A DNA stretch of 64,000 nucleotides from Methanobrevibacter millerae (GTDB taxonomy: Archaea > Methanobacteriota > Methanobacteria > Methanobacteriales > Methanobacteriaceae): positions 1,720,001-1,784,000 of the forward strand of contig NZ_CP011266.1 of the NCBI RefSeq assembly GCF_001477655.1. The letters run 5' to 3'. The notes under the pieces are model-generated. The model was not told the DNA's origin. It was given only the letters and a program-made list of their open reading frames with translations, and did no database searches. The position numbers and the translations under genes were made by a program. This document shows, piece by piece, positions 1 to 64,000 of the stretch; position 1 is the stretch's first letter; every line of letters begins with the position of its first letter.

Positions 1-2
1 GT

Positions 3-563
3 GATGATCAATGGGATATGTTAAACCTTGAAAATAGATATATTATTGATATTGGTGCCAATAATGCTGATACTGCATTATATTTTGCTAAAAATGGTTC
101 TTGCGTTATTGCTTTTGAACCCGTGAAGCATATTTATGAATTAGGACTTGAAAATATCAAACTTAATCCTTCATTAAAAGATAAAATCCAATATATAAAT
201 AAAGCTGTTGGTGCTAAAAAAGGAATGTTAAATATTAATGCAGAATCTCTAAAAGACTATGCGGATGGAAATGATTCATATGACATAGAAATAATAACAA
301 TAGATGATATAATTAATGATTATAATTTCCCATATGATGTTCTAAAAATGGATTGTGGAGGCTGTGAATTTGAAATAATAAAAAATAATGATTTGAGAAA
401 ATTCAATGAAATAATCTTTGAACATCATGCAGATATGGTTAAACAGGATTCTAATCAGTTAATTGATAAATTAAAATCACAAGATTTTAAAATTAAAACA
501 TTTCCATGTAATGCCAGTGATAAACCCTTTGAAGAAATTGGAATAATATATGCTTATAAATAA
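3..563 (+). CDS. FkbM-family methyltransferase, 5-prime end cut by window
   Basis: SAM-dependent methyltransferase of the FkbM type, probably O-methylating a sugar of a surface glycan. The SAM-binding motif I is visible as IDIGANNADTALYF, followed by AFEP at the end of strand 2, and DVLKMDCGGCEFEII fits the family pattern DVLKIDxEGxE near the end of the fold. The reading frame stays open upstream of the first ATG (position 18) to the window edge, so the true start lies outside and the N-terminus is missing. It is followed 12 bases later by a glycosyltransferase and then a flippase and acyltransferase on the same strand, which supports a glycan-modification role. Substrate is unknown. Confidence 0.8.
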   Translation, partial: DDQWDMLNLENRYIIDIGANNADTALYFAKNGSCVIAFEPVKHIYELGLENIKLNPSLKDKIQYINKAVGAKKGMLNINAESLKDYADGNDSYDIEIITIDDIINDYNFPYDVLKMDCGGCEFEIIKNNDLRKFNEIIFEHHADMVKQDSNQLIDKLKSQDFKIKTFPCNASDKPFEEIGIIYAYK

Positions 564-575
564 TATAGGGATTTT

Positions 576-1280
576 ATGAAAATATCAATTATTTGTGTTT
601 ATAATAATAAAACAGTTTTAGATGATTGCTTATTAAAAACACTACATGAACAAAATAATGATTTTGAATTAATTTTAGTAGACAATACTGAAAATAAATT
701 TAACTGTGCTGCTGACGCTTTAAATTATGGTGGAAATAAAGCTACTGGAGAGTTATTATTATTTATACACCAAGATGTGAAATTATTTGAAAATAACTTA
801 AACGATATTATAGAATACTGTGAAAAATTAGAAAACTTTGGTATTGCAGGTATTGCAGGAACTGATTTGAATGAAGGCTATATGAAAAGTTGTGGAATCC
901 ATAACATCCCCCCAAAACCCATGTGTGATAATCAAATAACTAAAATTGAAAGAGTGCAAACATTAGATGAAGTATTACTAATAATACCTCAAGATATTTT
1001 TAAATCATATAAATTTAATAATAAACTTTGTAATGACTGGCACTTATATGGGGGAGAATATTGTCTGAATTTGATAAAAAATGGATACTCAGTATATGTA
1101 CTTCCAATAAAATTATATCATTATTCAAATGCGAATTCAATGTCAGTAGAATATTTCATTACTTTAAAAAGAATATTTAATTATTATAAGAATGATTTTG
1201 ATATTATTCATACAAATTGCTGGGGAAGTCATAACCCAAAAAAAACAAATTATACTAAATTTAATAATTATTTACAATAA
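576..1280 (+). CDS. GT2-like glycosyltransferase
   Basis: 234-residue glycosyltransferase with a GT-A fold similar to the StrF-type branch of family 2. It opens with ISIICVYNN (nucleotide-binding strand), has LILVDN near residue 35 and FIHQDV near residue 64. The HQDV stretch takes the place of the usual DxD metal site, as seen in this branch. A probable ribosome binding site, AGGGATT, lies just before the ATG. No membrane segment is apparent, so it should act on the cytoplasmic face. The position between a methyltransferase and a flippase suggests it builds a lipid-linked or protein-linked oligosaccharide. Donor and acceptor cannot be told from sequence. Confidence 0.75.
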   Translation: MKISIICVYNNKTVLDDCLLKTLHEQNNDFELILVDNTENKFNCAADALNYGGNKATGELLLFIHQDVKLFENNLNDIIEYCEKLENFGIAGIAGTDLNEGYMKSCGIHNIPPKPMCDNQITKIERVQTLDEVLLIIPQDIFKSYKFNNKLCNDWHLYGGEYCLNLIKNGYSVYVLPIKLYHYSNANSMSVEYFITLKRIFNYYKNDFDIIHTNCWGSHNPKKTNYTKFNNYLQ

Positions 1281-1396
1281 ATCACATCTAAAAGAAATTA
1301 TGCAAAAAATTAGTAAAAAAATAAAAAATTAATTTTTTATATAAATAAATACATAATTATATTAATTTTACAAAATGAATTTATAAAGTGAATTCC

Positions 1397-2827
1397 ATGA
1401 GCAAAATACAAACAATCTTCAAAAATATGAGCTGGCTACTAATATCACAAATAATAGCCAGTGTTTTTGGATTTGTTTGGACTATTTTATTAGCTAGATA
1501 CCTTGGCGTTGATAATTATGGAATTTTAGGATTTGCAGTTTCTATAACTGGAATTTTAGGAGTTATTGATGATTTAGGAATAAGTACATATATTGTTCGC
1601 CATATTTCAACGAATTATGAATCTGCTCCAAAGTATTTGGGCAATACAATACCTTTAAAAGCCATATTTGCGGCTATTAATCTAATTGTCACATTCATCA
1701 TATTAGTTTTACTTAATGTGAATCAATTTACAATATTTATAACATTACTTTTCTCTATTGAATCGATTTTTATATCTTATGTAAATACACTTTATGGGAC
1801 ATTTCAAGCATTTGAAAAGGGTAAATATCAAGGAATTTGTAATATATTAATGAATACAATAACATTAATATTCATTTTAATTTCAATTTTTGCTGATTTA
1901 GGTCTTGAAGGAGTTACATTCGCATACATTTTAGCTAATTTAATCAATCTCATTTATGCATATTACATTTTAAACAAACATATTGTAAAACCAAAATACG
2001 AACTTGACTGGAATTTTTGTAAAAAAGTTACATTATTATCCATTCCCTTTGCGGTGACAGGAATATTATATAGCATTTATTATTCTATTGACATTATTAT
2101 GCTCACCAATATGGTTGGGGATTATGCAACAGGAATTTATAATGCAACTTATAAGCTGATTTCTGTTTTAACCTTATTTTATTCAGTTTATACTGCTGTA
2201 ATATTTCCAGTAATGAGCAGACTATTTAAAAATGATAAAAAATTATTAATAATAAGCTATGAAAAGTCAATCAAATATTTAATGCTCATTATTATACCAA
2301 TAGCTATCGGAACAATGTTTTACTCATTAGATATTATCCAATTAATTTATGGACATAAATATGACCAAGCAGCATCTGTTTTATCAATCTTAATTTGGAC
2401 AGTTTGCCTATTATTCATTAGCGGTGCAAGCAACACTCTTTTAAATGCATCACACAGAGAAGTTACGGTAACAAAGATTTATGCAATAGCTGCTGTATTT
2501 AATGTTGTCTTAAACTTAATCATGATTCCACATTTCTCATACAACGGCGCTGCAATCACAACGGTTTTAAGTGATTTGTTAATTGTATTTATACAGATAT
2601 ATGTAATTTATAAACTAGGACACAGACCAAATAAAAAACTATACAGTGATTTAATAAAAATCGTATTAGGATCAGCAGTTTTAGGAATCGCATTATACTT
2701 CCTAAACCTAAACATGTGGATTGCCATACCTGTTGGAATAATAATATACTTTGCAGTAATAACATTATTAAAATTCTTTGATGATGATGACAAATATGTA
2801 ATTAGAGAAATATTGGGTAGAAACTAG
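1397..2827 (+). CDS. Polysaccharide flippase, Wzx-like (MATE/MOP superfamily)
   Basis: Integral membrane protein of about 476 residues with roughly 14 hydrophobic helices and the MOP-type opening WLLISQIIASVFGFVWTILL. Proteins of this group flip lipid-linked oligosaccharides across the membrane. I prefer the ATG at 1397 to the GTG at 1388, because that GTG forms part of a likely ribosome binding site (GTGA) five bases ahead of 1397. The gene follows a glycosyltransferase after about 110 bases of very AT-rich sequence and abuts the acyltransferase with no gap, so the two are probably co-transcribed. The family is clear; the carried glycan is not. Confidence 0.85.
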   Translation: MSKIQTIFKNMSWLLISQIIASVFGFVWTILLARYLGVDNYGILGFAVSITGILGVIDDLGISTYIVRHISTNYESAPKYLGNTIPLKAIFAAINLIVTFIILVLLNVNQFTIFITLLFSIESIFISYVNTLYGTFQAFEKGKYQGICNILMNTITLIFILISIFADLGLEGVTFAYILANLINLIYAYYILNKHIVKPKYELDWNFCKKVTLLSIPFAVTGILYSIYYSIDIIMLTNMVGDYATGIYNATYKLISVLTLFYSVYTAVIFPVMSRLFKNDKKLLIISYEKSIKYLMLIIIPIAIGTMFYSLDIIQLIYGHKYDQAASVLSILIWTVCLLFISGASNTLLNASHREVTVTKIYAIAAVFNVVLNLIMIPHFSYNGAAITTVLSDLLIVFIQIYVIYKLGHRPNKKLYSDLIKIVLGSAVLGIALYFLNLNMWIAIPVGIIIYFAVITLLKFFDDDDKYVIREILGRN

Positions 2828-3817
2828 ATGAAAAGCAAAGAGAGAATATTTTACTTTGATGTGCTAAGGGCATTTGCAATAATAGCTGTAATAATATGTC
2901 ATGTAGGCCACTTTTTCGGCCCGCTAACAACACCTGCACAGATTATAAGCGAACTTACATTCATTAATATCGGCATGGCCGGCGTTCCAATCTTTCTGAT
3001 GATCAGCGGAGCACTGCTTTTAAACAGAGAGTATCCAAACCTTAAAAACTTTTTAAAACACAGGTTTGCAAGAATCATCTACCCATTTATCTTCTGGACC
3101 ATATTAATTCTAGGACAACTTTACTACCATGGATACAATTCTAAGTTCATCTGGGGAGTTTTTATTGGTGAGCCGTCAATTCTGTGGTATTTTTGGACAC
3201 TGATCGGAATATACCTGTTCATTCCTGTTTTAAACTCGTTTATTAAGGATTATAAAATCAAAGGAGCTGAATACTTTTTGGCAATCTGGCTTTTTACAAT
3301 TATTCTGAAAACATTCAATGCTTATCCTTTATGGAGCCATTTCAACCTGGACATGTTTGCAAACTATATAGGATATCCTGTTTTGGGATACTGGATTTCA
3401 AACAAAAAGTTCAATATCAATGACAAGAAGCTATGCATTGCAGGTCTTATAATATTTTTAATTTCCCTTGCAGTCTTTGTATATTGCTGTTATACAAATT
3501 TCAGTTTAGCCCAGTATCAAAACCTTCCGAACATGCTTGAGGCAGCGGGACTGTTTATATTCATCATGTGCCTTGACAGACTAAACAGATTCGAGTCAAT
3601 AAAAGATGGTTTTATAGGTAATGCAATACTGTCCCTAAGTATATGCAGTTACGGAATGTACTTTTCACACACCATTGTCGTAAAGGCACTTTCATACCAC
3701 AATCCAGGATCCAACACGTTATTCCCGTTAATGTTTGTGCTGATAGTATTTTTAAGCTGGCTTTTACCATATGTGTTAAGCAAGATTCCATATGTAAAGA
3801 CTTTCAGCGGGGTTTAA
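2828..3817 (+). CDS. Acyltransferase-3 family membrane protein
   Basis: 329-residue membrane O-acyltransferase (acyltransferase-3/OafA-like) with about ten transmembrane segments. The family signature is in the first helix: Arg14 and His25 spaced R-x10-H in VLRAFAIIAVIICHV. A second conserved stretch, SGALLLNR, lies near residue 80. It probably transfers acetyl or another acyl group to a surface sugar. It starts directly after the flippase stop codon. Its 3-prime part and about 200 bases of downstream sequence recur in decayed form near 6.7-7.3 kb and 14.45-14.7 kb, and a full paralogue lies at 20.7-21.7 kb on the other strand. Acyl donor and acceptor are unknown. Confidence 0.85.
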   Translation: MKSKERIFYFDVLRAFAIIAVIICHVGHFFGPLTTPAQIISELTFINIGMAGVPIFLMISGALLLNREYPNLKNFLKHRFARIIYPFIFWTILILGQLYYHGYNSKFIWGVFIGEPSILWYFWTLIGIYLFIPVLNSFIKDYKIKGAEYFLAIWLFTIILKTFNAYPLWSHFNLDMFANYIGYPVLGYWISNKKFNINDKKLCIAGLIIFLISLAVFVYCCYTNFSLAQYQNLPNMLEAAGLFIFIMCLDRLNRFESIKDGFIGNAILSLSICSYGMYFSHTIVVKALSYHNPGSNTLFPLMFVLIVFLSWLLPYVLSKIPYVKTFSGV

Positions 3818-4016
3818 CTACCACATTATTTTTACTAATTATCAAAATTTAAGAAAAGCATGTACATTACATATCAATTAATAATGCAAAAAATAAATAA
3901 AAATAATATATTGAAAAGTAACTTCAACAAAATTAATTAATATCTAATTAACCCTTGAAATTATAATATCTAAAATTAATTATTCAAGCATGAATTTCTG
4001 ATGTCTAAGTTTTGTT
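3425..4016 (+). repeat. Island direct repeat, copy A (intact gene end plus downstream DNA)
   Basis: Reference copy of a direct repeat. It covers roughly the last 390 bases of the intact acyltransferase gene and about 200 bases of AT-rich DNA after its stop codon. Recognisable shared pieces are the coding end (LSWLLPYVLSKIPYVKTFSGV in translation, split over 3751-3814), the post-stop stretch beginning taactaccacattattttta, and a tract ending near the word aagttttgtta. Copies B and C match by eye with substitutions and small gaps. Boundaries are approximate. Confidence 0.7.
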
Positions 4017-4707
4017 ATATATGTTCCCCACTATTGAAATATAAACTTAGAAAAATCATCAACCAATTCCACAAGTATGTAAAACAGATAGATGATAAAA
4101 ATATCAAAAAAAGTCGAAAATTATTACATATAAACCAATCACAAAATAATAAAGAACTTATACAAGACTAAAAATGAAATACAAACATTTTTAGATTATC
4201 AAATGAAATTTGACTAAAAAACACATAAAATAAGCCTATATAATTTTACAGACTTACTAAAATCCTCCCCAATGTTATCCCCAATGACATGTCCTTTTTC
4301 ACAAAATGCATTAAATCAATTTAATTATCCAAATACCTGAAATTATTCTAATTTTGTAAAATTGCTCCCACATTGTAAAATTTACCTCAATATAACATCA
4401 TATATAATCCCATATGGTTTAAATCAAACAGATAATAATTTATATAGAAAAATATAACATAACTAATGTAAATTCCTATTATGTCCGCGCGAACTATTTT
4501 TATTAATAATACTAAAATAGTACAATCAAAGGACATTATAGAGTATCCAATGTAAATGAAACATATCATTCCCAACACAACCTTGAAATTAATATGGTGC
4601 CAACAGGTTAAAATACATAGATTAATATATAATCCATCAAAACATTGTCTCTAAATTTAATTAATTTAGGTAGATTTAAAATTTAATAAACTATACGGGG
4701 TAATAAC
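3818..4707. other. Gene-poor AT-rich interval with a nested inverted repeat
   Basis: About 890 bases with no convincing gene. The first 200 bases belong to repeat copy A. Further right is a nested inverted repeat: ATGTCC (4481-4486) with GGACAT (4531-4536), enclosing ACTATTTT (4493-4500) with AAAATAGT (4514-4521). The word AATGTAAAT flanks it at about 4465 and 4549. The structure could be a small mobile remnant or a transcribed hairpin; neither is proven. A 63-codon hydrophobic open frame on the reverse strand here looks spurious. Confidence 0.5.
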
Positions 4708-5106
4708 ATGACAACATCAATATTATTAGATACAAACATCATCATTTATCGTGAAGACAATGATGTAATAAAAAAAGACATTCAAGAACTTTCAAAAATT
4801 TTACATAAAGAAGATTTCAAAATTTATGTTCATGAAAATTCTTTTAATGATATAAACAATGATAAAAACGATGAAAGAAAAGAAATAATGTCCTCAAAAA
4901 TGAATACATATCCAATTCTCAAAACTAAATATAATTTTCAAGATGATGAAGATTTTTTAAGCATAGTTGGATATAAAGAAAACACCCATGATTTTGTAGA
5001 TAATTCTTTATTATATTCAATATTAAAAGGAGAATGTACTTTTCTAATAACAAATGATAATGGAATTCACAAAAAAGCAAAAAAAGTTAGACCATATCGA
5101 ACCTAA
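4708..5106 (+). CDS. PIN-domain module, first half of a frameshifted PIN-GNAT-PUA gene
   Basis: PIN-type RNase domain of 132 codons. The acidic metal-binding residues expected of the fold are present: Asp8 in LLDTN, Glu43, Asp98 in FVDNS and Asp117 in ITNDNG. The last correct residues are IHKKAKK; after a run of seven A (5079-5085) the frame ends quickly at TAA. Reading one base further on joins this domain to the next frame as IHKKAKK-LDHIEPNF, a natural continuation of a PIN protein, so both frames appear to be one original gene. The preceding sequence CGGGGTAATA supplies a ribosome binding site. Biological role is inferred to be toxin- or defence-like RNA cleavage. Confidence 0.65.
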   Translation: MTTSILLDTNIIIYREDNDVIKKDIQELSKILHKEDFKIYVHENSFNDINNDKNDERKEIMSSKMNTYPILKTKYNFQDDEDFLSIVGYKENTHDFVDNSLLYSILKGECTFLITNDNGIHKKAKKVRPYRT

Positions 5107-6190
5107 TTTCAGCGAAAGAATCTTTAACACACAAGAATTAATCAATAATTTCAAAGAATATACTCCGAAATATCCATACATTATTGAAAAAACAACAATG
5201 GATTATTTAAATATCAATGATCCTCTCTTTGACAAATTAAAAAGAGATTATGAAGAGTTTGAAGGTTGGTTTAAATCCAAACAATCAGAAAAAAGGAATT
5301 GTTTAGTTTATAATAAACCAGATAAAAGTCATGGTGCATTATTAATCTATAAAAAAGAAGATGAAACAATACCTCTGGATAATAAAATATTGCCCATAAA
5401 AAATAGAGTAAAAATTGCAACAATGATTGTAACCAGCGAAGGTTATAAGATTGGAGAATTCTTATTAAAATGGATAATAGATTATGCTTTGAAAAATAAC
5501 CTAGATGAACTCTATTTGACCCATTTTGAAGAAGAAGATGATTCTCTAATTTATCTAATTAAAGAATATGGATTCCAGTTAGAAGGAAAAAATAACAGAG
5601 GAGAGGTTGTTTATGTAAAATCTATTAATAAATCTCAAATTACTCAAAACATTGAAAATGAAATTCATCAGAATTCTCCATTAAAAATTGATAAAAAGTA
5701 TTATCCATATTTCTATGATGGGCTAGAAGTAAAAAAATTCATAGTACCTATTAAAGAGGAGTATCATGAGAAATTATTCTTATCTAACCCTGAACAAAGT
5801 GCATTATTCGGCCACATTACAATTTCAAATAACACCATTAAAAAAGCATATTTATCCAAAGCAAGAATTAATGTAAAAGAGGGAGATGTTCTTTTATTTT
5901 ATGAAACTCCTAAAAAAGGCATTTCCCAAATAGGTATTGTTGAATCTTCCAATAAAGATTTAAATATAGAAAACATAAATAAAACTGTAGGAAAACGATC
6001 AGTTTATTCACAGAATGAATTGAAAAATTTTGAAGGAAAAAATTTAGTGATTCTATTTATACACACAAAAGAATTTGACAAGATTCCTTATGAAACATTG
6101 AAAAAAGAAGGCATTATTAAAGGTGCTCCACAATCAATTCAAAGTCTAGAGCATGAAAAATATTTAAAACTAAAAAAGATGATAAAATGA
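5054..6190 (+). CDS. GNAT acetyltransferase plus PUA-like (EVE/ASCH-type) domains, second half of the frameshifted gene
   Basis: 378-codon frame overlapping the PIN frame by 53 bases. Residues about 50-190 look like a GNAT acetyltransferase, with the cofactor loop region IATMIVTSEGYKIGEFLLKW. Residues about 225-378 look like a PUA-superfamily EVE or ASCH domain, with GDVLLFYETPKKGISQIGIVE as its core; such domains bind modified bases or RNA. Residues 11-30 (LDHIEP to ELI) read as the end of a PIN domain, so this is the +1 continuation of the preceding gene. It could be made by +1 frameshifting, by transcript slippage on A7, or by re-initiation at ATG 5054; otherwise the gene is broken. The next gene overlaps its stop (ATGA). 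Confidence 0.6.
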   Translation: MIMEFTKKQKKLDHIEPNFSERIFNTQELINNFKEYTPKYPYIIEKTTMDYLNINDPLFDKLKRDYEEFEGWFKSKQSEKRNCLVYNKPDKSHGALLIYKKEDETIPLDNKILPIKNRVKIATMIVTSEGYKIGEFLLKWIIDYALKNNLDELYLTHFEEEDDSLIYLIKEYGFQLEGKNNRGEVVYVKSINKSQITQNIENEIHQNSPLKIDKKYYPYFYDGLEVKKFIVPIKEEYHEKLFLSNPEQSALFGHITISNNTIKKAYLSKARINVKEGDVLLFYETPKKGISQIGIVESSNKDLNIENINKTVGKRSVYSQNELKNFEGKNLVILFIHTKEFDKIPYETLKKEGIIKGAPQSIQSLEHEKYLKLKKMIK

Positions 6191-6588
6191 ATCTTTTAAT
6201 ATCAATTAAACCCGAATTTGTTAAAAAAATATTGGCTTATGAGAAATTATATGAATTTAGAAAATCTATTTTCAAAGAGGATGTTGATAAAATTTTCATT
6301 TACTCAACATATCCTGTCAAAAAAATCGTCGGTTATTTTGAAGTGAACGAAATAATATGTGAATCACCACAGGAATTATGGAATTCATTTTCCGAAGTTT
6401 CAGGAATTTCAAAAAAAGATTTTTTCAAATATTACGCCAATTCAAATGAAGGTTTTGCAATAAAAATTGATAATTTACACATTTTTGAAGAGTACATTGA
6501 CATGAGCCAATATGATGATTTTAGAGCACCCCAATCATTTTGTTATGTTGAAAATAATAAGTGTCTAAGGGAATTATTATTAGTTTAA
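6187..6588 (+). CDS. ASCH-domain protein (PUA superfamily)
   Basis: 133-residue single-domain protein. Its beginning, ISIKPEFVKKILAYEKLYEF followed by RK, is the ASCH signature (strand, helix, then the E-x-R motif), and the segment VDKIFIYSTYPVKKIVGYFE is the next conserved block. ASCH domains are predicted RNA- or nucleotide-binding modules, and some are hydrolases or regulators. The ATG overlaps the stop codon of the GNAT/PUA frame by four bases, implying translational coupling, so it probably works with that protein. It is the last gene before repeat copy B. Function is not established beyond the family. Confidence 0.7.
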   Translation: MNLLISIKPEFVKKILAYEKLYEFRKSIFKEDVDKIFIYSTYPVKKIVGYFEVNEIICESPQELWNSFSEVSGISKKDFFKYYANSNEGFAIKIDNLHIFEEYIDMSQYDDFRAPQSFCYVENNKCLRELLLV

Positions 6589-6670
6589 TAGCTAAATTTT
6601 AAAAATAAGCCAATTTAATCTTATTTTAAATTTTTTTATAATATGATATTTTATAAAATTAATTATATTG

Positions 6671-7063
6671 AAAAAAGCTATGTATAATAGGTTTGATAAT
6701 GCAAATAATTTCTCTAGCAGTATTTGTTTATCTCGGTTACACAAAAGTCAGTCTCATAAGATATGAAAACCTGCCGAACATGTTTATGGGAGTCGGACTG
6801 TTCCTGTTCGTAATGTGTCTTGCAGATTAAATAAATTCGACCCAATCAAAGACAATTTCATCGCAAAGGCGATACTCTCCCTAAGCGTTTGCAGCTACGC
6901 AGTGTACTTTTCACACACAATAGTCGTAAAGGAACTTTCTTATCACAATCCCTGATCCAACATGTTATTCCCCGTAATGTTTGTGCTGATAGTATTTTTA
7001 AGCTGGCTTTTACCTTATGTGTTAAGCAAGATTCGATACGTCAAGACTTTCAGTGGGGTTTAA
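6671..7063 (+). pseudogene. Decayed 3-prime end of an acyltransferase-3 gene
   Basis: Remnant of the C-terminal third of an acyltransferase-3. In translation it gives stretches such as LSVCSYAVYFSHTIVVKELS and LSWLLPYVLSKIRYVKTFSG, matching the intact gene at 2828-3817 closely. The frame is broken near 6825, where the word gacagactaaacagattcga of the intact gene is shortened, and by an in-frame TGA at about 6954-6956. There is no start region. The homology continues past the old stop codon (7061-7063) into non-coding DNA to about 7266. Confidence 0.8.
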
Positions 7064-7266
7064 CTACCACATTATTTTTACTAATTATCAAAATTTTAGA
7101 AAATCATGTACATTTCATATCAATTAATGATGCAAAAAATAAATAAAAATAATATAATAAAAAGTAGCTTCAATAAAATTAATTAATATCTAATTAACCA
7201 TCGAAATTATAATGCAGAAAATTAATTATTCGAGTACAAATTTTTTTGATGTATGAAGTTTTGTTA
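6671..7266 (+). repeat. Island direct repeat, copy B
   Basis: Degenerate copy of 3425-4016 in the same orientation, including the non-coding part after the old stop codon (taactaccacattattttta, then aattatcaaaatttta and the tract ending gaagttttgtta). Similarity extends slightly upstream of 6700 (AGCTATG, AGGT, ATAAT words in the same order). Boundaries are by eye. Confidence 0.7.
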
Positions 7267-7458
7267 AGGTGCGTATAAAAATCCCACAGCATTGCAAGAA
7301 AAAAATTATAAAACAATGGATTTACTCATACTCTTAATTATCATATCAAAATTTCTACTCTACTTTTTCATCAATTACGACAATTAAAAGTAAAACAACT
7401 AATTTTAAAGATTAATTAGTTAAACCTATTAAACGTTTAAATATTTTAAGTAAAATTA

Positions 7459-8907
7459 TCACCTACCCAACAAATTCTCTTCAAAACGATTCAAAAAGTT
7501 TTCTTCATCAATATCTAAAAATTTTTTAAACAAAACAAATTCTTCATAAAATTCATTATAATTCTCTTTAATTTCATCATCATCCAAATGATTGAATTCA
7601 TAAATGACACTGAAAATGAATAATTTAGAGTAGTATACAAAAAATTTATTTCTGTGATGTGTGATATTATATGACCATTCACTATCTAAATTTTTAAGTT
7701 TAACGAATAATTCTTTCATTGAATCCAATAATTTCTTATTATCATATTTATAGTAATAATAATGAATTATAAAATTACAATAATCTGTGCAAAGAATATT
7801 TAAAGCCATTTTTTTCTCATTTAACGAATTTAAAAGGTGATTATTCCATTTATTATAAATTAACTCGAAAATATATTTAGAATTTTCACATTCATTACAT
7901 TTATTTAACATTTTTGTCCTAACATTAATTTCACTAATATAATCACTCAGTTGAATTGAATCAATTAATATATTTAAATCATCTTTAGATAATTCACAAA
8001 ACATTCCACCCATTATCTCGTTGAAAAACTCATCATGCATAAAAATATCCATGAGTCCTTTAAAGAGAGTTTTATTCAAATGATAAAGTTGAATACACAT
8101 ATTTACAATAATATCATAATAATCATCAATATCATCCGAAGATACACTTAAAAACTTCATTAAAAAACAAAACAATGTTTTTTCTTTAATTTTATCATGT
8201 TTAATGAAAAATGAATTTATTTGATTAAAAGACATGCATTTTATAATTAAAACCAAAGAAAATACATTATCCGAATCCAATAACCTTTCAAATAAATCAA
8301 AATTATATTCATGTAACACATAAATCATTTGATAAAAATGATTAGGCAAGATAAATTTATTATTTTTTATTAATGGATTATATTTTTTAAAATCTATTTG
8401 TCTTAATGAAGTAATTAAAGTCTCTTCCTCATTAAGAGAGTTTAATTTATCAAAATACATCACTAAAACTTCATCAGCAGCTTGAATTTTAATGTTATTC
8501 AAAATTTCAAATATTATTAGAAGAATTTCATTAAATCGCTCATCTAAATCCTGTTTATTAACCAATTCTCCAATAGGCAAATCGATTAAACTATTAGCAT
8601 GTAAAAATATGAAAAAATAAACTATATTAATTTCATTTAGACCCTTTTGAAATATGGAAATTAATGATTTTATAATAGCTACTTTTTTTTCGATTGAATC
8701 CACAATAAAAACATTATTATCTATTTTGTTAATTAATTTGTTTAATAAAACACGCAAATCTAAATTTTCACTATTTCCAACATATTCCATATAAATAAAA
8801 TCTTCAGAAGAAAATTTAGATAAATCTTCAATAATCAAATTTAAATCATTATCTGATGAAATTTGATTAAACTCTTCCAAATTATTTATTATTTTGGATA
8901 TTTCCAT
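7459..8907 (-). CDS. Large all-helical protein, partner of the PLD-like gene
   Basis: About 482 residues with no recognised family. It is rich in Leu, Ile, Asn and acidic residues and looks all-alpha, like a helical solenoid. No signal peptide, membrane segment or catalytic motif is apparent. I place the start at the ATG at 8907, preceded by AAAGGGGAATTTAAT with a good ribosome binding site, rather than nine codons further up. That start overlaps the end of the upstream PLD-like gene by 19 bases, so the two are translationally coupled and likely form one complex. A scaffold or sensor role is a guess from shape and coupling alone. Confidence 0.7.
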   Translation of the reverse strand: MEISKIINNLEEFNQISSDNDLNLIIEDLSKFSSEDFIYMEYVGNSENLDLRVLLNKLINKIDNNVFIVDSIEKKVAIIKSLISIFQKGLNEINIVYFFIFLHANSLIDLPIGELVNKQDLDERFNEILLIIFEILNNIKIQAADEVLVMYFDKLNSLNEEETLITSLRQIDFKKYNPLIKNNKFILPNHFYQMIYVLHEYNFDLFERLLDSDNVFSLVLIIKCMSFNQINSFFIKHDKIKEKTLFCFLMKFLSVSSDDIDDYYDIIVNMCIQLYHLNKTLFKGLMDIFMHDEFFNEIMGGMFCELSKDDLNILIDSIQLSDYISEINVRTKMLNKCNECENSKYIFELIYNKWNNHLLNSLNEKKMALNILCTDYCNFIIHYYYYKYDNKKLLDSMKELFVKLKNLDSEWSYNITHHRNKFFVYYSKLFIFSVIYEFNHLDDDEIKENYNEFYEEFVLFKKFLDIDEENFLNRFEENLLGR

Positions 8908-10445
8908 ATTAAATTCCCCTTTGATTTTTCCCAAATTTTATCAAAAACTGTAACAACCGCTCGAGGATGTGAAACTTCTTGTAAAATATGATAGTTATGT
9001 CCAAATGAATTTAAAGACGTTCCAAGAGAATAAACCTTAGGTTGTTCATATTTTTCTGAGTTACCTGGAAAAATTAAAAAACGATCGTGTGCCTTTTGAC
9101 TTTGTTGAATCCTAAATTCTAAATTTAAACCTTCAAAATTACTATTTAAATTTGAAAATAAATTTTTTTGATTGATCAATTCATCATTATTTAATTTATT
9201 GGATCCTAATGCTTTCAAAGCGACATCCTCAAAAGGACAATAGAATAAAGTGTTAACAATACCATTGAAGCTTAAAAATGGATCCCACAAATATACTCCA
9301 TTTTTACCATTTTCACGAATCAATCTTCTTAAATCACGAATGCCTTCAGATTTATCCTTAAATGGGGTATACTGCTTAAACGATAATGTTTCTTCAAGTA
9401 ATTCTTTTTCTTTAATACCTATTGAGTTTTGAATATACTGATAATATTCTTGATTTTTAACTGATGAATCAGAATTTTTTGAATTTGAACTAATATATGA
9501 GTCAAAATCTTTTGAATTTAAACTAATAACCTCTTTTTCATTATTATTCATGAAAAATCTTTTATGTTGAATATCAATCCACATTGACAATCCAATCGAT
9601 TTTATAGAATAACCCGAATTGGAATATAATAATAATCTTGGATTTTCTCTCCAAATCTTCACATTTACTAATGAATCAACATTACCCACATTCACTTCTT
9701 GAAAGCCATTGCCACAATATTCTTCAAAATTAGTACCAAGATAGTTGTTATCCAGTATAGAGTCAACTTCTAAAATACAATCAGGACAATTATCATTGAT
9801 TAAATGATGCCAATCTAAATTAAAATTTAGAGAATCCCCTGAATCTGATGCAATTTCTGTTTTAACATGTAATATATTGACTGGAAATTGAAAAATAAAG
9901 TTTCCTAACCTATCCCTTACATTAAATAAATTTATAGGAAGAATTTTATTAATTTTTTTAGATACCTTTTCAAAATGTTCTTCGTCTTCCGTGAGAAATT
10001 CAAACTGCTTTTTTTCATCAAAAAATTCTAGAATATATGAACCAGAATAAAAGTTATTTTTCAAAATATAATTTAACCTGTTATCTTCAATAGATGGAAT
10101 AAATTGTTTATTAAGCCTTCTTAAACATTTATCCTTGATGGAATATTCTCCTTTACGATTAGAAATCCATTTGTATTCATGGAGAAGTTTTTCAAAATTC
10201 TCTTTAATTTCTGCTAAAGTTAATTCATATTGAAAAATACCCATTGAACAATCATCAATGTCTATCCTCTTAAAGAATCTATCATACTTATGTTTTTTTG
10301 GAGTTACATTTTTTTCTTGAAAAACACAAATGGTAAATAAATTATAAATTTTATTTGATGGTTCCATAACCACTAATTCAGTTACTTCACAACTATTATA
10401 AATTCCAACATTTCCTTTTTTAGATAATAAATCATATTCATCCAT
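8889..10445 (-). CDS. PLD-like domain protein, possibly VPA1262-type
   Basis: 518 residues. The C-terminal third resembles the phospholipase D-like nuclease fold: GVYLWDPFLSF near residue 390, then AHDRFLIF near residue 453 and SLGTSLNSFG near residue 475. HDR with the downstream GTSLN corresponds to the HxK(R)...GSxN signature of PLD-like domains in some prokaryotic defence proteins, here with Arg in the Lys place and only one full motif. The N-terminal two thirds are not recognised with certainty; the order of domains recalls proteins named VPA1262 family, which I could not verify. It forms a two-gene unit with the helical protein overlapping its end. Probably cytoplasmic; no signal sequence. 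Confidence 0.6.
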   Translation of the reverse strand: MDEYDLLSKKGNVGIYNSCEVTELVVMEPSNKIYNLFTICVFQEKNVTPKKHKYDRFFKRIDIDDCSMGIFQYELTLAEIKENFEKLLHEYKWISNRKGEYSIKDKCLRRLNKQFIPSIEDNRLNYILKNNFYSGSYILEFFDEKKQFEFLTEDEEHFEKVSKKINKILPINLFNVRDRLGNFIFQFPVNILHVKTEIASDSGDSLNFNLDWHHLINDNCPDCILEVDSILDNNYLGTNFEEYCGNGFQEVNVGNVDSLVNVKIWRENPRLLLYSNSGYSIKSIGLSMWIDIQHKRFFMNNNEKEVISLNSKDFDSYISSNSKNSDSSVKNQEYYQYIQNSIGIKEKELLEETLSFKQYTPFKDKSEGIRDLRRLIRENGKNGVYLWDPFLSFNGIVNTLFYCPFEDVALKALGSNKLNNDELINQKNLFSNLNSNFEGLNLEFRIQQSQKAHDRFLIFPGNSEKYEQPKVYSLGTSLNSFGHNYHILQEVSHPRAVVTVFDKIWEKSKGNLIWKYPK

Positions 10446-10616
10446 AATATTACTATACGATTTTTATTTAAAAATATTATATGTTAATATATTAACACGA
10501 TTCATTTAATCTTAAAAATTAATTTTTATTCATGAATTTAACTAAAAAATATATTCATCAAAGCCAACAAAATTTCTAGAAAAGATTATAAATATAAAGT
10601 CAATTTTTCAAATATA

Positions 10617-11807
10617 TCACAATATTGGATATTTTAATAAACCAATTTCATCTTTAAACATCTCTTTAATTTCTTCACAGGTTATATTATCCTTTTTAAA
10701 TTCATCATATATTTCTAATAAGCTTTCAACAGTTATTATTAATATTCCATATTTAGTTTTTGCTAGTTCAATTTGTTCATTTTCAACAGGTTTTCTTTTT
10801 TCAGGAGAATATTTCCTAAAACGATTAATTATCAATAAAGGTTTAAGATTTTCACAATTATTTAAATCTCTTCTTTTTTCATAGTTTAAGTTTAATTCAC
10901 CCAAATGACTATTTATTAAATTCCTACTTACACCTTTTATTTCCCCAATAAAAGTTATATCTGGAAATTCAATTAAAAAATCTTCATTTCCAATATCTTT
11001 AAATTTAGACAAATCTTTTTTTAACATATCTTGAAGAATATCTCTTACAACTTTTTCTAAAGGTTTTCCTTGCTCATATAATATGGATTTATAGTAATTA
11101 TTCTCTTGAAGTTTAGTTTCTGAAATAGAAATTTCTTTTTCTAATGAAAGTATTTGTTGTTTATTATTGTCTATCAATGATTTTTGTTCTTTATCATCAA
11201 ACATTTCAATATTATCAAACCATTTGGGAATATTTTCATTTGTTTCAAAAATTAAATTAATAAAATTTTCTATGTCCTGTCCATTATGTAATTGTAATGT
11301 AGTTAAAGTAATATTTCTTCTTTTAATTGTTGTAGGTTTTTTAATTATATTTTTAGTTATAATATTAAAATTAGATATTTCTTTAAAATAAAAATCAGCT
11401 TCTAAATTATAATCCCCAAAATTAGTTTCATTTTTTCCATAAGACAAAATAATCTTAGCAATATTAAAATAATCTCTTAAAAAAGTTGTTATTATTTCAG
11501 AATCATTTTTTAATTGATTATTTTCATTTTGAAGATAACTTTCAAGAACATATTCATCATTTGAAGGTAGTATTATAATTATATTATCATTTTCAGATAT
11601 TGTTTCCGTTAATGTTTTAATATTTTTATCTTCTTTAAATTTCCGTTCTTCTGTATTATAAATCCATAATTCCTTTAAATTTAAATCAATTATATTATAA
11701 TCAAATAATTCAATATCACTGAAACTATGTATACTAGATAATGTTATATCTAAATTATTGAGATTATAATATCCATTATTATTAATTAATTGGATTTTTT
11801 TCATCAT
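10617..11807 (-). CDS. PD-(D/E)xK nuclease-fold protein with coiled coil
   Basis: 396 residues. Residues about 205-240 are a heptad-like helix (QKSLIDNNKQQILSLEKEI), followed by a restriction-endonuclease-like domain: Glu251 in the first helix (PLEKVVRDIL), Asp283 in EFPDITF, and Glu289 and Lys291 in GEIKG. These fit the E...D...ExK pattern of the Mrr/COG-type nucleases. The N-terminal 200 residues are unrecognised; they include a hydrophobic strand IIIILPSND like a Rossmann-type strand. It stands alone between AT-rich gaps of 88 and 171 bases. A DNA-cleaving defence role is likely but not shown. The second M is an equally good start. Confidence 0.6.
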   Translation of the reverse strand: MMKKIQLINNNGYYNLNNLDITLSSIHSFSDIELFDYNIIDLNLKELWIYNTEERKFKEDKNIKTLTETISENDNIIIILPSNDEYVLESYLQNENNQLKNDSEIITTFLRDYFNIAKIILSYGKNETNFGDYNLEADFYFKEISNFNIITKNIIKKPTTIKRRNITLTTLQLHNGQDIENFINLIFETNENIPKWFDNIEMFDDKEQKSLIDNNKQQILSLEKEISISETKLQENNYYKSILYEQGKPLEKVVRDILQDMLKKDLSKFKDIGNEDFLIEFPDITFIGEIKGVSRNLINSHLGELNLNYEKRRDLNNCENLKPLLIINRFRKYSPEKRKPVENEQIELAKTKYGILIITVESLLEIYDEFKKDNITCEEIKEMFKDEIGLLKYPIL

Positions 11808-11895
11808 ACATTATTATATATCTTAATAATTTTTTAAGTTTTTTACAAATTTTGAAATGATTTGAGAATAATGAAATATTAAATTATAAATTAAA

Positions 11896-13146
11896 TTACA
11901 TAAAATTTGCATAATCTTGTAAATTATTAACTTCACCATAATAATCAATTAAAAATCCAATTAAAATTTCAGAAAGAATTTTGACTATAGATTGGTCAGA
12001 CTGAGTAATTTCACCATGAATATTTTCATGAACTAAATCATTACGTTTAGATTTAATGAATTTTAATCTCTGAATAATTTTCTTAGGATAATTATACATC
12101 TGTAATATTTTTTCCATATATTTTACTAATAGTTTATCTGCCATACCCACATGAATATCCTTAATTATTCGTTCACTTAAAGACCAAAATTTCAAAAATG
12201 AATTCTCTATAGAACTTTCTAATGATGAAATGTAATATAAACTAAAATAATCTTTTAACTGATCAAATAAAATATTATTATTAATTTTATAAACATCTTC
12301 CAATAAAGTAGGAACAAGTTTCATCTGATTATCAAATTTAATAATTTTAGATTTGTCTAATTTAATAGCTGTATCCATAACATCTTGTTGATGAATAATA
12401 TCGAAAATATTATTGTTTGAATCCGTCGCAATTAAAGCATTAATTTTTAAATCAGTTATTTTATTATCTAATGTTATTTCATTAATATGAAATTTTTCAG
12501 TGCCATTTTTATACTTATGAATATAAGTCACATATCCAAAAAACGAATAAATCTTGTTAAATGTATTATTTTTAATATATTCATAATCTTTACCCCTTTT
12601 TGAATATTTTAACATCAAAAATTTACTATTAAATTTATTTTTAATATCATAATCACAATCTTCTTCATTTTCAAAGTTATATTCAGAATAATCAAAAATA
12701 GATAAATTAAAATATTTTAATGCATCTCTAAATTTATTATTTTCCTCCAACTTTTTTGGAATATTAGTATAAATTATAATATTAATTATCTCTTCATCCA
12801 TTTTTTTATACTCTAAAATGAGATTATTTAATTCTTGTAAAAAATTATCCAAAACAACTTCTTGAGAACTATCTTCAATATTTCTTAAAATATTTGAAAT
12901 GTTACTTATAAACACCATTTTAGATAAACCCTGACTTTCAAAAACATTATTAATATTTGATTTCCACCCCATACAATCCCAAAGTGTTTCATAGTAATAT
13001 CTTGAATCATACGTAGTGTTAATTGATTCAATACTATTTAAAAGAGTTTGTTCTATATGATATCTCTTACGTACAGTATATTTAATCTCACTATCTGAAT
13101 CCATATACATCACACAATATTTTAAATATCCAATATCACATACCAA
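11896..13146 (-). CDS. HEPN-type protein (RN-x2-VH motif), putative RNase
   Basis: 416 residues. The C-terminal helical region from about 310 resembles the HEPN domains of ApeA-like abortive-infection proteins: FWSLSERIIKD near residue 325, then KRNDLVHE with Arg368 and His373 as the R-x4-H active-site motif. HEPN domains with this motif are usually metal-independent RNases. The N-terminal part is unrecognised and shows no membrane segment. It is transcribed in the same direction as the PD-(D/E)xK gene 88 bases downstream, so they may share a transcript. A role in phage defence or as a toxin is inferred from the motif and the neighbourhood. Confidence 0.6.
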   Translation of the reverse strand: MVCDIGYLKYCVMYMDSDSEIKYTVRKRYHIEQTLLNSIESINTTYDSRYYYETLWDCMGWKSNINNVFESQGLSKMVFISNISNILRNIEDSSQEVVLDNFLQELNNLILEYKKMDEEIINIIIYTNIPKKLEENNKFRDALKYFNLSIFDYSEYNFENEEDCDYDIKNKFNSKFLMLKYSKRGKDYEYIKNNTFNKIYSFFGYVTYIHKYKNGTEKFHINEITLDNKITDLKINALIATDSNNNIFDIIHQQDVMDTAIKLDKSKIIKFDNQMKLVPTLLEDVYKINNNILFDQLKDYFSLYYISSLESSIENSFLKFWSLSERIIKDIHVGMADKLLVKYMEKILQMYNYPKKIIQRLKFIKSKRNDLVHENIHGEITQSDQSIVKILSEILIGFLIDYYGEVNNLQDYANFM

Positions 13147-13175
13147 TTTTTAAAATCAACTCAAACCAAAATCAA

Positions 13176-13565
13176 TCAACGGTAGTACTCTTCAGAACTT
13201 ATTTTCTTTCCATTGCTGTCATAGTACTCTTCATAGATTACACCGTCACTGCCCTGATATGAATGAATGGTATTTCCACGAGAATCTTTATCATTCTGGC
13301 CGGATGCTTTAACGTAACCTCCTTTTTGAGCAGAATATACATATTCATCCCCACCAGCATTATTGCTTGCCTTTTGGCTGTCTGTATCGTTGGAAATTTT
13401 TTCAACATTTACTGTAGTATTATTAGTTGAATTTGTAGTATTGTTTGACAAATTCATATTAGTTGAGTTTTGATGCGTTAATCCGAAGTACACTCCGGCA
13501 CATATTATACATGCTGCTATCAATATAACTGCACAAAGTACTAATAACTGTTTATTTTCCATCAT
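13176..13565 (-). CDS. Membrane-anchored Asn/Thr-rich protein
   Basis: 129 residues. One N-terminal hydrophobic helix (residues about 6-28, LLVLCAVILIAACIICAGVY) acts as a membrane anchor or uncleaved signal. It is followed by an Asn/Thr-rich linker with many N-x-T sequons (NNTTNSTNNTT) and a small tyrosine- and glycine-rich outer part, ending in SSEEYYR. The gene follows the next protein on the same strand with a 13-base gap, and the two share overall design, so they are probably one operon of surface-exposed proteins. No enzyme motif is seen and the function is unknown. It seems unrelated to the nuclease genes beside it. Confidence 0.7.
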   Translation of the reverse strand: MMENKQLLVLCAVILIAACIICAGVYFGLTHQNSTNMNLSNNTTNSTNNTTVNVEKISNDTDSQKASNNAGGDEYVYSAQKGGYVKASGQNDKDSRGNTIHSYQGSDGVIYEEYYDSNGKKISSEEYYR

Positions 13566-13578
13566 TTCACCAATTGAC

Positions 13579-14295
13579 CTAAGATTGGGCGCTTAACTGT
13601 GACTGGTATGCATCCCTTTCTGCTTGGGTTGCATATCTGCTTCCGTCTTCAGCAGCATAAGGATGTGATTCACGGTAACTCATCATCTGTTCATGAGCCT
13701 CCCATTCCTCATCTGATACTCCTGCAGGCTTAGTGTTGGAACTATCAGAACTTGTTGTATTTTTAACAGTGTTCGTATTAACAGTTTTGCTGTCAGAAGT
13801 ATTATTTGTATCCTTCGTATTATTGCTAAATTTTACTGAAGACACAATCTTTTTAAGCATTTCCAGATCTTTGCATGCAATCACAATATTGTCATGTGTA
13901 GTGTTGTTAACCAGTTTTGCGCTGTAGTATCCATTGCACTTGTACAATGAAAAACCGTTGATGATTTCAAGATTTTCTCCAACTGTCAGACCGTCACGAA
14001 TGGTTGCAAATGCAACAGCACCACCTAAAGCATTGTTATTGGCTCCAAATGCATCCTGACTATTATAGGATACAATTTCAATACCATTTTTGGTGTCATT
14101 GTAAAGTTTAATTGTATCTGCATACAATGTCATATTTGTATCCGATTCTACAACATCAGCAGTACATGTACTTGAAAGTGCAATCGTTTTCATATTTTGT
14201 GACTGCGAAAACATTCCTGATGTGAATAATACACCAATTGCCAAGAGTATTACTCCAATAACAAGTAAAATTATTATTATGTTTAGCTTTTTCAT
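13579..14295 (-). CDS. Membrane-anchored surface protein
   Basis: 238 residues, with an N-terminal transmembrane helix (about 5-28, IIIILLVIGVILLAIGVLF) and an outside portion of about 210 residues. Residues 35-155 look like a small globular domain (CTADVVESDTNMTLYADTIK and later IVIACKDLEMLKKIVSSVKF). A Thr/Ser/Asn-rich linker of about 30 residues follows, then a C-terminal segment PAGVSDEEWEAHEQMMSYRE. It is upstream of and probably co-transcribed with the short anchored protein after it. Methanobrevibacter genomes carry many such lineage-specific anchored proteins. The domain is not recognised and no role can be assigned. Confidence 0.7.
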   Translation of the reverse strand: MKKLNIIIILLVIGVILLAIGVLFTSGMFSQSQNMKTIALSSTCTADVVESDTNMTLYADTIKLYNDTKNGIEIVSYNSQDAFGANNNALGGAVAFATIRDGLTVGENLEIINGFSLYKCNGYYSAKLVNNTTHDNIVIACKDLEMLKKIVSSVKFSNNTKDTNNTSDSKTVNTNTVKNTTSSDSSNTKPAGVSDEEWEAHEQMMSYRESHPYAAEDGSRYATQAERDAYQSQLSAQS

Positions 14296-14450
14296 TATTA
14301 ATCCCTCTTTAATATTATATTATGTTTAAGTGGTTAATATCTTTTCATCATATGACCGTGCCAATGAATTATAAAAAACATATAACGAAGTTTAAAAATC
14401 CAATTACTATATTAAATAATTCATTCTAGAATCAGACATAATGATTAATT

Positions 14451-14695
14451 ATAGTATTATTAAGCTGGCTTTTACCATACATGTTAAGCAAGATTCCATA
14501 CGTCAAGACTTTCAGTGGTGTTTAACATTAAGTTTTTATTGAAAAAAAATTCATAGTAAATTATGGAGAGTCTTTTTTGTCATCATACATTTTTAAGATT
14601 CTCCATCATCATCCATGTAATTAATGATATATTGAAATGTAAATTCAACCAAATTAAGAATATTATTAACCATGAAATTATATTTAGATGTTCCT
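14451..14695 (+). repeat. Island direct repeat, copy C (short)
   Basis: Shortened copy of the repeat. Positions 14451-14526 match the last 75 bases of the acyltransferase coding region including its TAA (translated LSWLLPYMLSKIPYVKTFSG), and are closer to copy B than to A at several sites. After a gap, 14620-14695 resemble the downstream non-coding tract (atattgaaa-gtaa-ttcaac-aaattaa, then ttaacc-tgaaattata). The part in between has diverged or been replaced. Confidence 0.6.
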
Positions 14696-14704
14696 TGAAA
14701 AGAT

Positions 14705-14935
14705 TTGCTTGACATGGAATATGGTAATAAGAATATTACGTTATCCATTTTAAATAAGCTATGTTCTTTATTTGGATGCAGTGAAAGTTATCTGCTATGT
14801 AGGAGTAGCGAATTTGACTATGAAAAATTTGCACTTAGAAGCACTATCATTGAAACAGATGATCTTGAAGGCATTGCAAGCATGAACCGAATATACATGA
14901 GCATGAAATACATAACAAGCAAAATGGATGATTAA
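14705..14935 (+). pseudogene. Truncated XRE-type HTH regulator
   Basis: 76 codons that correspond to the second half of a Cro/C1-type DNA-binding domain: LDMEYGNKNITLSILNKLCS then LFGCSESYLL is the usual ending of the domain (IExGxxxxSLxxLxKLxxxFxxSxxYLL). The first helices with the turn motif are missing; a stop codon (TGA, 14696-14698) precedes the frame and repeat copy C lies immediately upstream. The only start would be a TTG with no good ribosome binding site. The remnant probably belonged to a restriction-type or toxin-antitoxin controller that was cut when the repeat recombined. Confidence 0.5.
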
Positions 14936-15780
14936 TATAATGCGACAACCAATTAAATACCAAACCATTCAATTACATTAAAAATCGACCCCTCAAAATA
15001 GTTTTATCATTTGTTTTGAAAATAATTTTTAATTAATATTATCAAAAAATAGAAAAAAATTGATAATATAAAGAGATATTAAAAATCAAAATTAATCATT
15101 TATAAAATAACTTAAAATAATTAAAAATAGAATTAATTAAACATGTTCAAAATAAAAAAATATTAAAAATATTATCCATAAATTCAATTAAAATATAGGC
15201 AATGAAAATACTCATATTATCAATCAGAAATTGATAATTGATAACATGAAGATAAAAAATAAAACTAAAAAGAAAAAATAAATTCTTTATATAATTATCA
15301 ACAATAATGAAAATAATCACTAAAGAAATTAAATTTTATAGAGAAAAGTATTGAAATATTAGGCTTAATTAACATTAAAATATATGCAATAAAAATGGAT
15401 ACATTACCACCATATTAATTATAAAAATATAAAATAATATTGTAACCCAAATCGTAATACTGGTGGATTTTTAGTTAATTAAAATAAAAATAGTTAAAAC
15501 AAATATAAGATGTCTAATAGGTTTAAGTCATAGAATAACTTAAAACCCACCACAAAAAATAGACACCATCCATCAATCGTTTATAGAACTAGAAATAAAG
15601 GTTTATTTCAAGTTTAAGATAGCACATGTGAAACTTTCAACAAGAGTTTAACTATATGCTAAATAATAGTTTCTCACCTATCTTTTATAAACATTACTAT
15701 ATTCCAATATTAAAATTAAATTTTATATACATTTAAAAACTAATAAATGATACAATAGAAATATAAAACTTATTCATCAA
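14936..15780. other. Gene-free AT-rich interval with imperfect hairpins
   Basis: 845 bases with no open frame of note. Up to about 15460 it is nearly featureless A/T. From 15465 on there are several imperfect inverted repeats: TGTCTA with TAGACA enclosing GGTTTAAGT with ACTTAAAACC (about 15511-15565), and AAGATAG (15616-15622) with CTATCTT (15678-15684), next to GTGAAAC (15628-15634) and GTTTCTCAC (15669-15677). The word CATCAATCGTTT occurs twice, near 15573 and 15776. A structured RNA is possible. Confidence 0.4.
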
Positions 15781-15826
15781 TCGTTTGAAGGTGATGTTTA
15801 AAAATATATGTTTACAATTAACTATA

Positions 15827-15855
15827 TTCATCTCCTCGAACTAGACGGAGGTGAA
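15827..15855 (+). promoter_or_regulatory. Hairpin sequestering a strong Shine-Dalgarno sequence
   Basis: TTCATCTCC (15827-15835) pairs with GGAGGTGAA (15847-15855) across an 11-base loop, with one G-U pair; A15826 and T15856 extend the stem to ten. The 3-prime arm is a near-perfect Shine-Dalgarno sequence, GGAGGTGA, seven bases before ATG 15862. Folding would hide the ribosome binding site of the short hydrophobic peptide. Confidence 0.55.
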
Positions 15856-15861
15856 TTCAGC

Positions 15862-15939
15862 ATGATGTTCCTTGAATGGGTGCATTTGACCTTAGAGGTT
15901 GTAATGCTTGTGCTTACCATCATGAACATCATAATGTAA
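15862..15939 (+). CDS. 25-residue hydrophobic peptide
   Basis: Short frame of 25 codons encoding MMFLEWVHLTLEVV then MLVLTIMNIIM, almost entirely a single membrane helix. It has the best ribosome binding site in the neighbourhood (GGAGGTGA, spacing 7), placed in a hairpin. The same frame is open upstream to an ATG at 15808, which would add 18 residues (MFTINYIHLLELDGGEFS), so the coding region may be 43 codons. Size, hydrophobicity and the masked ribosome binding site recall type I toxins or other small membrane peptides, but no homologue is recognised. It stands alone in about 1.3 kb of otherwise non-coding DNA. Confidence 0.45.
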   Translation: MMFLEWVHLTLEVVMLVLTIMNIIM

Positions 15940-16236
15940 TACTTTCCAGGTAATATGTTGTTGAATTCGGAGAAAGGTTTTTGATGTTTTTATAAATCCA
16001 CAAAATGGAAGTTTTCCAAAATTCTTCCTTTCTCCATTATTTCAAGTTATTTAGTAATTTATAGTTTATAAAAAATTAATATTTATACTTACACCATTAT
16101 ATGACATTCATTTAATCGGAATGTAATCCTAAAAACTTTTAATTAAGACAAATGGGAAATAACTTAACACCCAATTATTTTGTTTCTTTATTTGACAATT
16201 GAAGATTTTCTGCCCAATTGTTCTAACAAACATTAA
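15940..16236. other. Non-coding interval downstream of the small peptide
   Basis: About 300 bases, AT-rich. A loose imperfect repeat (gagaaagg at about 15971 and ctttctcc at about 16028) could form a long-looped hairpin after the peptide gene. Nothing else is visible before the end of the reverse-strand pseudogene. Confidence 0.3.
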
Positions 16237-17254
16237 TTATTTCTTTTCCTTCAAATAAACCTTCACAGTCTTCAAAAGTTTATCTCTAAAATCATGAATC
16301 TCACTTATCTTATTAATAGCTACATTTTCCTCAACTCTTGATCCTATAGAATTTTTTTCCATCGAATCAAATAGTGCAATAGCTAAGTTATCCAAATCAT
16401 TGAAATACAATCGACAAATAGTATAATTCTGATTGTCATCCAATAATATTGCGCAGTAGCTTTGCCTATCACGAATAGCAACTCTTTCAGAGTCAATGAT
16501 TTCAGACAATATCGAACGAACAATATAGAATCCTTCAATCTCTTCTGGTGTTGTTATTATCGGATTTTGCCTATCGCGATAATCCAAAACAACATTTGCT
16601 AAAATTGTTTCAAGCTCTTCAGTTATGAGTTTTTTAAACATATTGCGTTTTTTAGCAGTTATTCTCTCAGAGCTAACTTCCTTTGCAATCAACGTGACAA
16701 AGTCCTGTGAGGGATATGAAAACTCAGATAAAAGTTTTTCACGAATCAGGGTTTTATATTTAAGCTCACCAACCAGATTTTCTATTTTTTCATCACTAAA
16801 CTTTTCTCTTGAAAATATTTCAAGAATTGACAAGTCATCATTTATTATATTCAGTTTTAAAAATGCTTCACTGTCCATTCTTCCGGGATTGACCGAATCT
16901 GTGAAAAACCAGTAGTCAACACCATTGGTCAATATTGCTATTTTACAGTCACTTACCGAATAGTATCTAAGCAGCTGGTTTAGATGATTTGAGTTAAGCT
17001 TTGTTTTTACGGATTTGCACTCAACAAGCATCTTCAATTCATCATCAATCAGAATTGCCAAATCAACTTTTTCTTAAGCGTTAACACCCACATCACAGGA
17101 ATATTCACCTTTAACCTCATCCGGATTTTCTATATCATATCCTAAAATGCGAAAAAACGGTAAAATTAATGCAATCTTTGTTGTTTTTCATGGTAATTGA
17201 TCTTTTTTTATTAACCAGATTTTTTCTAAATTTTTCCAATTCCTGAAAATTCAT
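16237..17254 (-). pseudogene. HsdR N-terminal-like restriction nuclease family protein, broken
   Basis: Gene of the type I restriction HsdR-N-like family (about 340 codons when whole). The catalytic-core pattern is visible: DVGVNA-EKVDLAILIDDEL then MLVECKSVKTKL, with Asp in VDLAI and E-C-K as the D...ExK triad. Two lesions break it. One is an in-frame TAA at 17074-17076, between DVGVNA and EKVDLA. The other is an extra base in an A-run at 17184-17188, separating MNFQELEKFRKNLVNKKR from TTKIALILPFFRILGYD. The part from 17061 down is an uninterrupted frame of 274 codons that could start at TTG, but it lacks the first part of the nuclease core. Free-standing members of this family are common in archaea. 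Confidence 0.75.
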
Positions 17255-17340
17255 ATTAATACATCTAATCACATACTATATTAAATATACATTAAGGATT
17301 TAATATCAAAATCACAAAAATACTCTTAATTAAATTAACT

Positions 17341-17424
17341 GAAAATTAATTAACTATCAAAATTAAAGCACCCAAAATCAATTATTCAAGAGACATTTTC
17401 AAAAATAGATTTTAAGTTTTGCAA
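17341..17424 (+). repeat. Possible fourth, weak copy (D) of the island repeat tract
   Basis: Loose match to the non-coding tail of repeat A: taattaact-tcaaaatta, aaaatcaattattcaag and tttaagttttg occur in the same order as in 3945-4016. The region is AT-rich, so chance similarity is possible. Confidence 0.25.
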
Positions 17425-17482
17425 ATCAAAACCCAAAATAATTATAACAGTTTTTTTAATAATTATCTTAAGAGGGATTATT

Positions 17483-17716
17483 ATGTCAAAAGAAAAGTTA
17501 ATATCCGAAGGCTATAAAGCATATGAAAATGATGAAATCATTGTTTTTTGGAAACCTGATTTATGTGTTCATGCAACCGAATGTGTAAGAGGAAATAATG
17601 GCGTTTTTGATCCTACAAGACGACCATGGGTTGATTTAAGTCAGGGTGAGACAAGTGAAATTGCACAAATAATCGATAAATGCCCATCAGGGGCACTAAA
17701 ATACGAACTTAAATAA
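17483..17716 (+). CDS. (4Fe-4S) mono-cluster domain protein, YjdI-like
   Basis: 77-residue single-domain iron-sulfur protein. The pattern CVHATEC (Cys28, His30, Cys34) and CPSGAL (Cys67) with FDPTRRPWV between is that of the divergent mono-cluster ferredoxin family (Fer4_19, YjdI). It probably carries one 4Fe-4S cluster and transfers electrons or senses redox state; partners are unknown. The ribosome binding site AGAGGGATTATT precedes the ATG. It is a single gene with AT-rich flanks. After its end are two inverted repeats (17821-17844 and 17904-17923). Confidence 0.85.
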   Translation: MSKEKLISEGYKAYENDEIIVFWKPDLCVHATECVRGNNGVFDPTRRPWVDLSQGETSEIAQIIDKCPSGALKYELK

Positions 17717-17820
17717 GAAATTTCAAAAAAAAGAATTATAGTATATTTCCAAATATTTTTACCATTTGAGTTACTAAAAATCACATACCAAAAAACCTTT
17801 AATTAGTTAGATTGTAAAAA

Positions 17821-17923
17821 AATACTCATTTAGCATTGAGTATTGATATGTATATAATTTAGACAATAATGGTCCAAACTTTGCGAAAAACACTATAATA
17901 AATGAGATAATAGTCATTATCTC
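17821..17923. terminator. Two hairpins between convergent genes
   Basis: AATACTCA (17821-17828) pairs with TGAGTATT (17837-17844), and GAGATAA (17904-17910) with TTATCTC (17917-17923). They lie between the ends of two convergent genes and may help end transcription, although no long T-run follows either. Confidence 0.35.
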
Positions 17924-17938
17924 AATTAAATATTATAA

Positions 17939-18577
17939 TTAAAAATGGCCATAACCATCGAAACTCCCAGGCCTAATATTTTTTTCAACACGAATAATGG
18001 TATTCACTGAATTATCAGTAATATCGGAAACAGTAAGAGAAAGCTCAGGTATCGTGAAATTAATGCAAGGATTCAAATATTTTGCAGGAATAATCCATTT
18101 TACAGACTGGAAATAAGTATCTTCTAAATCAATAGCTGAATTATCATTAGTAACAGAAACAGGGTCAACATTAACTAAATCATCACCAGCAATAGAATTA
18201 TCTGCAACAGGTACATCCAAATCCATTTCAACCGGAACAGAAATGAAAACATCATTCATGATATCATCTACAGTTAAATCAACAGAACAATTTCCATCCA
18301 TATTATCATTTAAAACAATACCAGAATCATCATCCAGATTAGAACGAACAGGGTCAAACTTAACCAAATCATCACCAGCAATAGAATTATCTAAATCACC
18401 AGCATTTTGATTTGAAGAACTTACTAGATTATGATCCACATCCATAGACACGAATGTATCATGAGGAACAGCAGAGTCATCAATAGCCATGTTGTCAACA
18501 TCACTAGTTGCACAGGCAGCGCCTGCACAAACACAAACTGCCAATAAACAAATTAAACTTAAAATTATTTTCTTCAA
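17939..18577 (-). CDS. Secreted Asp/Ser/Asn-rich protein with internal repeat
   Basis: 212 residues. A clear signal peptide (about 1-24, KKIILSLICLLAVCVCAGAA then CATS) directs export. The mature part is very acidic and carries an internal repeat NSIAGDDLVKFDPV / NSIAGDDLVNVDPV at about residues 64 and 127. It ends with a beta-rich stretch, FTIPELSLTVSDITDNSVNT, also seen in linkers of Methanobrevibacter surface proteins. It stands alone, with its own promoter and a perfect palindrome upstream. No enzyme motif is seen; a cell-surface or envelope role is likely. It may be a shortened relative of adhesin-like proteins. Confidence 0.7.
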   Translation of the reverse strand: MKKIILSLICLLAVCVCAGAACATSDVDNMAIDDSAVPHDTFVSMDVDHNLVSSSNQNAGDLDNSIAGDDLVKFDPVRSNLDDDSGIVLNDNMDGNCSVDLTVDDIMNDVFISVPVEMDLDVPVADNSIAGDDLVNVDPVSVTNDNSAIDLEDTYFQSVKWIIPAKYLNPCINFTIPELSLTVSDITDNSVNTIIRVEKNIRPGSFDGYGHF

Positions 18578-18610
18578 ATTATCACCTCATGATTTTATAG
18601 TATAAATTCG

Positions 18611-18650
18611 ACCATATATAAATATTTTCGAATGTAAGTACTTACTTACA
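18611..18650 (-). promoter_or_regulatory. Promoter with TATA-like box and 12-bp palindrome
   Basis: Upstream of the secreted protein, the reverse strand reads TTTATATATGG (TATA-like, about 18611-18624). Just before it is the perfect palindrome GTAAGTACTTAC (18634-18645) with an extra half TTACA. The palindrome sits where a regulator would touch the BRE/TATA region. Its AGTACT core resembles the site near 27.5 kb. Confidence 0.5.
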
Positions 18651-18934
18651 GCTTAAAAATAAATAAAACAATTAAATTACTAAATAAATAAAAAAATAAA
18701 GATTTTAAAACATTTAATTAAATATTAAAGTAAAATCATGAACAATATTTTCCATTGTTTGTCGATGCTTTAAAAATTAATTCAAATGTCTCAATTTAAA
18801 GAATAACATACCCAATCATTTAAAATATTGAAAATAAAAGCAACACGCATTTAAAAAGAAAAGCCGATCTCAAAATAATCAATTATCAATTAGCTATATC
18901 TAAAATAAAAAATATGGAAAATCTGATTCTGCAA
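18646..18934. other. Non-coding AT-rich interval
   Basis: Part of a 357-base gap between the secreted protein and the C69 peptidase. Apart from the promoter and palindrome described above, only A/T-rich DNA is seen. Confidence 0.4.
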
Positions 18935-20527
18935 TTATGGAACTAAAAAACCAAATAATCCCTTTGCATCAGCAGGAACATCCGGAACATAGCTATACTG
19001 TGAAGCATTAAGTTTCAATTCTATCGGATGTGCAGAAGCATTTTTTAGATTATTATTTGAATTGAATTCATTCAGTATCTCTTTTCCATCGTTGAATGCC
19101 TTGGTCTGCACGTCATTGCAGTATGAAGTGAGATAATTTGACCGGTGATTCTTATCAGGTATTTGTGCCGCTTTTGAAAGTACTTCTCCCATTGATTTAA
19201 ACATGTGACCTTCTGATTCATTCCAGTATGTCTGCACAGGCCTTCCATAAATATTGTAGTTATCATGTCCCATACATTGAGTACAAAGACTTTTAGAGAC
19301 ATAATACGGATAATTATTCGTATCAAATACTCCTGTATCATTTGCAGGCTGATTTGATCCATAAGCCTCACTGACATTTACACAATCATTGGATACAGGT
19401 ACAAATACACCATAAACCGGCGGACCGCAGCTTACCCAGCTGACACATGACATTTCTGCAGGCAAATTTGGAAATATCTGAATAATATGGGCACTCAATG
19501 TCTCGTCACTTCCGATTACCCTTGTATCATTTCTTCCGGCCTCATCCGGAGAATATTGTGTTCCTTCATATCTGTCACGCAAAATGTGTGCAACGTCTTG
19601 GGGTGAAACTTTTTTATCCGGCGTGAAAGAGAGAGGATACATAGCATTATGGTCATAGTCTGAACTGTATTTTGACGGCTCAAGAAGTCTGTGACCCTGC
19701 CATGTTCTCATGTGGGCGGTGTCGTTATTAATCTTTGTTCCGGCGTATGTCTCAAAGAGATTGATTTCACCGTTTTTTCCTTTAACAGCAAAACCGTTTT
19801 CTTCCGGAAGTTTTGTTAAATCTGCAGATGTGATGGAATCTTCATAGTCAGATAAGTACTCCAGGGAAAACTCATTGCCGAATACTGCTACTTTGTCTTT
19901 AGGCATTTTCACAGCAGCGTACTGATGTCCGCCGTAGAGTTCAACATACCACACTTCGTTTTGATCAGCAATGATAGCAATATTAGACTCTGCATTACCG
20001 TACCTGTCAACGATTCCAAAAAGAACCTCTACCGCTTCTCTTGCAGTTTTACTTTGACAGATTACAAGATCTGCTGCTGAAACTTCAGCCAATCCTTCTT
20101 TCACCAGAGGGTCTGCTTTCAATGATTCATTGTTTAAATAGGCTGAAACAGACATAGTCATAGATACGCCATATTCATTAGTGCATGCTGCAGCATCACA
20201 GTCAGCCCAATTAGATGCTTGGGCACTGTCCATATATGGGGTTGCAGTGTATTTATAAGTGGTTGATGGAATTTCGGTTTTTACTTCCCCATCGGCACTT
20301 ACAGGCATGAATCGACCAGGACTATTGTCTACATGAGGTGTTATCGTGATACGATTTCCCCAGTCGGCACGATAATCATTTGACCTTGCAATAATTGTTG
20401 AACCGTCGGTGCTGGCATCTTTACCTACATATATTCCAGTACATGCCGCAGAAATCTGCATGCTGCAAATCAAAAGAACACAAAAAAACAAACCTATCAA
20501 TTTTTTAGATGAATATTCTAACTTCAA
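18935..20527 (-). CDS. Secreted C69-family peptidase/amidase (Ntn hydrolase)
   Basis: About 530 residues. An N-terminal hydrophobic signal (LIGLFFCVLLICSMQISAA) is followed at once by CTGIYVGKDAS, the start of the mature C69 family. There the freed Cys is the catalytic nucleophile of an N-terminal nucleophile hydrolase, followed by STIIARSNDYRADW. The C-terminal half holds CVSWVSCGPP and further family-like segments. C69 enzymes cleave dipeptides or amide bonds. Export suggests the target is outside, for example peptides or wall cross-links, but the substrate is unknown. TTG at 20527, nine bases after GGAG, is preferred to TTG at 20542. Single gene downstream of the acyltransferase. Confidence 0.75.
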   Translation of the reverse strand: MKLEYSSKKLIGLFFCVLLICSMQISAACTGIYVGKDASTDGSTIIARSNDYRADWGNRITITPHVDNSPGRFMPVSADGEVKTEIPSTTYKYTATPYMDSAQASNWADCDAAACTNEYGVSMTMSVSAYLNNESLKADPLVKEGLAEVSAADLVICQSKTAREAVEVLFGIVDRYGNAESNIAIIADQNEVWYVELYGGHQYAAVKMPKDKVAVFGNEFSLEYLSDYEDSITSADLTKLPEENGFAVKGKNGEINLFETYAGTKINNDTAHMRTWQGHRLLEPSKYSSDYDHNAMYPLSFTPDKKVSPQDVAHILRDRYEGTQYSPDEAGRNDTRVIGSDETLSAHIIQIFPNLPAEMSCVSWVSCGPPVYGVFVPVSNDCVNVSEAYGSNQPANDTGVFDTNNYPYYVSKSLCTQCMGHDNYNIYGRPVQTYWNESEGHMFKSMGEVLSKAAQIPDKNHRSNYLTSYCNDVQTKAFNDGKEILNEFNSNNNLKNASAHPIELKLNASQYSYVPDVPADAKGLFGFLVP

Positions 20528-20666
20528 AAATAAAAACTCCAAAATAAAATATGAAATAATATATGGCTTTTCAATATATTAAGTGTAACTTTTTTTGTAT
20601 AATTTATGTTAAAAAGCAATAATTTTATTGTTGAGATTGCAAAAAAGAATAACAGACTGGCGAAAA

Positions 20667-21698
20667 TCAGGAACAATATTTTCCAACAATAGGAATCTTG
20701 CTTAACACCCACACAATCGCCCAGGATACAAAAAAGACAAATATGCTCATCAAGACTATAACTATACAAATCTCAAAGCCATTTCTTGGCAAAGCTGTAA
20801 AGAAAGGAGTTATATAAAACATCACAATGGAATTGATAAGATACATCCCATAACTCAGATTGCTGATTGAAACGACAGCTTTTCTAAATCCTGTAAAGTT
20901 CAGATTTTTAAAAATTACAAAAAGTGATCCTGCCTGAAGTATTACAAAAATACTCACGTCAACCCATGAGTTTAAAACTGCAGTCTGTGTCGCCTCATAA
21001 TTAAGCGCGAAGCTTTTGGGCATTATTGCGCCTGTTGAAATCATTTTCATTGAAGTGGCAAATACAAACACCAAAAGCATCAATGCAATTAACTTTCTAG
21101 AATCTATTTTAAAGTCCTTTACTGACAGATAGTATCCCAAAACCAGAAATCCAATTGGAGCAGCAAAAAAGTTCAAGTTAAAGAAATTATCGATATTGTA
21201 ATACAAAACAAACTGATAAAAAATTGCCGCCAAGATAAAAACTACTAAAAAATACTCAATTTCACGAATAGACGCATGTTGGATGAACTTGTTGATGATT
21301 GGAACCGAGAGATAAACTCCAAAAATCAGCCAGAAATACCAGTTATAAGATAAAATATTGGATGAAAATTCATAATCTGTAAATATTGAAAGTGCAAATG
21401 CAATAATCAGATAGAATATGAATGGATAAGTAATTCTTGTTAGCTTATGCCTTAAAAAATTATTCAAATCAATATCACGATTCAAAAGAAGCGCACCGCT
21501 CAGCATTAAAAATATTGGAACTGCATACCTGACGATTTCTGAAAACATGTATATGTACATGCCGTTTACCTTCTCACCGTGATGCCACAGCTGGAAGACA
21601 TGTATTGCAATTATTCCAAAGATTGCAAGAACCCTCAAGTTATCGTAATATGCAATTCTGGTTTTAATGTTATCACCACCAGTATATTTGGAGTTCAT
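20667..21698 (-). CDS. Acyltransferase-3 family membrane protein (second full copy)
   Basis: 343 residues and about ten transmembrane helices. The signature Arg22-x10-His33 is present in NLRVLAIFGIIAIHV, and SGALLLNRD lies near residue 82. It ends in WAIVWVLSKIPIVGKYCS, the same tail type as the forward copy at 2828-3817, so the two are paralogues. It likely acylates an envelope sugar. It is an isolated gene, divergent from the CofE-like gene. A TATA-like ATATAAAA about 20 bases before the ATG and the lack of a ribosome binding site suggest a leaderless message. Donor and acceptor unknown. Confidence 0.85.
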   Translation of the reverse strand: MNSKYTGGDNIKTRIAYYDNLRVLAIFGIIAIHVFQLWHHGEKVNGMYIYMFSEIVRYAVPIFLMLSGALLLNRDIDLNNFLRHKLTRITYPFIFYLIIAFALSIFTDYEFSSNILSYNWYFWLIFGVYLSVPIINKFIQHASIREIEYFLVVFILAAIFYQFVLYYNIDNFFNLNFFAAPIGFLVLGYYLSVKDFKIDSRKLIALMLLVFVFATSMKMISTGAIMPKSFALNYEATQTAVLNSWVDVSIFVILQAGSLFVIFKNLNFTGFRKAVVSISNLSYGMYLINSIVMFYITPFFTALPRNGFEICIVIVLMSIFVFFVSWAIVWVLSKIPIVGKYCS

Positions 21699-21809
21699 GA
21701 ATTAAGTATTTTATATGAAGCATGCCCCGAGCAAGAAAAATTTTAAAACTTATATAATTTAATTTATAAAAACTAAATAGGTGAATCCAAGATTGAGGAG
21801 TTATCAAAA

Positions 21810-22994
21810 ATGAGAAATGTTGGTACTGTTGTACGTGGAATAAGGACACCAATTATTAAAGAAAACGACGATTTGGCAAGCATAGTCATTGATTCATTAA
21901 TGGCTGCAAAGGAAAGTGAAGGATTCAAATTCAAAGACAGAGACATTGTTGCAATCACAGAAGCGGTTGTAGGAATTTCAGAAGGAAACTACGTAACCGT
22001 AGACGACATTGCAGAGGATTTACAGGAAAAATTCCCGTCCAAAAAAATAGGTGTTGTAAACCCTATTTTAAGCAGGAACAGATTTTCAATAGTCCTCAAA
22101 GGTATTGCAAGAGGAATGGATAAAATCACATTATTAACATCTTTTCCATCAGATGAAGTGGGAAACGGCATTTTGGATGAAAGCATATTGGATGAAAGTG
22201 AATTCAACCTGGCAAGCGTGATATCTGAGAAAGAATACTATGAAACATTCGGTTCATGGATACACCCATTTACCGGAATCAACATGATAGATTTCTACAA
22301 GGAGCTGATTGAAAGCGAAGACTGTGAAGTGGAATTCGTATTTTCAAACGACATAAAAACCATCCTGGATTATACAAATGACGTATTGACCTGTGATATC
22401 CACACAAGAGAAAAAAGCACAAAATTATTAAAAGAAAAAGGAGCTAACGTTTACGGCCTTCACGAAATATTGACAGAACCTGTTGGAGATTCAGGATATA
22501 ATCCGGATTACGGATTACTCGGGTCAAACAAGGCAACTGAAGAAAAATTAAAACTATTCCCAAAAACAGGTGATGAACTGGTAATGGAAGTGCAAAAAAG
22601 ACTTATGGACTTGACCGGAAAGCAAATTGAAGTAATGGTTTACGGTGACGGAGCATTCAAAGACCCTGTAGGACACATCTGGGAGCTAGCAGACCCTGTA
22701 GTCTCACCTGCACACACCCCAGGACTTGTCGGAACTCCAAACGAAATCAAACTAAAATATGTTTCTGACAACAAGTTCGCTGATTTAAAAGGAGACGAAC
22801 TTAAAGAAGCAATAAAAGAAGAAATTAAAAACAAAGACAAGGATTTGACTGGACAGATGATTACTGAAGGAACCACACCAAGAGTATTGACCGACCTAAT
22901 CGGATCATTATGCGACCTTACAAGCGGTTCCGGAGACAAAGGAACACCAGTCATATTCATACAAGGATACTTTGACAATTTAGCAAATGACTAA
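21810..22994 (+). CDS. Coenzyme F420-0:L-glutamate ligase-like protein
   Basis: 394 residues, related to CofE/FbiB-type gamma-glutamyl ligases. Conserved blocks are TVVRGIRTPIIKENDDLASI at the N-terminus, RDIVAITEAVVGISEGNYV and DPVGHIWELADPVVSPAHT. The canonical CofE is about 250 residues; this longer form is a distinct archaeal paralogue, so it may join amino acids to F420 or to another cofactor rather than being CofE itself. It starts with GAGGAG 10 bases before ATG and is divergent from the acyltransferase. It ends convergent with metK. Cytoplasmic. Confidence 0.7.
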   Translation: MRNVGTVVRGIRTPIIKENDDLASIVIDSLMAAKESEGFKFKDRDIVAITEAVVGISEGNYVTVDDIAEDLQEKFPSKKIGVVNPILSRNRFSIVLKGIARGMDKITLLTSFPSDEVGNGILDESILDESEFNLASVISEKEYYETFGSWIHPFTGINMIDFYKELIESEDCEVEFVFSNDIKTILDYTNDVLTCDIHTREKSTKLLKEKGANVYGLHEILTEPVGDSGYNPDYGLLGSNKATEEKLKLFPKTGDELVMEVQKRLMDLTGKQIEVMVYGDGAFKDPVGHIWELADPVVSPAHTPGLVGTPNEIKLKYVSDNKFADLKGDELKEAIKEEIKNKDKDLTGQMITEGTTPRVLTDLIGSLCDLTSGSGDKGTPVIFIQGYFDNLAND

Positions 22995-23122
22995 AATCTC
23001 AAAATCCTTCTTTTATTTTTTTCAACACCACCAATAAATAATCAAAACCAAGCAAATTAAACTGATAGCTAAACTTTAAAAAGTAGTGAAAGTAACAAAT
23101 CATTAACTAAAAATTGAATAAA

Positions 23123-23166
23123 GCCAAAAAAAGATAAAAAAAGAACTTACTTTAAAAAAGTAAGTT
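23123..23166 (-). terminator. Terminator after metK
   Basis: Directly after the metK stop codon: AACTTACTTT (23144-23153) pairs with AAAGTAAGTT (23157-23166), and on the reverse strand a T-rich run CTTTTTTTATCTTTTTTT follows. Confidence 0.7.
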
Positions 23167-24339
23167 TTATTGCTTGATGTATTTTTTCAAGTCTTCTGCC
23201 TTGTCGGTGTTTTCCCATGGGAGGCCTTCAATACCGAAGTGGCCGTATTTAGCAGTCTGCTTGTATTGAGTGTCCCTTAAGCCTAAGGTTTCAATGATTC
23301 CGTCTGGAGTTAATCTGAAGTTTTCGCGTACGATTTCTTCCATCTTTTTAGTGGTTTCAACACCGGTTCCGAAGGTGTCCACCATGACGGATGTAGGTTC
23401 TGCAACACCGATTGCATAGGACAGCTGTATTTCACATTTTTCAGCAAGTCCGCTTGCCACTATGTTTTTAGCAATGTATCTTGCCATGTAGCATGCGCTT
23501 CTGTCTACTTTGGTGCAGTCTTTTCCTGAGAATGCTCCTCCACCGTGTCTTGCATATCCTCCGTAGGTGTCTACGATGATTTTACGTCCAGTTAATCCTG
23601 CGTCTCCGTGAGGACCACCGATTTCAAACTTACCTGTAGGATTGATATGTTCTTTGGTGTCTTCTGTCATCAATTCCTGAGGAATTACTGCCTTGAATAA
23701 CTTTTCGCGAATGTCCTCTTTCAATCCTTCCTGATTTTCGGACATTGACTCGTCATGCTGGGTTGACAATACAACAGCATCAAGGGAAATTACATTTCCG
23801 TCCTCATCATAGTTGACTGATACCTGTGCTTTTCCGTCAGGCCTTAAGTATGGAATTTCGCCTGATTCTCTCAATTCTGTTAATTTGTTGGTTAGCTTAC
23901 GTGCCAAGTCAATTGGGAAAGGCATCAATGAATCGGTTTCGTTGGTTGCATAACCGAACATCATACCCTGATCTCCTGCACCGGTTTCATCTTCACCGCG
24001 ATCAACTCCCTGATTAATATCCGGAGACTGTGAATGAAGCCTGTTTACCACTTCACATTTGTGACCGTCAAATTTCAAATCAGGATTGTCATAACCTATT
24101 TCAATGATAGTGTCTCTTATGATTTTTTCAATATCTTCATCAGATAACTTAGCAGTTGATGTAATTTCACCAAATACCATACAGAAATCCGTTGTTACAC
24201 AAGTCTCACAAGCAACATGTGAATTTTTATCTTGTGCCATGTATGCATCTAATATAGCATCAGAAATAATATCTGCAACCTTATCAGGATGTCCTTGAGT
24301 TACAGACTCTGAAGTAAAAGTTCTATGTATATCACTCAT
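23167..24339 (-). CDS. metK: S-adenosylmethionine synthetase, bacterial type
   Basis: 390 residues. Forms S-adenosylmethionine from methionine and ATP. The bacterial/eukaryotic signatures are all there: [12 protein letters not shown] near residue 12, [12 protein letters not shown] near 120, and [17 protein letters not shown] near 265. This is the classical MetK family (about 390 residues), not the archaeal methionine adenosyltransferase that most archaea carry, so acquisition from bacteria is likely. GTGATA precedes the ATG. Single gene with its own terminator. The enzyme feeds methylations in cofactor and RNA synthesis. Activity assignment is secure; the transfer scenario is inferred from general knowledge of family distribution. 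Confidence 0.95.
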
Positions 24340-24961
24340 ATTATCACAAAAATAACTTAATCTAATTATAGTTTACTCAATAAAATAAATATACTTTTTT
24401 GTTATAACAAGAAAATGAGAAGTAATGAATTGGTGATTAATATGCTTCTGTTAATTAGATGAGATTTAGATTCAAACTAAATCATTAAGTTACAACCAAA
24501 GTATCTTTATTTTCTTCAAATATTTTAAATAGAATTTTTAAAGTAAGAAATTGAAATGACAGAAGCAAAAGCAACACCATCAAACCCATTTTAAATATAA
24601 ATATGAAAATAGAATCTAAAATTAAATTCAATATATTTGAAATAACCAATATTAATACTGGCGTTTTAGAATTTCCTTCTGATTGTAATGTTTCACAGAA
24701 CACATTAGTAAAAATAATTCTCAATCATCTTGCCAGGTAGTTAATATTATCTTGATATGACACTTATTTTTATCTATATTCCTATGTTTATATTTTCTCT
24801 TTTTTTAAAAAAATCGAATATAATTAATCATTTAATGAATTAATTAACAAAATAAATCACAAGACCAAAAAAATTAATTAACGGACAAACTCACCTTATT
24901 ATGACCACATTGAATAAACTTTTAAAAAAATATTTAATAATTAAACAATATACAGTTTAAC
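24340..24961. other. Interval with a MATE transporter remnant
   Basis: 622 bases between divergent genes. The centre holds the decayed MATE fragment described separately. The rest contains the promoters of metK and of the beta-helix-like surface protein; a TTTAATAATTAAAC stretch lies close before the ATG at 24962. Confidence 0.5.
24485..24724 (-). pseudogene. Fragment of a MATE-family efflux transporter
   Basis: About 80 codons. The first half, ETLQSEGNSKTPVLILVISN then ILNLILDSIFIFIFKMG, is the well-conserved central part of MATE transporters (R/QxQGxxK...IxNxxLDPxFIF). Immediately after KMG the frame is lost and the rest is not MATE-like. There is no start region: an in-frame TGA lies directly upstream. 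It is a leftover of a drug/sodium antiporter gene of about 450 codons, most of which is gone. Confidence 0.65.
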
Positions 24962-26395
24962 ATGAATACGAAATATTTACTTATCGCAATAGTCGCTATT
25001 GTAATAATAGCAGTAGGTATTTTTGCGTTTTCAGGAAGTGGAGGACCATCACTGAGTGAAAATTCCACCATCGTTGATGCAAATGCCTTGACAGAAAAAG
25101 GAAATTTAAGTATCATAAGCAAGACCCAAGATGAAGATAAAGGATTTTTTTCAACTGACAAAAGTGATGTCAACAGCATTTTTGTAAACAGTTCAGGAAT
25201 TTTGAAATTGACAAACTCAATAATCAACAAGACAGGAGACACTGCAACATCAGGAGATGACGCTGACTTTTACGGTGTCAACTCAGCGATTCTGGTTAAG
25301 GACAAAAGCCAGGCAACAATAGAAAACTGTGAAATAAATACAAATTCAAAAGGTTCAAACGGTATTTTTGTAACCAACACTGACACCGGCCAAGGACAGG
25401 GCGGAGCTCCCGGTGCAGGAGGCGCTGCACCTGGAGGAGGCGGAGGAAACGTTCCGGAAAAACCTCCAGAACAGCTTCAAAAGGATGAACAGGCAACAAA
25501 CGATACTGTAGCCACCATCAAAAATGTCAAGATTACAACCCACCAGGACAAGTCACGCGGACTTGACTCAACTTTTGGAGGCATAATCAAAGCGGAAAAC
25601 ATCTTAATCAATACTGACGGAAATAGCTGTGCTGGTCTTGCAACAGACAGGGGAGAAGGTAACGTTACAGTCAAGGACTCAACCATCAATACAGGAGTCA
25701 GCAAAGAGTCCGGAAGAGGATCACCACTCATGTATTCAACAGGAAATATCACTCTTCAAAACTCAAAAGGTACATCCTACGTATCACAGATTGCATGTAT
25801 TGAAGGTAAGAATTCCATAAGCATCGACAATTCCCAACTGGTTGGTTTTGGTGAAGGTAACCGTAAGGACGGGAACAAATATGTTGATTTGGCAGGTATT
25901 TTCATTTATCAGAGCATGAGTGGAGATGCTGATGTTGGAACATCAACATTTGACTGTAAAAACTCCGAGCTGACAATAGACTCATCTTCAAGCGTCTATA
26001 AGGAAGCTCCGATGTTTCATGTAACCAACACCAAGGCTAACATCAACCTTGACTCCTCAAAATTCAACTTTGGAAGCGGAATACTCTTTGACATTTCAAG
26101 CCAAAACCAATGGGGAAACAACGGCACTAACGGAGGAACCGTTAATTTAACTACAAGCAATGAGGAATTGAGCGGAGATGTTATTATTGATTCAATAAGT
26201 GCTCTTACATGGAATATGAAATCCACAACATTCAACGGTGCAATCAACTCAACAGGAAACACCACAGTCAATATCGAAAGCGGATCAACATGGAGCTTAA
26301 GCGGTGACAGTAATGTTACATCCCTAAACAATCAGGGAAAAATAGAATTGAACGGCCATAAGCTTTTGGTAAATGGTGAGGAATATAAAGGATAG
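24962..26395 (+). CDS. Membrane-anchored parallel beta-helix-type surface protein
   Basis: 477 residues. An N-terminal anchor helix (residues 4-24, KYLLIAIVAIVIIAVGIFAF) is followed by repeated short beta segments of the right-handed beta-helix type (IENCEINTNSKGSNGIFV, IKNVKITT, VKDSTINTGV, DSSKFNFGSGILFDIS). A Gly/Pro/Ala-rich insert around residues 140-165 breaks the helix and may be a flexible loop. It resembles pectate-lyase-fold surface proteins that bind or cut polysaccharides, but no catalytic residues can be named. N-x-S/T sequons are frequent. It ends convergent with a flavoprotein gene at a shared terminator. Confidence 0.65.
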   Translation: MNTKYLLIAIVAIVIIAVGIFAFSGSGGPSLSENSTIVDANALTEKGNLSIISKTQDEDKGFFSTDKSDVNSIFVNSSGILKLTNSIINKTGDTATSGDDADFYGVNSAILVKDKSQATIENCEINTNSKGSNGIFVTNTDTGQGQGGAPGAGGAAPGGGGGNVPEKPPEQLQKDEQATNDTVATIKNVKITTHQDKSRGLDSTFGGIIKAENILINTDGNSCAGLATDRGEGNVTVKDSTINTGVSKESGRGSPLMYSTGNITLQNSKGTSYVSQIACIEGKNSISIDNSQLVGFGEGNRKDGNKYVDLAGIFIYQSMSGDADVGTSTFDCKNSELTIDSSSSVYKEAPMFHVTNTKANINLDSSKFNFGSGILFDISSQNQWGNNGTNGGTVNLTTSNEELSGDVIIDSISALTWNMKSTTFNGAINSTGNTTVNIESGSTWSLSGDSNVTSLNNQGKIELNGHKLLVNGEEYKG

Positions 26396-26427
26396 ATTAA
26401 TATCATCTATCCGTTTTTCTTTTTTTA
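26390..26427. terminator. Bidirectional terminator
   Basis: GGATAGAT (26390-26397) pairs with ATCTATCC (26405-26412), followed by GTTTTTCTTTTTTT. It overlaps the end of the surface-protein gene and lies before the end of the convergent flavoprotein gene. Confidence 0.7.
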
Positions 26428-26940
26428 GCAGTTTTTTCCTGCATTATATACTTTTTCAAGCAAATCATTCTGATTTTTTACATCACCGAATGCTGAAAAG
26501 ACATCTTTTTCTGTAGGGTTTTTGGAAAATCCTATGAAATCACGAATACCTTTTAATGCATCGCCGTTTGATGAACCTGCAGCGGTAATGATGTAATAGT
26601 CTTTATCTTCCAAGTATCTAAAAACTGGATAGCATCTGTCAAAGAACATCTTAAGGGTTCCGCACATGGAATAATAATAGACAGGAGTTGCATAGACAAT
26701 CACATCAGCCTCCATCATGTCATCCAAAATCAGAGATATCTTGTCATCCTGGAAGCACTCTCTTTGTGGGGTTTTGCATGCATAGCATGCCTTGCATGAT
26801 TCGAATTCAATATCCTCAAGGAAATATTTGGTTGCCGTATTTCCACCGTCAACTGCACCTTTCACGAATTCATCACACATAATATCTGAATTTCCACCTT
26901 TTCTAGGTGAGGAACTTATAACTACTACTCTTTTTGCCAT
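26425..26940 (-). CDS. NAD(P)H-dependent FMN reductase-like flavoprotein
   Basis: About 171 residues with a flavodoxin-like fold. VVVISSSPRKGGNSD is the FMN-phosphate loop, and ATPVYYYSMCGTLKMFFDR is the conserved flavin-contact segment. A cysteine motif, SCKACYACKTPQREC, lies between them and resembles that of iron-sulfur flavoproteins, which may bind a 4Fe-4S cluster. I prefer ATG 26940 (MAKRV) to 26949, since it begins one base after the stop of the upstream flavodoxin gene. The two flavin genes form an operon. Likely role: electron transfer or defence against oxidants in this anaerobe; the real partner is unknown. Confidence 0.8.
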   Translation of the reverse strand: MAKRVVVISSSPRKGGNSDIMCDEFVKGAVDGGNTATKYFLEDIEFESCKACYACKTPQRECFQDDKISLILDDMMEADVIVYATPVYYYSMCGTLKMFFDRCYPVFRYLEDKDYYIITAAGSSNGDALKGIRDFIGFSKNPTEKDVFSAFGDVKNQNDLLEKVYNAGKNC

Positions 26941-26941
26941 A

Positions 26942-27409
26942 TTAATCATCTATCCATTCTTTTATTTTATCTGAACTTTCTGAACCGGTAAGTCTTAATC
27001 CTTTCTTGAAATCCAAGTCAGGATAGGTGCTGGCCAGGTCGCTTACGCACTTGTCAATGCCTGATCCACCGGAAGTGCAGAATGCCTTAATGGCTTTTCC
27101 GCTTAAATCAACGCTTTCAATGAATGTGTTGATTATTGTAGGTGCTGTATACCACCATACCGGAAAGCCGATGACAACAATGTCATAACCGCTTACATCC
27201 GTTGTGTCAGCTATCGGAGGTCTGAAGGACTTGTCATTCATTTCAATAGTTGAACGGGAGTTTTTATTGGTCCAGTCCAAATCCTCAGGAGTGTAAATTT
27301 CCTCAGGAACAATTTCAAAAATATCATAGTCGTTTTCACTTGCAATTTTCTCTGCGATGCCTTTTGTGACGCCGCTTGCTGAAAAATAAGTAACTAATAC
27401 ATTTGACAT
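26942..27409 (-). CDS. Flavodoxin
   Basis: 155-residue flavodoxin-type protein of the reductase-like short-chain group. VTYFSASGVTKGIAEKIA is the FMN-phosphate binding loop and YDIVVIGFPVWWYTAPTIIN the aromatic flavin contact. GGSGIDKCVSDL follows near residue 125. A clear ribosome binding site, GGTGAT, lies 4-5 bases before the ATG. It is the first gene of a two-gene operon with the FMN reductase-like protein. A repeated/palindromic AGTAC site lies about 80 bases upstream, suggesting control by a MarR/HxlR-type regulator. Electron donor and acceptor cannot be told. Confidence 0.85.
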   Translation of the reverse strand: MSNVLVTYFSASGVTKGIAEKIASENDYDIFEIVPEEIYTPEDLDWTNKNSRSTIEMNDKSFRPPIADTTDVSGYDIVVIGFPVWWYTAPTIINTFIESVDLSGKAIKAFCTSGGSGIDKCVSDLASTYPDLDFKKGLRLTGSESSDKIKEWIDD

Positions 27410-27483
27410 TTTATCACCAATTATATAATATGATTTAAGATACTATATAATTGTTTACATTCGCAACAATATAATCCTCTGCA

Positions 27484-27515
27484 AGTACTTTCAATTTAAA
27501 GGTACTTTTAATTTA
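27484..27515. promoter_or_regulatory. Operator-like repeat upstream of the flavodoxin operon
   Basis: GTACTTTCAATTTA (27485-27498) is repeated as GTACTTTTAATTTA (27502-27515), period 17. The first AGTACTTT and the second AAAGGTACT also form an imperfect dyad. A TATA-like TTTATATA follows at 27522-27530. It may be bound by the MarR protein encoded next to it or by an HxlR-type factor. Confidence 0.45.
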
Positions 27516-27789
27516 TATAGCTTTATATACCCCCAAAACAATAGAATTAGACAAGAAAATATTATTATTTTCTTAACAACATCATCTGCTCAATTTGGTA
27601 GATGATACTGTAAATTAAAAAAATCATTTAAAAAATATGTAGTATATTGTTTAAAGACCGTAAGAAAACTCCCATTTTAATTACGAATGCTTAAAATATG
27701 CATTAATAGAAACACAATATAAAAATATTTTTTTGTTCAATGGTTTAGCATTATTTTATATAATACTAAATCAACCTCTTATATAATAC
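27516..27789. other. Non-coding interval
   Basis: Rest of the 380-base gap between the flavodoxin operon and the end of the MarR gene. AT-rich; a weak dyad ATCATCTGC with GTAGATGAT (about 27580-27608) could be a hairpin. No open frame stands out. Confidence 0.35.
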
Positions 27790-28326
27790 TTATTCTTCAG
27801 CCTCGCCGTAAATCAGATTAAACCAATAGATATTGTCCTGTCTTGACAATATGTCCTGCAACAGTTCCTTACGTCTTTTGTATTGCTTGTCAAATTTTTC
27901 AGGATTCTCCTTTTGTACCAGTTCACGAAGTTCATAGATAACCTTATTGAAATATTCATCCATATCCTGCTTTTGATCATCATCCAGACAATCGAATATG
28001 TCATAACCTACAGAAGACTTGATTTTATAGTTTCTTCCTTTTTCGGTCAAGTTAATAATCAGTACCCTTTTGTCTTGCCTAGAAGGAACCTTTATAATAA
28101 ATCCTGATTTTTCCAGTTTGTTCAAGAGATAATTGACTGAAGAAACGCTCACACCCAAAAGAATGGCCAAATCCTTTGATGAAAAACCATCCTTTGCCTG
28201 AAGAATAGCTAATATTCTTCCCTGACCTCTTGAAAGGTTATTGATTTGATTCTGATTCATCTTGGATTTATGTTCAATCATCTGATTTATAAGGTTCAGT
28301 TTATGATATAATTTTTCATTCATCAA
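27790..28326 (-). CDS. MarR-family transcriptional regulator
   Basis: 178 residues. The winged helix-turn-helix of the MarR type is seen at residues 30-100: SRGQGRILAILQAKDGFSSK then DLAILLGVSVSSVNYLLNKL (recognition helix), and the wing with SRQDKRVLIINLTEKGRN. The N- and C-terminal helices would form the dimer. A C-terminal extension (about 135-178) is Lys/Arg-rich. MarR proteins usually repress a neighbouring gene and respond to small molecules or oxidation; the AGTAC sites upstream of the flavodoxin operon are a natural candidate target. Single gene. Confidence 0.85.
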   Translation of the reverse strand: MMNEKLYHKLNLINQMIEHKSKMNQNQINNLSRGQGRILAILQAKDGFSSKDLAILLGVSVSSVNYLLNKLEKSGFIIKVPSRQDKRVLIINLTEKGRNYKIKSSVGYDIFDCLDDDQKQDMDEYFNKVIYELRELVQKENPEKFDKQYKRRKELLQDILSRQDNIYWFNLIYGEAEE

Positions 28327-28551
28327 AAAAAATCACTTCAATGCATTTCATTCACAATATAATTCAAATTATATAAAAATGAATATTTAAAATTTGTTGA
28401 AATAAAGCATTTTCAATATTATACAAATAATAGAAAAAAATATTGAGAAATTTTTTTTGAATGTTTAATTCTGTTTAAAAATATTTAATGAATATTATCA
28501 GAGTAGCAGTATACTTTCTTGAAAGCATTTGACATGAAGAGAGTTATTTCT

Positions 28552-29994
28552 CTAAAACATGACAAAAACAATTGCAAATACTGCCATGTAAGTAAATAAC
28601 CCCAAAATGACCAATATTAATGTTATTCGTTTTTCCAAAGTTTTATTGAGAACATCATCATCAAAAAGTTTCCTAATTAGCATTAGAGTAACTGCGATTA
28701 TTGTCATGTAGAAGAAAAATGCTGTTCTAGATCCTGATTCAAAGATTGTTGGTGAAAATCCGGCAGCTAATCTGGACATGAATCCTGCAATAAATAAAAT
28801 TAGGGGAAGCATTTGTTCTTTCCCAAATGTTTTAAATATCATCCAGCAACTGCTTAATATCAGATAAATACTAATCAAAACCGCCAATACTGCAGATCCT
28901 GTGACAGCATTTGGCAATCCTTTATATGCAAATAAGCTGAGAGTATCGTATATTAGGGGGATACATTTGGAAATAGAATCCACTGCGGAAAATGCTGATA
29001 CAACAGTAGGGTTGTGCATTAATCCAATATTCAAATACTCGGGAATGCTTGAAATATCAATCAATGTTTTGAAAAATACTAAAAAAAGTATTAATATGAT
29101 ATTAAAGTATAAGATATATTTTAGATATTTATTTTTTGTTTTAAGTAATGCAGATGCAGTTAGAATTATGTAAAATACTGTAAACAGCACTTTGTCTTTT
29201 AATAGAATTCCAATTGTTGGGATAGTGCCCAGGTATAGTTTTTCAATTATTCCGAAGTTTACATATTCAGGATAATATCTTGCAGTTTCGACAATCACTC
29301 TTTTAGCATTTCCAGGAGTGGTTAAAATCATTGTCAATGCCAAAGCAGATACTATTACAATTAAAACATTGAACCTGCTGATATCTTGTTTTTTAACTAT
29401 GCAATAAATTAAATATAATGTGTTAATCCCTAAAATCAATAAGCAGGATTGTTCCTGATTTACCGCATAGAATAAACTTAATATGGATATAATATAAATG
29501 AAGATATTTGTTTTTTTACCATTTATTTCATTGATTAATGGTATGAATGATATCATTGCAAAAACAAAACACCATAAATAGTTTAAAGTCGTAGCGATCC
29601 ATCCGGCACCCGCCATATCAAAGAAAGGATACATTAAGAATAATGACACTCCAATTAAAGCAACATATTTGTTATTGTCCTTATTGATGAATTTTATAAC
29701 TAGATAAACGCCAATGGTATAAAGTATTATGTCAAGTATTTTCCAGACAATATAGTTTTCTTTAGCTAAAATTACTGTAATGCAGTCTATAATAAGTCTG
29801 CTGGACCATTCATGGTATCTAAAAGATATGAAATCTGTCAATGATTGATTTGATAAGACATTCGCATACCCAATATCATCACCAATAAATGTCATGATTA
29901 TATGGAGCGCCAGCATCAGTATAAAAAAGCCGATGATGGCCAAATTATCTTTGATGAATTGAGTTAATTTCGATTTATCTTTACCAATATTCAT
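28552..29994 (-). CDS. Polytopic membrane protein, DUF6056/GtrII-like
   Basis: 480 residues with about 12 hydrophobic helices. The N-terminal region carries GDDIGYANVLSNQSLTDF and YHEWSSRLIID in the first outer loop. An acidic pair followed by W-x2-R is typical of membrane glycosyltransferase-like families (GT-C type, GtrII or DUF6056) in which that loop holds the active site. It may transfer a sugar from a lipid carrier onto an envelope glycan. It is a single gene, ending about 220 bases before the MarR start region. Family assignment is tentative; membrane topology is clear. Confidence 0.6.
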   Translation of the reverse strand: MNIGKDKSKLTQFIKDNLAIIGFFILMLALHIIMTFIGDDIGYANVLSNQSLTDFISFRYHEWSSRLIIDCITVILAKENYIVWKILDIILYTIGVYLVIKFINKDNNKYVALIGVSLFLMYPFFDMAGAGWIATTLNYLWCFVFAMISFIPLINEINGKKTNIFIYIISILSLFYAVNQEQSCLLILGINTLYLIYCIVKKQDISRFNVLIVIVSALALTMILTTPGNAKRVIVETARYYPEYVNFGIIEKLYLGTIPTIGILLKDKVLFTVFYIILTASALLKTKNKYLKYILYFNIILILFLVFFKTLIDISSIPEYLNIGLMHNPTVVSAFSAVDSISKCIPLIYDTLSLFAYKGLPNAVTGSAVLAVLISIYLILSSCWMIFKTFGKEQMLPLILFIAGFMSRLAAGFSPTIFESGSRTAFFFYMTIIAVTLMLIRKLFDDDVLNKTLEKRITLILVILGLFTYMAVFAIVFVMF

Positions 29995-30486
29995 ATTAAT
30001 TCACTTTTAAAACAACATTATTTTCCTGCAGGTCAAGGATATTAAGTATTTGAAAGATTCAATGTTACATCACATGACCGGATGCCAAAACAGTAATATA
30101 CAGTAATTTCAATTATGCCCCCGTCAAGTTTTAGGACATCTGCATCAAATACATTTATTATCATATTTGGAAATTGATATGAAAACCCTTTTGGTTTAAG
30201 CAAAACATGATTCATTGTATGTTCAATCATTATCCTTACAGCATAAAACATTGAACAAATCTAATTTCACCATGCATGTGAGTTTAATGAAATGATTTTG
30301 GATTTAAGAGATTGTTAAACACCATATCTATTATATTCTACATAATGCTATTACAAGCATGATTTGATGAGATTCATTGAACAATGATACATTTTATGTA
30401 TAATATATGGAAATAATGATATATAATAATTTAATTACACAAATAATATAAGCAAACAAAATCAAAATATATAACATTATAAGTTA
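29995..30486. other. Intergenic interval with a possible gene remnant
   Basis: 492 bases between the reverse membrane-protein gene and forward hemD. Positions 30042-30251 (reverse) hold a 69-codon frame of higher GC than its surroundings, with KPKGFSYQFPNMIINVFDAD and GGIIEITVYYCFG; it may be a remnant of a longer gene but is not recognised. The rest contains the hemD promoter region, with TATA-like AATATATAACATT about 25 bases before its start. Confidence 0.35.
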
Positions 30487-30498
30487 TTGAAGGTAAAT

Positions 30499-31275
30499 AT
30501 GATGAAAAAACCTGTTGTTGCAATTACAAGACCTGCTGACAGAGCTAAAAAAGCTTGTGAAATTGTAGAGAAATTAGGTGGAAGTGCAGTGCTTGCACCA
30601 ACGCTAGACTTACAGCCAGTGAATACTGATTCACTAAAAAATTTGGTTAGAAATGTTGATTCGCTAGATTGGATTGTTTTTACATCTCCAACAACGATTG
30701 ACTCTCTTAATTTATTCTATCCTGATTTTTTACAAAACCTGAACTGCAAAATTGCTGTGATAGGTAACAAAACAGGATCACTTCTTAAAAAACAGGGAGT
30801 TGATGTTGATTTGATGCCTGATGATTTTACTGCTGAAGGTCTGGTTGATGAGTTTGCAAAATCAGACATCAAAGGCAAAAGCATCGGAATTCCAAGAACC
30901 GCTTCTGCAAGAGACACCCTGCCGAAAGGTCTGGAAAATCTTGGAAATGAAGTCATCCTGGCTGAAGCATATAAGTCACTCTTTCCAATGGATGATGAAA
31001 GTGTTAAAGACCTGATTGAAAAAATTGAAAACTCAGAAATTGATGCAATCACTTTTACAAGCCCATTGACTGTTCATAACTTCTTTAAAATATCAGAAAA
31101 TAATGAAAAACTAAAAAGACTCTTGTCAGACAACCTGCTGACTGTTGCAATAGGCCCTATTACCGGAAAGGTTCTCGACGACTATGAAGTCGCACATATT
31201 TACCCAGACACTTACACGGTTCCTGATATGATGGAACTGCTATTCAAAGTATGGAGAGATTCTAATGGAAGATAA
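30499..31275 (+). CDS. hemD: Uroporphyrinogen-III synthase
   Basis: About 258 residues. Cyclises hydroxymethylbilane to uroporphyrinogen III, the branch point to F430 and corrinoids. The two-domain fold shows in KPVVAITRPADRAKKACEIV, VFTSPTTIDSL, AVIGNKTGSLL, FTSPLTVHNFF and VAIGPITGKVLDDY. ATG at 30499 or 30502 is preferred over the TTG at 30487, since GAAGGT lies just upstream. Its end overlaps the next glycosyltransferase gene by 11 bases, so it heads an operon hemD-GT-glf-srp19-DHH. hemB lies in the same window at 47.6-48.6 kb. Cytoplasmic. Confidence 0.9.
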   Translation: MMKKPVVAITRPADRAKKACEIVEKLGGSAVLAPTLDLQPVNTDSLKNLVRNVDSLDWIVFTSPTTIDSLNLFYPDFLQNLNCKIAVIGNKTGSLLKKQGVDVDLMPDDFTAEGLVDEFAKSDIKGKSIGIPRTASARDTLPKGLENLGNEVILAEAYKSLFPMDDESVKDLIEKIENSEIDAITFTSPLTVHNFFKISENNEKLKRLLSDNLLTVAIGPITGKVLDDYEVAHIYPDTYTVPDMMELLFKVWRDSNGR

Positions 31276-32368
31276 AATCAGTATTATTCTGCCGATATTT
31301 AATGTTGGCGATCACCTTCGAGGAGGAATCGACTCTCTAATAAATCAAACTATTGGAAATGAAAATCTCGAAATAATAATGGTCAATGACTGTTCAACCG
31401 ACGGATCAGGCGAAATCATTGATGAGTATGCCGAAAAATACGACTGCTGCATTGCAATTCACCATGAGCAGAACTCAGGAGCCGCATATACTCCACGTAA
31501 CACAGGTATTGAAGCATGCACCGGAGATTATATAATGTTTTTGGATCCTGATGACAGATACACACTTGATTCATGCGAAACCCTATACAATGCAGTGAAG
31601 GAAAATGATGCTGATGTTGCATTTGCAAGGTTCAGAAGGATATTTGAATATGGAGGAACTGTTCAGAAGTCATTTTCACCCTATGAAGACGACCTGGAAC
31701 ATGCCTATCCCGACGAAACCTTTGAAACTGCGAATTTCCTTAACGTATCAGACTTTCTATGGGACAATTTCATCGAAAGGTTCCTTTACGGAAAAGACCA
31801 TGAAGTGACATACAAAAGGGACGGACCGATTGATAAAATCATCATCGACAATATCGAGCAGGAACCTGACCTTTTGAAGATGGCACCTGCAGTCTGGAGT
31901 AAAATCTTTAAAAGGGAACTTATCATGGACAATAACATTCGTTTCCAGCCATACATATCAGGAGACGACCTGGCATTTACAGATGAGGCACTGCTTAAAG
32001 CAGAGGGAATCGTCTATCTCAACAACTTCATGTGTTACGATTACTATATAAGAGATCTGCCTGATGACAAGTCAATTACAAATACTGTAAACGTAAGGCT
32101 GCTTGACGATTTGATGGAGTCATATATCTACTGCAGAAAGCTTACTGAAGGATATTCAAAGGAAATACAGACAATTGCAGTAAATCCTCACCTGCTTCAC
32201 TGGATGAATACATGGAAAGGCTCTCCATTTACCAAAGAGGAAAACAGACTGCTTCTAAAAAAAGTAAATAAACTCAAGAAAATACATAAAAGCGATATGA
32301 AAAGCAAGATGCTTTTATCTTCAATGACAACTGCAATCGAAACTTCAATTTATACTTCAAAAGCGTGA
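31265..32368 (+). CDS. GT2 family glycosyltransferase
   Basis: 367 residues. A GT-A domain at residues 5-130 with ISIILPIFNVGDHLRGGIDS, IIMVNDCSTDGSGEI and the metal site MFLDPDDRYTLDSC. The C-terminal half resembles the CDP-glycerol/teichoic-type or WbbL-like extension without a clear family. The ATG lies within the last codons of hemD (11-base overlap) and the next gene, UDP-galactopyranose mutase, starts five bases after its end. The pairing with Glf suggests it uses UDP-galactofuranose as donor. Cytoplasmic, perhaps membrane-associated. Confidence 0.8.
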   Translation: MEDKISIILPIFNVGDHLRGGIDSLINQTIGNENLEIIMVNDCSTDGSGEIIDEYAEKYDCCIAIHHEQNSGAAYTPRNTGIEACTGDYIMFLDPDDRYTLDSCETLYNAVKENDADVAFARFRRIFEYGGTVQKSFSPYEDDLEHAYPDETFETANFLNVSDFLWDNFIERFLYGKDHEVTYKRDGPIDKIIIDNIEQEPDLLKMAPAVWSKIFKRELIMDNNIRFQPYISGDDLAFTDEALLKAEGIVYLNNFMCYDYYIRDLPDDKSITNTVNVRLLDDLMESYIYCRKLTEGYSKEIQTIAVNPHLLHWMNTWKGSPFTKEENRLLLKKVNKLKKIHKSDMKSKMLLSSMTTAIETSIYTSKA

Positions 32369-32372
32369 TATA

Positions 32373-33467
32373 ATGGAATTTGACTATGTGATAGTGGGAG
32401 CTGGCCTGTCAGGCCTTACAATAGCTGAAAGAATAGCCAATGAACTAGATGAAAAGGTTCTTATCATAGAAAAGAGAGACCATATCGGAGGAAATGTCTA
32501 TGATTTCTATGATGACGGACTGCTGATTCAGAAATACGGACCGCACATCTTCCACACAAAAGAAAAGAAAGTTTATGATTACCTATCCAAGTTTACTGAA
32601 TGGATTGATTACGAACACAGGGTGCTCAGCTATGTTGACGGCAAGCTTGTTGTGATGCCTATATGCATAGATACCCTGAACAAGCTGTATGACCTTGACC
32701 TGGATGAAGACTCAATGCATGAGTGGATTGACGAGCACAAGGAAGACATTAAAGAAATAAAATCCTCAGAAGATGTGGTTCTGGCAAATGCTGGAAGAGA
32801 CATCTACAACAAGCTCTTCAAAAACTACACAGAAAAGCAATGGGGAACTTCAGCAGCCAATCTGAGTCCGTCTGTAATATCAAGAATACCATTCAGGTTC
32901 AATCATGATGACAGATACTTTGAAGACGCATATCAGGGAATGCCAAAAGAAGGATATACCAAGATGTGCGAAAAGATGATTGAATCAGACAACATTCATG
33001 TCGGCCTCAAGGCAGACTATAAGCAATACATCAACAGAATCAGCTATTCAAAAAAACTTATTTATACAGGCCCTATCGATTACTTTTATGATTACAAGTA
33101 TGGTGAACTGCTCTACAGATGCCTTAACTTCGTTTATGAAATACTGGATGAGGATTCATATCAGGACGTAGCGGTAGTCAACTACCCGAATGACCCATAC
33201 TTTACAAGAATTACCGAGTTCAAAAAGTTGACCGGACAAAATATTAAAGACAAGACAGCAATAATGAGAGAATATCCTGGTTTTAACGGCGAAAAATGCT
33301 ATCCATACCCTACGCAGGAGTATCTGGATAAGTTCAAACTTTATGAAGCGGAAATGGAAAAAGAAGAAAACGTCATTTTTGCCGGACGTTTAGCCAAATA
33401 TAAATATTACAATATGGATTTAGTTGTTAAGGACGCACTGGAAATATTTGAAAAGGAGATTAAATAA
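32373..33467 (+). CDS. glf: UDP-galactopyranose mutase
   Basis: 364 residues. Converts UDP-galactopyranose to UDP-galactofuranose using reduced FAD. The Rossmann motif YVIVGAGLSGLTIAERIA is at the N-terminus. Family stretches follow: KYGPHIFHTKEKKVYDYLS, KNYTEKQWGTSAANLSPSV with RIPFRFNHDDRYF, and YTGPIDYFYDYKYGELLYR. Arg and Tyr residues of the substrate site are in these blocks. The length is as usual for bacterial Glf. It sits between a glycosyltransferase and srp19 (TAATG overlap). Indicates galactofuranose in an envelope glycan of this archaeon. Confidence 0.93.
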   Translation: MEFDYVIVGAGLSGLTIAERIANELDEKVLIIEKRDHIGGNVYDFYDDGLLIQKYGPHIFHTKEKKVYDYLSKFTEWIDYEHRVLSYVDGKLVVMPICIDTLNKLYDLDLDEDSMHEWIDEHKEDIKEIKSSEDVVLANAGRDIYNKLFKNYTEKQWGTSAANLSPSVISRIPFRFNHDDRYFEDAYQGMPKEGYTKMCEKMIESDNIHVGLKADYKQYINRISYSKKLIYTGPIDYFYDYKYGELLYRCLNFVYEILDEDSYQDVAVVNYPNDPYFTRITEFKKLTGQNIKDKTAIMREYPGFNGEKCYPYPTQEYLDKFKLYEAEMEKEENVIFAGRLAKYKYYNMDLVVKDALEIFEKEIK

Positions 33468-33736
33468 TGATTACAATCTGGCCACAATATCTAGATAAAA
33501 ATTTGACTTTAAGTGAAGGAAGAAAGATATCCAAAGAAAATGCCGTTTCATCACCTACAATGGATGAAATCGAAAAGGCATTGAAAAGATTGGGATTGAC
33601 ATACAATGTCCAAAAGGAAAGGGCATATCCTGGAAAATGGTATGAAAAATCAGGCAGAGTTTTGGTTGAATATGAAAATACCAAACTTGAGCTCATAAAG
33701 GAAATAAGCTTAAAAATCAAGGCCATCAGGAAATGA
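33467..33736 (+). CDS. srp19: Signal recognition particle protein SRP19
   Basis: 89 residues, the normal archaeal length. SRP19 binds the tips of helices 6 and 8 of 7S RNA and helps SRP54 assemble. The hallmarks are MITIWPQYLDKNLTLSEGRK at the start, then VSSPTMDEIEKALKRLG and RAYPGKWYEKSGRVLVEY. The ATG overlaps the stop of glf by one base (TAATG). It is unusual that a glycan pair (GT and glf) is placed directly before it within the same apparent operon. No 7S RNA gene is seen in the window. Confidence 0.95.
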   Translation: MITIWPQYLDKNLTLSEGRKISKENAVSSPTMDEIEKALKRLGLTYNVQKERAYPGKWYEKSGRVLVEYENTKLELIKEISLKIKAIRK

Positions 33737-33741
33737 TTTGA

Positions 33742-35343
33742 ATGGAAATTCCTACTTTAATGTCTGAGCAGTATCGCCAAGCAAGGGAATTAATCGAAAA
33801 TTCATCCAGCATCAAGGTCTATTCACATATCGACTGTGACGGAATATGTTCAGGCGCAATCCTTTCAACCATCCTGGACAGACAAAAAAAACCCCATGAC
33901 ATTGATTTCGTAAATCTTGATGTGCTTGATGATATCGAGCTTGATCATGAACTTACAATATTTTCTGATTTGGGTTCAGGCCAGCACATCGACACCAAAG
34001 CGACTGAGAACAACAACATTCTAATTCTAGACCATCACCCGCCATTAAGGGATTTGGACTATAAGGACAAAAAGGACTTCACATACCTTGAAATAAATCC
34101 AATCCACCATGGAATCGACGGGTCATATTATGTCTGCGGAGGAGGCCTGTGCTATTTTCTTGCAAAGGAATTCGGATATACAGACCTGAGCTGGATAGGC
34201 GTTTTATCTGCAATCGGAGATATGCAAAATACTCACAGTGGACATTTTGAGGGACTGAACGAAATCATTCAAGAAGATGCCATAAATGAAGGATATCTCG
34301 ACTTGATTCAAAATGATTTGAACATATATGGAAGAAATACCCGTGAGCTTTTTATTGCACTGTCATATTTCAGTGATGTCAAATTACCTATAACAAACAA
34401 TCAGAATGAATCCAAGGCTCTTTTAGATGAACTGGGAATCGATTCAACACTTCACAGAGTCATGCCCGAAGAGGCGGAAGTGCTTGAAAAAATCGGAATC
34501 CTATGCGAAGCCGGAAAGGACTATACACTGACAAGGCAGGACAGGGCAATGCTAAACAAGGAGCTTGACTCAATCAAGGCTGCTCAAACCCTTCCGCCAT
34601 ACCTGTCCAAAGACGAATTCATGATACTTTTCCAAACCCAAAGAAGAATCAAAAGAAAAACATTGTCAGATTTGACAAACGAAGAAAAAGGAAAACTCTA
34701 CAATGCACTTAACAGGATGATAATCAATGAGGTTCCGCCAAAATACTATGAGCATATTCAAAAGATACTTATTGGAGACTCATACACTTTCCTTCTTGAA
34801 GATCCTGCAAGCTTTTTAAGGGATGGTGCTGAATTTTCAACCGCAATGAACGCTTGCGGTAGAAACCATGAAGAAAAAATTGCTATGGAAGTCCTTAAGG
34901 GAAACAGGGACTGGGCACTTGTCGAACTTGAAGAAATCAGCAGAAAACACAGATATAATCTTGCCACATCAATGGAAAAGGTGGCAAACGGAGATAAGAT
35001 AATTGAACTTGAAAATTTGCAGTACTTTGACGGTACAGGAATCAAACCGGAAATTGTCGGTACAATTACAGGCATGATATTGGGATACTGCAACTGGAGA
35101 AAGCCTATAATCGGATTTACACAGATTGAAGATTCTGACGGCCTTAAGGTATCACTTCGATGTTCACGCTTCCTGTCATATGACGGAATCCATTTTGGAA
35201 ATATTATACGCGAAGTATCATCACAAGTCGGCGGCAGTGGCGGAGGACATGCAATGGCATGTGGTGCATACATTCCCATTTCAAAAAAAGACGAATTTAT
35301 ACAAAAGTTTAATATATCATTAAATGGAAAAATATCAATGTAA
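33742..35343 (+). CDS. DHH-family phosphoesterase, archaeal RecJ-like
   Basis: 533 residues. Likely a single-strand exonuclease or nanoRNase of the archaeal RecJ type. Motif I is SHIDCDGICSGAI (residues about 28-40), motif II FSDLGSG, motif III DHHPP (residues about 98-102), and the C-terminal DHHA1 nucleic-acid-binding motif GGSGGGHAMACGAY. Metal-binding Asp and His residues are all intact. It starts five bases after srp19 and is likely co-transcribed. In other archaea such proteins work with GINS/CMG or in RNA turnover; which applies here cannot be told from sequence. Confidence 0.85.
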   Translation: MEIPTLMSEQYRQARELIENSSSIKVYSHIDCDGICSGAILSTILDRQKKPHDIDFVNLDVLDDIELDHELTIFSDLGSGQHIDTKATENNNILILDHHPPLRDLDYKDKKDFTYLEINPIHHGIDGSYYVCGGGLCYFLAKEFGYTDLSWIGVLSAIGDMQNTHSGHFEGLNEIIQEDAINEGYLDLIQNDLNIYGRNTRELFIALSYFSDVKLPITNNQNESKALLDELGIDSTLHRVMPEEAEVLEKIGILCEAGKDYTLTRQDRAMLNKELDSIKAAQTLPPYLSKDEFMILFQTQRRIKRKTLSDLTNEEKGKLYNALNRMIINEVPPKYYEHIQKILIGDSYTFLLEDPASFLRDGAEFSTAMNACGRNHEEKIAMEVLKGNRDWALVELEEISRKHRYNLATSMEKVANGDKIIELENLQYFDGTGIKPEIVGTITGMILGYCNWRKPIIGFTQIEDSDGLKVSLRCSRFLSYDGIHFGNIIREVSSQVGGSGGGHAMACGAYIPISKKDEFIQKFNISLNGKISM

Positions 35344-35378
35344 TTTTATAAATTTGTCAAAGCATGTTTAATGCTAAT

Positions 35379-35395
35379 AGGAGGAATGAAAATTG
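35379..35395 (+). promoter_or_regulatory. Ribosome binding site that fixes a TTG start
   Basis: AGGAGG at 35379-35384 lies eight bases before TTG 35393. An ATG in between (35386) is out of frame and yields only six codons, so the TTG start is the one served by this strong site. Confidence 0.75.
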
Positions 35396-36196
35396 AAAGC
35401 TTTTAAGAAAAGAGGTGCACTAACTCACTTCCAAATTCTAAGTGAAATATCTAAACAGGACCCACACCTTAAACAAAAGGATTTGGCTCAAAAATTAGGT
35501 ATTACAATCCAGGCTGTTTCAGAAAACATTAAAACTTTAATAGAGTTAGGATACATTACCTCAAAAGACGGTAGATCACCTTATAAGATAACCCAAAAAG
35601 GTATCGATAAGGTTAAAAGAGATGCAATCAGTTTAAGAAAATATTCAGATTCCGTTTTGGAAACCATGAACCATTACAAAACAATCTGGCCAGCTATTGC
35701 AGGTGAAGACTTGAAAAAAGACCAAATTGTAGGTCTTTACATGAAAGACGGTATTTTATATGCCCATCACAAAGAGGAAAATGCAACAGGTATTGTTCTT
35801 GAAGATACCGAAAAAGATTCAGATGTGGCATTGACCAATCTGACAGGCCTTATTGACATGACTGTCGGAGAGGCAACAGTAATCAATCTTCCGACAATCA
35901 AGGAAGGCGGAACTAATGTTGCTGACATGAACCTGATTAAGGATGTTTATGAAAACGGTACTAAAAGCGGTGCAAAAATAGACAAGATTGCCGTTGCAGG
36001 TACTATTTCAAGAGTTGTTGCAAACAAACTTGATTTGAATGTGGACATTGAATTTGCTGCTCCCCAGGCAACTGCAAATGCTGCACGCAAAGGCTTGAAT
36101 GTATTGGCATTATGCGTCGGAGACATGACAAAATCATTTGTCCGCGAACTTGAATCCGAAAAAATCAAATACAATATAATTGATGGAAGAAAATAA
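35393..36196 (+). CDS. Winged-helix regulator with archaeal C-terminal domain
   Basis: 267 residues. Residues 10-75 form a winged helix (THFQILSEISKQDPHLKQKD, LAQKLGITIQAVSENIKTLI with the recognition helix, and a wing ending SPYKITQKGIDKV). The C-terminal 190 residues look like an alpha/beta domain conserved in methanogens (similar to DUF7839-type proteins), with GEATVINLPTIKEGGTNV and LCVGDMTKSFVREL. It probably senses a small molecule. The start is TTG with a strong ribosome binding site. The gene ends exactly where the convergent helicase gene ends. Target genes are unknown. Confidence 0.75.
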   Translation: MKAFKKRGALTHFQILSEISKQDPHLKQKDLAQKLGITIQAVSENIKTLIELGYITSKDGRSPYKITQKGIDKVKRDAISLRKYSDSVLETMNHYKTIWPAIAGEDLKKDQIVGLYMKDGILYAHHKEENATGIVLEDTEKDSDVALTNLTGLIDMTVGEATVINLPTIKEGGTNVADMNLIKDVYENGTKSGAKIDKIAVAGTISRVVANKLDLNVDIEFAAPQATANAARKGLNVLALCVGDMTKSFVRELESEKIKYNIIDGRK

Positions 36197-37468
36197 TTAT
36201 TTTTCCCTAATCATTTTTAACAATGCTGCGGCAATTTCAGTAGCATCCATTTTGGAAGATGTTATGACATTAACGTAATTTTCCAAATCATTATTTTCAA
36301 TCAATACACGAACATCATCCAAAACTTCTTTATTTTTTATTCTCTCGATTTCATCACGGCTTGGAACTTTCTTGCTTTTAATATTTAAATTGAATTTTTT
36401 TCTGATTTTAACCAAGTCATGTGATTCATACGGAGCCACAATATTGAACGCATATCCGGATTCACCTGCACGGGCTGTTCGTCCGATTCTGTGAATGTAA
36501 TCTTCAGGATTTTGAGGAATGTCATAATTGACGACAACATCAATTTCAGTTACGTCAATTCCACGGGCTGCAATGTCGCTTGCTACAAGAATCGATATGT
36601 TGCCGTTTCGAAACTTGTTCATTACCTTATCCCTGACTTTTTGGGTCATGTCACCATGAATGCTGTCTACCTTAAAGCCGTTTCTTTTAAGATTTCGATA
36701 AACAAAATCCACCCTGCGGCGAGTATTGCAGAATATCAGCCAGAGATTAAAGTCATAATATTCAATAATCTTACATAAATCATCAATTTTATCCCGGTCA
36801 TCACTTTTAAAAGAGAACTGCTTTATTTTAGGAATCGTTTTTCTTGAATCTGAAATTTTTATAAATTTCGGATTATTCTGATACAGCTTGGTGATTTTTT
36901 TGATTTCATCCCTCATTGTTGCAGAAAAGAGTAAAGTCTGTCTTTGCTTTGGAGTGTGCCTTAAAATCAGTTCAATGTCATCCCTAAATCCCATGTCCAA
37001 CATTTCATCAGCTTCATCCAGAACAACTGTTTCAACACCAATCAAATCAAGAGTTCCCCTTTCAATATGGTCAATAACACGGCCAGGAGTTCCAACAACA
37101 ACATGAACTCCCTTGTTCAATACGCGAATCTGCCTTCCGATAGCCTGACCACCATAAACCGCCAATATCTTTACCTTATCCATATCCCAGGACAATTTCT
37201 TAAACTCTTCTGCAACCTGGATGCACAGTTCACGTGTAGGACAGAGTATAATGGCCTGAGGTGACTTGTCCGGAGTAAAAATCTTGTTCAGTATTGGTAT
37301 AGCAAAGGCAAAAGTCTTGCCGGAACCTGTTTGTGCCTGACCGATAATGTCTTTTCCTGCTAATGCTTCAGGAATTGCTTTTTTTTGAATTGGAGTTAAC
37401 TTTTCAAACCCCATTTTACCGACAGCACTTTTAATGTCATCATTTATTTTTAAATCATTGAAATTCAT
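36197..37468 (-). CDS. DEAD-box RNA helicase
   Basis: 423 residues. ATP-dependent RNA helicase with all motifs: Q motif around GFEKLTPIQKKAIP, motif I AQTGSGKT, Ia PTRELCIQ, Ib TPGRV, motif II VLDEADEML, motif III SAT, IV LIFCNTRRR, V ARGID and VI HRIGRTARAG. The length is that of the minimal CsdA/RhlE-like core with a 50-residue tail, without an RNA-binding C-terminal domain. It probably unwinds structured RNA in ribosome assembly or at low temperature. The convergent gene ends one base before its stop. Divergent from the coiled-coil gene at 37544. Confidence 0.92.
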   Translation of the reverse strand: MNFNDLKINDDIKSAVGKMGFEKLTPIQKKAIPEALAGKDIIGQAQTGSGKTFAFAIPILNKIFTPDKSPQAIILCPTRELCIQVAEEFKKLSWDMDKVKILAVYGGQAIGRQIRVLNKGVHVVVGTPGRVIDHIERGTLDLIGVETVVLDEADEMLDMGFRDDIELILRHTPKQRQTLLFSATMRDEIKKITKLYQNNPKFIKISDSRKTIPKIKQFSFKSDDRDKIDDLCKIIEYYDFNLWLIFCNTRRRVDFVYRNLKRNGFKVDSIHGDMTQKVRDKVMNKFRNGNISILVASDIAARGIDVTEIDVVVNYDIPQNPEDYIHRIGRTARAGESGYAFNIVAPYESHDLVKIRKKFNLNIKSKKVPSRDEIERIKNKEVLDDVRVLIENNDLENYVNVITSSKMDATEIAAALLKMIREK

Positions 37469-37543
37469 TGTTTTAATATTTGAAAAGATTATTATTTATA
37501 GTTTTAAAAACAATATTATATTACTATAATGGGAGATATTCTT

Positions 37544-38128
37544 ATGGATAAGTCATCACTTGAAAATTTGGTTAATGATATAAACACGGAAGAAATGCTT
37601 AAGGAAAAACTTGAAGCCAGAATTTCCTCTGAAATCAACTCCAGAATAGAATCCGGCAGATATGATGATTACATCAATTCTGAAGTTGAAAGAAGAATGC
37701 AGACTGAAGAAGTTAAAAAGATAATCCAAAAACAGGTAGAAGATCAAGTCAAAGTAAAATTGGCTGAAGAAATGGCTGAACAGGTTGTTGAGGATGTTGA
37801 TGAAATATTGTACACCCGTGAAGACGGAGAAACAATTAATGAACGTGGAATAGACATTGGCCTTAAGCAGGGCCGTGAAGAAGGAATAGAAATCGGCTAC
37901 AAACAAGGCTTTGAAAAGGGAAAACAGGAAGGAATAGAAATCGGCCGTGAATCAGGTTATGAAAAAGCCATGAGCGAAGGCGGTGGAGCTTCATACCAGC
38001 AAGGACTTGATGAAGGAAGAAAACAAGGCCTTGAAAGAGTTGCACGTACAATGTATAAAGACAATTATCCCCTAGAAGAGATTACGAAGTTGACAGGACT
38101 TGTCTTGAAAAGACCAACAAGAAGATAG
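37544..38128 (+). CDS. Coiled-coil protein with Rpn-like Gly-repeat tail, no nuclease domain
   Basis: About 194 residues. The first 100 are a charged, mostly helical region (NSRIESGRYDDYINSEVERR and so on). Residues about 110-165 are a tandem of G-x3-G type repeats (LKQGREEGIEIGYKQGFEKG, KQEGIEIGRESGYEKAM), and the last 40 (LERVARTMYKDNYPLEEITK then LTGL) match the tail of Rpn/transposase-like PD-(D/E)xK proteins (ARxLxxxGxSxEEIxxxTGL). The catalytic domain of that family is absent. ATG 37544 with GGAG eight bases before is preferred to 37529. Eleven bases downstream is a Cas4-like nuclease, so the two may act together. Function unknown. Confidence 0.6.
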   Translation: MDKSSLENLVNDINTEEMLKEKLEARISSEINSRIESGRYDDYINSEVERRMQTEEVKKIIQKQVEDQVKVKLAEEMAEQVVEDVDEILYTREDGETINERGIDIGLKQGREEGIEIGYKQGFEKGKQEGIEIGRESGYEKAMSEGGGASYQQGLDEGRKQGLERVARTMYKDNYPLEEITKLTGLVLKRPTRR

Positions 38129-38139
38129 GAAAAATCACC

Positions 38140-38823
38140 ATGAAAAATAAATTCATTAAATACAAGGAATACTCATTTAAAAAGCATCCTTCAATAGAAA
38201 GTATACAAATAATTAACGGTAAAAATAATTTCCCCATTAGCTGGTTAAATCAGCAGGGTTATTGTGAATACCAGATATATCTCCAGTACATGAAAGGCAT
38301 AAAAACACAACCTACACGGGCAATGCTGAAGGGAACAGATGTGCACAGCCAGCTAGAAGAGGAATTTCTCAAGGATGCAGAAGAGGCAACATTCAACGAA
38401 GTGCTTGAATCATCAAAAAAGGAAGCTACAATATCCAGAGAATGCTTTGTTATTTCAGCCGATTACGGTATAAGAGGTTTCATTGATGAAATATGGATGA
38501 CACCAACAGAAATAGTAATCATAGATGACAAGCCAGGTTCCAGAGCGTTCCCATCAACAATAAATCAGGTCAGGGCATACTGCCTCGCATTCAAAAAAAT
38601 GAGCGGTGATGAAAGACAAATCAAGGGAGCACTGAGACAGCGCGGAACAGACAACATCTTTTGGAGTGAAGATTTTGATGCAAACGTTGAAAAGCAAATC
38701 AAATTCACAATAGATAGAATGCACTCACTTTTTGATGGTCAAAAACCATTCATCGCAACAAAAAATCCCAACAAATGCAAATCCTGCAGGTATCAAAGCT
38801 ACTGTGAAGAGTGCAAATTATAG
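38140..38823 (+). CDS. Cas4-like PD-(D/E)xK exonuclease, stand-alone
   Basis: 227 residues of the RecB/Cas4 nuclease superfamily. The iron-sulfur cysteines are in place: Cys42 in QQGYCEYQIYLQY and the C-terminal CKSCRYQSYCEEC (Cys213, Cys216, Cys222). The active site shows His69 (GTDVHSQLEEEF), Asp116 and the D-x-K motif at Asp129-Lys131 in IVIIDDKPG, then the QxxxY-like NQVRAYCLAF. No CRISPR array or other cas gene is in the window, so it is a solo Cas4-like protein, probably in repair or genome maintenance. It starts 11 bases after the Rpn-tail gene, likely the same operon. Confidence 0.8.
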   Translation: MKNKFIKYKEYSFKKHPSIESIQIINGKNNFPISWLNQQGYCEYQIYLQYMKGIKTQPTRAMLKGTDVHSQLEEEFLKDAEEATFNEVLESSKKEATISRECFVISADYGIRGFIDEIWMTPTEIVIIDDKPGSRAFPSTINQVRAYCLAFKKMSGDERQIKGALRQRGTDNIFWSEDFDANVEKQIKFTIDRMHSLFDGQKPFIATKNPNKCKSCRYQSYCEECKL

Positions 38824-38870
38824 CCAACACCACATACTTCTTTTTTAAAACAAAAATAAAAAAACAGGAA

Positions 38871-39521
38871 TTAAATCACACGATTTAATCCTAAATATAA
38901 CTTGTTTTTCTTATACATCTTATCCAAAATTTCATTCCATTCATCTATGGTAATTTTTCCCTTGTTTGGAATCAGACTGTCAAGTGATGCTTCGTTAATG
39001 TTTAAAATATCCGATAATATATGTGCAAGAGTTCTTCCGGTCAAAGACAATTCATAGGGATCATAGCCAGTAACCATCAATACCCACACATTATCCTTTG
39101 AAGAGCTGTTGTATTCTTTTTTAAGTGAATCATACCAGTGAGTGATAATATTTTGAATGTCGCCGATTTCTCCATCACCCACTGAAATATAGTATCCCTC
39201 TTCAGAAAAGTCAATTGTTTTAATTGCGTCGGAAATTTTAGAGTTAAGTTCCGGTGAACCGATTTCCAAATCATATTCATTGTTTGTTATATGCTCTTTT
39301 AAGTAATTTTCTATTTCTTTTTTGTTTTTGAAGTATCCGACAGGCTCCAGCCTGTCAGGATCCCTGTCACATAAATCATAGATTAAATCTTCATCAACAT
39401 CATAGATTTCATATCCGTCAAGCTTATGTGACTGATAAGGTTTGAAATCAAGACAATAATTCTCCAAATCATCCTTGTTTAAATACCATAGAACTTGAAC
39501 TCTTTTAATCATTTTAATCAT
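38871..39521 (-). CDS. Hypothetical protein in the hypE operon
   Basis: 216 residues, no recognised family, acidic and soluble, with no signal peptide or membrane helix. The centre holds EGYYISVGDGEIGDIQNIIT and NVWVLMVTGYDPYELSLTGR. The start at 39521 directly follows the stop codon of the RDD gene, so it is co-transcribed with hypE and the RDD protein; a start three codons later (MIKRV) is also possible. A role in hydrogenase maturation is not implied by anything in its sequence. It ends convergent with the Cas4-like gene. Confidence 0.65.
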   Translation of the reverse strand: MIKMIKRVQVLWYLNKDDLENYCLDFKPYQSHKLDGYEIYDVDEDLIYDLCDRDPDRLEPVGYFKNKKEIENYLKEHITNNEYDLEIGSPELNSKISDAIKTIDFSEEGYYISVGDGEIGDIQNIITHWYDSLKKEYNSSSKDNVWVLMVTGYDPYELSLTGRTLAHILSDILNINEASLDSLIPNKGKITIDEWNEILDKMYKKNKLYLGLNRVI

Positions 39522-39926
39522 TTATTCTATTTCATTGACAACAATTGTTTTTGTAAAATCACTGAAAATCCTATCATCACGTCTGAACAATTTTCCTAAA
39601 GCCCAATCAAAGATAATAGGGAACCAGAAAATTTTTGTTAAATTACGCACAATAGCCTGAACTGTGGAAATAGGATAACCGTTTCTTGAAATAACACGCA
39701 AATACATTAAGGCCTTGCCAACAGTTGCCCCTTTGGTCTTTTCCAATAAAACAAAATAAAGTATTATTAATACTGGAACAACATATGGGAAGTACATATA
39801 GACCTGGAACTGACCATACGGATTAATGAAAACTGACAACAGAAATGAAACAATCCACATGAATGCAGAAACTACAAAAAAATCTATAATATATGCAAGT
39901 ACCCTTCTTGTAAATACACTAGCCAT
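39522..39926 (-). CDS. RDD-family membrane protein
   Basis: 134 residues with three to four transmembrane helices. The family pattern is visible: RRVLAYIIDFFVVSAFMWIV at the start (R-x3-D) and TKGATVGKALMYLRVISRNG (GxTxGKxxxxLRVV). RDD proteins are small membrane proteins; some are sodium/proton antiporters, but most are of unknown role. It lies nine bases after hypE and directly before the hypothetical protein at 38871-39521, as the middle gene of an apparent three-gene operon. Confidence 0.8.
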   Translation of the reverse strand: MASVFTRRVLAYIIDFFVVSAFMWIVSFLLSVFINPYGQFQVYMYFPYVVPVLIILYFVLLEKTKGATVGKALMYLRVISRNGYPISTVQAIVRNLTKIFWFPIIFDWALGKLFRRDDRIFSDFTKTIVVNEIE

Positions 39927-39935
39927 TTTAACACC

Positions 39936-40955
39936 TCAGCAAACTCTAGGAACAGGATCAGCTATAGGAGCTTCCAAAATACGTTCTCCACCAATCGGCG
40001 TGTTGACAATGACATAATCACCATCTACAACTTCACCAATAATGGCAGCATTTTCACCATATTTCTCGCCTTTAATGGCTTCAAGGACAGCTTCCGCCTT
40101 ATCTGCTTTAACACCCATTACAACCTTACCTTCATTTGCAACTTCAAATGGATCAATACCAAGCATTTCTGAAACTGCATGAACCTCTTCCCTTATTGGA
40201 ATCGCATCCTGTTCTAAAACAATACCATTACCGGATTTGGAAGCCATTTCATTAATTGCATTAGCAAAACCACCACGGGTAGGATCTTTCATTGCAGTAA
40301 CGCCACCGACATCCAATGCTTTTTTGATAATATTCCACATTGGAGCAACATCTGATTTTAAATCAGTGTCGAATCCAAAGCCTTCCCTAAAAGACATCAA
40401 ACTCATACCGTGATCCCCCAAGCTGCCTGTGACAATGATTTTATCTCCAACCTGAAGACCGCTGTCACGTACAACCTCACCTTTTTTGGCTATTCCAATA
40501 CCTGTTGTGACCATTACAATACCGTCAAGCTTGTCCTGAGGCATGACTTTAGTATCTCCTGTAATTACAGCAACATCAACCTCTTCACAGGTTTCATTTA
40601 AAGATTTCATAATCTTATCCAAGTCTTCTATAGGAAAACCTTCCTGCATGATAATTGCATTTGAAATAGCTAAAGGTTTTGCACCCATTACAGAAACATC
40701 ATTTATTGTTCCTGCAGCTGAAATTCTACCAATATCTCCACCAGGGAAAAACAATGGGTCTATAGTATGACCGTCTGTTGTCATAACAATTTCATAATCG
40801 CCTAATGGTATTGATGCACCATCATCCAAAGCATCTAAACTAATACCACCATTAACACTTTTTTTGGATATATTGTCTAGGATTGTGGATGCGATTAAGT
40901 TAGCCATCACTTCTCCACCAGCACCATGATTCATATTAATTTTATCATCTGACAT
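39936..40955 (-). CDS. hypE: Hydrogenase maturation protein HypE
   Basis: 339 residues from the ATG at 40955 (MSDDKINMNHGAGGEVMANL), which has GGCGAT six bases before it; the longer frame adds 12 unlikely residues. HypE dehydrates a carbamoyl group on its C-terminal cysteine to a cyano ligand for the iron of [NiFe] hydrogenases. The AIRS/PurM fold shows in DDGASIPLGDYEIVMTTDGH and TGDTKVMPQDKLDGIVMVTT. The protein ends PVPRVC, with the essential C-terminal Cys. It heads the operon with the RDD protein. Expected in a hydrogenotrophic methanogen. Confidence 0.95.
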   Translation of the reverse strand: MSDDKINMNHGAGGEVMANLIASTILDNISKKSVNGGISLDALDDGASIPLGDYEIVMTTDGHTIDPLFFPGGDIGRISAAGTINDVSVMGAKPLAISNAIIMQEGFPIEDLDKIMKSLNETCEEVDVAVITGDTKVMPQDKLDGIVMVTTGIGIAKKGEVVRDSGLQVGDKIIVTGSLGDHGMSLMSFREGFGFDTDLKSDVAPMWNIIKKALDVGGVTAMKDPTRGGFANAINEMASKSGNGIVLEQDAIPIREEVHAVSEMLGIDPFEVANEGKVVMGVKADKAEAVLEAIKGEKYGENAAIIGEVVDGDYVIVNTPIGGERILEAPIADPVPRVC

Positions 40956-41039
40956 AAAGTATCGCCTTATAAAAAAGATATGTTGAAACAAGTATATTAA
41001 ATTAGTTATAAAATAATTGAAAAAAATTTAGAATTAAAA

Positions 41040-41085
41040 TAAAAATAATAAAAAAAAGAGTAAAGATAAGTTAATATCTTTAGAT
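41040..41085 (-). terminator. Terminator after S8e
   Basis: On the reverse strand after the stop codon AAAGATA pairs with TATCTTT (about 41066-41085), followed by ACTCTTTTTTTTATTATTTTT. Confidence 0.65.
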
Positions 41086-41457
41086 TAAAATTCCGTTAAC
41101 AACGCCATCCTGACCAGGTCTGGATGTTACTTTTGCATTACCTTCAGGAGTTTCTACAACTGCACCTTTAGTAATAATGTTCCTTCTTACATAGTTAGGG
41201 TTTGCGTCGTTTTCAATTACTCCTAAAATATCAGTAACTTGGGTTTTACCGGATTTAACATCAGTTAAATTAATTTTATTAGTAGTAGCTAATCTGAGTT
41301 TTTCATTTCCGCCACGAGTACGGATTTTTCTTAATCTTTTTTCATCTACTCTAGTTTCAGCAGGATCTCTTCCTAATTCTGATTTCCTTTTTCCACGGTT
41401 TGCAACATTTCTTGCACCAGATGGACTTCTAGTTGATTTTCCTTGAGAAATTGCCAT
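41080..41457 (-). CDS. rps8e: 30S ribosomal protein S8e
   Basis: 125 residues, the archaeal length. The family features are the basic N-terminus MAISQGKSTRSPSGARNVAN with RGKRKSELGRDP, RTRGGNEKLRLATTNKINLT, and NPNYVRRNIITKGAVVET near the end. Basic throughout, part of the small subunit. It is a single gene with its own TATA box (ATTATATAATTA on the reverse strand, about 41482-41493), an AGGTGA ribosome binding site and a strong terminator. Confidence 0.95.
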   Translation of the reverse strand: MAISQGKSTRSPSGARNVANRGKRKSELGRDPAETRVDEKRLRKIRTRGGNEKLRLATTNKINLTDVKSGKTQVTDILGVIENDANPNYVRRNIITKGAVVETPEGNAKVTSRPGQDGVVNGILI

Positions 41458-41481
41458 TATTTCACCTAAATAAGTATAATT

Positions 41482-41493
41482 AATTATATAATA
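41482..41493 (-). promoter_or_regulatory. TATA box of the S8e gene
   Basis: ATTATATAATTA on the reverse strand, about 30 bases before the ATG at 41457. AGGTGA follows as the ribosome binding site (41463-41468 on the complementary strand). Confidence 0.55.
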
Positions 41494-41648
41494 ATCGCTG
41501 CCATCAAGTCTCTTTTCTGTAAATTGAAGGACAAGAAAAATAACAATTTACATTATGAGAGCAAAAAAGAGCCTTAATGAATAATGATAATAAAATATTA
41601 CTTTTTCATTATATATAAACTTTATTTTTTATAATGATTTTTACAGTT

Positions 41649-41996
41649 TTATTTTTCAAATGAAAATTTTAAATTGCATATAGGACAATAGTTTTCATTC
41701 AAAAGGGAAGTTCCACATACGGGACAGTTATCTGGAGAATTTGATAGATAGACATATTCCTTATCCAGACTTACCTTTGGAGGAATAATAGGTTCAGGTT
41801 TTCTTGAAGCATCCTCTGTTTTAGACCGAGCAAGGATTTCATCAACAAGATTATCGAAATCCTCTTCTGAAAGTTCACCGTCATCACTTGCATCCAATAT
41901 TCTTTGAATATCATCATCAGTGATTTTGTCTCCCAAAACATCTTTCAATAAATCGACCAAATCATTGTCCTCTATATAGTACTCTTCATTTTCCAT
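41649..41996 (-). CDS. Small acidic protein with EF-hand-like loop and zinc ribbon
   Basis: 115 residues. Near residues 30-50, ILDASDDGELSEEDFDNLVD fits the calcium-binding EF-hand loop (DxSxDGxxSxxD) between two helices. The C-terminus is a zinc ribbon with CPVCGTSLLNENYCPIC (two C-x2-C pairs). The linker is charged and Pro-rich. It is the first of three small acidic proteins on the reverse strand by position and the last to be transcribed. The combination suggests a regulatory or scaffold role; no homologue with known function is recognised. The calcium-binding reading rests on the loop pattern only. Confidence 0.65.
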   Translation of the reverse strand: MENEEYYIEDNDLVDLLKDVLGDKITDDDIQRILDASDDGELSEEDFDNLVDEILARSKTEDASRKPEPIIPPKVSLDKEYVYLSNSPDNCPVCGTSLLNENYCPICNLKFSFEK

Positions 41997-42024
41997 GAAA
42001 ATAATATGTGAGTAATAATTAATA

Positions 42025-42291
42025 TTATTTACTCACGAAATCCAAAATATTATCCTTAGGCTCCATTTTTTCAATTATCTCATCAGGAATTTGAGTATCC
42101 TCAAAACCAAAATCAATACTACATTCAGGCTCCTGCGGAATAATATCATCAGGATTTTCATATATATAATCTGAAATGTTGTTTTTCAAATCCCTGATTA
42201 TCCTGTCGACATCCACCTCGCTGAGGTCATCATCATATTCATAGACAAACTCTTCACGGAGCTCATCATCCAGCTCATTTAAATAATTCAT
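42025..42291 (-). CDS. Small acidic protein
   Basis: 88 residues, strongly acidic (DELREEFVYEYDDDLSEVDV), with no cysteine pair, no signal peptide and no membrane helix. It lies eight bases after the 114-residue protein and 28 bases before the zinc-ribbon protein, so the three form a likely operon. The N-terminus resembles the first protein in being rich in Asp/Glu with a DLSEVD segment, but no family is recognised. Function unknown. Confidence 0.55.
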   Translation of the reverse strand: MNYLNELDDELREEFVYEYDDDLSEVDVDRIIRDLKNNISDYIYENPDDIIPQEPECSIDFGFEDTQIPDEIIEKMEPKDNILDFVSK

Positions 42292-42299
42292 AATATCAC

Positions 42300-42644
42300 C
42301 TAATTCGTCCTTATCTTATAGTTGAATTTTGAAACATCAAATGTATTGAAAAACGTGTTTGCATAAACCTTTTTGCTGGATATAGATAGTTCAAAATCTA
42401 TCATATCGCCATTGCATTTGATTAAAATGCATACATCGGGATCTTCCAAAAGGTCTTTGCTGACATTAAGCACATCTGATGCACCATTTATTTGAATTGA
42501 TGAAGGCAAACTGTTACCATCAACATTCAGGAATATTCCCTGTGAAAGTTCATAGTTTGCACAATATCCATCTTTTCCACATACTTTAGCAACGAACGTG
42601 TCATTTATTTCATCATAACTTGAAATTAATTCTTTTGATTCCAT
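42300..42644 (-). CDS. Hypothetical protein, first gene of the small acidic cluster
   Basis: 114 residues, probably a beta-rich single domain (SSIQINGASDVLNVSKDLLE, VCILIKCNGDMIDFELSISS). No motif, signal or membrane segment is visible. It is the first-transcribed gene of the reverse three-gene cluster and diverges from polB2. A ribosome binding site, AGAGGTTTGATATAATG-like with GAGGT, lies before the ATG. Function unknown; position next to the polymerase subunit is not evidence of a shared role. Confidence 0.55.
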   Translation of the reverse strand: MESKELISSYDEINDTFVAKVCGKDGYCANYELSQGIFLNVDGNSLPSSIQINGASDVLNVSKDLLEDPDVCILIKCNGDMIDFELSISSKKVYANTFFNTFDVSKFNYKIRTN

Positions 42645-42823
42645 TATATCAAACCTCTACCATTATTATATCTAAAAAGTAATATAAATTAATTCCTAGA
42701 GCATTTGAGAAGTAATATGAGCATATTTCAATAAAATATTTATTTTACAAGTGATAAAAATTTCCCTGACCTGTAAAAATTGTCCTCACAAAAGTATTTT
42801 AAACACTTACATCAAAAATTATC

Positions 42824-43507
42824 ATGATGGAAGAAACAGCCGAACAACTACAATTAGAAAATGAAATTAAAACTCAGGCCCAGGTCTTTTTAAAGGATTT
42901 CAATGCAGAACTGCCTGAAAGCATGGAACTTGAGTACGAAGGATTCTACAGAAGAGGATTCTTTGTAACCAAAAAAAGATATGCGGTCATTGAAGATGGA
43001 GAAATAATAGCTAAAGGCCTTGAATTGGTAAGAAGAGACTGGGCACCGATAGTCAAGGAAACACAGGAAGCTGTTTTGATGGCTCTGTTAAAAGAAGGAG
43101 ATTCAAAAAAGGCCATTTCAGAAGTTAAAAAAGTATTGAAAAGAATAAAAAAGGGCGATGTTGAAAACAAAGAGCTGATAATACACACACAAATCAACAA
43201 GCCTTTGGGAGAATACAAACAGGTAGGCCCACATGTAGTTGCAGCCCAGATTATAGAAGACCACGGAATAAAAGTAACCCGCGGAACAATCATCCAATAT
43301 ATAATAAAAAAAGGAAAGGGTTCAATAAGCCAGCGCGCAGTACCTTATGAGTACAGCGAAGGCATTACATATGATAAAGATTACTACATCAACAATCAAG
43401 TCATTCCTGCAGTAGGACGGATAATGGAACCTCTGGGATATACAAAACAGGATTTGCAAGACCTGGCCGTTGGTGAAAAACAGCAAAGTCTTGACGCTTT
43501 CTTCTAG
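42824..43507 (+). CDS. polB2: DNA polymerase B2, small subunit of split family B polymerase
   Basis: 227 residues. In Methanobacteriales the family B polymerase is split into a large PolB1 and this small C-terminal part, PolB2 (as in Methanothermobacter). The segment [20 protein letters not shown] holds the KxRY motif (Lys51-Arg52-Tyr53) that belongs to the polymerase thumb/active-site region. [15 protein letters not shown] and the C-terminal thumb follow. The last eight residues QQSLDAFF form a PCNA-interacting peptide (QxxLxxFF). No ribosome binding site is seen before ATG 42824/42827. The large subunit is not in the window. Confidence 0.9.
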
Positions 43508-44206
43508 TTATAAAATAGTATTTACATCACCGATATTTTCTATGACAGTGATATCCAATTGTTCTTTTTTAATGTATTCCCTGTCATCTTCAGTAACATC
43601 AGAATTAACCAGGATAGCACTCATTCCGGCATTGACCGCACCTAATGCATCTTCCCTGAATTTGTTTCCAATCATCACTGACTTTTCAGGATCCCCTTTC
43701 ATTTTTCTCAATGCAACGTCATAAATCAGTCTGTCGGGCTTTTTCTTTCCGACCTCTTCTGAAGTAATTACCTCATCAAAAAATGAATAAACATTCAATC
43801 TAACAAGCTTTTCCCACTGTTTGATTGTAATACCGTTGGATATGACAGCTAAACGGTAGCCCTGACTTTTAAGATAAATCAATGTATCAATAGTCTCAGC
43901 GAAAGGTCTTAAAAGTGCCATTTTCACATTATGATATGTAATCATACCCAAAGCAACAAGCATAGGGTCTTCATGACCTAAAACCACCTGAGTCAATACG
44001 TTGAAATGCCTTCCATAGTTAGAACCTTTTTCACGGATGATTGTTTTTAAAACACCATATGCCTCATCCTTATCTAAAGGCAGTCCATTATCAACCATCA
44101 ACTCAATAGCTGCTTTTCTTGCAGTTTGTGCGAAAGCGGAAGTATCCAGCAATGTATCATCAACATCGAAAAATACTACACGATCGTCTTCAATATTTCT
44201 TCCCAT
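43508..44206 (-). CDS. HAD-superfamily hydrolase
   Basis: 232 residues. Motif I FFDVDDTLLDTS near the N-terminus with two Asp, motif II ISNG near residue 120, Lys in KKPDRLIYDVALRK as motif III, and motif IV MIGNKFREDALGAVNAGM. The cap is helical (residues 20-90). The family (TIGR02253-like in archaea) covers phosphatases of unspecified substrate. It starts two bases after the stop of xth, as the third gene of pheS-xth-HAD, and ends next to the convergent polB2. A phosphatase in nucleotide or sugar metabolism is possible; nothing narrows it. Confidence 0.85.
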   Translation of the reverse strand: MGRNIEDDRVVFFDVDDTLLDTSAFAQTARKAAIELMVDNGLPLDKDEAYGVLKTIIREKGSNYGRHFNVLTQVVLGHEDPMLVALGMITYHNVKMALLRPFAETIDTLIYLKSQGYRLAVISNGITIKQWEKLVRLNVYSFFDEVITSEEVGKKKPDRLIYDVALRKMKGDPEKSVMIGNKFREDALGAVNAGMSAILVNSDVTEDDREYIKKEQLDITVIENIGDVNTIL

Positions 44207-44208
44207 AA

Positions 44209-44994
44209 TTAACCCTCATTATTAAAATCAAGTTCTAAAGTAACTGGACAATGGTCTGAACCATAAATTTCATTTAAGATAGTTGCTGACTTTACATTGT
44301 CTTTAATCTCTTCATTAACATAAAAGTAATCAAGTCTCCAACCGGCATTCCTTTCACGGGCACGTGTACGATAGCTCCACCAGGTAAAGTTTTCCTCACT
44401 CTCATCAAACATGCGGAATGTATCTATAAAACCCGCATCCTCCAGCTCATCAAGCCATGCACGTTCTTCCGGAAGATAACCGGACTTTCCTTCACAGTTT
44501 TTAGGATTGTAAACATCAATCGGATGATGTGCAATATTATAGTCACCAGTGATTACAAGATTTTTGCCCTCACTTTTAAGAGTCTTAAGCTCATCCAACA
44601 GCGCATTGCAAAAATCAACCTTAAAATCAAGTCTCTTTGCATTCATTCCACTGTTTGGGAAATATATATTATATAAAATGAAATCTTCATATTCAATCTT
44701 TAAAACCCTTCCTTCACTGTCAAGCTCTTCAATTCCAAGTCCACGGGTGACTTTGACAGGTTTTATCTTGGAATATGTGCCGACGCCACTGTATCCTTTC
44801 TTTTCTGCTTCATTGAAGTGTGTTTCATATTCACTTATGTCAGCTAATTTCTTTGGAATATCATCTGCAGCAGCCCTTACTTCCTGAAAATTGATAATGT
44901 CTGCATCTGTATTGTCAAACCAATCCCAAAATTCATCCTTTTTTGATACTGCCCTGATACCGTTCACATTCCAAGAAACTAACTTTACTGACAT
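44209..44994 (-). CDS. xth: Exodeoxyribonuclease III / AP endonuclease
   Basis: 261 residues. Cleaves at abasic sites and removes 3-prime nucleotides in base excision repair. LVSWNVNGIRAVSKKDEFWD (Asn) at the N-terminus, IINFQEVRA (metal Glu), VITGDYNIAHHPIDVYN (Asp/Asn), and GSDHCPVTLELDF (catalytic Asp-His) at the end are the family blocks. The ATG overlaps the pheS stop by one base (TAATG), so it is translated from the same message. Cytoplasmic. Complete. Confidence 0.94.
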   Translation of the reverse strand: MSVKLVSWNVNGIRAVSKKDEFWDWFDNTDADIINFQEVRAAADDIPKKLADISEYETHFNEAEKKGYSGVGTYSKIKPVKVTRGLGIEELDSEGRVLKIEYEDFILYNIYFPNSGMNAKRLDFKVDFCNALLDELKTLKSEGKNLVITGDYNIAHHPIDVYNPKNCEGKSGYLPEERAWLDELEDAGFIDTFRMFDESEENFTWWSYRTRARERNAGWRLDYFYVNEEIKDNVKSATILNEIYGSDHCPVTLELDFNNEG

Positions 44995-46535
44995 TATAAT
45001 TTCACTCCATTTGCAAGATTCAATTCACGTAGCCATTTGATATCACTTTTGTAAAGCATACGGATATCAGATACATCATATCTAATCATTGCCAATCTTT
45101 CAATACCTAAACCGAATGCCAATGCAGGCTGTGTAATTCCTAAAGGTTTCAATACTTCCGGCCTGAACATTCCAGCTCCGCCAAGCTCAATCCAGCTTTC
45201 CTTTTCCTCGAGATAGATTTCGGTTTCGGTGGAAAGGTAAGTGTATGGGAAATAAGCAGGCCTGAACCTTACTTCAAATCCTAATTTTTTATAGAACTCT
45301 TTTAATGTACCTAAAAGATTTTGAAAACTGATTTTTTCATCACATACAAGTCCTTCAACCTGATGGAATTCAGGCAAGTGCTTGTAATCGAATGTTTCCC
45401 TTCTGAATACACGGCCGACAGAAAACATCTTAATTGGAGGCTCATGTTCAAAAAGGTGTTTTGTAGAAATTCCTGTAGTGTGTGTTCTTAAAACGCTTTG
45501 GCGTGCAATATCTTCATTCCAGTCATATTGCCAGCCGATGGAACCTGTTCCTCCACCATTTTCATGGGTTTCCGCTGTTAACTTAACCAGATTGTCATCA
45601 GGCAAGTCACAGGTTAGAGGATTTTTAAGATAGAATGTGTCCTGCATTTCACGGGCGGCATGATCCTGAGGCTGGAAAAGAGAGTCAAAGTTCCAGAATG
45701 CGGATTCGACATAGCTTCCCTTGTCTTCTGAAAATCCCATGTTCAAAAAGATTTCACGAATTTCATCAATAATTACCCTTAAAGGATGCTTTTTGCCAGC
45801 GAAAAATACTGGAGCTTCTGCATTAATGTCATATGGACGATATTGTAAGCTTTTCCATTCACCATCTTTTAGCTGTTGGTGTGTTAACTGAGTAGCCTGC
45901 TTTTGAATTGTGAATCCTTCATTTAAGATATCTTCACCTTTAGGTAAAATATTAAAAGAATGTGAGGTTTCTTTTTTTACATTTAAAATATTTTTTCTAC
46001 CTGCAAGCTTTTTAAAACCATCTTTCAAGTCATCAGTGAAAAGTTTAACTCCATCCGCATTGGTCTTGAGATAATCCAAAACCTTTTCATCAACGCCAAC
46101 TTTGGATGTGAATTCCTTACCGAAATCCGTGATGTTTACAACACCTTTATCGATTTGAGCCCAGTTTTTACGGCGAAGCCATCCGATAGCAATATTTGCC
46201 TCTTTTTTGTCAACACCTGTTTCACTGGATAAATCCTTCATATGAATCTGTTTTTTCTCGGCAAGAACATCCAATATTCTTCTTTCAGGAAGGCCTTCAT
46301 CAGCATATTTGAGACCGTCTTCGGTTAGGGAATATGTCTCTTCAACTTCCTTGTCAACATCAATAATGTCTTTGGATGCAAGAGATCCTGCAGCACTCAT
46401 GACTGATTTTATGTCCATGCCAGTATTTTCTGCAATCTCTTCAGGAGTAGCTTTAGGATTAGCCTCTAGCTCTTTTAAAAGTTTCTTTTCGTATATATGT
46501 AATTCATTAATGGTTTTTTTAATATCCTCACTCAT
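44994..46535 (-). CDS. pheS: Phenylalanyl-tRNA synthetase alpha subunit
   Basis: 513 residues, the archaeal/eukaryotic length with N-terminal winged-helix domains (residues 1-210, for example [20 protein letters not shown]). Class II motifs: [20 protein letters not shown] near residue 285, [20 protein letters not shown] (motif 2), and [20 protein letters not shown] (motif 3). It charges tRNA-Phe together with PheT, which is not in the window. First gene of the pheS-xth-HAD unit. Complete and unremarkable. Confidence 0.96.
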
Positions 46536-46700
46536 TTAAACACCATAGTTAATAATCATTAATAATATTATAATATCTATTTTAATTAATTAATAAATAT
46601 TTGTAAAAATCAATGCTTAAAATAAAATATTCATTTTTAAACTATAAATACAAATACCTAAACCTAAAAAAACATTAGAAATAAAAAAAAAAGAAAAAAT

Positions 46701-47576
46701 TTAAAAGTTGGATTTTAAATTGCTTACAAAAATAGATGCTGCGGTCAAATCAGCAGTTGTTCCTGGATTGTATTTATTGTTATAAAGATAATCATCGAAT
46801 TCCTTAACTTTTTCCATGAAATCACTTTCATCTTTCAAGTTAAGCAAATCCCTTGTCATCATTGATATTTTAAGTGCTTCATCTGATCCGTACTTTCTTG
46901 AAATCAAAGTATCAGGAACCTGAGACAATATTGTTAGGAATGTCAATAGACATGCATCATTTAATGATTTTTCCTCTTTTAACTCATGGTATGTGGGATA
47001 TCCTATTTCAAAAACAGCAGGCATGTCAGAAGTCATTTCACGAGCCAGCATGTCCCATGGTGCGGATATTTTTAAAACATCATACATTGTCTGGTTATTA
47101 TCTCTCAACTCCTGTTTTGCATTGTCAGATGCAACATCATATTCATCCTGATCTCCCATTCCACCAGCATCTGCAATGTTGATTGCATCATACAGGTCAC
47201 ATGCATCATCAACAGAAGTGTTGGCCATTAGTTTAACGATGTTTGGACGGATATCATCAAAATCATCACTTATGGCTGCCGCAACTGCAATAGGTGTTGT
47301 CATCATCACAATGCCCAAGTTGGTATTGTTTTTAATCCACCTGTCAGTTTCAGCAACCGCCTCAAGAATATATTTTCCCAATTTAGGATTTTCAATATCG
47401 ACATCACTGCATGCTTCACGTATGGTGTCTCCAATTACTATACCGCTGATTACAAAGTCTTCAAAGACCATGTCATCATAATCACGGGTTCTGTGAACGT
47501 TTCCAGGTTTTGGATAACCGCTCACTTCCAAAGCTGAAGCTATTTGAGCAATCTTTGCAATTTCTGAAGGATTCAT
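46701..47576 (-). CDS. CitG/MdcB-like triphosphoribosyl-dephospho-CoA synthase family protein
   Basis: 291 residues. [20 protein letters not shown] at the N-terminus and the later [19 protein letters not shown] are the CitG family hallmarks (KPGxVxR..., [11 protein letters not shown]). In bacteria CitG makes the prosthetic group of citrate lyase, but that enzyme is not expected in a methanogen and no citrate genes are here, so the substrate is probably different. Its ATG overlaps the hemB stop by four bases (ATGA), tying it to tetrapyrrole synthesis or simply to the operon. Cytoplasmic. The reaction is unassigned. Confidence 0.75.
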
Positions 47577-48577
47577 TCTATCATGTCCTCCAATAACACT
47601 TTAGGTGCGAAGTTAGTAATAATCAAGTCTGCACCTGCTCTTTTGATTGAAGTCAAGCTTTCCATTATTGCCCTTTCAGTCAGATATCCTTTTTCAATAG
47701 CTGCCATAATCATTGAATATTCACCGCTTACATTATATGCAACCAGAGGCAGCATGAACTCGTCTCTCACCATTCTTACAACATCAAGATATGGAAGAGC
47801 AGGCTTGACCATTAAAAAGTCACATCCTTCAATCACATCCAATTCACATTCACGTATGGCTTCAACAGCATTTGCAGGATCCATTTGATAGCTTTTTCTA
47901 TCTCCATTATGTGGTGATGAGCATGCCGCCTGACGGAAAGGCTCATAAAATGCTGAAGCATATTTTGCTGAATAGGACATTATCATTACATTATAGAATC
48001 CGTTTTCATCCAATGCCTGCCTTATTGCACCCACTCTTCCATCCATCATGTCTGAAGGTGCCACAATGTCTGCACCTGCACGGGCATGGGAAAGAGCAAC
48101 TTTGGCAATGTATTCAAGAGATTCGTCATTCAATATTTCAATTCCGTCATCAGTGTCATCATTCTGCCTGATTAGGCCGCAGTGTCCATGGGATGTATAC
48201 TGGCATAGGCATACATCAGTGATGACAACAAGATTTGTCTGCTTTTTAAGCTCACGAACTGCCTTTTGAACAATACCTGTATCTGCATAGTCTGGAGTTG
48301 CGATTTCATCCTTTTCGTCTTCAGGAGGAATACCGAAAACAATGATTGACCTTAAACCTTTTTTCTCAAGTTGCTTTGCAAATTCAACACCGCTTTTTAA
48401 AGAGTATCTGAACTCTCCGGGAAGTGATGAAATTTCTTCTTTTTCATCGCCTTCAAGGTCATGCTTAAAGTAAATTGGATAAATCAAATCTTCCTTTTGA
48501 AGTTTTGTTTCACGTACGATATCACGTATTTTTGAATTTTTTCTTAATCTTCTCATTCTTGTTGTTGGAAACTGCAT
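47573..48577 (-). CDS. hemB: Delta-aminolevulinic acid dehydratase (porphobilinogen synthase)
   Basis: 334 residues. Joins two 5-aminolevulinate molecules to porphobilinogen. Active-site Lys segments are seen: [14 protein letters not shown] (first Lys) and [14 protein letters not shown] (Schiff-base Lys). The metal-binding stretch is [14 protein letters not shown], with three Cys, of the zinc type. [17 protein letters not shown] precedes. It lies 19 bases after the EndoIII-like gene and overlaps the CitG-like gene. hemD is at 30.5 kb; both feed F430/corrinoid synthesis. Confidence 0.96.
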
Positions 48578-48596
48578 TAGTATTCACCTTTACATA

Positions 48597-49292
48597 TTAT
48601 TTTACTTTGAAATTATTTAAAACATTATCATTTTCACCGTATGGTTTCTTCAAATAATGATTTTTGGCATGCTCCACAATCAGTGCATGATATTCCTGAA
48701 AATCATTGACATCACCATCAAAATTGTCTTCGAAGAACTTCTTAATCTTGTTATAGGAATCCTTTTCATTCACGAGTCCCAAATGGGAGAATATTCTTCT
48801 GGTGTATGCATCCACCACAAATTCCCTTTCGCCGTAGGCATACAGAAGTATTGAATCGCATGTCTCCGGACCTATTCCTCTAACTTCGAGCAAATCCTTT
48901 CTAGCAGGAGTATTGTTATCAAGAGAAATGTAAAACTGCGAAACATTTCTTAAATAATCATATTTCTGATTGAAATATCCGGAAGGCTTTATGGCCAGCT
49001 TGAATTCATTTTCATCAAAATCCAATAGCTTCTCGGGCGTAAGTTCAATCTTTTGCTTAAGATTATTTATGGAAGTTTCTACCTGAGGCCATGATGTATT
49101 TTGAGTCAGGACTGCACCTACAATTATTTCAAACTGTTCTGCCGAATCCCTTGGAAATGAATAATCACCTGGATGATATCCCTTTGTTGAACCTGTCTTT
49201 GTTGGATTTGTTCCGCCATAGCCGGTTATGGGCCACCATCCCTGATGGGAATATGTATCCAAAAGCTTTGCGAATATTTCATTTAAAATCAT
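48597..49292 (-). CDS. Endonuclease III-like HhH-GPD DNA glycosylase without Fe-S cysteines
   Basis: 231 residues. A helix-hairpin-helix GPD fold: GAVLTQNTSWPQVETSINNL (helix bundle), LLEVRGIGPETCDSILLYAY (hairpin) and the catalytic Asp in EFVVDAYTRRIFSHLG. In the place where EndoIII has Lys before the hairpin ends, this has Glu (GPETC), so it is more like monofunctional glycosylases. The C-terminal four-Cys Fe-S motif is missing: AKNHYLKKPYGENDNV carries no Cys. Removes damaged or mismatched bases, substrate unknown. First gene of the hemB unit. Confidence 0.8.
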   Translation of the reverse strand: MILNEIFAKLLDTYSHQGWWPITGYGGTNPTKTGSTKGYHPGDYSFPRDSAEQFEIIVGAVLTQNTSWPQVETSINNLKQKIELTPEKLLDFDENEFKLAIKPSGYFNQKYDYLRNVSQFYISLDNNTPARKDLLEVRGIGPETCDSILLYAYGEREFVVDAYTRRIFSHLGLVNEKDSYNKIKKFFEDNFDGDVNDFQEYHALIVEHAKNHYLKKPYGENDNVLNNFKVK

Positions 49293-49331
49293 ATGTAAGT
49301 ATTTAATACTTTTAGTTAAATATAGATTATT

Positions 49332-50426
49332 ATGTCAAACAAAATTGGGGAAAAATTTCAAATTACAAGCTTTGGTTCAAGCCATGGATATGCAGTAGGT
49401 GCGGTTGTTGACGGATGTCCTGCAAATCTTGAACTGAGTGCAGAAGATATTCAAAATGAACTGGATAAAAGAAAACCTGGAACAAGCAGTGTAACCACAC
49501 CAAGAAAGGAATCTGATGAAGTTCAAATTTTATCCGGAATCTTTGAAGGAAAGACTGACGGAACACCTATTGCAGGAGTCGTATTCAACAAAAATCAGCA
49601 TTCAAAAGACTATTCCATGTTCAAATCAACACCACGCCCTTCACATGGGGACTTCGGATGGATGAGCAAATACGGAAATTACGACTACAACGGAGGAGGC
49701 CGAGGAAGCGGAAGGGTTACCATAGGCCACGTCATCGGTGGAGCAATAGCTAAAAAACTTCTCAAAACAAAAGGCATTGAAATAATTTCTCATGTAACTC
49801 AAATAGGTAGCATAAAAGCCGAAAAACTTTCACTTGATGAAATAAGGGAAAACATAGAAAAAAATCCTATCCGATGCGGAGATTTGGAAGCTGCAAAAGA
49901 AATGGAAGAACTGATTTTAGCCAAAAAATCACAAGGAGATTCAGTTGGAGGAATTGTAGAGACAATTGCTACAAACATCCCTGCAGGTCTGGGTGAGCCT
50001 GTCTTTGAGCGTCTTGACGGTGATTTGGCCAGAATTTTAATGAATATAGGTGCCGTAAAAGGAGTTGAAATCGGTATGGGATTCGGTGTTGTTGATAAGG
50101 CAGCATCCCAAATCAATGATGAATACTATATTGAAGACAACACCATTAAAACAAAAACAAACAATTCAGGAGGGATTGTTGGTGGAATGAGCAATGGAAT
50201 GCCTATAATATCCAGAATTGCAATAAAACCAACCCCATCAATTTCCAAATGTCAAAACACTATAGATATTGAAAGTATGGAAAATAAAAAAATAGAAATA
50301 AAAGGAAGACATGATCCCTGCATCTGTCCGCGCGTAACAGTCGTTGCAGAATCATCAACTGCAATAGTTCTTGCAGACCACATGATTCGTTCAGGATTTA
50401 TCCATCCAAGCAATCTTGACGGTTAG
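49332..50426 (+). CDS. aroC: Chorismate synthase
   Basis: 364 residues, the normal length. Last step of the shikimate pathway, needing reduced [23 protein letters not shown] (signature 1), [40 protein letters not shown] (signature 2) and the final [20 protein letters not shown] (signature 3) are intact. Its ends are close to those of neighbours: it diverges from the EndoIII-like gene with only 39 bases between and overlaps the convergent MBL gene by four bases. Cytoplasmic. Confidence 0.96.
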
Positions 50427-51352
50427 TGCACATATTTACGGATTTGAGAAAGTTCATCATCTTCCCCATTTTTTGCTGCAAGTTTTCTTGAATTTTTCCT
50501 TTCAAAATTTGATAGATTTATGTTTGAACCATGATAAGGAGCATCAACATCCTTAAGTGAAATGATGCGTGCCTTTGAAGGATTGTTATAATTTATATCC
50601 AAAGACATTCCATCAAATGCGGCCAAAGTCTTGATACCTGTCAGTTTAGTTATCCTTTTAGCCTCACCAATAGGATTATTTGAAATCATCTTTAAACCCA
50701 AATGTGTCATTATGGCCAGTTTAGGTTGTATTTCTTCAATTAAGTTAATAAAACTTGACGAACACAGATGCCCTTTGATGGACTTGCCACCTGGACGTAA
50801 AACACTGGCAATAAAGACATCTGCTCCTTCATGGGATTTTGCCAATTCAGGAAAATAGGAAGTGTCTGAAGTGTATGATATTTTGAAATCCTTATATTCA
50901 ATCTGAAAACCGACACCCATAGGGTCGCCATGTTTGGTTGGAGTAGCCCTAACAAGACAGTTATTGAAATATCTAATATCTCCTGCTTCAAGCTCCAAAA
51001 TCTCAGATTTGGACTTATGATAAGAGGATATGCACGGACCCCACTTTTCAAAACCGGACAGAACACTTTTTGAACCCATAATGTGGCCGTTTTTCTGAGT
51101 CATTCCACGGGTCATCGCTTCAATCAGAATTTCAGCATCATTATAATGGTCAGTATGTGCATGGGAAACAAAAATACCATCTATATTTCTTGGATCAAGG
51201 CCAAACTGATATGTTCTAACCAATGCCCCAGGTCCGGGGTCAATATGATAATTCCTCCCTCCGAGATTATCTATCCTGAATCCGCCAGTCATTCTTCTTT
51301 GGTTAATGGCGGAAAATCTTCCTCCGCCAGTGCCCAAGAATATTAGCTTCAT
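50423..51352 (-). CDS. MBL-fold metallo-hydrolase
   Basis: 309 residues. [20 protein letters not shown] at the N-terminus and the metal-binding HxHxDH in [12 protein letters not shown] near residue 64 define the fold. A second His is in [10 protein letters not shown]. The form resembles the ribonuclease Z/PhnP-type branch (GTGxG start), with a substrate likely to be a phosphodiester. It begins nine bases after the DUF2121 gene and is presumably co-transcribed. The C-terminal extension ([20 protein letters not shown]) is peculiar to the archaeal group. Substrate unknown. Confidence 0.85.
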
Positions 51353-51361
51353 TTAATTTCC

Positions 51362-52276
51362 TCATAGAGAACACAGGATAATATTACATGACAATGGAGA
51401 GCTGTTTTTCTTAAGACACAATACTTCATCCTTGATTATGACCTTATCGCCGATTTTTATATCATCTGTATCGGCAAACATTATGACATTCCCATTCGGG
51501 CCTGCAAGAGGTTTCCAATTGAAATTGAATGCCTGGGTCTTGTCATTTAGCTTGACTTCAACCATCTTTCCGTCAATTGATTCGACTTTACCTATTGGTC
51601 CGTCATCAATGATTTTATTGGCCAGTTCAATTTCCCTGGTTTTTTGAATCATTTCCTCTGTTAATTGCTGACGATATTTTGTTAAAACCTTAATATCTGC
51701 ATCAATTGTTATATTAAGATGTTTTTGAGCTTCTGAAGCAGTGAATTTAGGTTGCTGGATTAAGACATCAAATTCCTTACCTATAGTTGGAGTTTTTTGT
51801 GCAATGTCTGAGAGTATTTCCTCAAATATGTCTCCCATCAACCTCAAACTGTGTGAAGCTTTCCATCGTCTTTGAATTAAAGTTTCAGCCTGTTTTTTAG
51901 CAAAGTCATTACCGAATAATATTATGCCTTTTTCACCTGCCTGACGTGATTTTGTTTCAGAACCTATTAATTCAACAATTTGATAACCGTTAGTTGTTCC
52001 GTAAATTCTTTTACGTTTTGTTTCATGGGTTCCTTTTGTGCTTACTTCTCCCCTCACAGTGTTGCCAACAACTCTAATCTTATCCGCATCATCACTTATT
52101 TTAATAGGAACGTCAAGCTCTTTTGACCTTTGATATAGTTCTTCATCTGTTGTAATACTTCCATCATACAATTCATCTTCTAAGGCCTGTCTGTTATTGC
52201 CGAAATATGCAATACGCCTTTTATCACTAGCCATTACGCATCCTTTCTTACCTACATATGCTATAATTAAACTCAT
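51362..52276 (-). CDS. DUF2121 protein, connectase-like Ntn-fold protein
   Basis: 304 residues. The start MSLIIAYVGKKGCVMASDKR matches DUF2121, a family of methanogens; members called connectase are homologues of proteasome beta subunits that ligate peptides through an N-terminal Thr/Ser. Removal of Met would leave Ser as N-terminal nucleophile. The first 200 residues would form the Ntn fold (GVMxGDxR pattern of proteasome-like proteins: CVMASDKRRIAYF). The last 90 residues (TREIELANKIIDDGPIGKVE) form a beta-rich extension. The known substrate of connectase is MtrA of the methyltransferase complex, not in this window. Assignment is from memory of the family. Confidence 0.65.
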   Translation of the reverse strand: MSLIIAYVGKKGCVMASDKRRIAYFGNNRQALEDELYDGSITTDEELYQRSKELDVPIKISDDADKIRVVGNTVRGEVSTKGTHETKRKRIYGTTNGYQIVELIGSETKSRQAGEKGIILFGNDFAKKQAETLIQRRWKASHSLRLMGDIFEEILSDIAQKTPTIGKEFDVLIQQPKFTASEAQKHLNITIDADIKVLTKYRQQLTEEMIQKTREIELANKIIDDGPIGKVESIDGKMVEVKLNDKTQAFNFNWKPLAGPNGNVIMFADTDDIKIGDKVIIKDEVLCLKKNSSPLSCNIILCSL

Positions 52277-52531
52277 AATCCTCCTCGCTTTATCGGATTT
52301 ATAAAATATTTATATATAGATTTATTTATTCTAATATTAAATCATTTTCATATTAAATAATTTTTTAAATAAAAATCCTTTAAAAATATTTTAATTGATA
52401 TATAAAGGTTTAAAATTAATTATTTAAACAATATCTTTATATAATAATAAATCGAAATATAACAATATAAATAATTGTTAATTATTTATCATTATAGATT
52501 AAATAGTGTTAAATACAAAGGAGAAAATTTT

Positions 52532-54628
52532 ATGAAAAATCTCAGTAAGATGTTCAAACCTGAATCCGTAGCGGTTATCGGTGCTTCAAACACCCCTGGA
52601 AAAGTTGGATACATCATTGTAGACAATTTAATAAATGACGGTTTTGAAGGTAAAATATACCCAGTAAACCCTAAAGGCGGAGAAATCTTAGGTAAACAAG
52701 CATATGCAAGCATAAAAGACATCCCCGAAAAAGTAGATTTAGCAATAATTACAATTCCTTCAGTCTTTGTTAATGAAACAGTGAAAGACTGTGGTGAAGT
52801 CGGCGTTGAAAATATGGTTGTAATTACAGCCGGATTTAAGGAAGTCGGTGAAGAAGGAGCTAAACTGGAAGCGGAATTAACTGCACTTGGTGAAAAATAT
52901 GGAATCAACATTATTGGGCCAAACAGTTTAGGAATCACTGATTCACATACTCCATTGAACGGATCATTCTCACAAATGATGCCACCGAAAGGAAACATTG
53001 CATTCATCTCACAAAGTGGAGCAATGATGGTAGCAATCATCGACTGGAGTGTAACTTCCGGAATTGGATTCAGTAAAGTTATCAGTCTAGGAAACAAAGC
53101 TGGAGTAAACGAAATCGAATTATTGCAATACTTGGCTGACGATGATGAAACAAACGTAATCATCTGTTACTTGGAATCCATCTCAGATGATGAAGACTTC
53201 ATCAGAACCATGAGAGAAACAGCAGTCAAAAAACCTATCATCATCCTTAAATCAGGTTCATCCTCTGCTGGTGCAGAAGCTGCATCTTCACACACAGGTG
53301 CATTGGCAGGCAGTGACCTTGCATTCGACACTGCATTCGGTCAATCAGGAATCATGCGTGTTGAAACAATGGCAGAATTGTTTGATTTAGGTTTAGCATT
53401 CTCCAAAGCACCTCTCCCACAAGGTAAAAATGTAGCAATCATTACCAATGCAGGTGGAGGGGGAGTTTTAACAGTAGATGCTATGGAAAAAGCAGGATTG
53501 GATCTTGTTAAATTTGATGAGGAAACTACTGCTAAATTAAAACAATGTATTCCTGACGAAGGAAGCGCAAACAACCCTATTGACGTATTGGGAGATGCAC
53601 CAGTGGACAGATACAAAGAATCACTCGACATTGTATTGCACGACGAAAGAGTGGACAGTTTGATTGTTATGGTATGTCCTACAGCATCAGCAGACCCTGA
53701 CGGAATCGCACAGGCTATCCTTGACGGAAGAAGAGATTCCAAAAAACCTATCATTGTAGTTAACATGGGTGGTCCATCATTCGAAGATGCAAACAACCTC
53801 TTAAGAGACAACCACATTCCAACATACGTATTCCCTGAAACCGCAGTTCATGCACTTTCCGCAATGACCAAATTCGCTAAACTGGAAGAAAGAAAATACG
53901 ATGATGTGGTTGAAAAAATTACCGATGTTGACAAAGATACAGTAAAAGCCATATTCGACAAAGTAACTGCTGACGGAAGAGACACATTGCTTGGAAGCGA
54001 AGCATATGCAGTCGCAGAAGCTTACGGCATTTCAGCAGCACCAATCAAGTTATCAACTTCTGCAGATGAAGCAGCACAATTGGCTGAAGAAATGGAATTC
54101 CCTGTTGTACTTAAAATCGCATCAGATAAAATCTTACACAAGTCAGACATTGGCGGTGTAAAAGTAGGAATTGCAACACCTGATGAAGCTAAAGAGGCAT
54201 ATGATGAAATCATTGCTAACGCCAAGAAAGCTCATCCGGACATTGTGCCTGACGGTGTGGAAGTACAAAAAATGATGGAAACCGGACAGGAAGTAATCGT
54301 CGGTATGATTAAAGACAAACAGTTCGGACCAATGATTGCATTCGGTATGGGCGGAATATACGTTAACCTTATTGAAGATGTATCATTCAAATTGGCTAAA
54401 GGTTTATCATCCCAGGAAATTGATGAACAAATCGAAGCTACCAAAGTTTCTGAATTACTTAAAGGTTACAGAGGAGAAGCTGCCTGCGATATTGAAGAAG
54501 TAAAAGAAGCTATCAAAAGAGTAGCAAGATTAACTTTAGACTTCCCGGAAATATCTGAACTTGATATCAACCCAATTTTTGTTTACGAAGAAGGTTCAAG
54601 TGCTTTAGATATTAAAATCAAATTATAA
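52532..54628 (+). CDS. acd: ADP-forming acetyl-CoA (acyl-CoA) synthetase, fused subunits
   Basis: 698 residues from the ATG at 52532, 8 bases after AAAGGAG. Interconverts acyl-CoA + ADP + Pi and acid + ATP. CoA-binding domain VAVIGASNTPGKVGYIIVDN, succinyl-CoA-ligase-like domain with NIIGPNSLGI, the phospho-His in AASSHTGALAGSDLAFDTAF, and the C-terminal ATP-grasp part (FPVVLKIASDKILHKSDIGG, VKVGIATPDEAKEAY). Alpha and beta parts are fused in one chain as in several methanogens. Own terminator. It may conserve energy from acetyl-CoA or supply it for biosynthesis; direction unknown. Confidence 0.88.
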   Translation: MKNLSKMFKPESVAVIGASNTPGKVGYIIVDNLINDGFEGKIYPVNPKGGEILGKQAYASIKDIPEKVDLAIITIPSVFVNETVKDCGEVGVENMVVITAGFKEVGEEGAKLEAELTALGEKYGINIIGPNSLGITDSHTPLNGSFSQMMPPKGNIAFISQSGAMMVAIIDWSVTSGIGFSKVISLGNKAGVNEIELLQYLADDDETNVIICYLESISDDEDFIRTMRETAVKKPIIILKSGSSSAGAEAASSHTGALAGSDLAFDTAFGQSGIMRVETMAELFDLGLAFSKAPLPQGKNVAIITNAGGGGVLTVDAMEKAGLDLVKFDEETTAKLKQCIPDEGSANNPIDVLGDAPVDRYKESLDIVLHDERVDSLIVMVCPTASADPDGIAQAILDGRRDSKKPIIVVNMGGPSFEDANNLLRDNHIPTYVFPETAVHALSAMTKFAKLEERKYDDVVEKITDVDKDTVKAIFDKVTADGRDTLLGSEAYAVAEAYGISAAPIKLSTSADEAAQLAEEMEFPVVLKIASDKILHKSDIGGVKVGIATPDEAKEAYDEIIANAKKAHPDIVPDGVEVQKMMETGQEVIVGMIKDKQFGPMIAFGMGGIYVNLIEDVSFKLAKGLSSQEIDEQIEATKVSELLKGYRGEAACDIEEVKEAIKRVARLTLDFPEISELDINPIFVYEEGSSALDIKIKL

Positions 54629-54670
54629 TTTCTCACTTTGAGAAATTTTTACTCTTTTTTTATTTTTTTA
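54627..54670 (+). terminator. Terminator after acd
   Basis: AATTTCTC (54627-54634) pairs with GAGAAATT (54640-54647) over a five-base loop, followed by TTTACTCTTTTTTTATTTTTTT. Confidence 0.75.
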
Positions 54671-54687
54671 ACACCATAGGCGATATT

Positions 54688-55050
54688 ATGTATGGTGAAA
54701 TTGACCTGGAATTATTTACCCACACAATTCTCGAACTGAACAATTCTTTTCAAAAATTAAACGACGGTAATTTTGACGTTAAGGAATCTCTTGATTCAAG
54801 TTATGAAAACTTAAAATCATTATATGATTCATTGAATGAAATCCTGAATGCAGATGAAATCAATGCCAATGAAGTTGAACTTTTCTGCAGCTATTCCCTA
54901 AACATGTTTCCGGAATACAAAAGCCAACTTACAAACCTGAAAAATTTGGATGATGATTTAAATGAATCTGTGATTAATTTAATTGAAATTTTTGACAAAC
55001 TATGTGAAATAGCAGAGGACTATTTTAAAAATAGGAAAGTGATGTTATGA
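54688..55050 (+). CDS. Small helical protein before DUF447
   Basis: 120 residues, all-helical and acidic (LNNSFQKLNDGNFDVKESLD, SYENLKSLYDSLNEILNADE). No known domain, signal or cysteine. It lies 60 bases after acd beyond a terminator, with GGCGAT before the ATG, and overlaps the DUF447 gene by four bases (ATGA), so the two are coupled. It may be a partner or a chaperone for that flavoprotein-like protein. Function unknown. Confidence 0.7.
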   Translation: MYGEIDLELFTHTILELNNSFQKLNDGNFDVKESLDSSYENLKSLYDSLNEILNADEINANEVELFCSYSLNMFPEYKSQLTNLKNLDDDLNESVINLIEIFDKLCEIAEDYFKNRKVML

Positions 55051-55673
55051 AATATGACTTAAGCAGTGTTGGCATACATAGGAACTTGCAATATGAATGC
55101 ATTACTACAACAATTAATTCAGACAGAAAAAAGAATTCTGCCGCATTCGCATTCATCTACCTCGGCGATGACCGGGTAATGTGCAGAATATTTGAAGGCT
55201 CAAAAAGTCTTGAAAACATAAAGCAGACAAAAAGATACGTGGTCAACATTACACAGGACCCTCTGATATTTACCCTTTCTACAATCGATAAGCTTCCAGA
55301 TGAGTATTACACTGATGATGAAGACATAGCAATTTTAAAGGACAGCGGAGCATATCTTGTAATTGATGTCGATGAGATTGAAATGAAAACACCCGAAGAT
55401 TTCCCAATAAAAAACGACACCAACATCTATTTCATTACAGGTACGATAAAAGACTTCGTCATAAGGGACGAATCGGCACAGGCATTCAACAGAGGATTTT
55501 CCGGACTTATAGAGTCACTGGTCAACTGCAGCCGATACAAGATTGTTGACGGAGAAAAGAAAAAATACTACAAAGACCGTCTGGAAGAAAACAAGCGTGT
55601 AATAGAAAAAGTTTCAGATGAAAAAACCAAAAAAGCCATGGAAATACTCGCTGAAGAGTATGAAAAAAACTGA
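55047..55673 (+). CDS. DUF447-family protein (FMN-binding split-barrel-like)
   Basis: 208 residues, close to the family length of about 200. GIHRNLQYECITTTINSD at the start and IYLGDDRVMCRIFEGSKSLE, RYVVNITQDPLIFTLSTIDK and FIVRD-type segments fit DUF447, a flavin-binding split barrel seen in methanogens, where FMN may be bound. GFSGLIESLVNCSRYKIVDG follows. It is translationally coupled to the preceding small helical gene and ends next to the convergent ABC-transporter protein. No partner that would tell its substrate is nearby. Biochemical role unknown. Confidence 0.75.
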   Translation: MKYDLSSVGIHRNLQYECITTTINSDRKKNSAAFAFIYLGDDRVMCRIFEGSKSLENIKQTKRYVVNITQDPLIFTLSTIDKLPDEYYTDDEDIAILKDSGAYLVIDVDEIEMKTPEDFPIKNDTNIYFITGTIKDFVIRDESAQAFNRGFSGLIESLVNCSRYKIVDGEKKKYYKDRLEENKRVIEKVSDEKTKKAMEILAEEYEKN

Positions 55674-55700
55674 TTTTTAAAAAAATAATATTGGAAGGAT

Positions 55701-56672
55701 TTATTTTCCTTCCCAGTATAATTTATCATGCGGAATAGTGCTGTTTAAGATACCTAAATCCACTTCCACTTTCATGAAAGCGTCAACATTAGCTTTATAA
55801 GTATCATTTAATCCTGAAATGAATGGGAAACTAGCTAATGATTTAGCTTCAACATCTTCATTGGAAACAATGTCCTTAGGTAATAATTTTACTACAGAAC
55901 TTGCATTGTTTTGAACATTTTCATTGATGTAATTGGTAGCGTTCTCATGGATTGCAGTAATATTTTTTACCAAATCAGGGTTTTTATCAATGAGATCCTG
56001 GGATGCCACAACAACACAGCATGGGTGGTTTGGTGAAATTTGACTGGAATTCATCAATACTTTATTTCCATCAGCTTCAGAAGAACTTACAAATGGTTGG
56101 AAAGTTACACCAGCATCAAGAGTGTTGGATTTGATTGCATCGTTAATTGAAGGAGTTTTCATTGCAGATGAATTAACTTTATCTATTGACAATCCATTGT
56201 TTTTCAAGAGAATGTTTAATAAAACATATTGAATACTTGCTTCACCAGGAGTTGCAACATTTTTACCATTTAAATCAGCTGCAGAATTGATTCCTGAATT
56301 GCTGGAAACGATAACACCACTACCCTCATTTTGAGCAGCGGAAATGATTTTTACAGGAACACCTTTTTCAACAGATGACAATACTGGAGAAATACCGACA
56401 TATCCAACATCGACTTTTCCACTTGCCATTGCAGTCATTAAGTCTCCACCATTATTAAATTGTACGAGTTCAGTTTCAATACCTTTTTCTTTATATAAAC
56501 CTTGTTGATCAGCAACAAATAATGCAGAGTCGTGATCAGAAGGCGAATAACCAATAGTTACCTTATTTGAATTTCCACCGCCTAAAAAGTCGAACCAGCC
56601 TGCACTGACAGTTCCCATTGCAATTAAAGCAATGAAAGCGATGACTAAAATAACACCTATCTTTTTATTCAT
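55701..56672 (-). CDS. ABC transporter substrate-binding protein, NMT1/SsuA/TauA-like
   Basis: 323 residues. A signal/anchor segment at the N-terminus (KIGVILVIAFIALIAMGTVS then AG) is followed by a two-lobed periplasmic-type binding fold. VTIGYSPSDHDSALFVADQQ near residue 40, SGKVDVGYVGISPVLSSVEK near residue 88, and NGKNVATPGEASIQYVLLNI are the NMT1/nitrate-sulfonate-taurine class blocks. The bound ligand could be an organosulfonate, nitrate, pyrimidine or similar; the pattern does not say. The ATP-binding and membrane subunits are not adjacent here. GTGATTCAATG-like ribosome site precedes. Confidence 0.85.
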   Translation of the reverse strand: MNKKIGVILVIAFIALIAMGTVSAGWFDFLGGGNSNKVTIGYSPSDHDSALFVADQQGLYKEKGIETELVQFNNGGDLMTAMASGKVDVGYVGISPVLSSVEKGVPVKIISAAQNEGSGVIVSSNSGINSAADLNGKNVATPGEASIQYVLLNILLKNNGLSIDKVNSSAMKTPSINDAIKSNTLDAGVTFQPFVSSSEADGNKVLMNSSQISPNHPCCVVVASQDLIDKNPDLVKNITAIHENATNYINENVQNNASSVVKLLPKDIVSNEDVEAKSLASFPFISGLNDTYKANVDAFMKVEVDLGILNSTIPHDKLYWEGK

Positions 56673-57139
56673 TGAATCACCATATATTTTTTATAACAAT
56701 AGTTATATCTTTTTCAATACATAACCAATTGATGGCAATAATATTGAAAAAAATAAAGTCTGGAATCCCTATTCATAGATATATACAAAAGCAATATATA
56801 AACTTATATGACTTGAAAATTTATAAAATTAAATTATCAACAAAAACAATCAAGTTTTTGATAAAAATTAAACCATTTTTGACAATAATACAAAAAATGA
56901 TATCATTAACTAATCAAATAGCCAACACAAGCATTCTTTTTTTACAAAGAAGTGACTTGAAAAAATAATTCCATAAACCGAACATGAATTTGAATTAATC
57001 TGCTATGAATAATAATCAATAATTTAATACATTAATCCAATAAGTCATAGAATAATAATGCAAATTATTAATAATTTTAATAGATCAATTAGAATAAAAA
57101 AAATAGTTTTAGTACATGTAGATGAATTGATTAATTTAT
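56673..57139. other. Intergenic AT-rich interval
   Basis: About 470 bases between the binding-protein promoter and the terminator of the giant protein. A 98-codon forward frame (56672-56968) is rich in Ile/Lys and unrecognised; it seems an AT-rich accident. No hairpin or other sign was seen. Confidence 0.4.
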
Positions 57140-57184
57140 GAAAAATTAATAAAAAATAAAAAAGTTAGAAGCTGTTAAGCTTCT
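57140..57184 (-). terminator. Terminator of the giant repeat protein
   Basis: AGAAGCT (57167-57173) pairs with AGCTTCT (57178-57184) around the stop codon, and on the reverse strand AACTTTTTTATTTTTTATT follows. Confidence 0.65.
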
Positions 57185-60100
57185 ATTTTAATTGTATTTC
57201 CATTTCTTTCATAACCGTATTCAGAAGTGATTATGTATTCACCAGGCAGCAAGTTAAGATTAATCTTAGCTTCCCCTTGATCATTGGTTGTACGGTTGTA
57301 CAATATTCCATTTATGTTAAATGAAACTTGCTGGTGAGGAGCAATATTACCCTGCTCATCCAATGTTTTTACAGTGAATGGGGTTCCATCACGGTATTTC
57401 ATGACTACATCAGATGTGATTAACCTAGGAAGTACTTTGATAGTGTTACTTTCACGGCAATCTTTGTAATATGATGTAATTATATATTCACCAGGTTCTA
57501 TGTTAATAGACAATTTAGCATGTCCGGTTGCATTGGTAGTTCTTGTGTAGAACACACCATTGATGTTGAATGTTACATTTTCACCAGCTTTAGCCCATCC
57601 ACCATCTGCAGCACGTACACGAACAACAAACTGTGAATCGTTTCTGTAGTGTTTGACCAAGTCACTTGATTCTATTAAAGTGAATATTATAACATTATTT
57701 GTTCTCATTTCACCAGTAACCGGATTGATAGCAGTCAATATATAATGTCCTTTCGGCAGATTGAGGTTTAATTTAGCCCAACCTGTTGCATTGGTGGTTC
57801 TATTGTAGAATACACCATTGATGTTGAAACTGACATTTGTGTTTACTAACGGATTGCCCCGAGCATCTACGAATAATGCATAGTACTGAGTTCCATTTCT
57901 GTAAACTTTCAATACATCATTTGCATATATTGTAGGAAGAACTTCAACATTTGCATTAATGGTTTGAGGTTTAAACTCACCATTACCAGCAAATTCAACT
58001 TTAACAGTGTAATTACCACTGTTTAAGTTAAGAGCTAATGAAGCTTTACCGTCAGCAGAAGTTCTGGTGTAAGTTTTACCATTAATGGTAATCTTAACTT
58101 CTATGCCACTGATATTATTTCCATCATTGTCTTTAGTGTAGACAATGAATCTGTCAGAACCTGAGAAATATTTGACTACATCAGGAGCAGTGATTACAAG
58201 ACTGCGTTCTTTAACAATGGATGCAGACACTGTTTTTTGATCATACTTGTCATTACCAGGATAAGTTACTTTTACATCATGAGTGCCACTTGGTAAATCT
58301 GAAATGTCCACAACAGCCTTACCGTCCTTAATAGGAACAGTGTAATCTTTACCATCAATAGATACTGTCACATCACCAGTTGCATCTTCAGGAACACTGA
58401 CAACCAACTTATCACCATCAGTAGTTATATCAATTGGATAATCAGACTTCTTAGGCACATTAATTGTAGTTGAATTAGTTACTGGAGCATATTTATCATC
58501 ACCAGGATAAGTAACTTTAACATCATGATTACCTGGAGCCAAATCAGAAATATCCACAACAGCCTTACCATCCTTAATAGGAACAGTATAATCTTTACCA
58601 TCAACAGATACAGTCACATCACCAGTAGCATCATCAGGAACACTGACAACCAACTTATCACCATCTTTATCAATGCTGACATGATAGTCTGAAATCTTAG
58701 GAACTTCAACGACAGTTGAATTTGAACCTGGACCATATTTATCGTCACCTGAGTATACAACTTCAATTGTATGGTTACCCGGTTCTAAATCGGAAATATC
58801 CACAACAGCCTTACCGTCCTTAATAGGAACTGTTTGAGGTTTGCCATCGATTGTTACAGTCACATTTCCAGTTGCATCTTCAGGAACACTGACAACCAAA
58901 TTGTCACCATCAGCAGAAACATCTATTGGATAGTCTGAAATCTTAGGTACTTCAACGACAGTTGAGTTGGAACCAGGACCGTATTTATCATCACCAGAGT
59001 AGGTAGCCTCAATTGTATGGTTACCAGGCTCTAAATCAGAAATGTCCACAACAGCCTTACCGTCTTTAACAGGAACTGTTTGAGGTTTGCCGTCGATTGT
59101 TACAGTCACGTTTCCAGTTGCATCTTCAGGAACTTCAACAACAATCTTATCTCCATCCAATTTAATGTCGACTTCAGTAGTTTTTGAAACAACATTGAAT
59201 GAATCTGAGACTTGTTTTGAATCATATTTGTCGTTTCCAGAGAAAGTGGCAACAACATCATATGTTCCAGGTTTCAAGTCAAGAGGCAAGTTGACTTTTG
59301 CAATACCGTTTGTTACATTTACATAATAACCGATTCCATCGATATCTATCAGTACAACTCCGTTAATGTCATCCGGAAGTGTTACGACAATGTCTGTTTT
59401 ATCTCCAACATTAATGTCATTTGCTGTAATGTCCATTGGATAGTCTTTGATTTTTGGAACGTTTACAACAGTTGCATTTGAAGCTGGGGAGTAGTTGTCA
59501 TCACCGGAGTATATTACCTCAACAGTATGGTTGCCCGGAGTTAAATTATCTATAGGAATGACAGCAGTACCGTTGACGACATCAGTTACATTGTAAACTT
59601 TGCCGTCAATTACAACAGTCACATTACCTGTAGCATCGTCAGGAACTTCAACAGTGATTGTACCGTTAGTGCTGTTTTCCGGAATATCTACAGATATTTC
59701 AACTTCAGGTTTTATTTTTGCATCAACTATGAATGAAGTTGTATTTTCTCCAGGAGCATAGTAATCATCACCCAAGTATTTTGCAGTAACGTCATATTTA
59801 CCATTATTAACATCACTTAAGTGTAATTTTGCTTTACCATTTGTTACATTTGCATAGTATCCAACACCACCGACATTAATTAGAACAATGCCATCTATAT
59901 CTTCAGGCAAGTTTACAGTAATGTCAACATCACGGCCGTCTACAACAGCATCAACACTCATTTCATAATCACTTTGTTTAGGTATTTCTAACTCAATAGT
60001 AGATGATGCATTAGTATAGTTGTCATCACCAGAGTAAATTACCTCAACAGTATGATTACCAGGAATAATATTGTCAATATAAACAACAGCAGTACCATTA

Positions 60101-63100
60101 GTAACATTAGTTACATTGTAAACTTTACCGTCAATAACAACAGTCACATTACCCGTAGCATCATCAGGCAAGGTTACATTCACAATACCTGAAGTACTGT
60201 TTTCAGGAATAGTGACATCTACATGCATGTCTTTGGATGCATCTTTCTTAGCTTTAACGGTAAAGACTGTATTATTTGATTTAGCATCATAAGTTGCATC
60301 ACCGAGATATTTAACAATAGCCGTGTAAGTGTTATTAGTCAAACCATCTACTTTAAGTGATCCTTTACCGTTAGTTAAATCAACGTAATATTTCTTACCG
60401 TCAATTTCAACAACAACACCATCAACGTCGATATTCAATTCAATGTTTAAGTTTTCTGTTTGTCCTTCAATAATGTCAGAGGAGGTAATGTTTATTAGAT
60501 AATCAGTTACTTTTGGAATTTCAACATAAGTCATGTTGGATGCGCTAGTGTAGTTTCCATCACCAGAGTAAATTACCTCAACAGTATGATTACCCGGAGC
60601 AATATCACCAATATCGATGATAACAGGAGTTCCTGTTACATTTGTAACATCATATTCTACACCATCAACTTTTACAGTTATGTTACCAGTTGCATTTTCA
60701 GGTAAATCAACTTTAATGGTTTTATTAGATAGATTTACATCAACTGAAACTTCAGTTACATTTTTACCATCAACATTTAATGACAATACATTTGAAGTAT
60801 TAGCTAAGTATTTGTCATTACCCTCGAATTCAGCACTTATTGTGTATGTGCCTTTAGTTAAGTCATTCAGTGTGATAGTACCTTTACCACCTACAACAGC
60901 AACATTATAATTTTTATTATTCACTTTAACAGATACGATTGCATCAATAGTTTCATTTAATTCAATGCTTACAACTGCATTTTCACCAACGAGCATTGAA
61001 GTTTTATCTAAGCTAATATCTATTTCAATAGGAAGTTTATTTACTGCTAATTGTTTAATTGCAGAAGCGCTGCCAGTGTAATTTTCATTACCTATAAAGA
61101 CCGCTTTAATATCATAAGTAGTATTAGCTAATCCTTTAATAGTGTATGATCCTTTACCGTTTGTAATTGATACAGTGTAGTTTTCAACACCAACAGATAA
61201 AGTTACAGTAGTGTTGATGTTTTGATTCATAACAACATTTACCAATACATCCTCACCGACAAGTTTTGGAGTAGTGAATTCAACATCGATAGAAGATTCA
61301 GCACGTCCAATAACAAATGTCGCTGATTTTGAATTAGGAGCATATTCATCATCACCAGGATAAATTGCAGTTACTGCATGCAATCCTCCTGAAATGTTAT
61401 TTAAAGTTAAAGTAGCAATACCATTAATATTAGGTTTTACTGAATAAGATTTACCATCAATGCTAATTGTGACATTTTCAGTTACATCATGAGGTAAAGT
61501 TACTTTGAATGTAGTATCTTCACCATAAGTATGATTATCCACAATTAAGATAATTTCATATGTTGGAGTTGGATTTACCTTGAATTTAGTGCCGTTTTTA
61601 TCTTTTAGTGAATACTTATTATCACCAATGTATGTTACATTGACTTCATGTTCACCAACATGCAAATGAGGAACACTAATTGTAACAACACCATTAATCA
61701 TAGTATGAGGTTGCACATCTCCATCGACTTTAATGATTAAATCAGCATTATCCACATCAGCAGGCAAAATTACAACAATAGTTGCATTTTCACCAAATTT
61801 AATATCATTAGCATTTACTTTAATTTCATAATCAGAAATCTTATTGACTTTTAAAATTGTATCATTTGCAGATTCACCATATTTATCATTTCCAGCAAAT
61901 GTTACTTTTACATCATAAGTGTCGTTAGCTAAGTTAGATAGATTAAATGAACCTTTACCATTGATTATTGCTACATTATACATCTTACCTCCGACATTCA
62001 ATGAAACAGTTGTGTTAATAGCCGCATCCAATTCAATTGAAATGACTGCATCGTCACCGACATATATTGGACTGTTTGAAGTTACAACAATGTCAGTTGC
62101 AATTCTATCCACATTAAATACTTTAGCAGCTGATGAATTTTTATTAAACTTATCATTTCCATTAAATGTAGCAACAACAGTTAAAGTAGCATTATTTAAA
62201 GGAGTGTAAGTATAAGTTGCCACATCAGCATTGCTTACTGCAACAGTATAGTTAACACCATTAATAGTAAATACAACATCACCAGTTACAGGCTCATTCA
62301 ACTCAGCAGTGAATGTTACTGGAGTACCAACTTTAATATCAGTTACATCATCTAAAGTAACTGTAATATCATGTTTTTCAACATTGAATGTTTTTGATGC
62401 ACCTGATCCAGTGTAGTTTTCATCACCGGCTAAAACAGCATTAACAATATATTCACCAGCAGGAAGACCACCATCAATAGTAATCACATTATTAGTTACA
62501 GTGTATTCTTTACCATTAATTGTTACAGTAACAGCACCAGTTGAGTTAACAGGATTTAAAGTAATAACAATATCATCACCAACTTTATATAACTCTTTAA
62601 CATCAATTCCAATACCTGAAGTATTTTTATTGATATTAAATTTAGCACTTGCAGTTACATTATTATTGTAGTCATCAGTAGAGAAGAACTCAACACTAGC
62701 AACTTTAGCTCCTGCAGATAAACCTTCTAAATCAATAGTTCCAACACCATTGGTTACTGTTCCTTTGAATTTCTTACCGTCAACAGTAATGTTAACAGTT
62801 CCGTTTGCTTTATTACCAACAGTAATTGTAGCAACAGCCTTAGCAGGATAAGTCACATCATCAACAACAACACTAATTTCAGGAGTTACTCTTGAAACAG
62901 TAAATCTAACATTGTTTAATGTTAATTCATCATAGTTATCATCACCATAGAAGACTACAGTAGCAACCTTATCACCAGCTAACAGTTTAGTAGCGCCAAT
63001 AATTCCTTTAACAGTACCATTGTATAACACATCACCATCAACACTAATTGAAACATTACCATTGAAGTCAACTACATCAATAATGAATGTAGTGTTTTGT

Positions 63101-64000
63101 TCTACAGTTACATTTTGAGCAGTTACATTTACATTCAATGTAGCATTGCCAACAGTGAATATTGCAGTATCATTGCTTGCAACATACTTATCATCACCAG
63201 CATAAGTTACATTAACTTCATGTTTACCGCTAGTTAATCCGGATGCATTAAATGATCCTTTACCTTTTACGATAGCAACATCATAAAGTTTACCGTCAAC
63301 ACTTAATTTAACAGTAGTGTTGATTGTTGCATTCAATTCAATTGAAATTACTGCATCACTACCATAAGTGATTGGAGTTTTAACAGTAACATCAATTTCA
63401 GTAGGAACTTTGTTGACTTTTAAGGTTAGAATGCTTGAAGAGTTTGTCAAGTATTTTGCATCACCTTTGAATGTAGCATTAATAGTGTAAGTAGCATTAG
63501 CCAAATCACTTAAGTTTAAGCTACCTTTACCGTTTACAATACCTACAATGTATTCTTTACCATTGACTTTTACAGCAACAGTAGTATTTATTGTTTGATT
63601 TAACTCAACAGTCACAACAGCGTTTTCACCCACATTGATTACAGATTTGTCTAAGCTGATATCCACTTCAATTGGAACTTTATTTACTGCTAAATTCTTA
63701 ATAGTAGAAGTGCTTGCAGTGTAGTTTTCATTTCCAGCAAATACAGCTTTGATTGCATAAGTTGTATTGACTACGCCTGAAATAACATATGAACCGTTAC
63801 CGTTTGTAATGACAACAGTGTAGTTGTTGTCGCCGACAGTTAAAATCACAGTTCCGTTGATTTTTTGTCCCATTGAAACATTGATCAATACTTTATCATC
63901 AACAAGTTTTGGAGTTGTGAAGTTCACATCAATGCTTGATGCTGCACGACCAATGACAAATGTAGTTGATTTGGAGGATTTTGAGTAATTTCCATCGCCG
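57175..64000 (-). CDS. Giant Ig-like-repeat surface protein (adhesin-like), N-terminus outside window
   Basis: At least 2274 residues, continuing past the right edge: the frame is open to position 64000 (GDGNYSKSSKSTTFVIGRAA before the GTG at 63927). It consists of some two dozen Ig-like beta-sandwich repeats of about 80-95 residues. Their unit pattern is G-x-V-T-V-x-V-D-G, then a linker, and ends GNHTVEVTYxGDDxYxxS. The last 340 residues are four different units with FNINGVFYNRTTNATG-type cores. N-x-S/T sequons are very common, so it is probably glycosylated. No C-terminal anchor helix or LPXTG is seen, so attachment would be at the missing N-terminus or by the last units. Adhesion to a host, a partner or food particles is inferred. 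Confidence 0.85.
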   Translation of the reverse strand, partial: GDGNYSKSSKSTTFVIGRAASSIDVNFTTPKLVDDKVLINVSMGQKINGTVILTVGDNNYTVVITNGNGSYVISGVVNTTYAIKAVFAGNENYTASTSTIKNLAVNKVPIEVDISLDKSVINVGENAVVTVELNQTINTTVAVKVNGKEYIVGIVNGKGSLNLSDLANATYTINATFKGDAKYLTNSSSILTLKVNKVPTEIDVTVKTPITYGSDAVISIELNATINTTVKLSVDGKLYDVAIVKGKGSFNASGLTSGKHEVNVTYAGDDKYVASNDTAIFTVGNATLNVNVTAQNVTVEQNTTFIIDVVDFNGNVSISVDGDVLYNGTVKGIIGATKLLAGDKVATVVFYGDDNYDELTLNNVRFTVSRVTPEISVVVDDVTYPAKAVATITVGNKANGTVNITVDGKKFKGTVTNGVGTIDLEGLSAGAKVASVEFFSTDDYNNNVTASAKFNINKNTSGIGIDVKELYKVGDDIVITLNPVNSTGAVTVTINGKEYTVTNNVITIDGGLPAGEYIVNAVLAGDENYTGSGASKTFNVEKHDITVTLDDVTDIKVGTPVTFTAELNEPVTGDVVFTINGVNYTVAVSNADVATYTYTPLNNATLTVVATFNGNDKFNKNSSAAKVFNVDRIATDIVVTSNSPIYVGDDAVISIELDAAINTTVSLNVGGKMYNVAIINGKGSFNLSNLANDTYDVKVTFAGNDKYGESANDTILKVNKISDYEIKVNANDIKFGENATIVVILPADVDNADLIIKVDGDVQPHTMINGVVTISVPHLHVGEHEVNVTYIGDNKYSLKDKNGTKFKVNPTPTYEIILIVDNHTYGEDTTFKVTLPHDVTENVTISIDGKSYSVKPNINGIATLTLNNISGGLHAVTAIYPGDDEYAPNSKSATFVIGRAESSIDVEFTTPKLVGEDVLVNVVMNQNINTTVTLSVGVENYTVSITNGKGSYTIKGLANTTYDIKAVFIGNENYTGSASAIKQLAVNKLPIEIDISLDKTSMLVGENAVVSIELNETIDAIVSVKVNNKNYNVAVVGGKGTITLNDLTKGTYTISAEFEGNDKYLANTSNVLSLNVDGKNVTEVSVDVNLSNKTIKVDLPENATGNITVKVDGVEYDVTNVTGTPVIIDIGDIAPGNHTVEVIYSGDGNYTSASNMTYVEIPKVTDYLINITSSDIIEGQTENLNIELNIDVDGVVVEIDGKKYYVDLTNGKGSLKVDGLTNNTYTAIVKYLGDATYDAKSNNTVFTVKAKKDASKDMHVDVTIPENSTSGIVNVTLPDDATGNVTVVIDGKVYNVTNVTNGTAVVYIDNIIPGNHTVEVIYSGDDNYTNASSTIELEIPKQSDYEMSVDAVVDGRDVDITVNLPEDIDGIVLINVGGVGYYANVTNGKAKLHLSDVNNGKYDVTAKYLGDDYYAPGENTTSFIVDAKIKPEVEISVDIPENSTNGTITVEVPDDATGNVTVVIDGKVYNVTDVVNGTAVIPIDNLTPGNHTVEVIYSGDDNYSPASNATVVNVPKIKDYPMDITANDINVGDKTDIVVTLPDDINGVVLIDIDGIGYYVNVTNGIAKVNLPLDLKPGTYDVVATFSGNDKYDSKQVSDSFNVVSKTTEVDIKLDGDKIVVEVPEDATGNVTVTIDGKPQTVPVKDGKAVVDISDLEPGNHTIEATYSGDDKYGPGSNSTVVEVPKISDYPIDVSADGDNLVVSVPEDATGNVTVTIDGKPQTVPIKDGKAVVDISDLEPGNHTIEVVYSGDDKYGPGSNSTVVEVPKISDYHVSIDKDGDKLVVSVPDDATGDVTVSVDGKDYTVPIKDGKAVVDISDLAPGNHDVKVTYPGDDKYAPVTNSTTINVPKKSDYPIDITTDGDKLVVSVPEDATGDVTVSIDGKDYTVPIKDGKAVVDISDLPSGTHDVKVTYPGNDKYDQKTVSASIVKERSLVITAPDVVKYFSGSDRFIVYTKDNDGNNISGIEVKITINGKTYTRTSADGKASLALNLNSGNYTVKVEFAGNGEFKPQTINANVEVLPTIYANDVLKVYRNGTQYYALFVDARGNPLVNTNVSFNINGVFYNRTTNATGWAKLNLNLPKGHYILTAINPVTGEMRTNNVIIFTLIESSDLVKHYRNDSQFVVRVRAADGGWAKAGENVTFNINGVFYTRTTNATGHAKLSINIEPGEYIITSYYKDCRESNTIKVLPRLITSDVVMKYRDGTPFTVKTLDEQGNIAPHQQVSFNINGILYNRTTNDQGEAKINLNLLPGEYIITSEYGYERNGNTIKIEA
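58210..59193 (-). repeat. Near-identical 246-bp tandem repeats in the giant gene
   Basis: Four adjacent units, 82 codons each. The word TCCACAACAGCC begins at 58307, 58553, 58799 and 59045, exactly 246 bases apart. Units differ by scattered substitutions; the encoded stretch IKDGKAVVDISDL is common to all. Such high identity suggests recent duplication and offers sites for copy-number change. Confidence 0.85.

Follow-up and report, generated by a model that had tools for sequence, protein, structure and literature searches.

Two adjoining genes of a methanogenic archaeon from the gut, designated A and B here, are kept together across Archaea and Bacteria, are horizontally mobile and occur in defence settings. 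We propose, with a probability of roughly 60%, that they form a two-gene antivirus module in which A would be a PLD effector and B a fast-evolving helical sensor or regulator. The window, that is, the whole stretch of DNA that was analysed, comprises 64,000 nucleotides (G000:C1:1720001-1784000) of a 2.54-Mb genome. The features referred to below are the following.

8889..10445, minus strand: gene A, encoding a VPA1262-family protein of 518 aa from an ATG start; an N-terminal mixed domain and a C-terminal PLD-like domain are both predicted.
8892..9366, minus strand: predicted PLD-like domain at the C-terminus of A, residues ~360-518 (AlphaFold2 model, Foldseek, and a weak match to PDC-S05 of PADLOC).
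9276..9287, minus strand: W/I-D-P-[YF] motif, residues 387-390, at strand 1 of the PLD-like domain; D388, P389 and L391 do not vary among the 18 homologues.
9009..9089, minus strand: variant HKD motif, H453-D-R-F-x2-F-P460 (codons 9066-9089) followed by L474-G-x-S-x-N479 (codons 9009-9026); invariant in 18 of 18.
8908..8922, minus strand: ribosome-binding site of B, AAAGGGGAATTTAAT, within the 3' end of A.
8889..8907, minus strand: A/B overlap of 19 bp, identical in length in G078 and G065.
7459..8907, minus strand: gene B, the all-helical partner, 482 aa when read from an ATG; without known family.

The longest open reading frame of B starts from a TTG codon at 8934 and would specify 491 amino acids. 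A Shine-Dalgarno-like sequence, AAAGGGG, is located 8 bases upstream from the ATG at 8907, and corresponding sites are found in relatives: AAAGGAG (AAAGGAGAATTCAAT) in loci L042, L044 and L004, and CCGGAG (CCGGAGAATTTAAT) in locus L041. Since such a site precedes the ATG and is kept in relatives, B was taken to start at 8907, which confirms the same-strand, 19-base overlap proposed from the sequence alone. The overlap suggests translational coupling of the two genes. At most other A-B loci, the genes overlap or nearly touch. In comparison with four congeners, dN/dS was 0.22-0.23 in A and 0.24-0.31 in B, denoting purifying selection on both; thus, A and B are working genes and not chance open reading frames. 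The GC content is 22-26% across the interval between 4 and 16 kb of the window and rises to 31-38% in the remainder, beyond 16 kb. This low-GC island around the pair fits acquired DNA.

Residues 99-506 of A matched the NCBIfam model NF040700 (VPA1262_N_dom) with a score of 181.9 bits (cut-off 80; E 1.9e-53). This bore out the link to the VPA1262 family that the sequence-only reading had mentioned. NF040700 is a named family with no assigned function; a search of Pfam with A returned nothing significant. The closest named relative of A, from a Methanobrevibacter metagenome-assembled genome, is 81% identical, and distant archaeal and bacterial homologues are 27-45% identical. Models of the two proteins were obtained with AlphaFold2, from 6 sequences for A and 5 for B. 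The A model had a mean pLDDT of 46.1, with values of about 51-83 over residues ~360-518 and mostly 54-83 in the blocks starting at residue 350. When the model was compared to the PDB with Foldseek, the best matches were Zucchini (E 9.6e-5), TrmBL2/TrmB, FAM83 and NucT of H. pylori, all with probabilities of 0.99-1.00; the query-normalised TM-scores were low because the C-terminal domain alone is well modelled. Foldseek comparison of the A model to viral models gave nothing, and neither the sequences of A and B nor profiles derived from them found a meaningful match among PDB sequences. On the strength of the model, which reaches moderate confidence in this domain only, the C-terminal region of A is predicted to adopt the PLD fold, and the claim made for it is one of membership in the fold superfamily.

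The alignment of 18 homologues from both domains of life showed D388, P389, L391, H453, D454, R455, F456, F459, P460, L474, G475, S477 and N479 to be invariant in all of them. The two segments that had drawn attention to A, AHDRFLIF and GTSLNSFG, have their His at residue 453 and their start at residue 475, respectively, as had been noted. A predicted PLD fold with an intact His was one of the two points on which the initial proposal had been made to stand or fall, and it held, given the PLD matches in Foldseek and the invariance of H453 in 18 of 18 sequences. The canonical HKD motif, HxKx4Dx6GSxN, marks the catalytic HKD branch and is absent from the non-catalytic PLD-fold families. In A, the Lys is replaced by Arg and the Asp by Pro, and GxSxN follows, so that the sequence departs from the canonical motif. 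The claim for A accordingly extends to the PLD fold superfamily and stops short of the canonical HKD enzymes. Catalysis by A is uncertain because it is the canonical Lys and Asp that are replaced; the altered motif poses a clear enzymological question. The predicted C-terminal fold and the presence of one HKD-type motif per chain are shared with the NucT, Zucchini and Nuc-type PLD nucleases, from which A differs by its large N-terminal domain, its altered motif (HDR...P...GxSxN) and its near-constant helical partner. With a single motif per chain, A would have to dimerise in order to act in the manner of NucT or Zucchini.

No significant match to B was found in Pfam, NCBIfam, PADLOC, PHROGs or PDB sequences, in keeping with the original description of a protein without known domain. 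The B model contains helices only (mean pLDDT 47.5). Foldseek returned no match to it with an E value below 0.7, so no fold is claimed, and profile self-comparison revealed no significant internal repeats. Thus, of the all-helical solenoid initially envisaged, the all-helical part is retained, from a low-confidence model, and the solenoid is unsupported. Conserved residues are few in B and no catalytic signature is apparent. Viral contigs searched with the archaeal B profile contained no B-like genes.

A and B are conserved as a pair. Of the 20 loci that can be read, 18 have B 3' of A; 9 of these are archaeal, and the other 9 come from bacteria, plasmids or phages. Three further loci, which end at a contig edge, are left out of this count. 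Among 152 genomes of the phylum, A-family matches were found in 11 and B matches in 8; all 9 places where B occurs adjoin A, and B was never found alone. In bacteria, B follows A at every locus with readable downstream sequence (9/9). A is followed by a same-strand gene of 450-560 aa on three viral or satellite contigs and on plasmids of Gluconobacter, Rhizobium, Agrobacterium, Vibrio, Aliarcobacter and Bradyrhizobium, the Bradyrhizobium locus having an IS630-type element inserted between A and B. Alignment of archaeal and bacterial B profiles with hhalign (probability 95.5, E 1.5e-8, 268 columns) showed the two groups to be homologous. In hmmsearch, the bacterial B profile recovered archaeal partners with E values from 8e-15 (the G110 protein) to 4e-4, B of the window scoring 1.6e-7; the partner in G043 reached only 0.17 and that in G041 was absent among the matches listed. 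A occurs without B at two loci, in G098 and G078-C3; these are nearly identical versions of a single locus, where A is followed by an FRG-type protein, and in one of them A is split by a frameshift. The sequence-only reading would have been abandoned had homologues of A and B almost never been neighbours; their adjacency at 18 of 20 loci in two domains of life speaks for it. A search of complete E. coli genomes for DNA similarity to the P4-type operon found none, a result that is little informative at such divergence.

The distances among A proteins and among B proteins correlate (Mantel r 0.96 overall, p 0.0002; 0.96 in archaea and 0.71 in bacteria; all p <=0.0006), with the proviso that these p values overstate independence, the genes being related by descent. 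B is more diverged than A in 142 of 142 distant pairs, with a mean identity of 15% as opposed to 30%. Such faster divergence is as expected of a sensor.

The pair is carried by a variety of mobile elements. The genome under study harbours a second, diverged pair at 568.7-571.6 kb (identity to the window pair 32% for A and about 27-29% for B), within a provirus-like element and downstream of integrase, phage-type helicase and tail-fibre-like genes. One gene of this element has 90%-identical copies near the A loci of G041 and G098. Locus L057 is a P4-like satellite in which an integrase (5788-7107) precedes A-B (7123-10111), followed by Psu (10579-11427) and a P4-type primase (13902-15632). The int-psu position of P4-like satellites is a hotspot of antiviral systems (PMC9122126). 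In the prophage at locus L056, A-B adjoins tail genes. Elsewhere the pair adjoins known defence genes: a CBASS cyclase and 4TM effector in L037, Lamassu LmuB and the reverse transcriptase UG36 in L036, Gabija GajAB in L048, and a type II methyltransferase with a restriction enzyme in L041. The setting was judged locus by locus, and the known systems nearby vary between loci. The pair is thus found recurrently in defence islands or hotspots. Its occurrence on mobile elements and next to known defence systems favours a role in defence.

Comparison with described systems brought out partial likenesses. In PADLOC-DB 2.0.0, no system was matched by both genes; B and its homologues matched none, and neither did bacterial A. 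PDC-S05, a phage-defence candidate of PADLOC (a single-gene one, to judge from its name), has a PLD-like domain weakly related to residues 429-505 of A (E 1.5e-4), and a PDC-S05-like protein is picked up, at 2e-5, by a profile built on the A family. However, the match is weak and confined to ~80 residues, and the profiles of PDC-S05, at about 300 aa, are shorter and devoid of the A N-terminal domain. MkoB of the Mokosh system is a PLD nuclease. It shows weak similarity to PDC-S05 members, distant relatives of the A C-terminus (E 0.003), with no match to A or B themselves; also, A-B is without a helicase partner. Hachiman (HamAB) is a two-protein complex of an effector nuclease and a sensor partner (PMC12278908). 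It follows the same two-gene logic as that proposed for A-B, with no sequence relation, and B has no match to a helicase or ATPase family in Pfam, PADLOC or NCBIfam.

The namesake of the family, VPA1262 of Vibrio parahaemolyticus, lies in genomic island VPaI-6. An amplicon of 1851 nt was obtained from inside the gene (PMC1464126). This size, and the designation of the model as an "N-terminal domain", suggest that VPA1262 is longer than A, which ends about 12 residues past the end of its match to NF040700 (model position 477 of 478). VPA1262 may thus carry a partner fused in one chain; in the window the partner of A is a separate gene. Locus L046 (8159-11495, G141) contains a VPA1262-like protein split by a run of N in the assembly, and in its 728-aa part (9309-11495) the frame runs about 520 residues beyond the PLD-like part, possibly making it a single-chain form of the system. 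In locus L043 (8633-10988, G098), a 404-aa PLD relative (9774-10988) with FHDRF and MGTSLNS motifs is followed by a 393-aa protein. In locus L049 (5868-10124, G024), a PLD relative (5868-6989) is broken by a 502-aa transposase-like open reading frame and followed by a 380-aa protein which, by eye, resembles the 393-aa partner of G098. Comparison of B with the 393-aa partner or the G141 extension using hhalign detected no homology (probability below 1%), for which reason these two are called analogous to B at most. In these other PLD-plus-partner cases, the arrangement may have been invented anew, or the partners may be relatives of B too diverged to detect.

We postulate that A is the effector, a PLD-superfamily phosphodiesterase that would most likely be a homodimeric nuclease, its conserved N-terminal domain accompanying the PLD-type effector part. 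B would bind A and either hold it off or switch it on upon an infection cue; activated A would then cut viral or cellular nucleic acid and stop the infection. In this scheme we infer that A is a nuclease, that A and B form a complex, that B senses or regulates, and that the pair protects. What survives of the defence module proposed from the sequence is the predicted PLD fold, the intact His, the recurrent pairing and the defence placement. The wider statement, that a widespread and undescribed immune system of Archaea and Bacteria consists of an altered-site PLD enzyme (H-D-R ... P ... G-x-S-x-N) controlled by a helical sensor, is made tentatively, at a little under even odds.

The same features were weighed against other explanations. 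The two genes form an overlapping operon carried by plasmids, a P4-like satellite and provirus-like elements, and B diverges faster than A. These features would also suit a toxin-antitoxin or addiction module, with A as the toxic enzyme of PLD type and B as its neutraliser, kept mainly for stabilising these elements. We regard this as rather unlikely. With 450-500 aa across loci, B is far larger than usual antitoxins and, at 518 and 482 aa, the two proteins differ from the small toxin and small DNA-binding antitoxin of type II systems; no DNA-binding domain family in Pfam, PADLOC or NCBIfam matched B. Clustering with antiviral systems and occupancy of the int-psu hotspot favour defence, and A is kept without B at two loci, although A is frameshifted at one of them.

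The changes in the HKD motif raise the question of whether A could be an inactive PLD-fold binder of nucleic acid or of a ligand, like the sugar-binding part of TrmB or like FAM83, the effector being B or another protein. TrmB, TrmBL2 and FAM83, all non-catalytic PLD folds, are indeed among the Foldseek matches. Yet five motif residues (His, Arg, Gly, Ser and Asn) do not vary among the 18 sequences, even though distant members are only ~30% identical, a conservation stronger than expected of a dead site. B, in turn, with few conserved positions and without a catalytic signature, has little to qualify it as the effector; we find this explanation improbable. As to A and B acting independently, defence islands do collect unrelated genes and A stands without B in G098 and G078-C3. 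Against such a chance association, the pair is retained at nearly all readable loci in two domains, mostly overlapping or touching, B is found alone in 0 of 152 genomes, and no other neighbour is common to the A-B loci. Mere adjacency is therefore very hard to credit.

The sequence-only reading knew of no described system with this partner, and none emerged: PADLOC has no model for the pair, and the literature searched mentions the family only in Vibrio parahaemolyticus genomics. That subject was the only one in which VPA1262 was encountered, and no paper was found for NF040700, in a search lying outside supplementary tables and most subscription literature. Apparently, then, the A-B pair is undescribed as a two-gene antivirus system, a prior listing being possible. 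If A-B protects against viruses, it would provide a function for a family that NCBI names only by a locus tag, and represent a defence system common to gut methanogens and proteobacteria. It would further offer a simple two-gene construct, including the P4-like satellite version, directly testable in E. coli.

The genes adjoining the pair in the window were considered as further members of the system and rejected, being absent from other A-B loci. Homologues of two of them are present on the provirus-like element of the same genome. One, at 10617-11807, encodes a 396-aa protein with a conserved FLIxFxDITFIGEIKG segment which, by eye, is like the core of PD-(D/E)XK nucleases; it has no family match, and its homologue on the provirus-like element (L065 10643-11818) is 45-47% identical. 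The other, at 11896-13146, encodes 416 aa and carries at the C-terminal end the stretch KRNxLVHE, in which the R-x4-H pattern of HEPN domains can be made out by eye. Its homologues in L049 (10127-11497) and L065 (15928-17304) start with a zinc ribbon, which the window protein either lacks or has in degraded form. Directly downstream of A-B, on the other strand, a three-gene set (4708-6588) corresponds to the PADLOC candidate PDC-M11, with E values of 5e-34 and 1e-182 for M11A profiles and 2e-49 for M11B. The PIN-like first gene of this set is separate; some M11A profiles (about 500 aa) span it and the next gene. FRG-type proteins adjoining A loci (L043 5455-6963 and L047 12160-13647, the latter matching PDC-S15) have a PDC-M11B-like C-terminal end.
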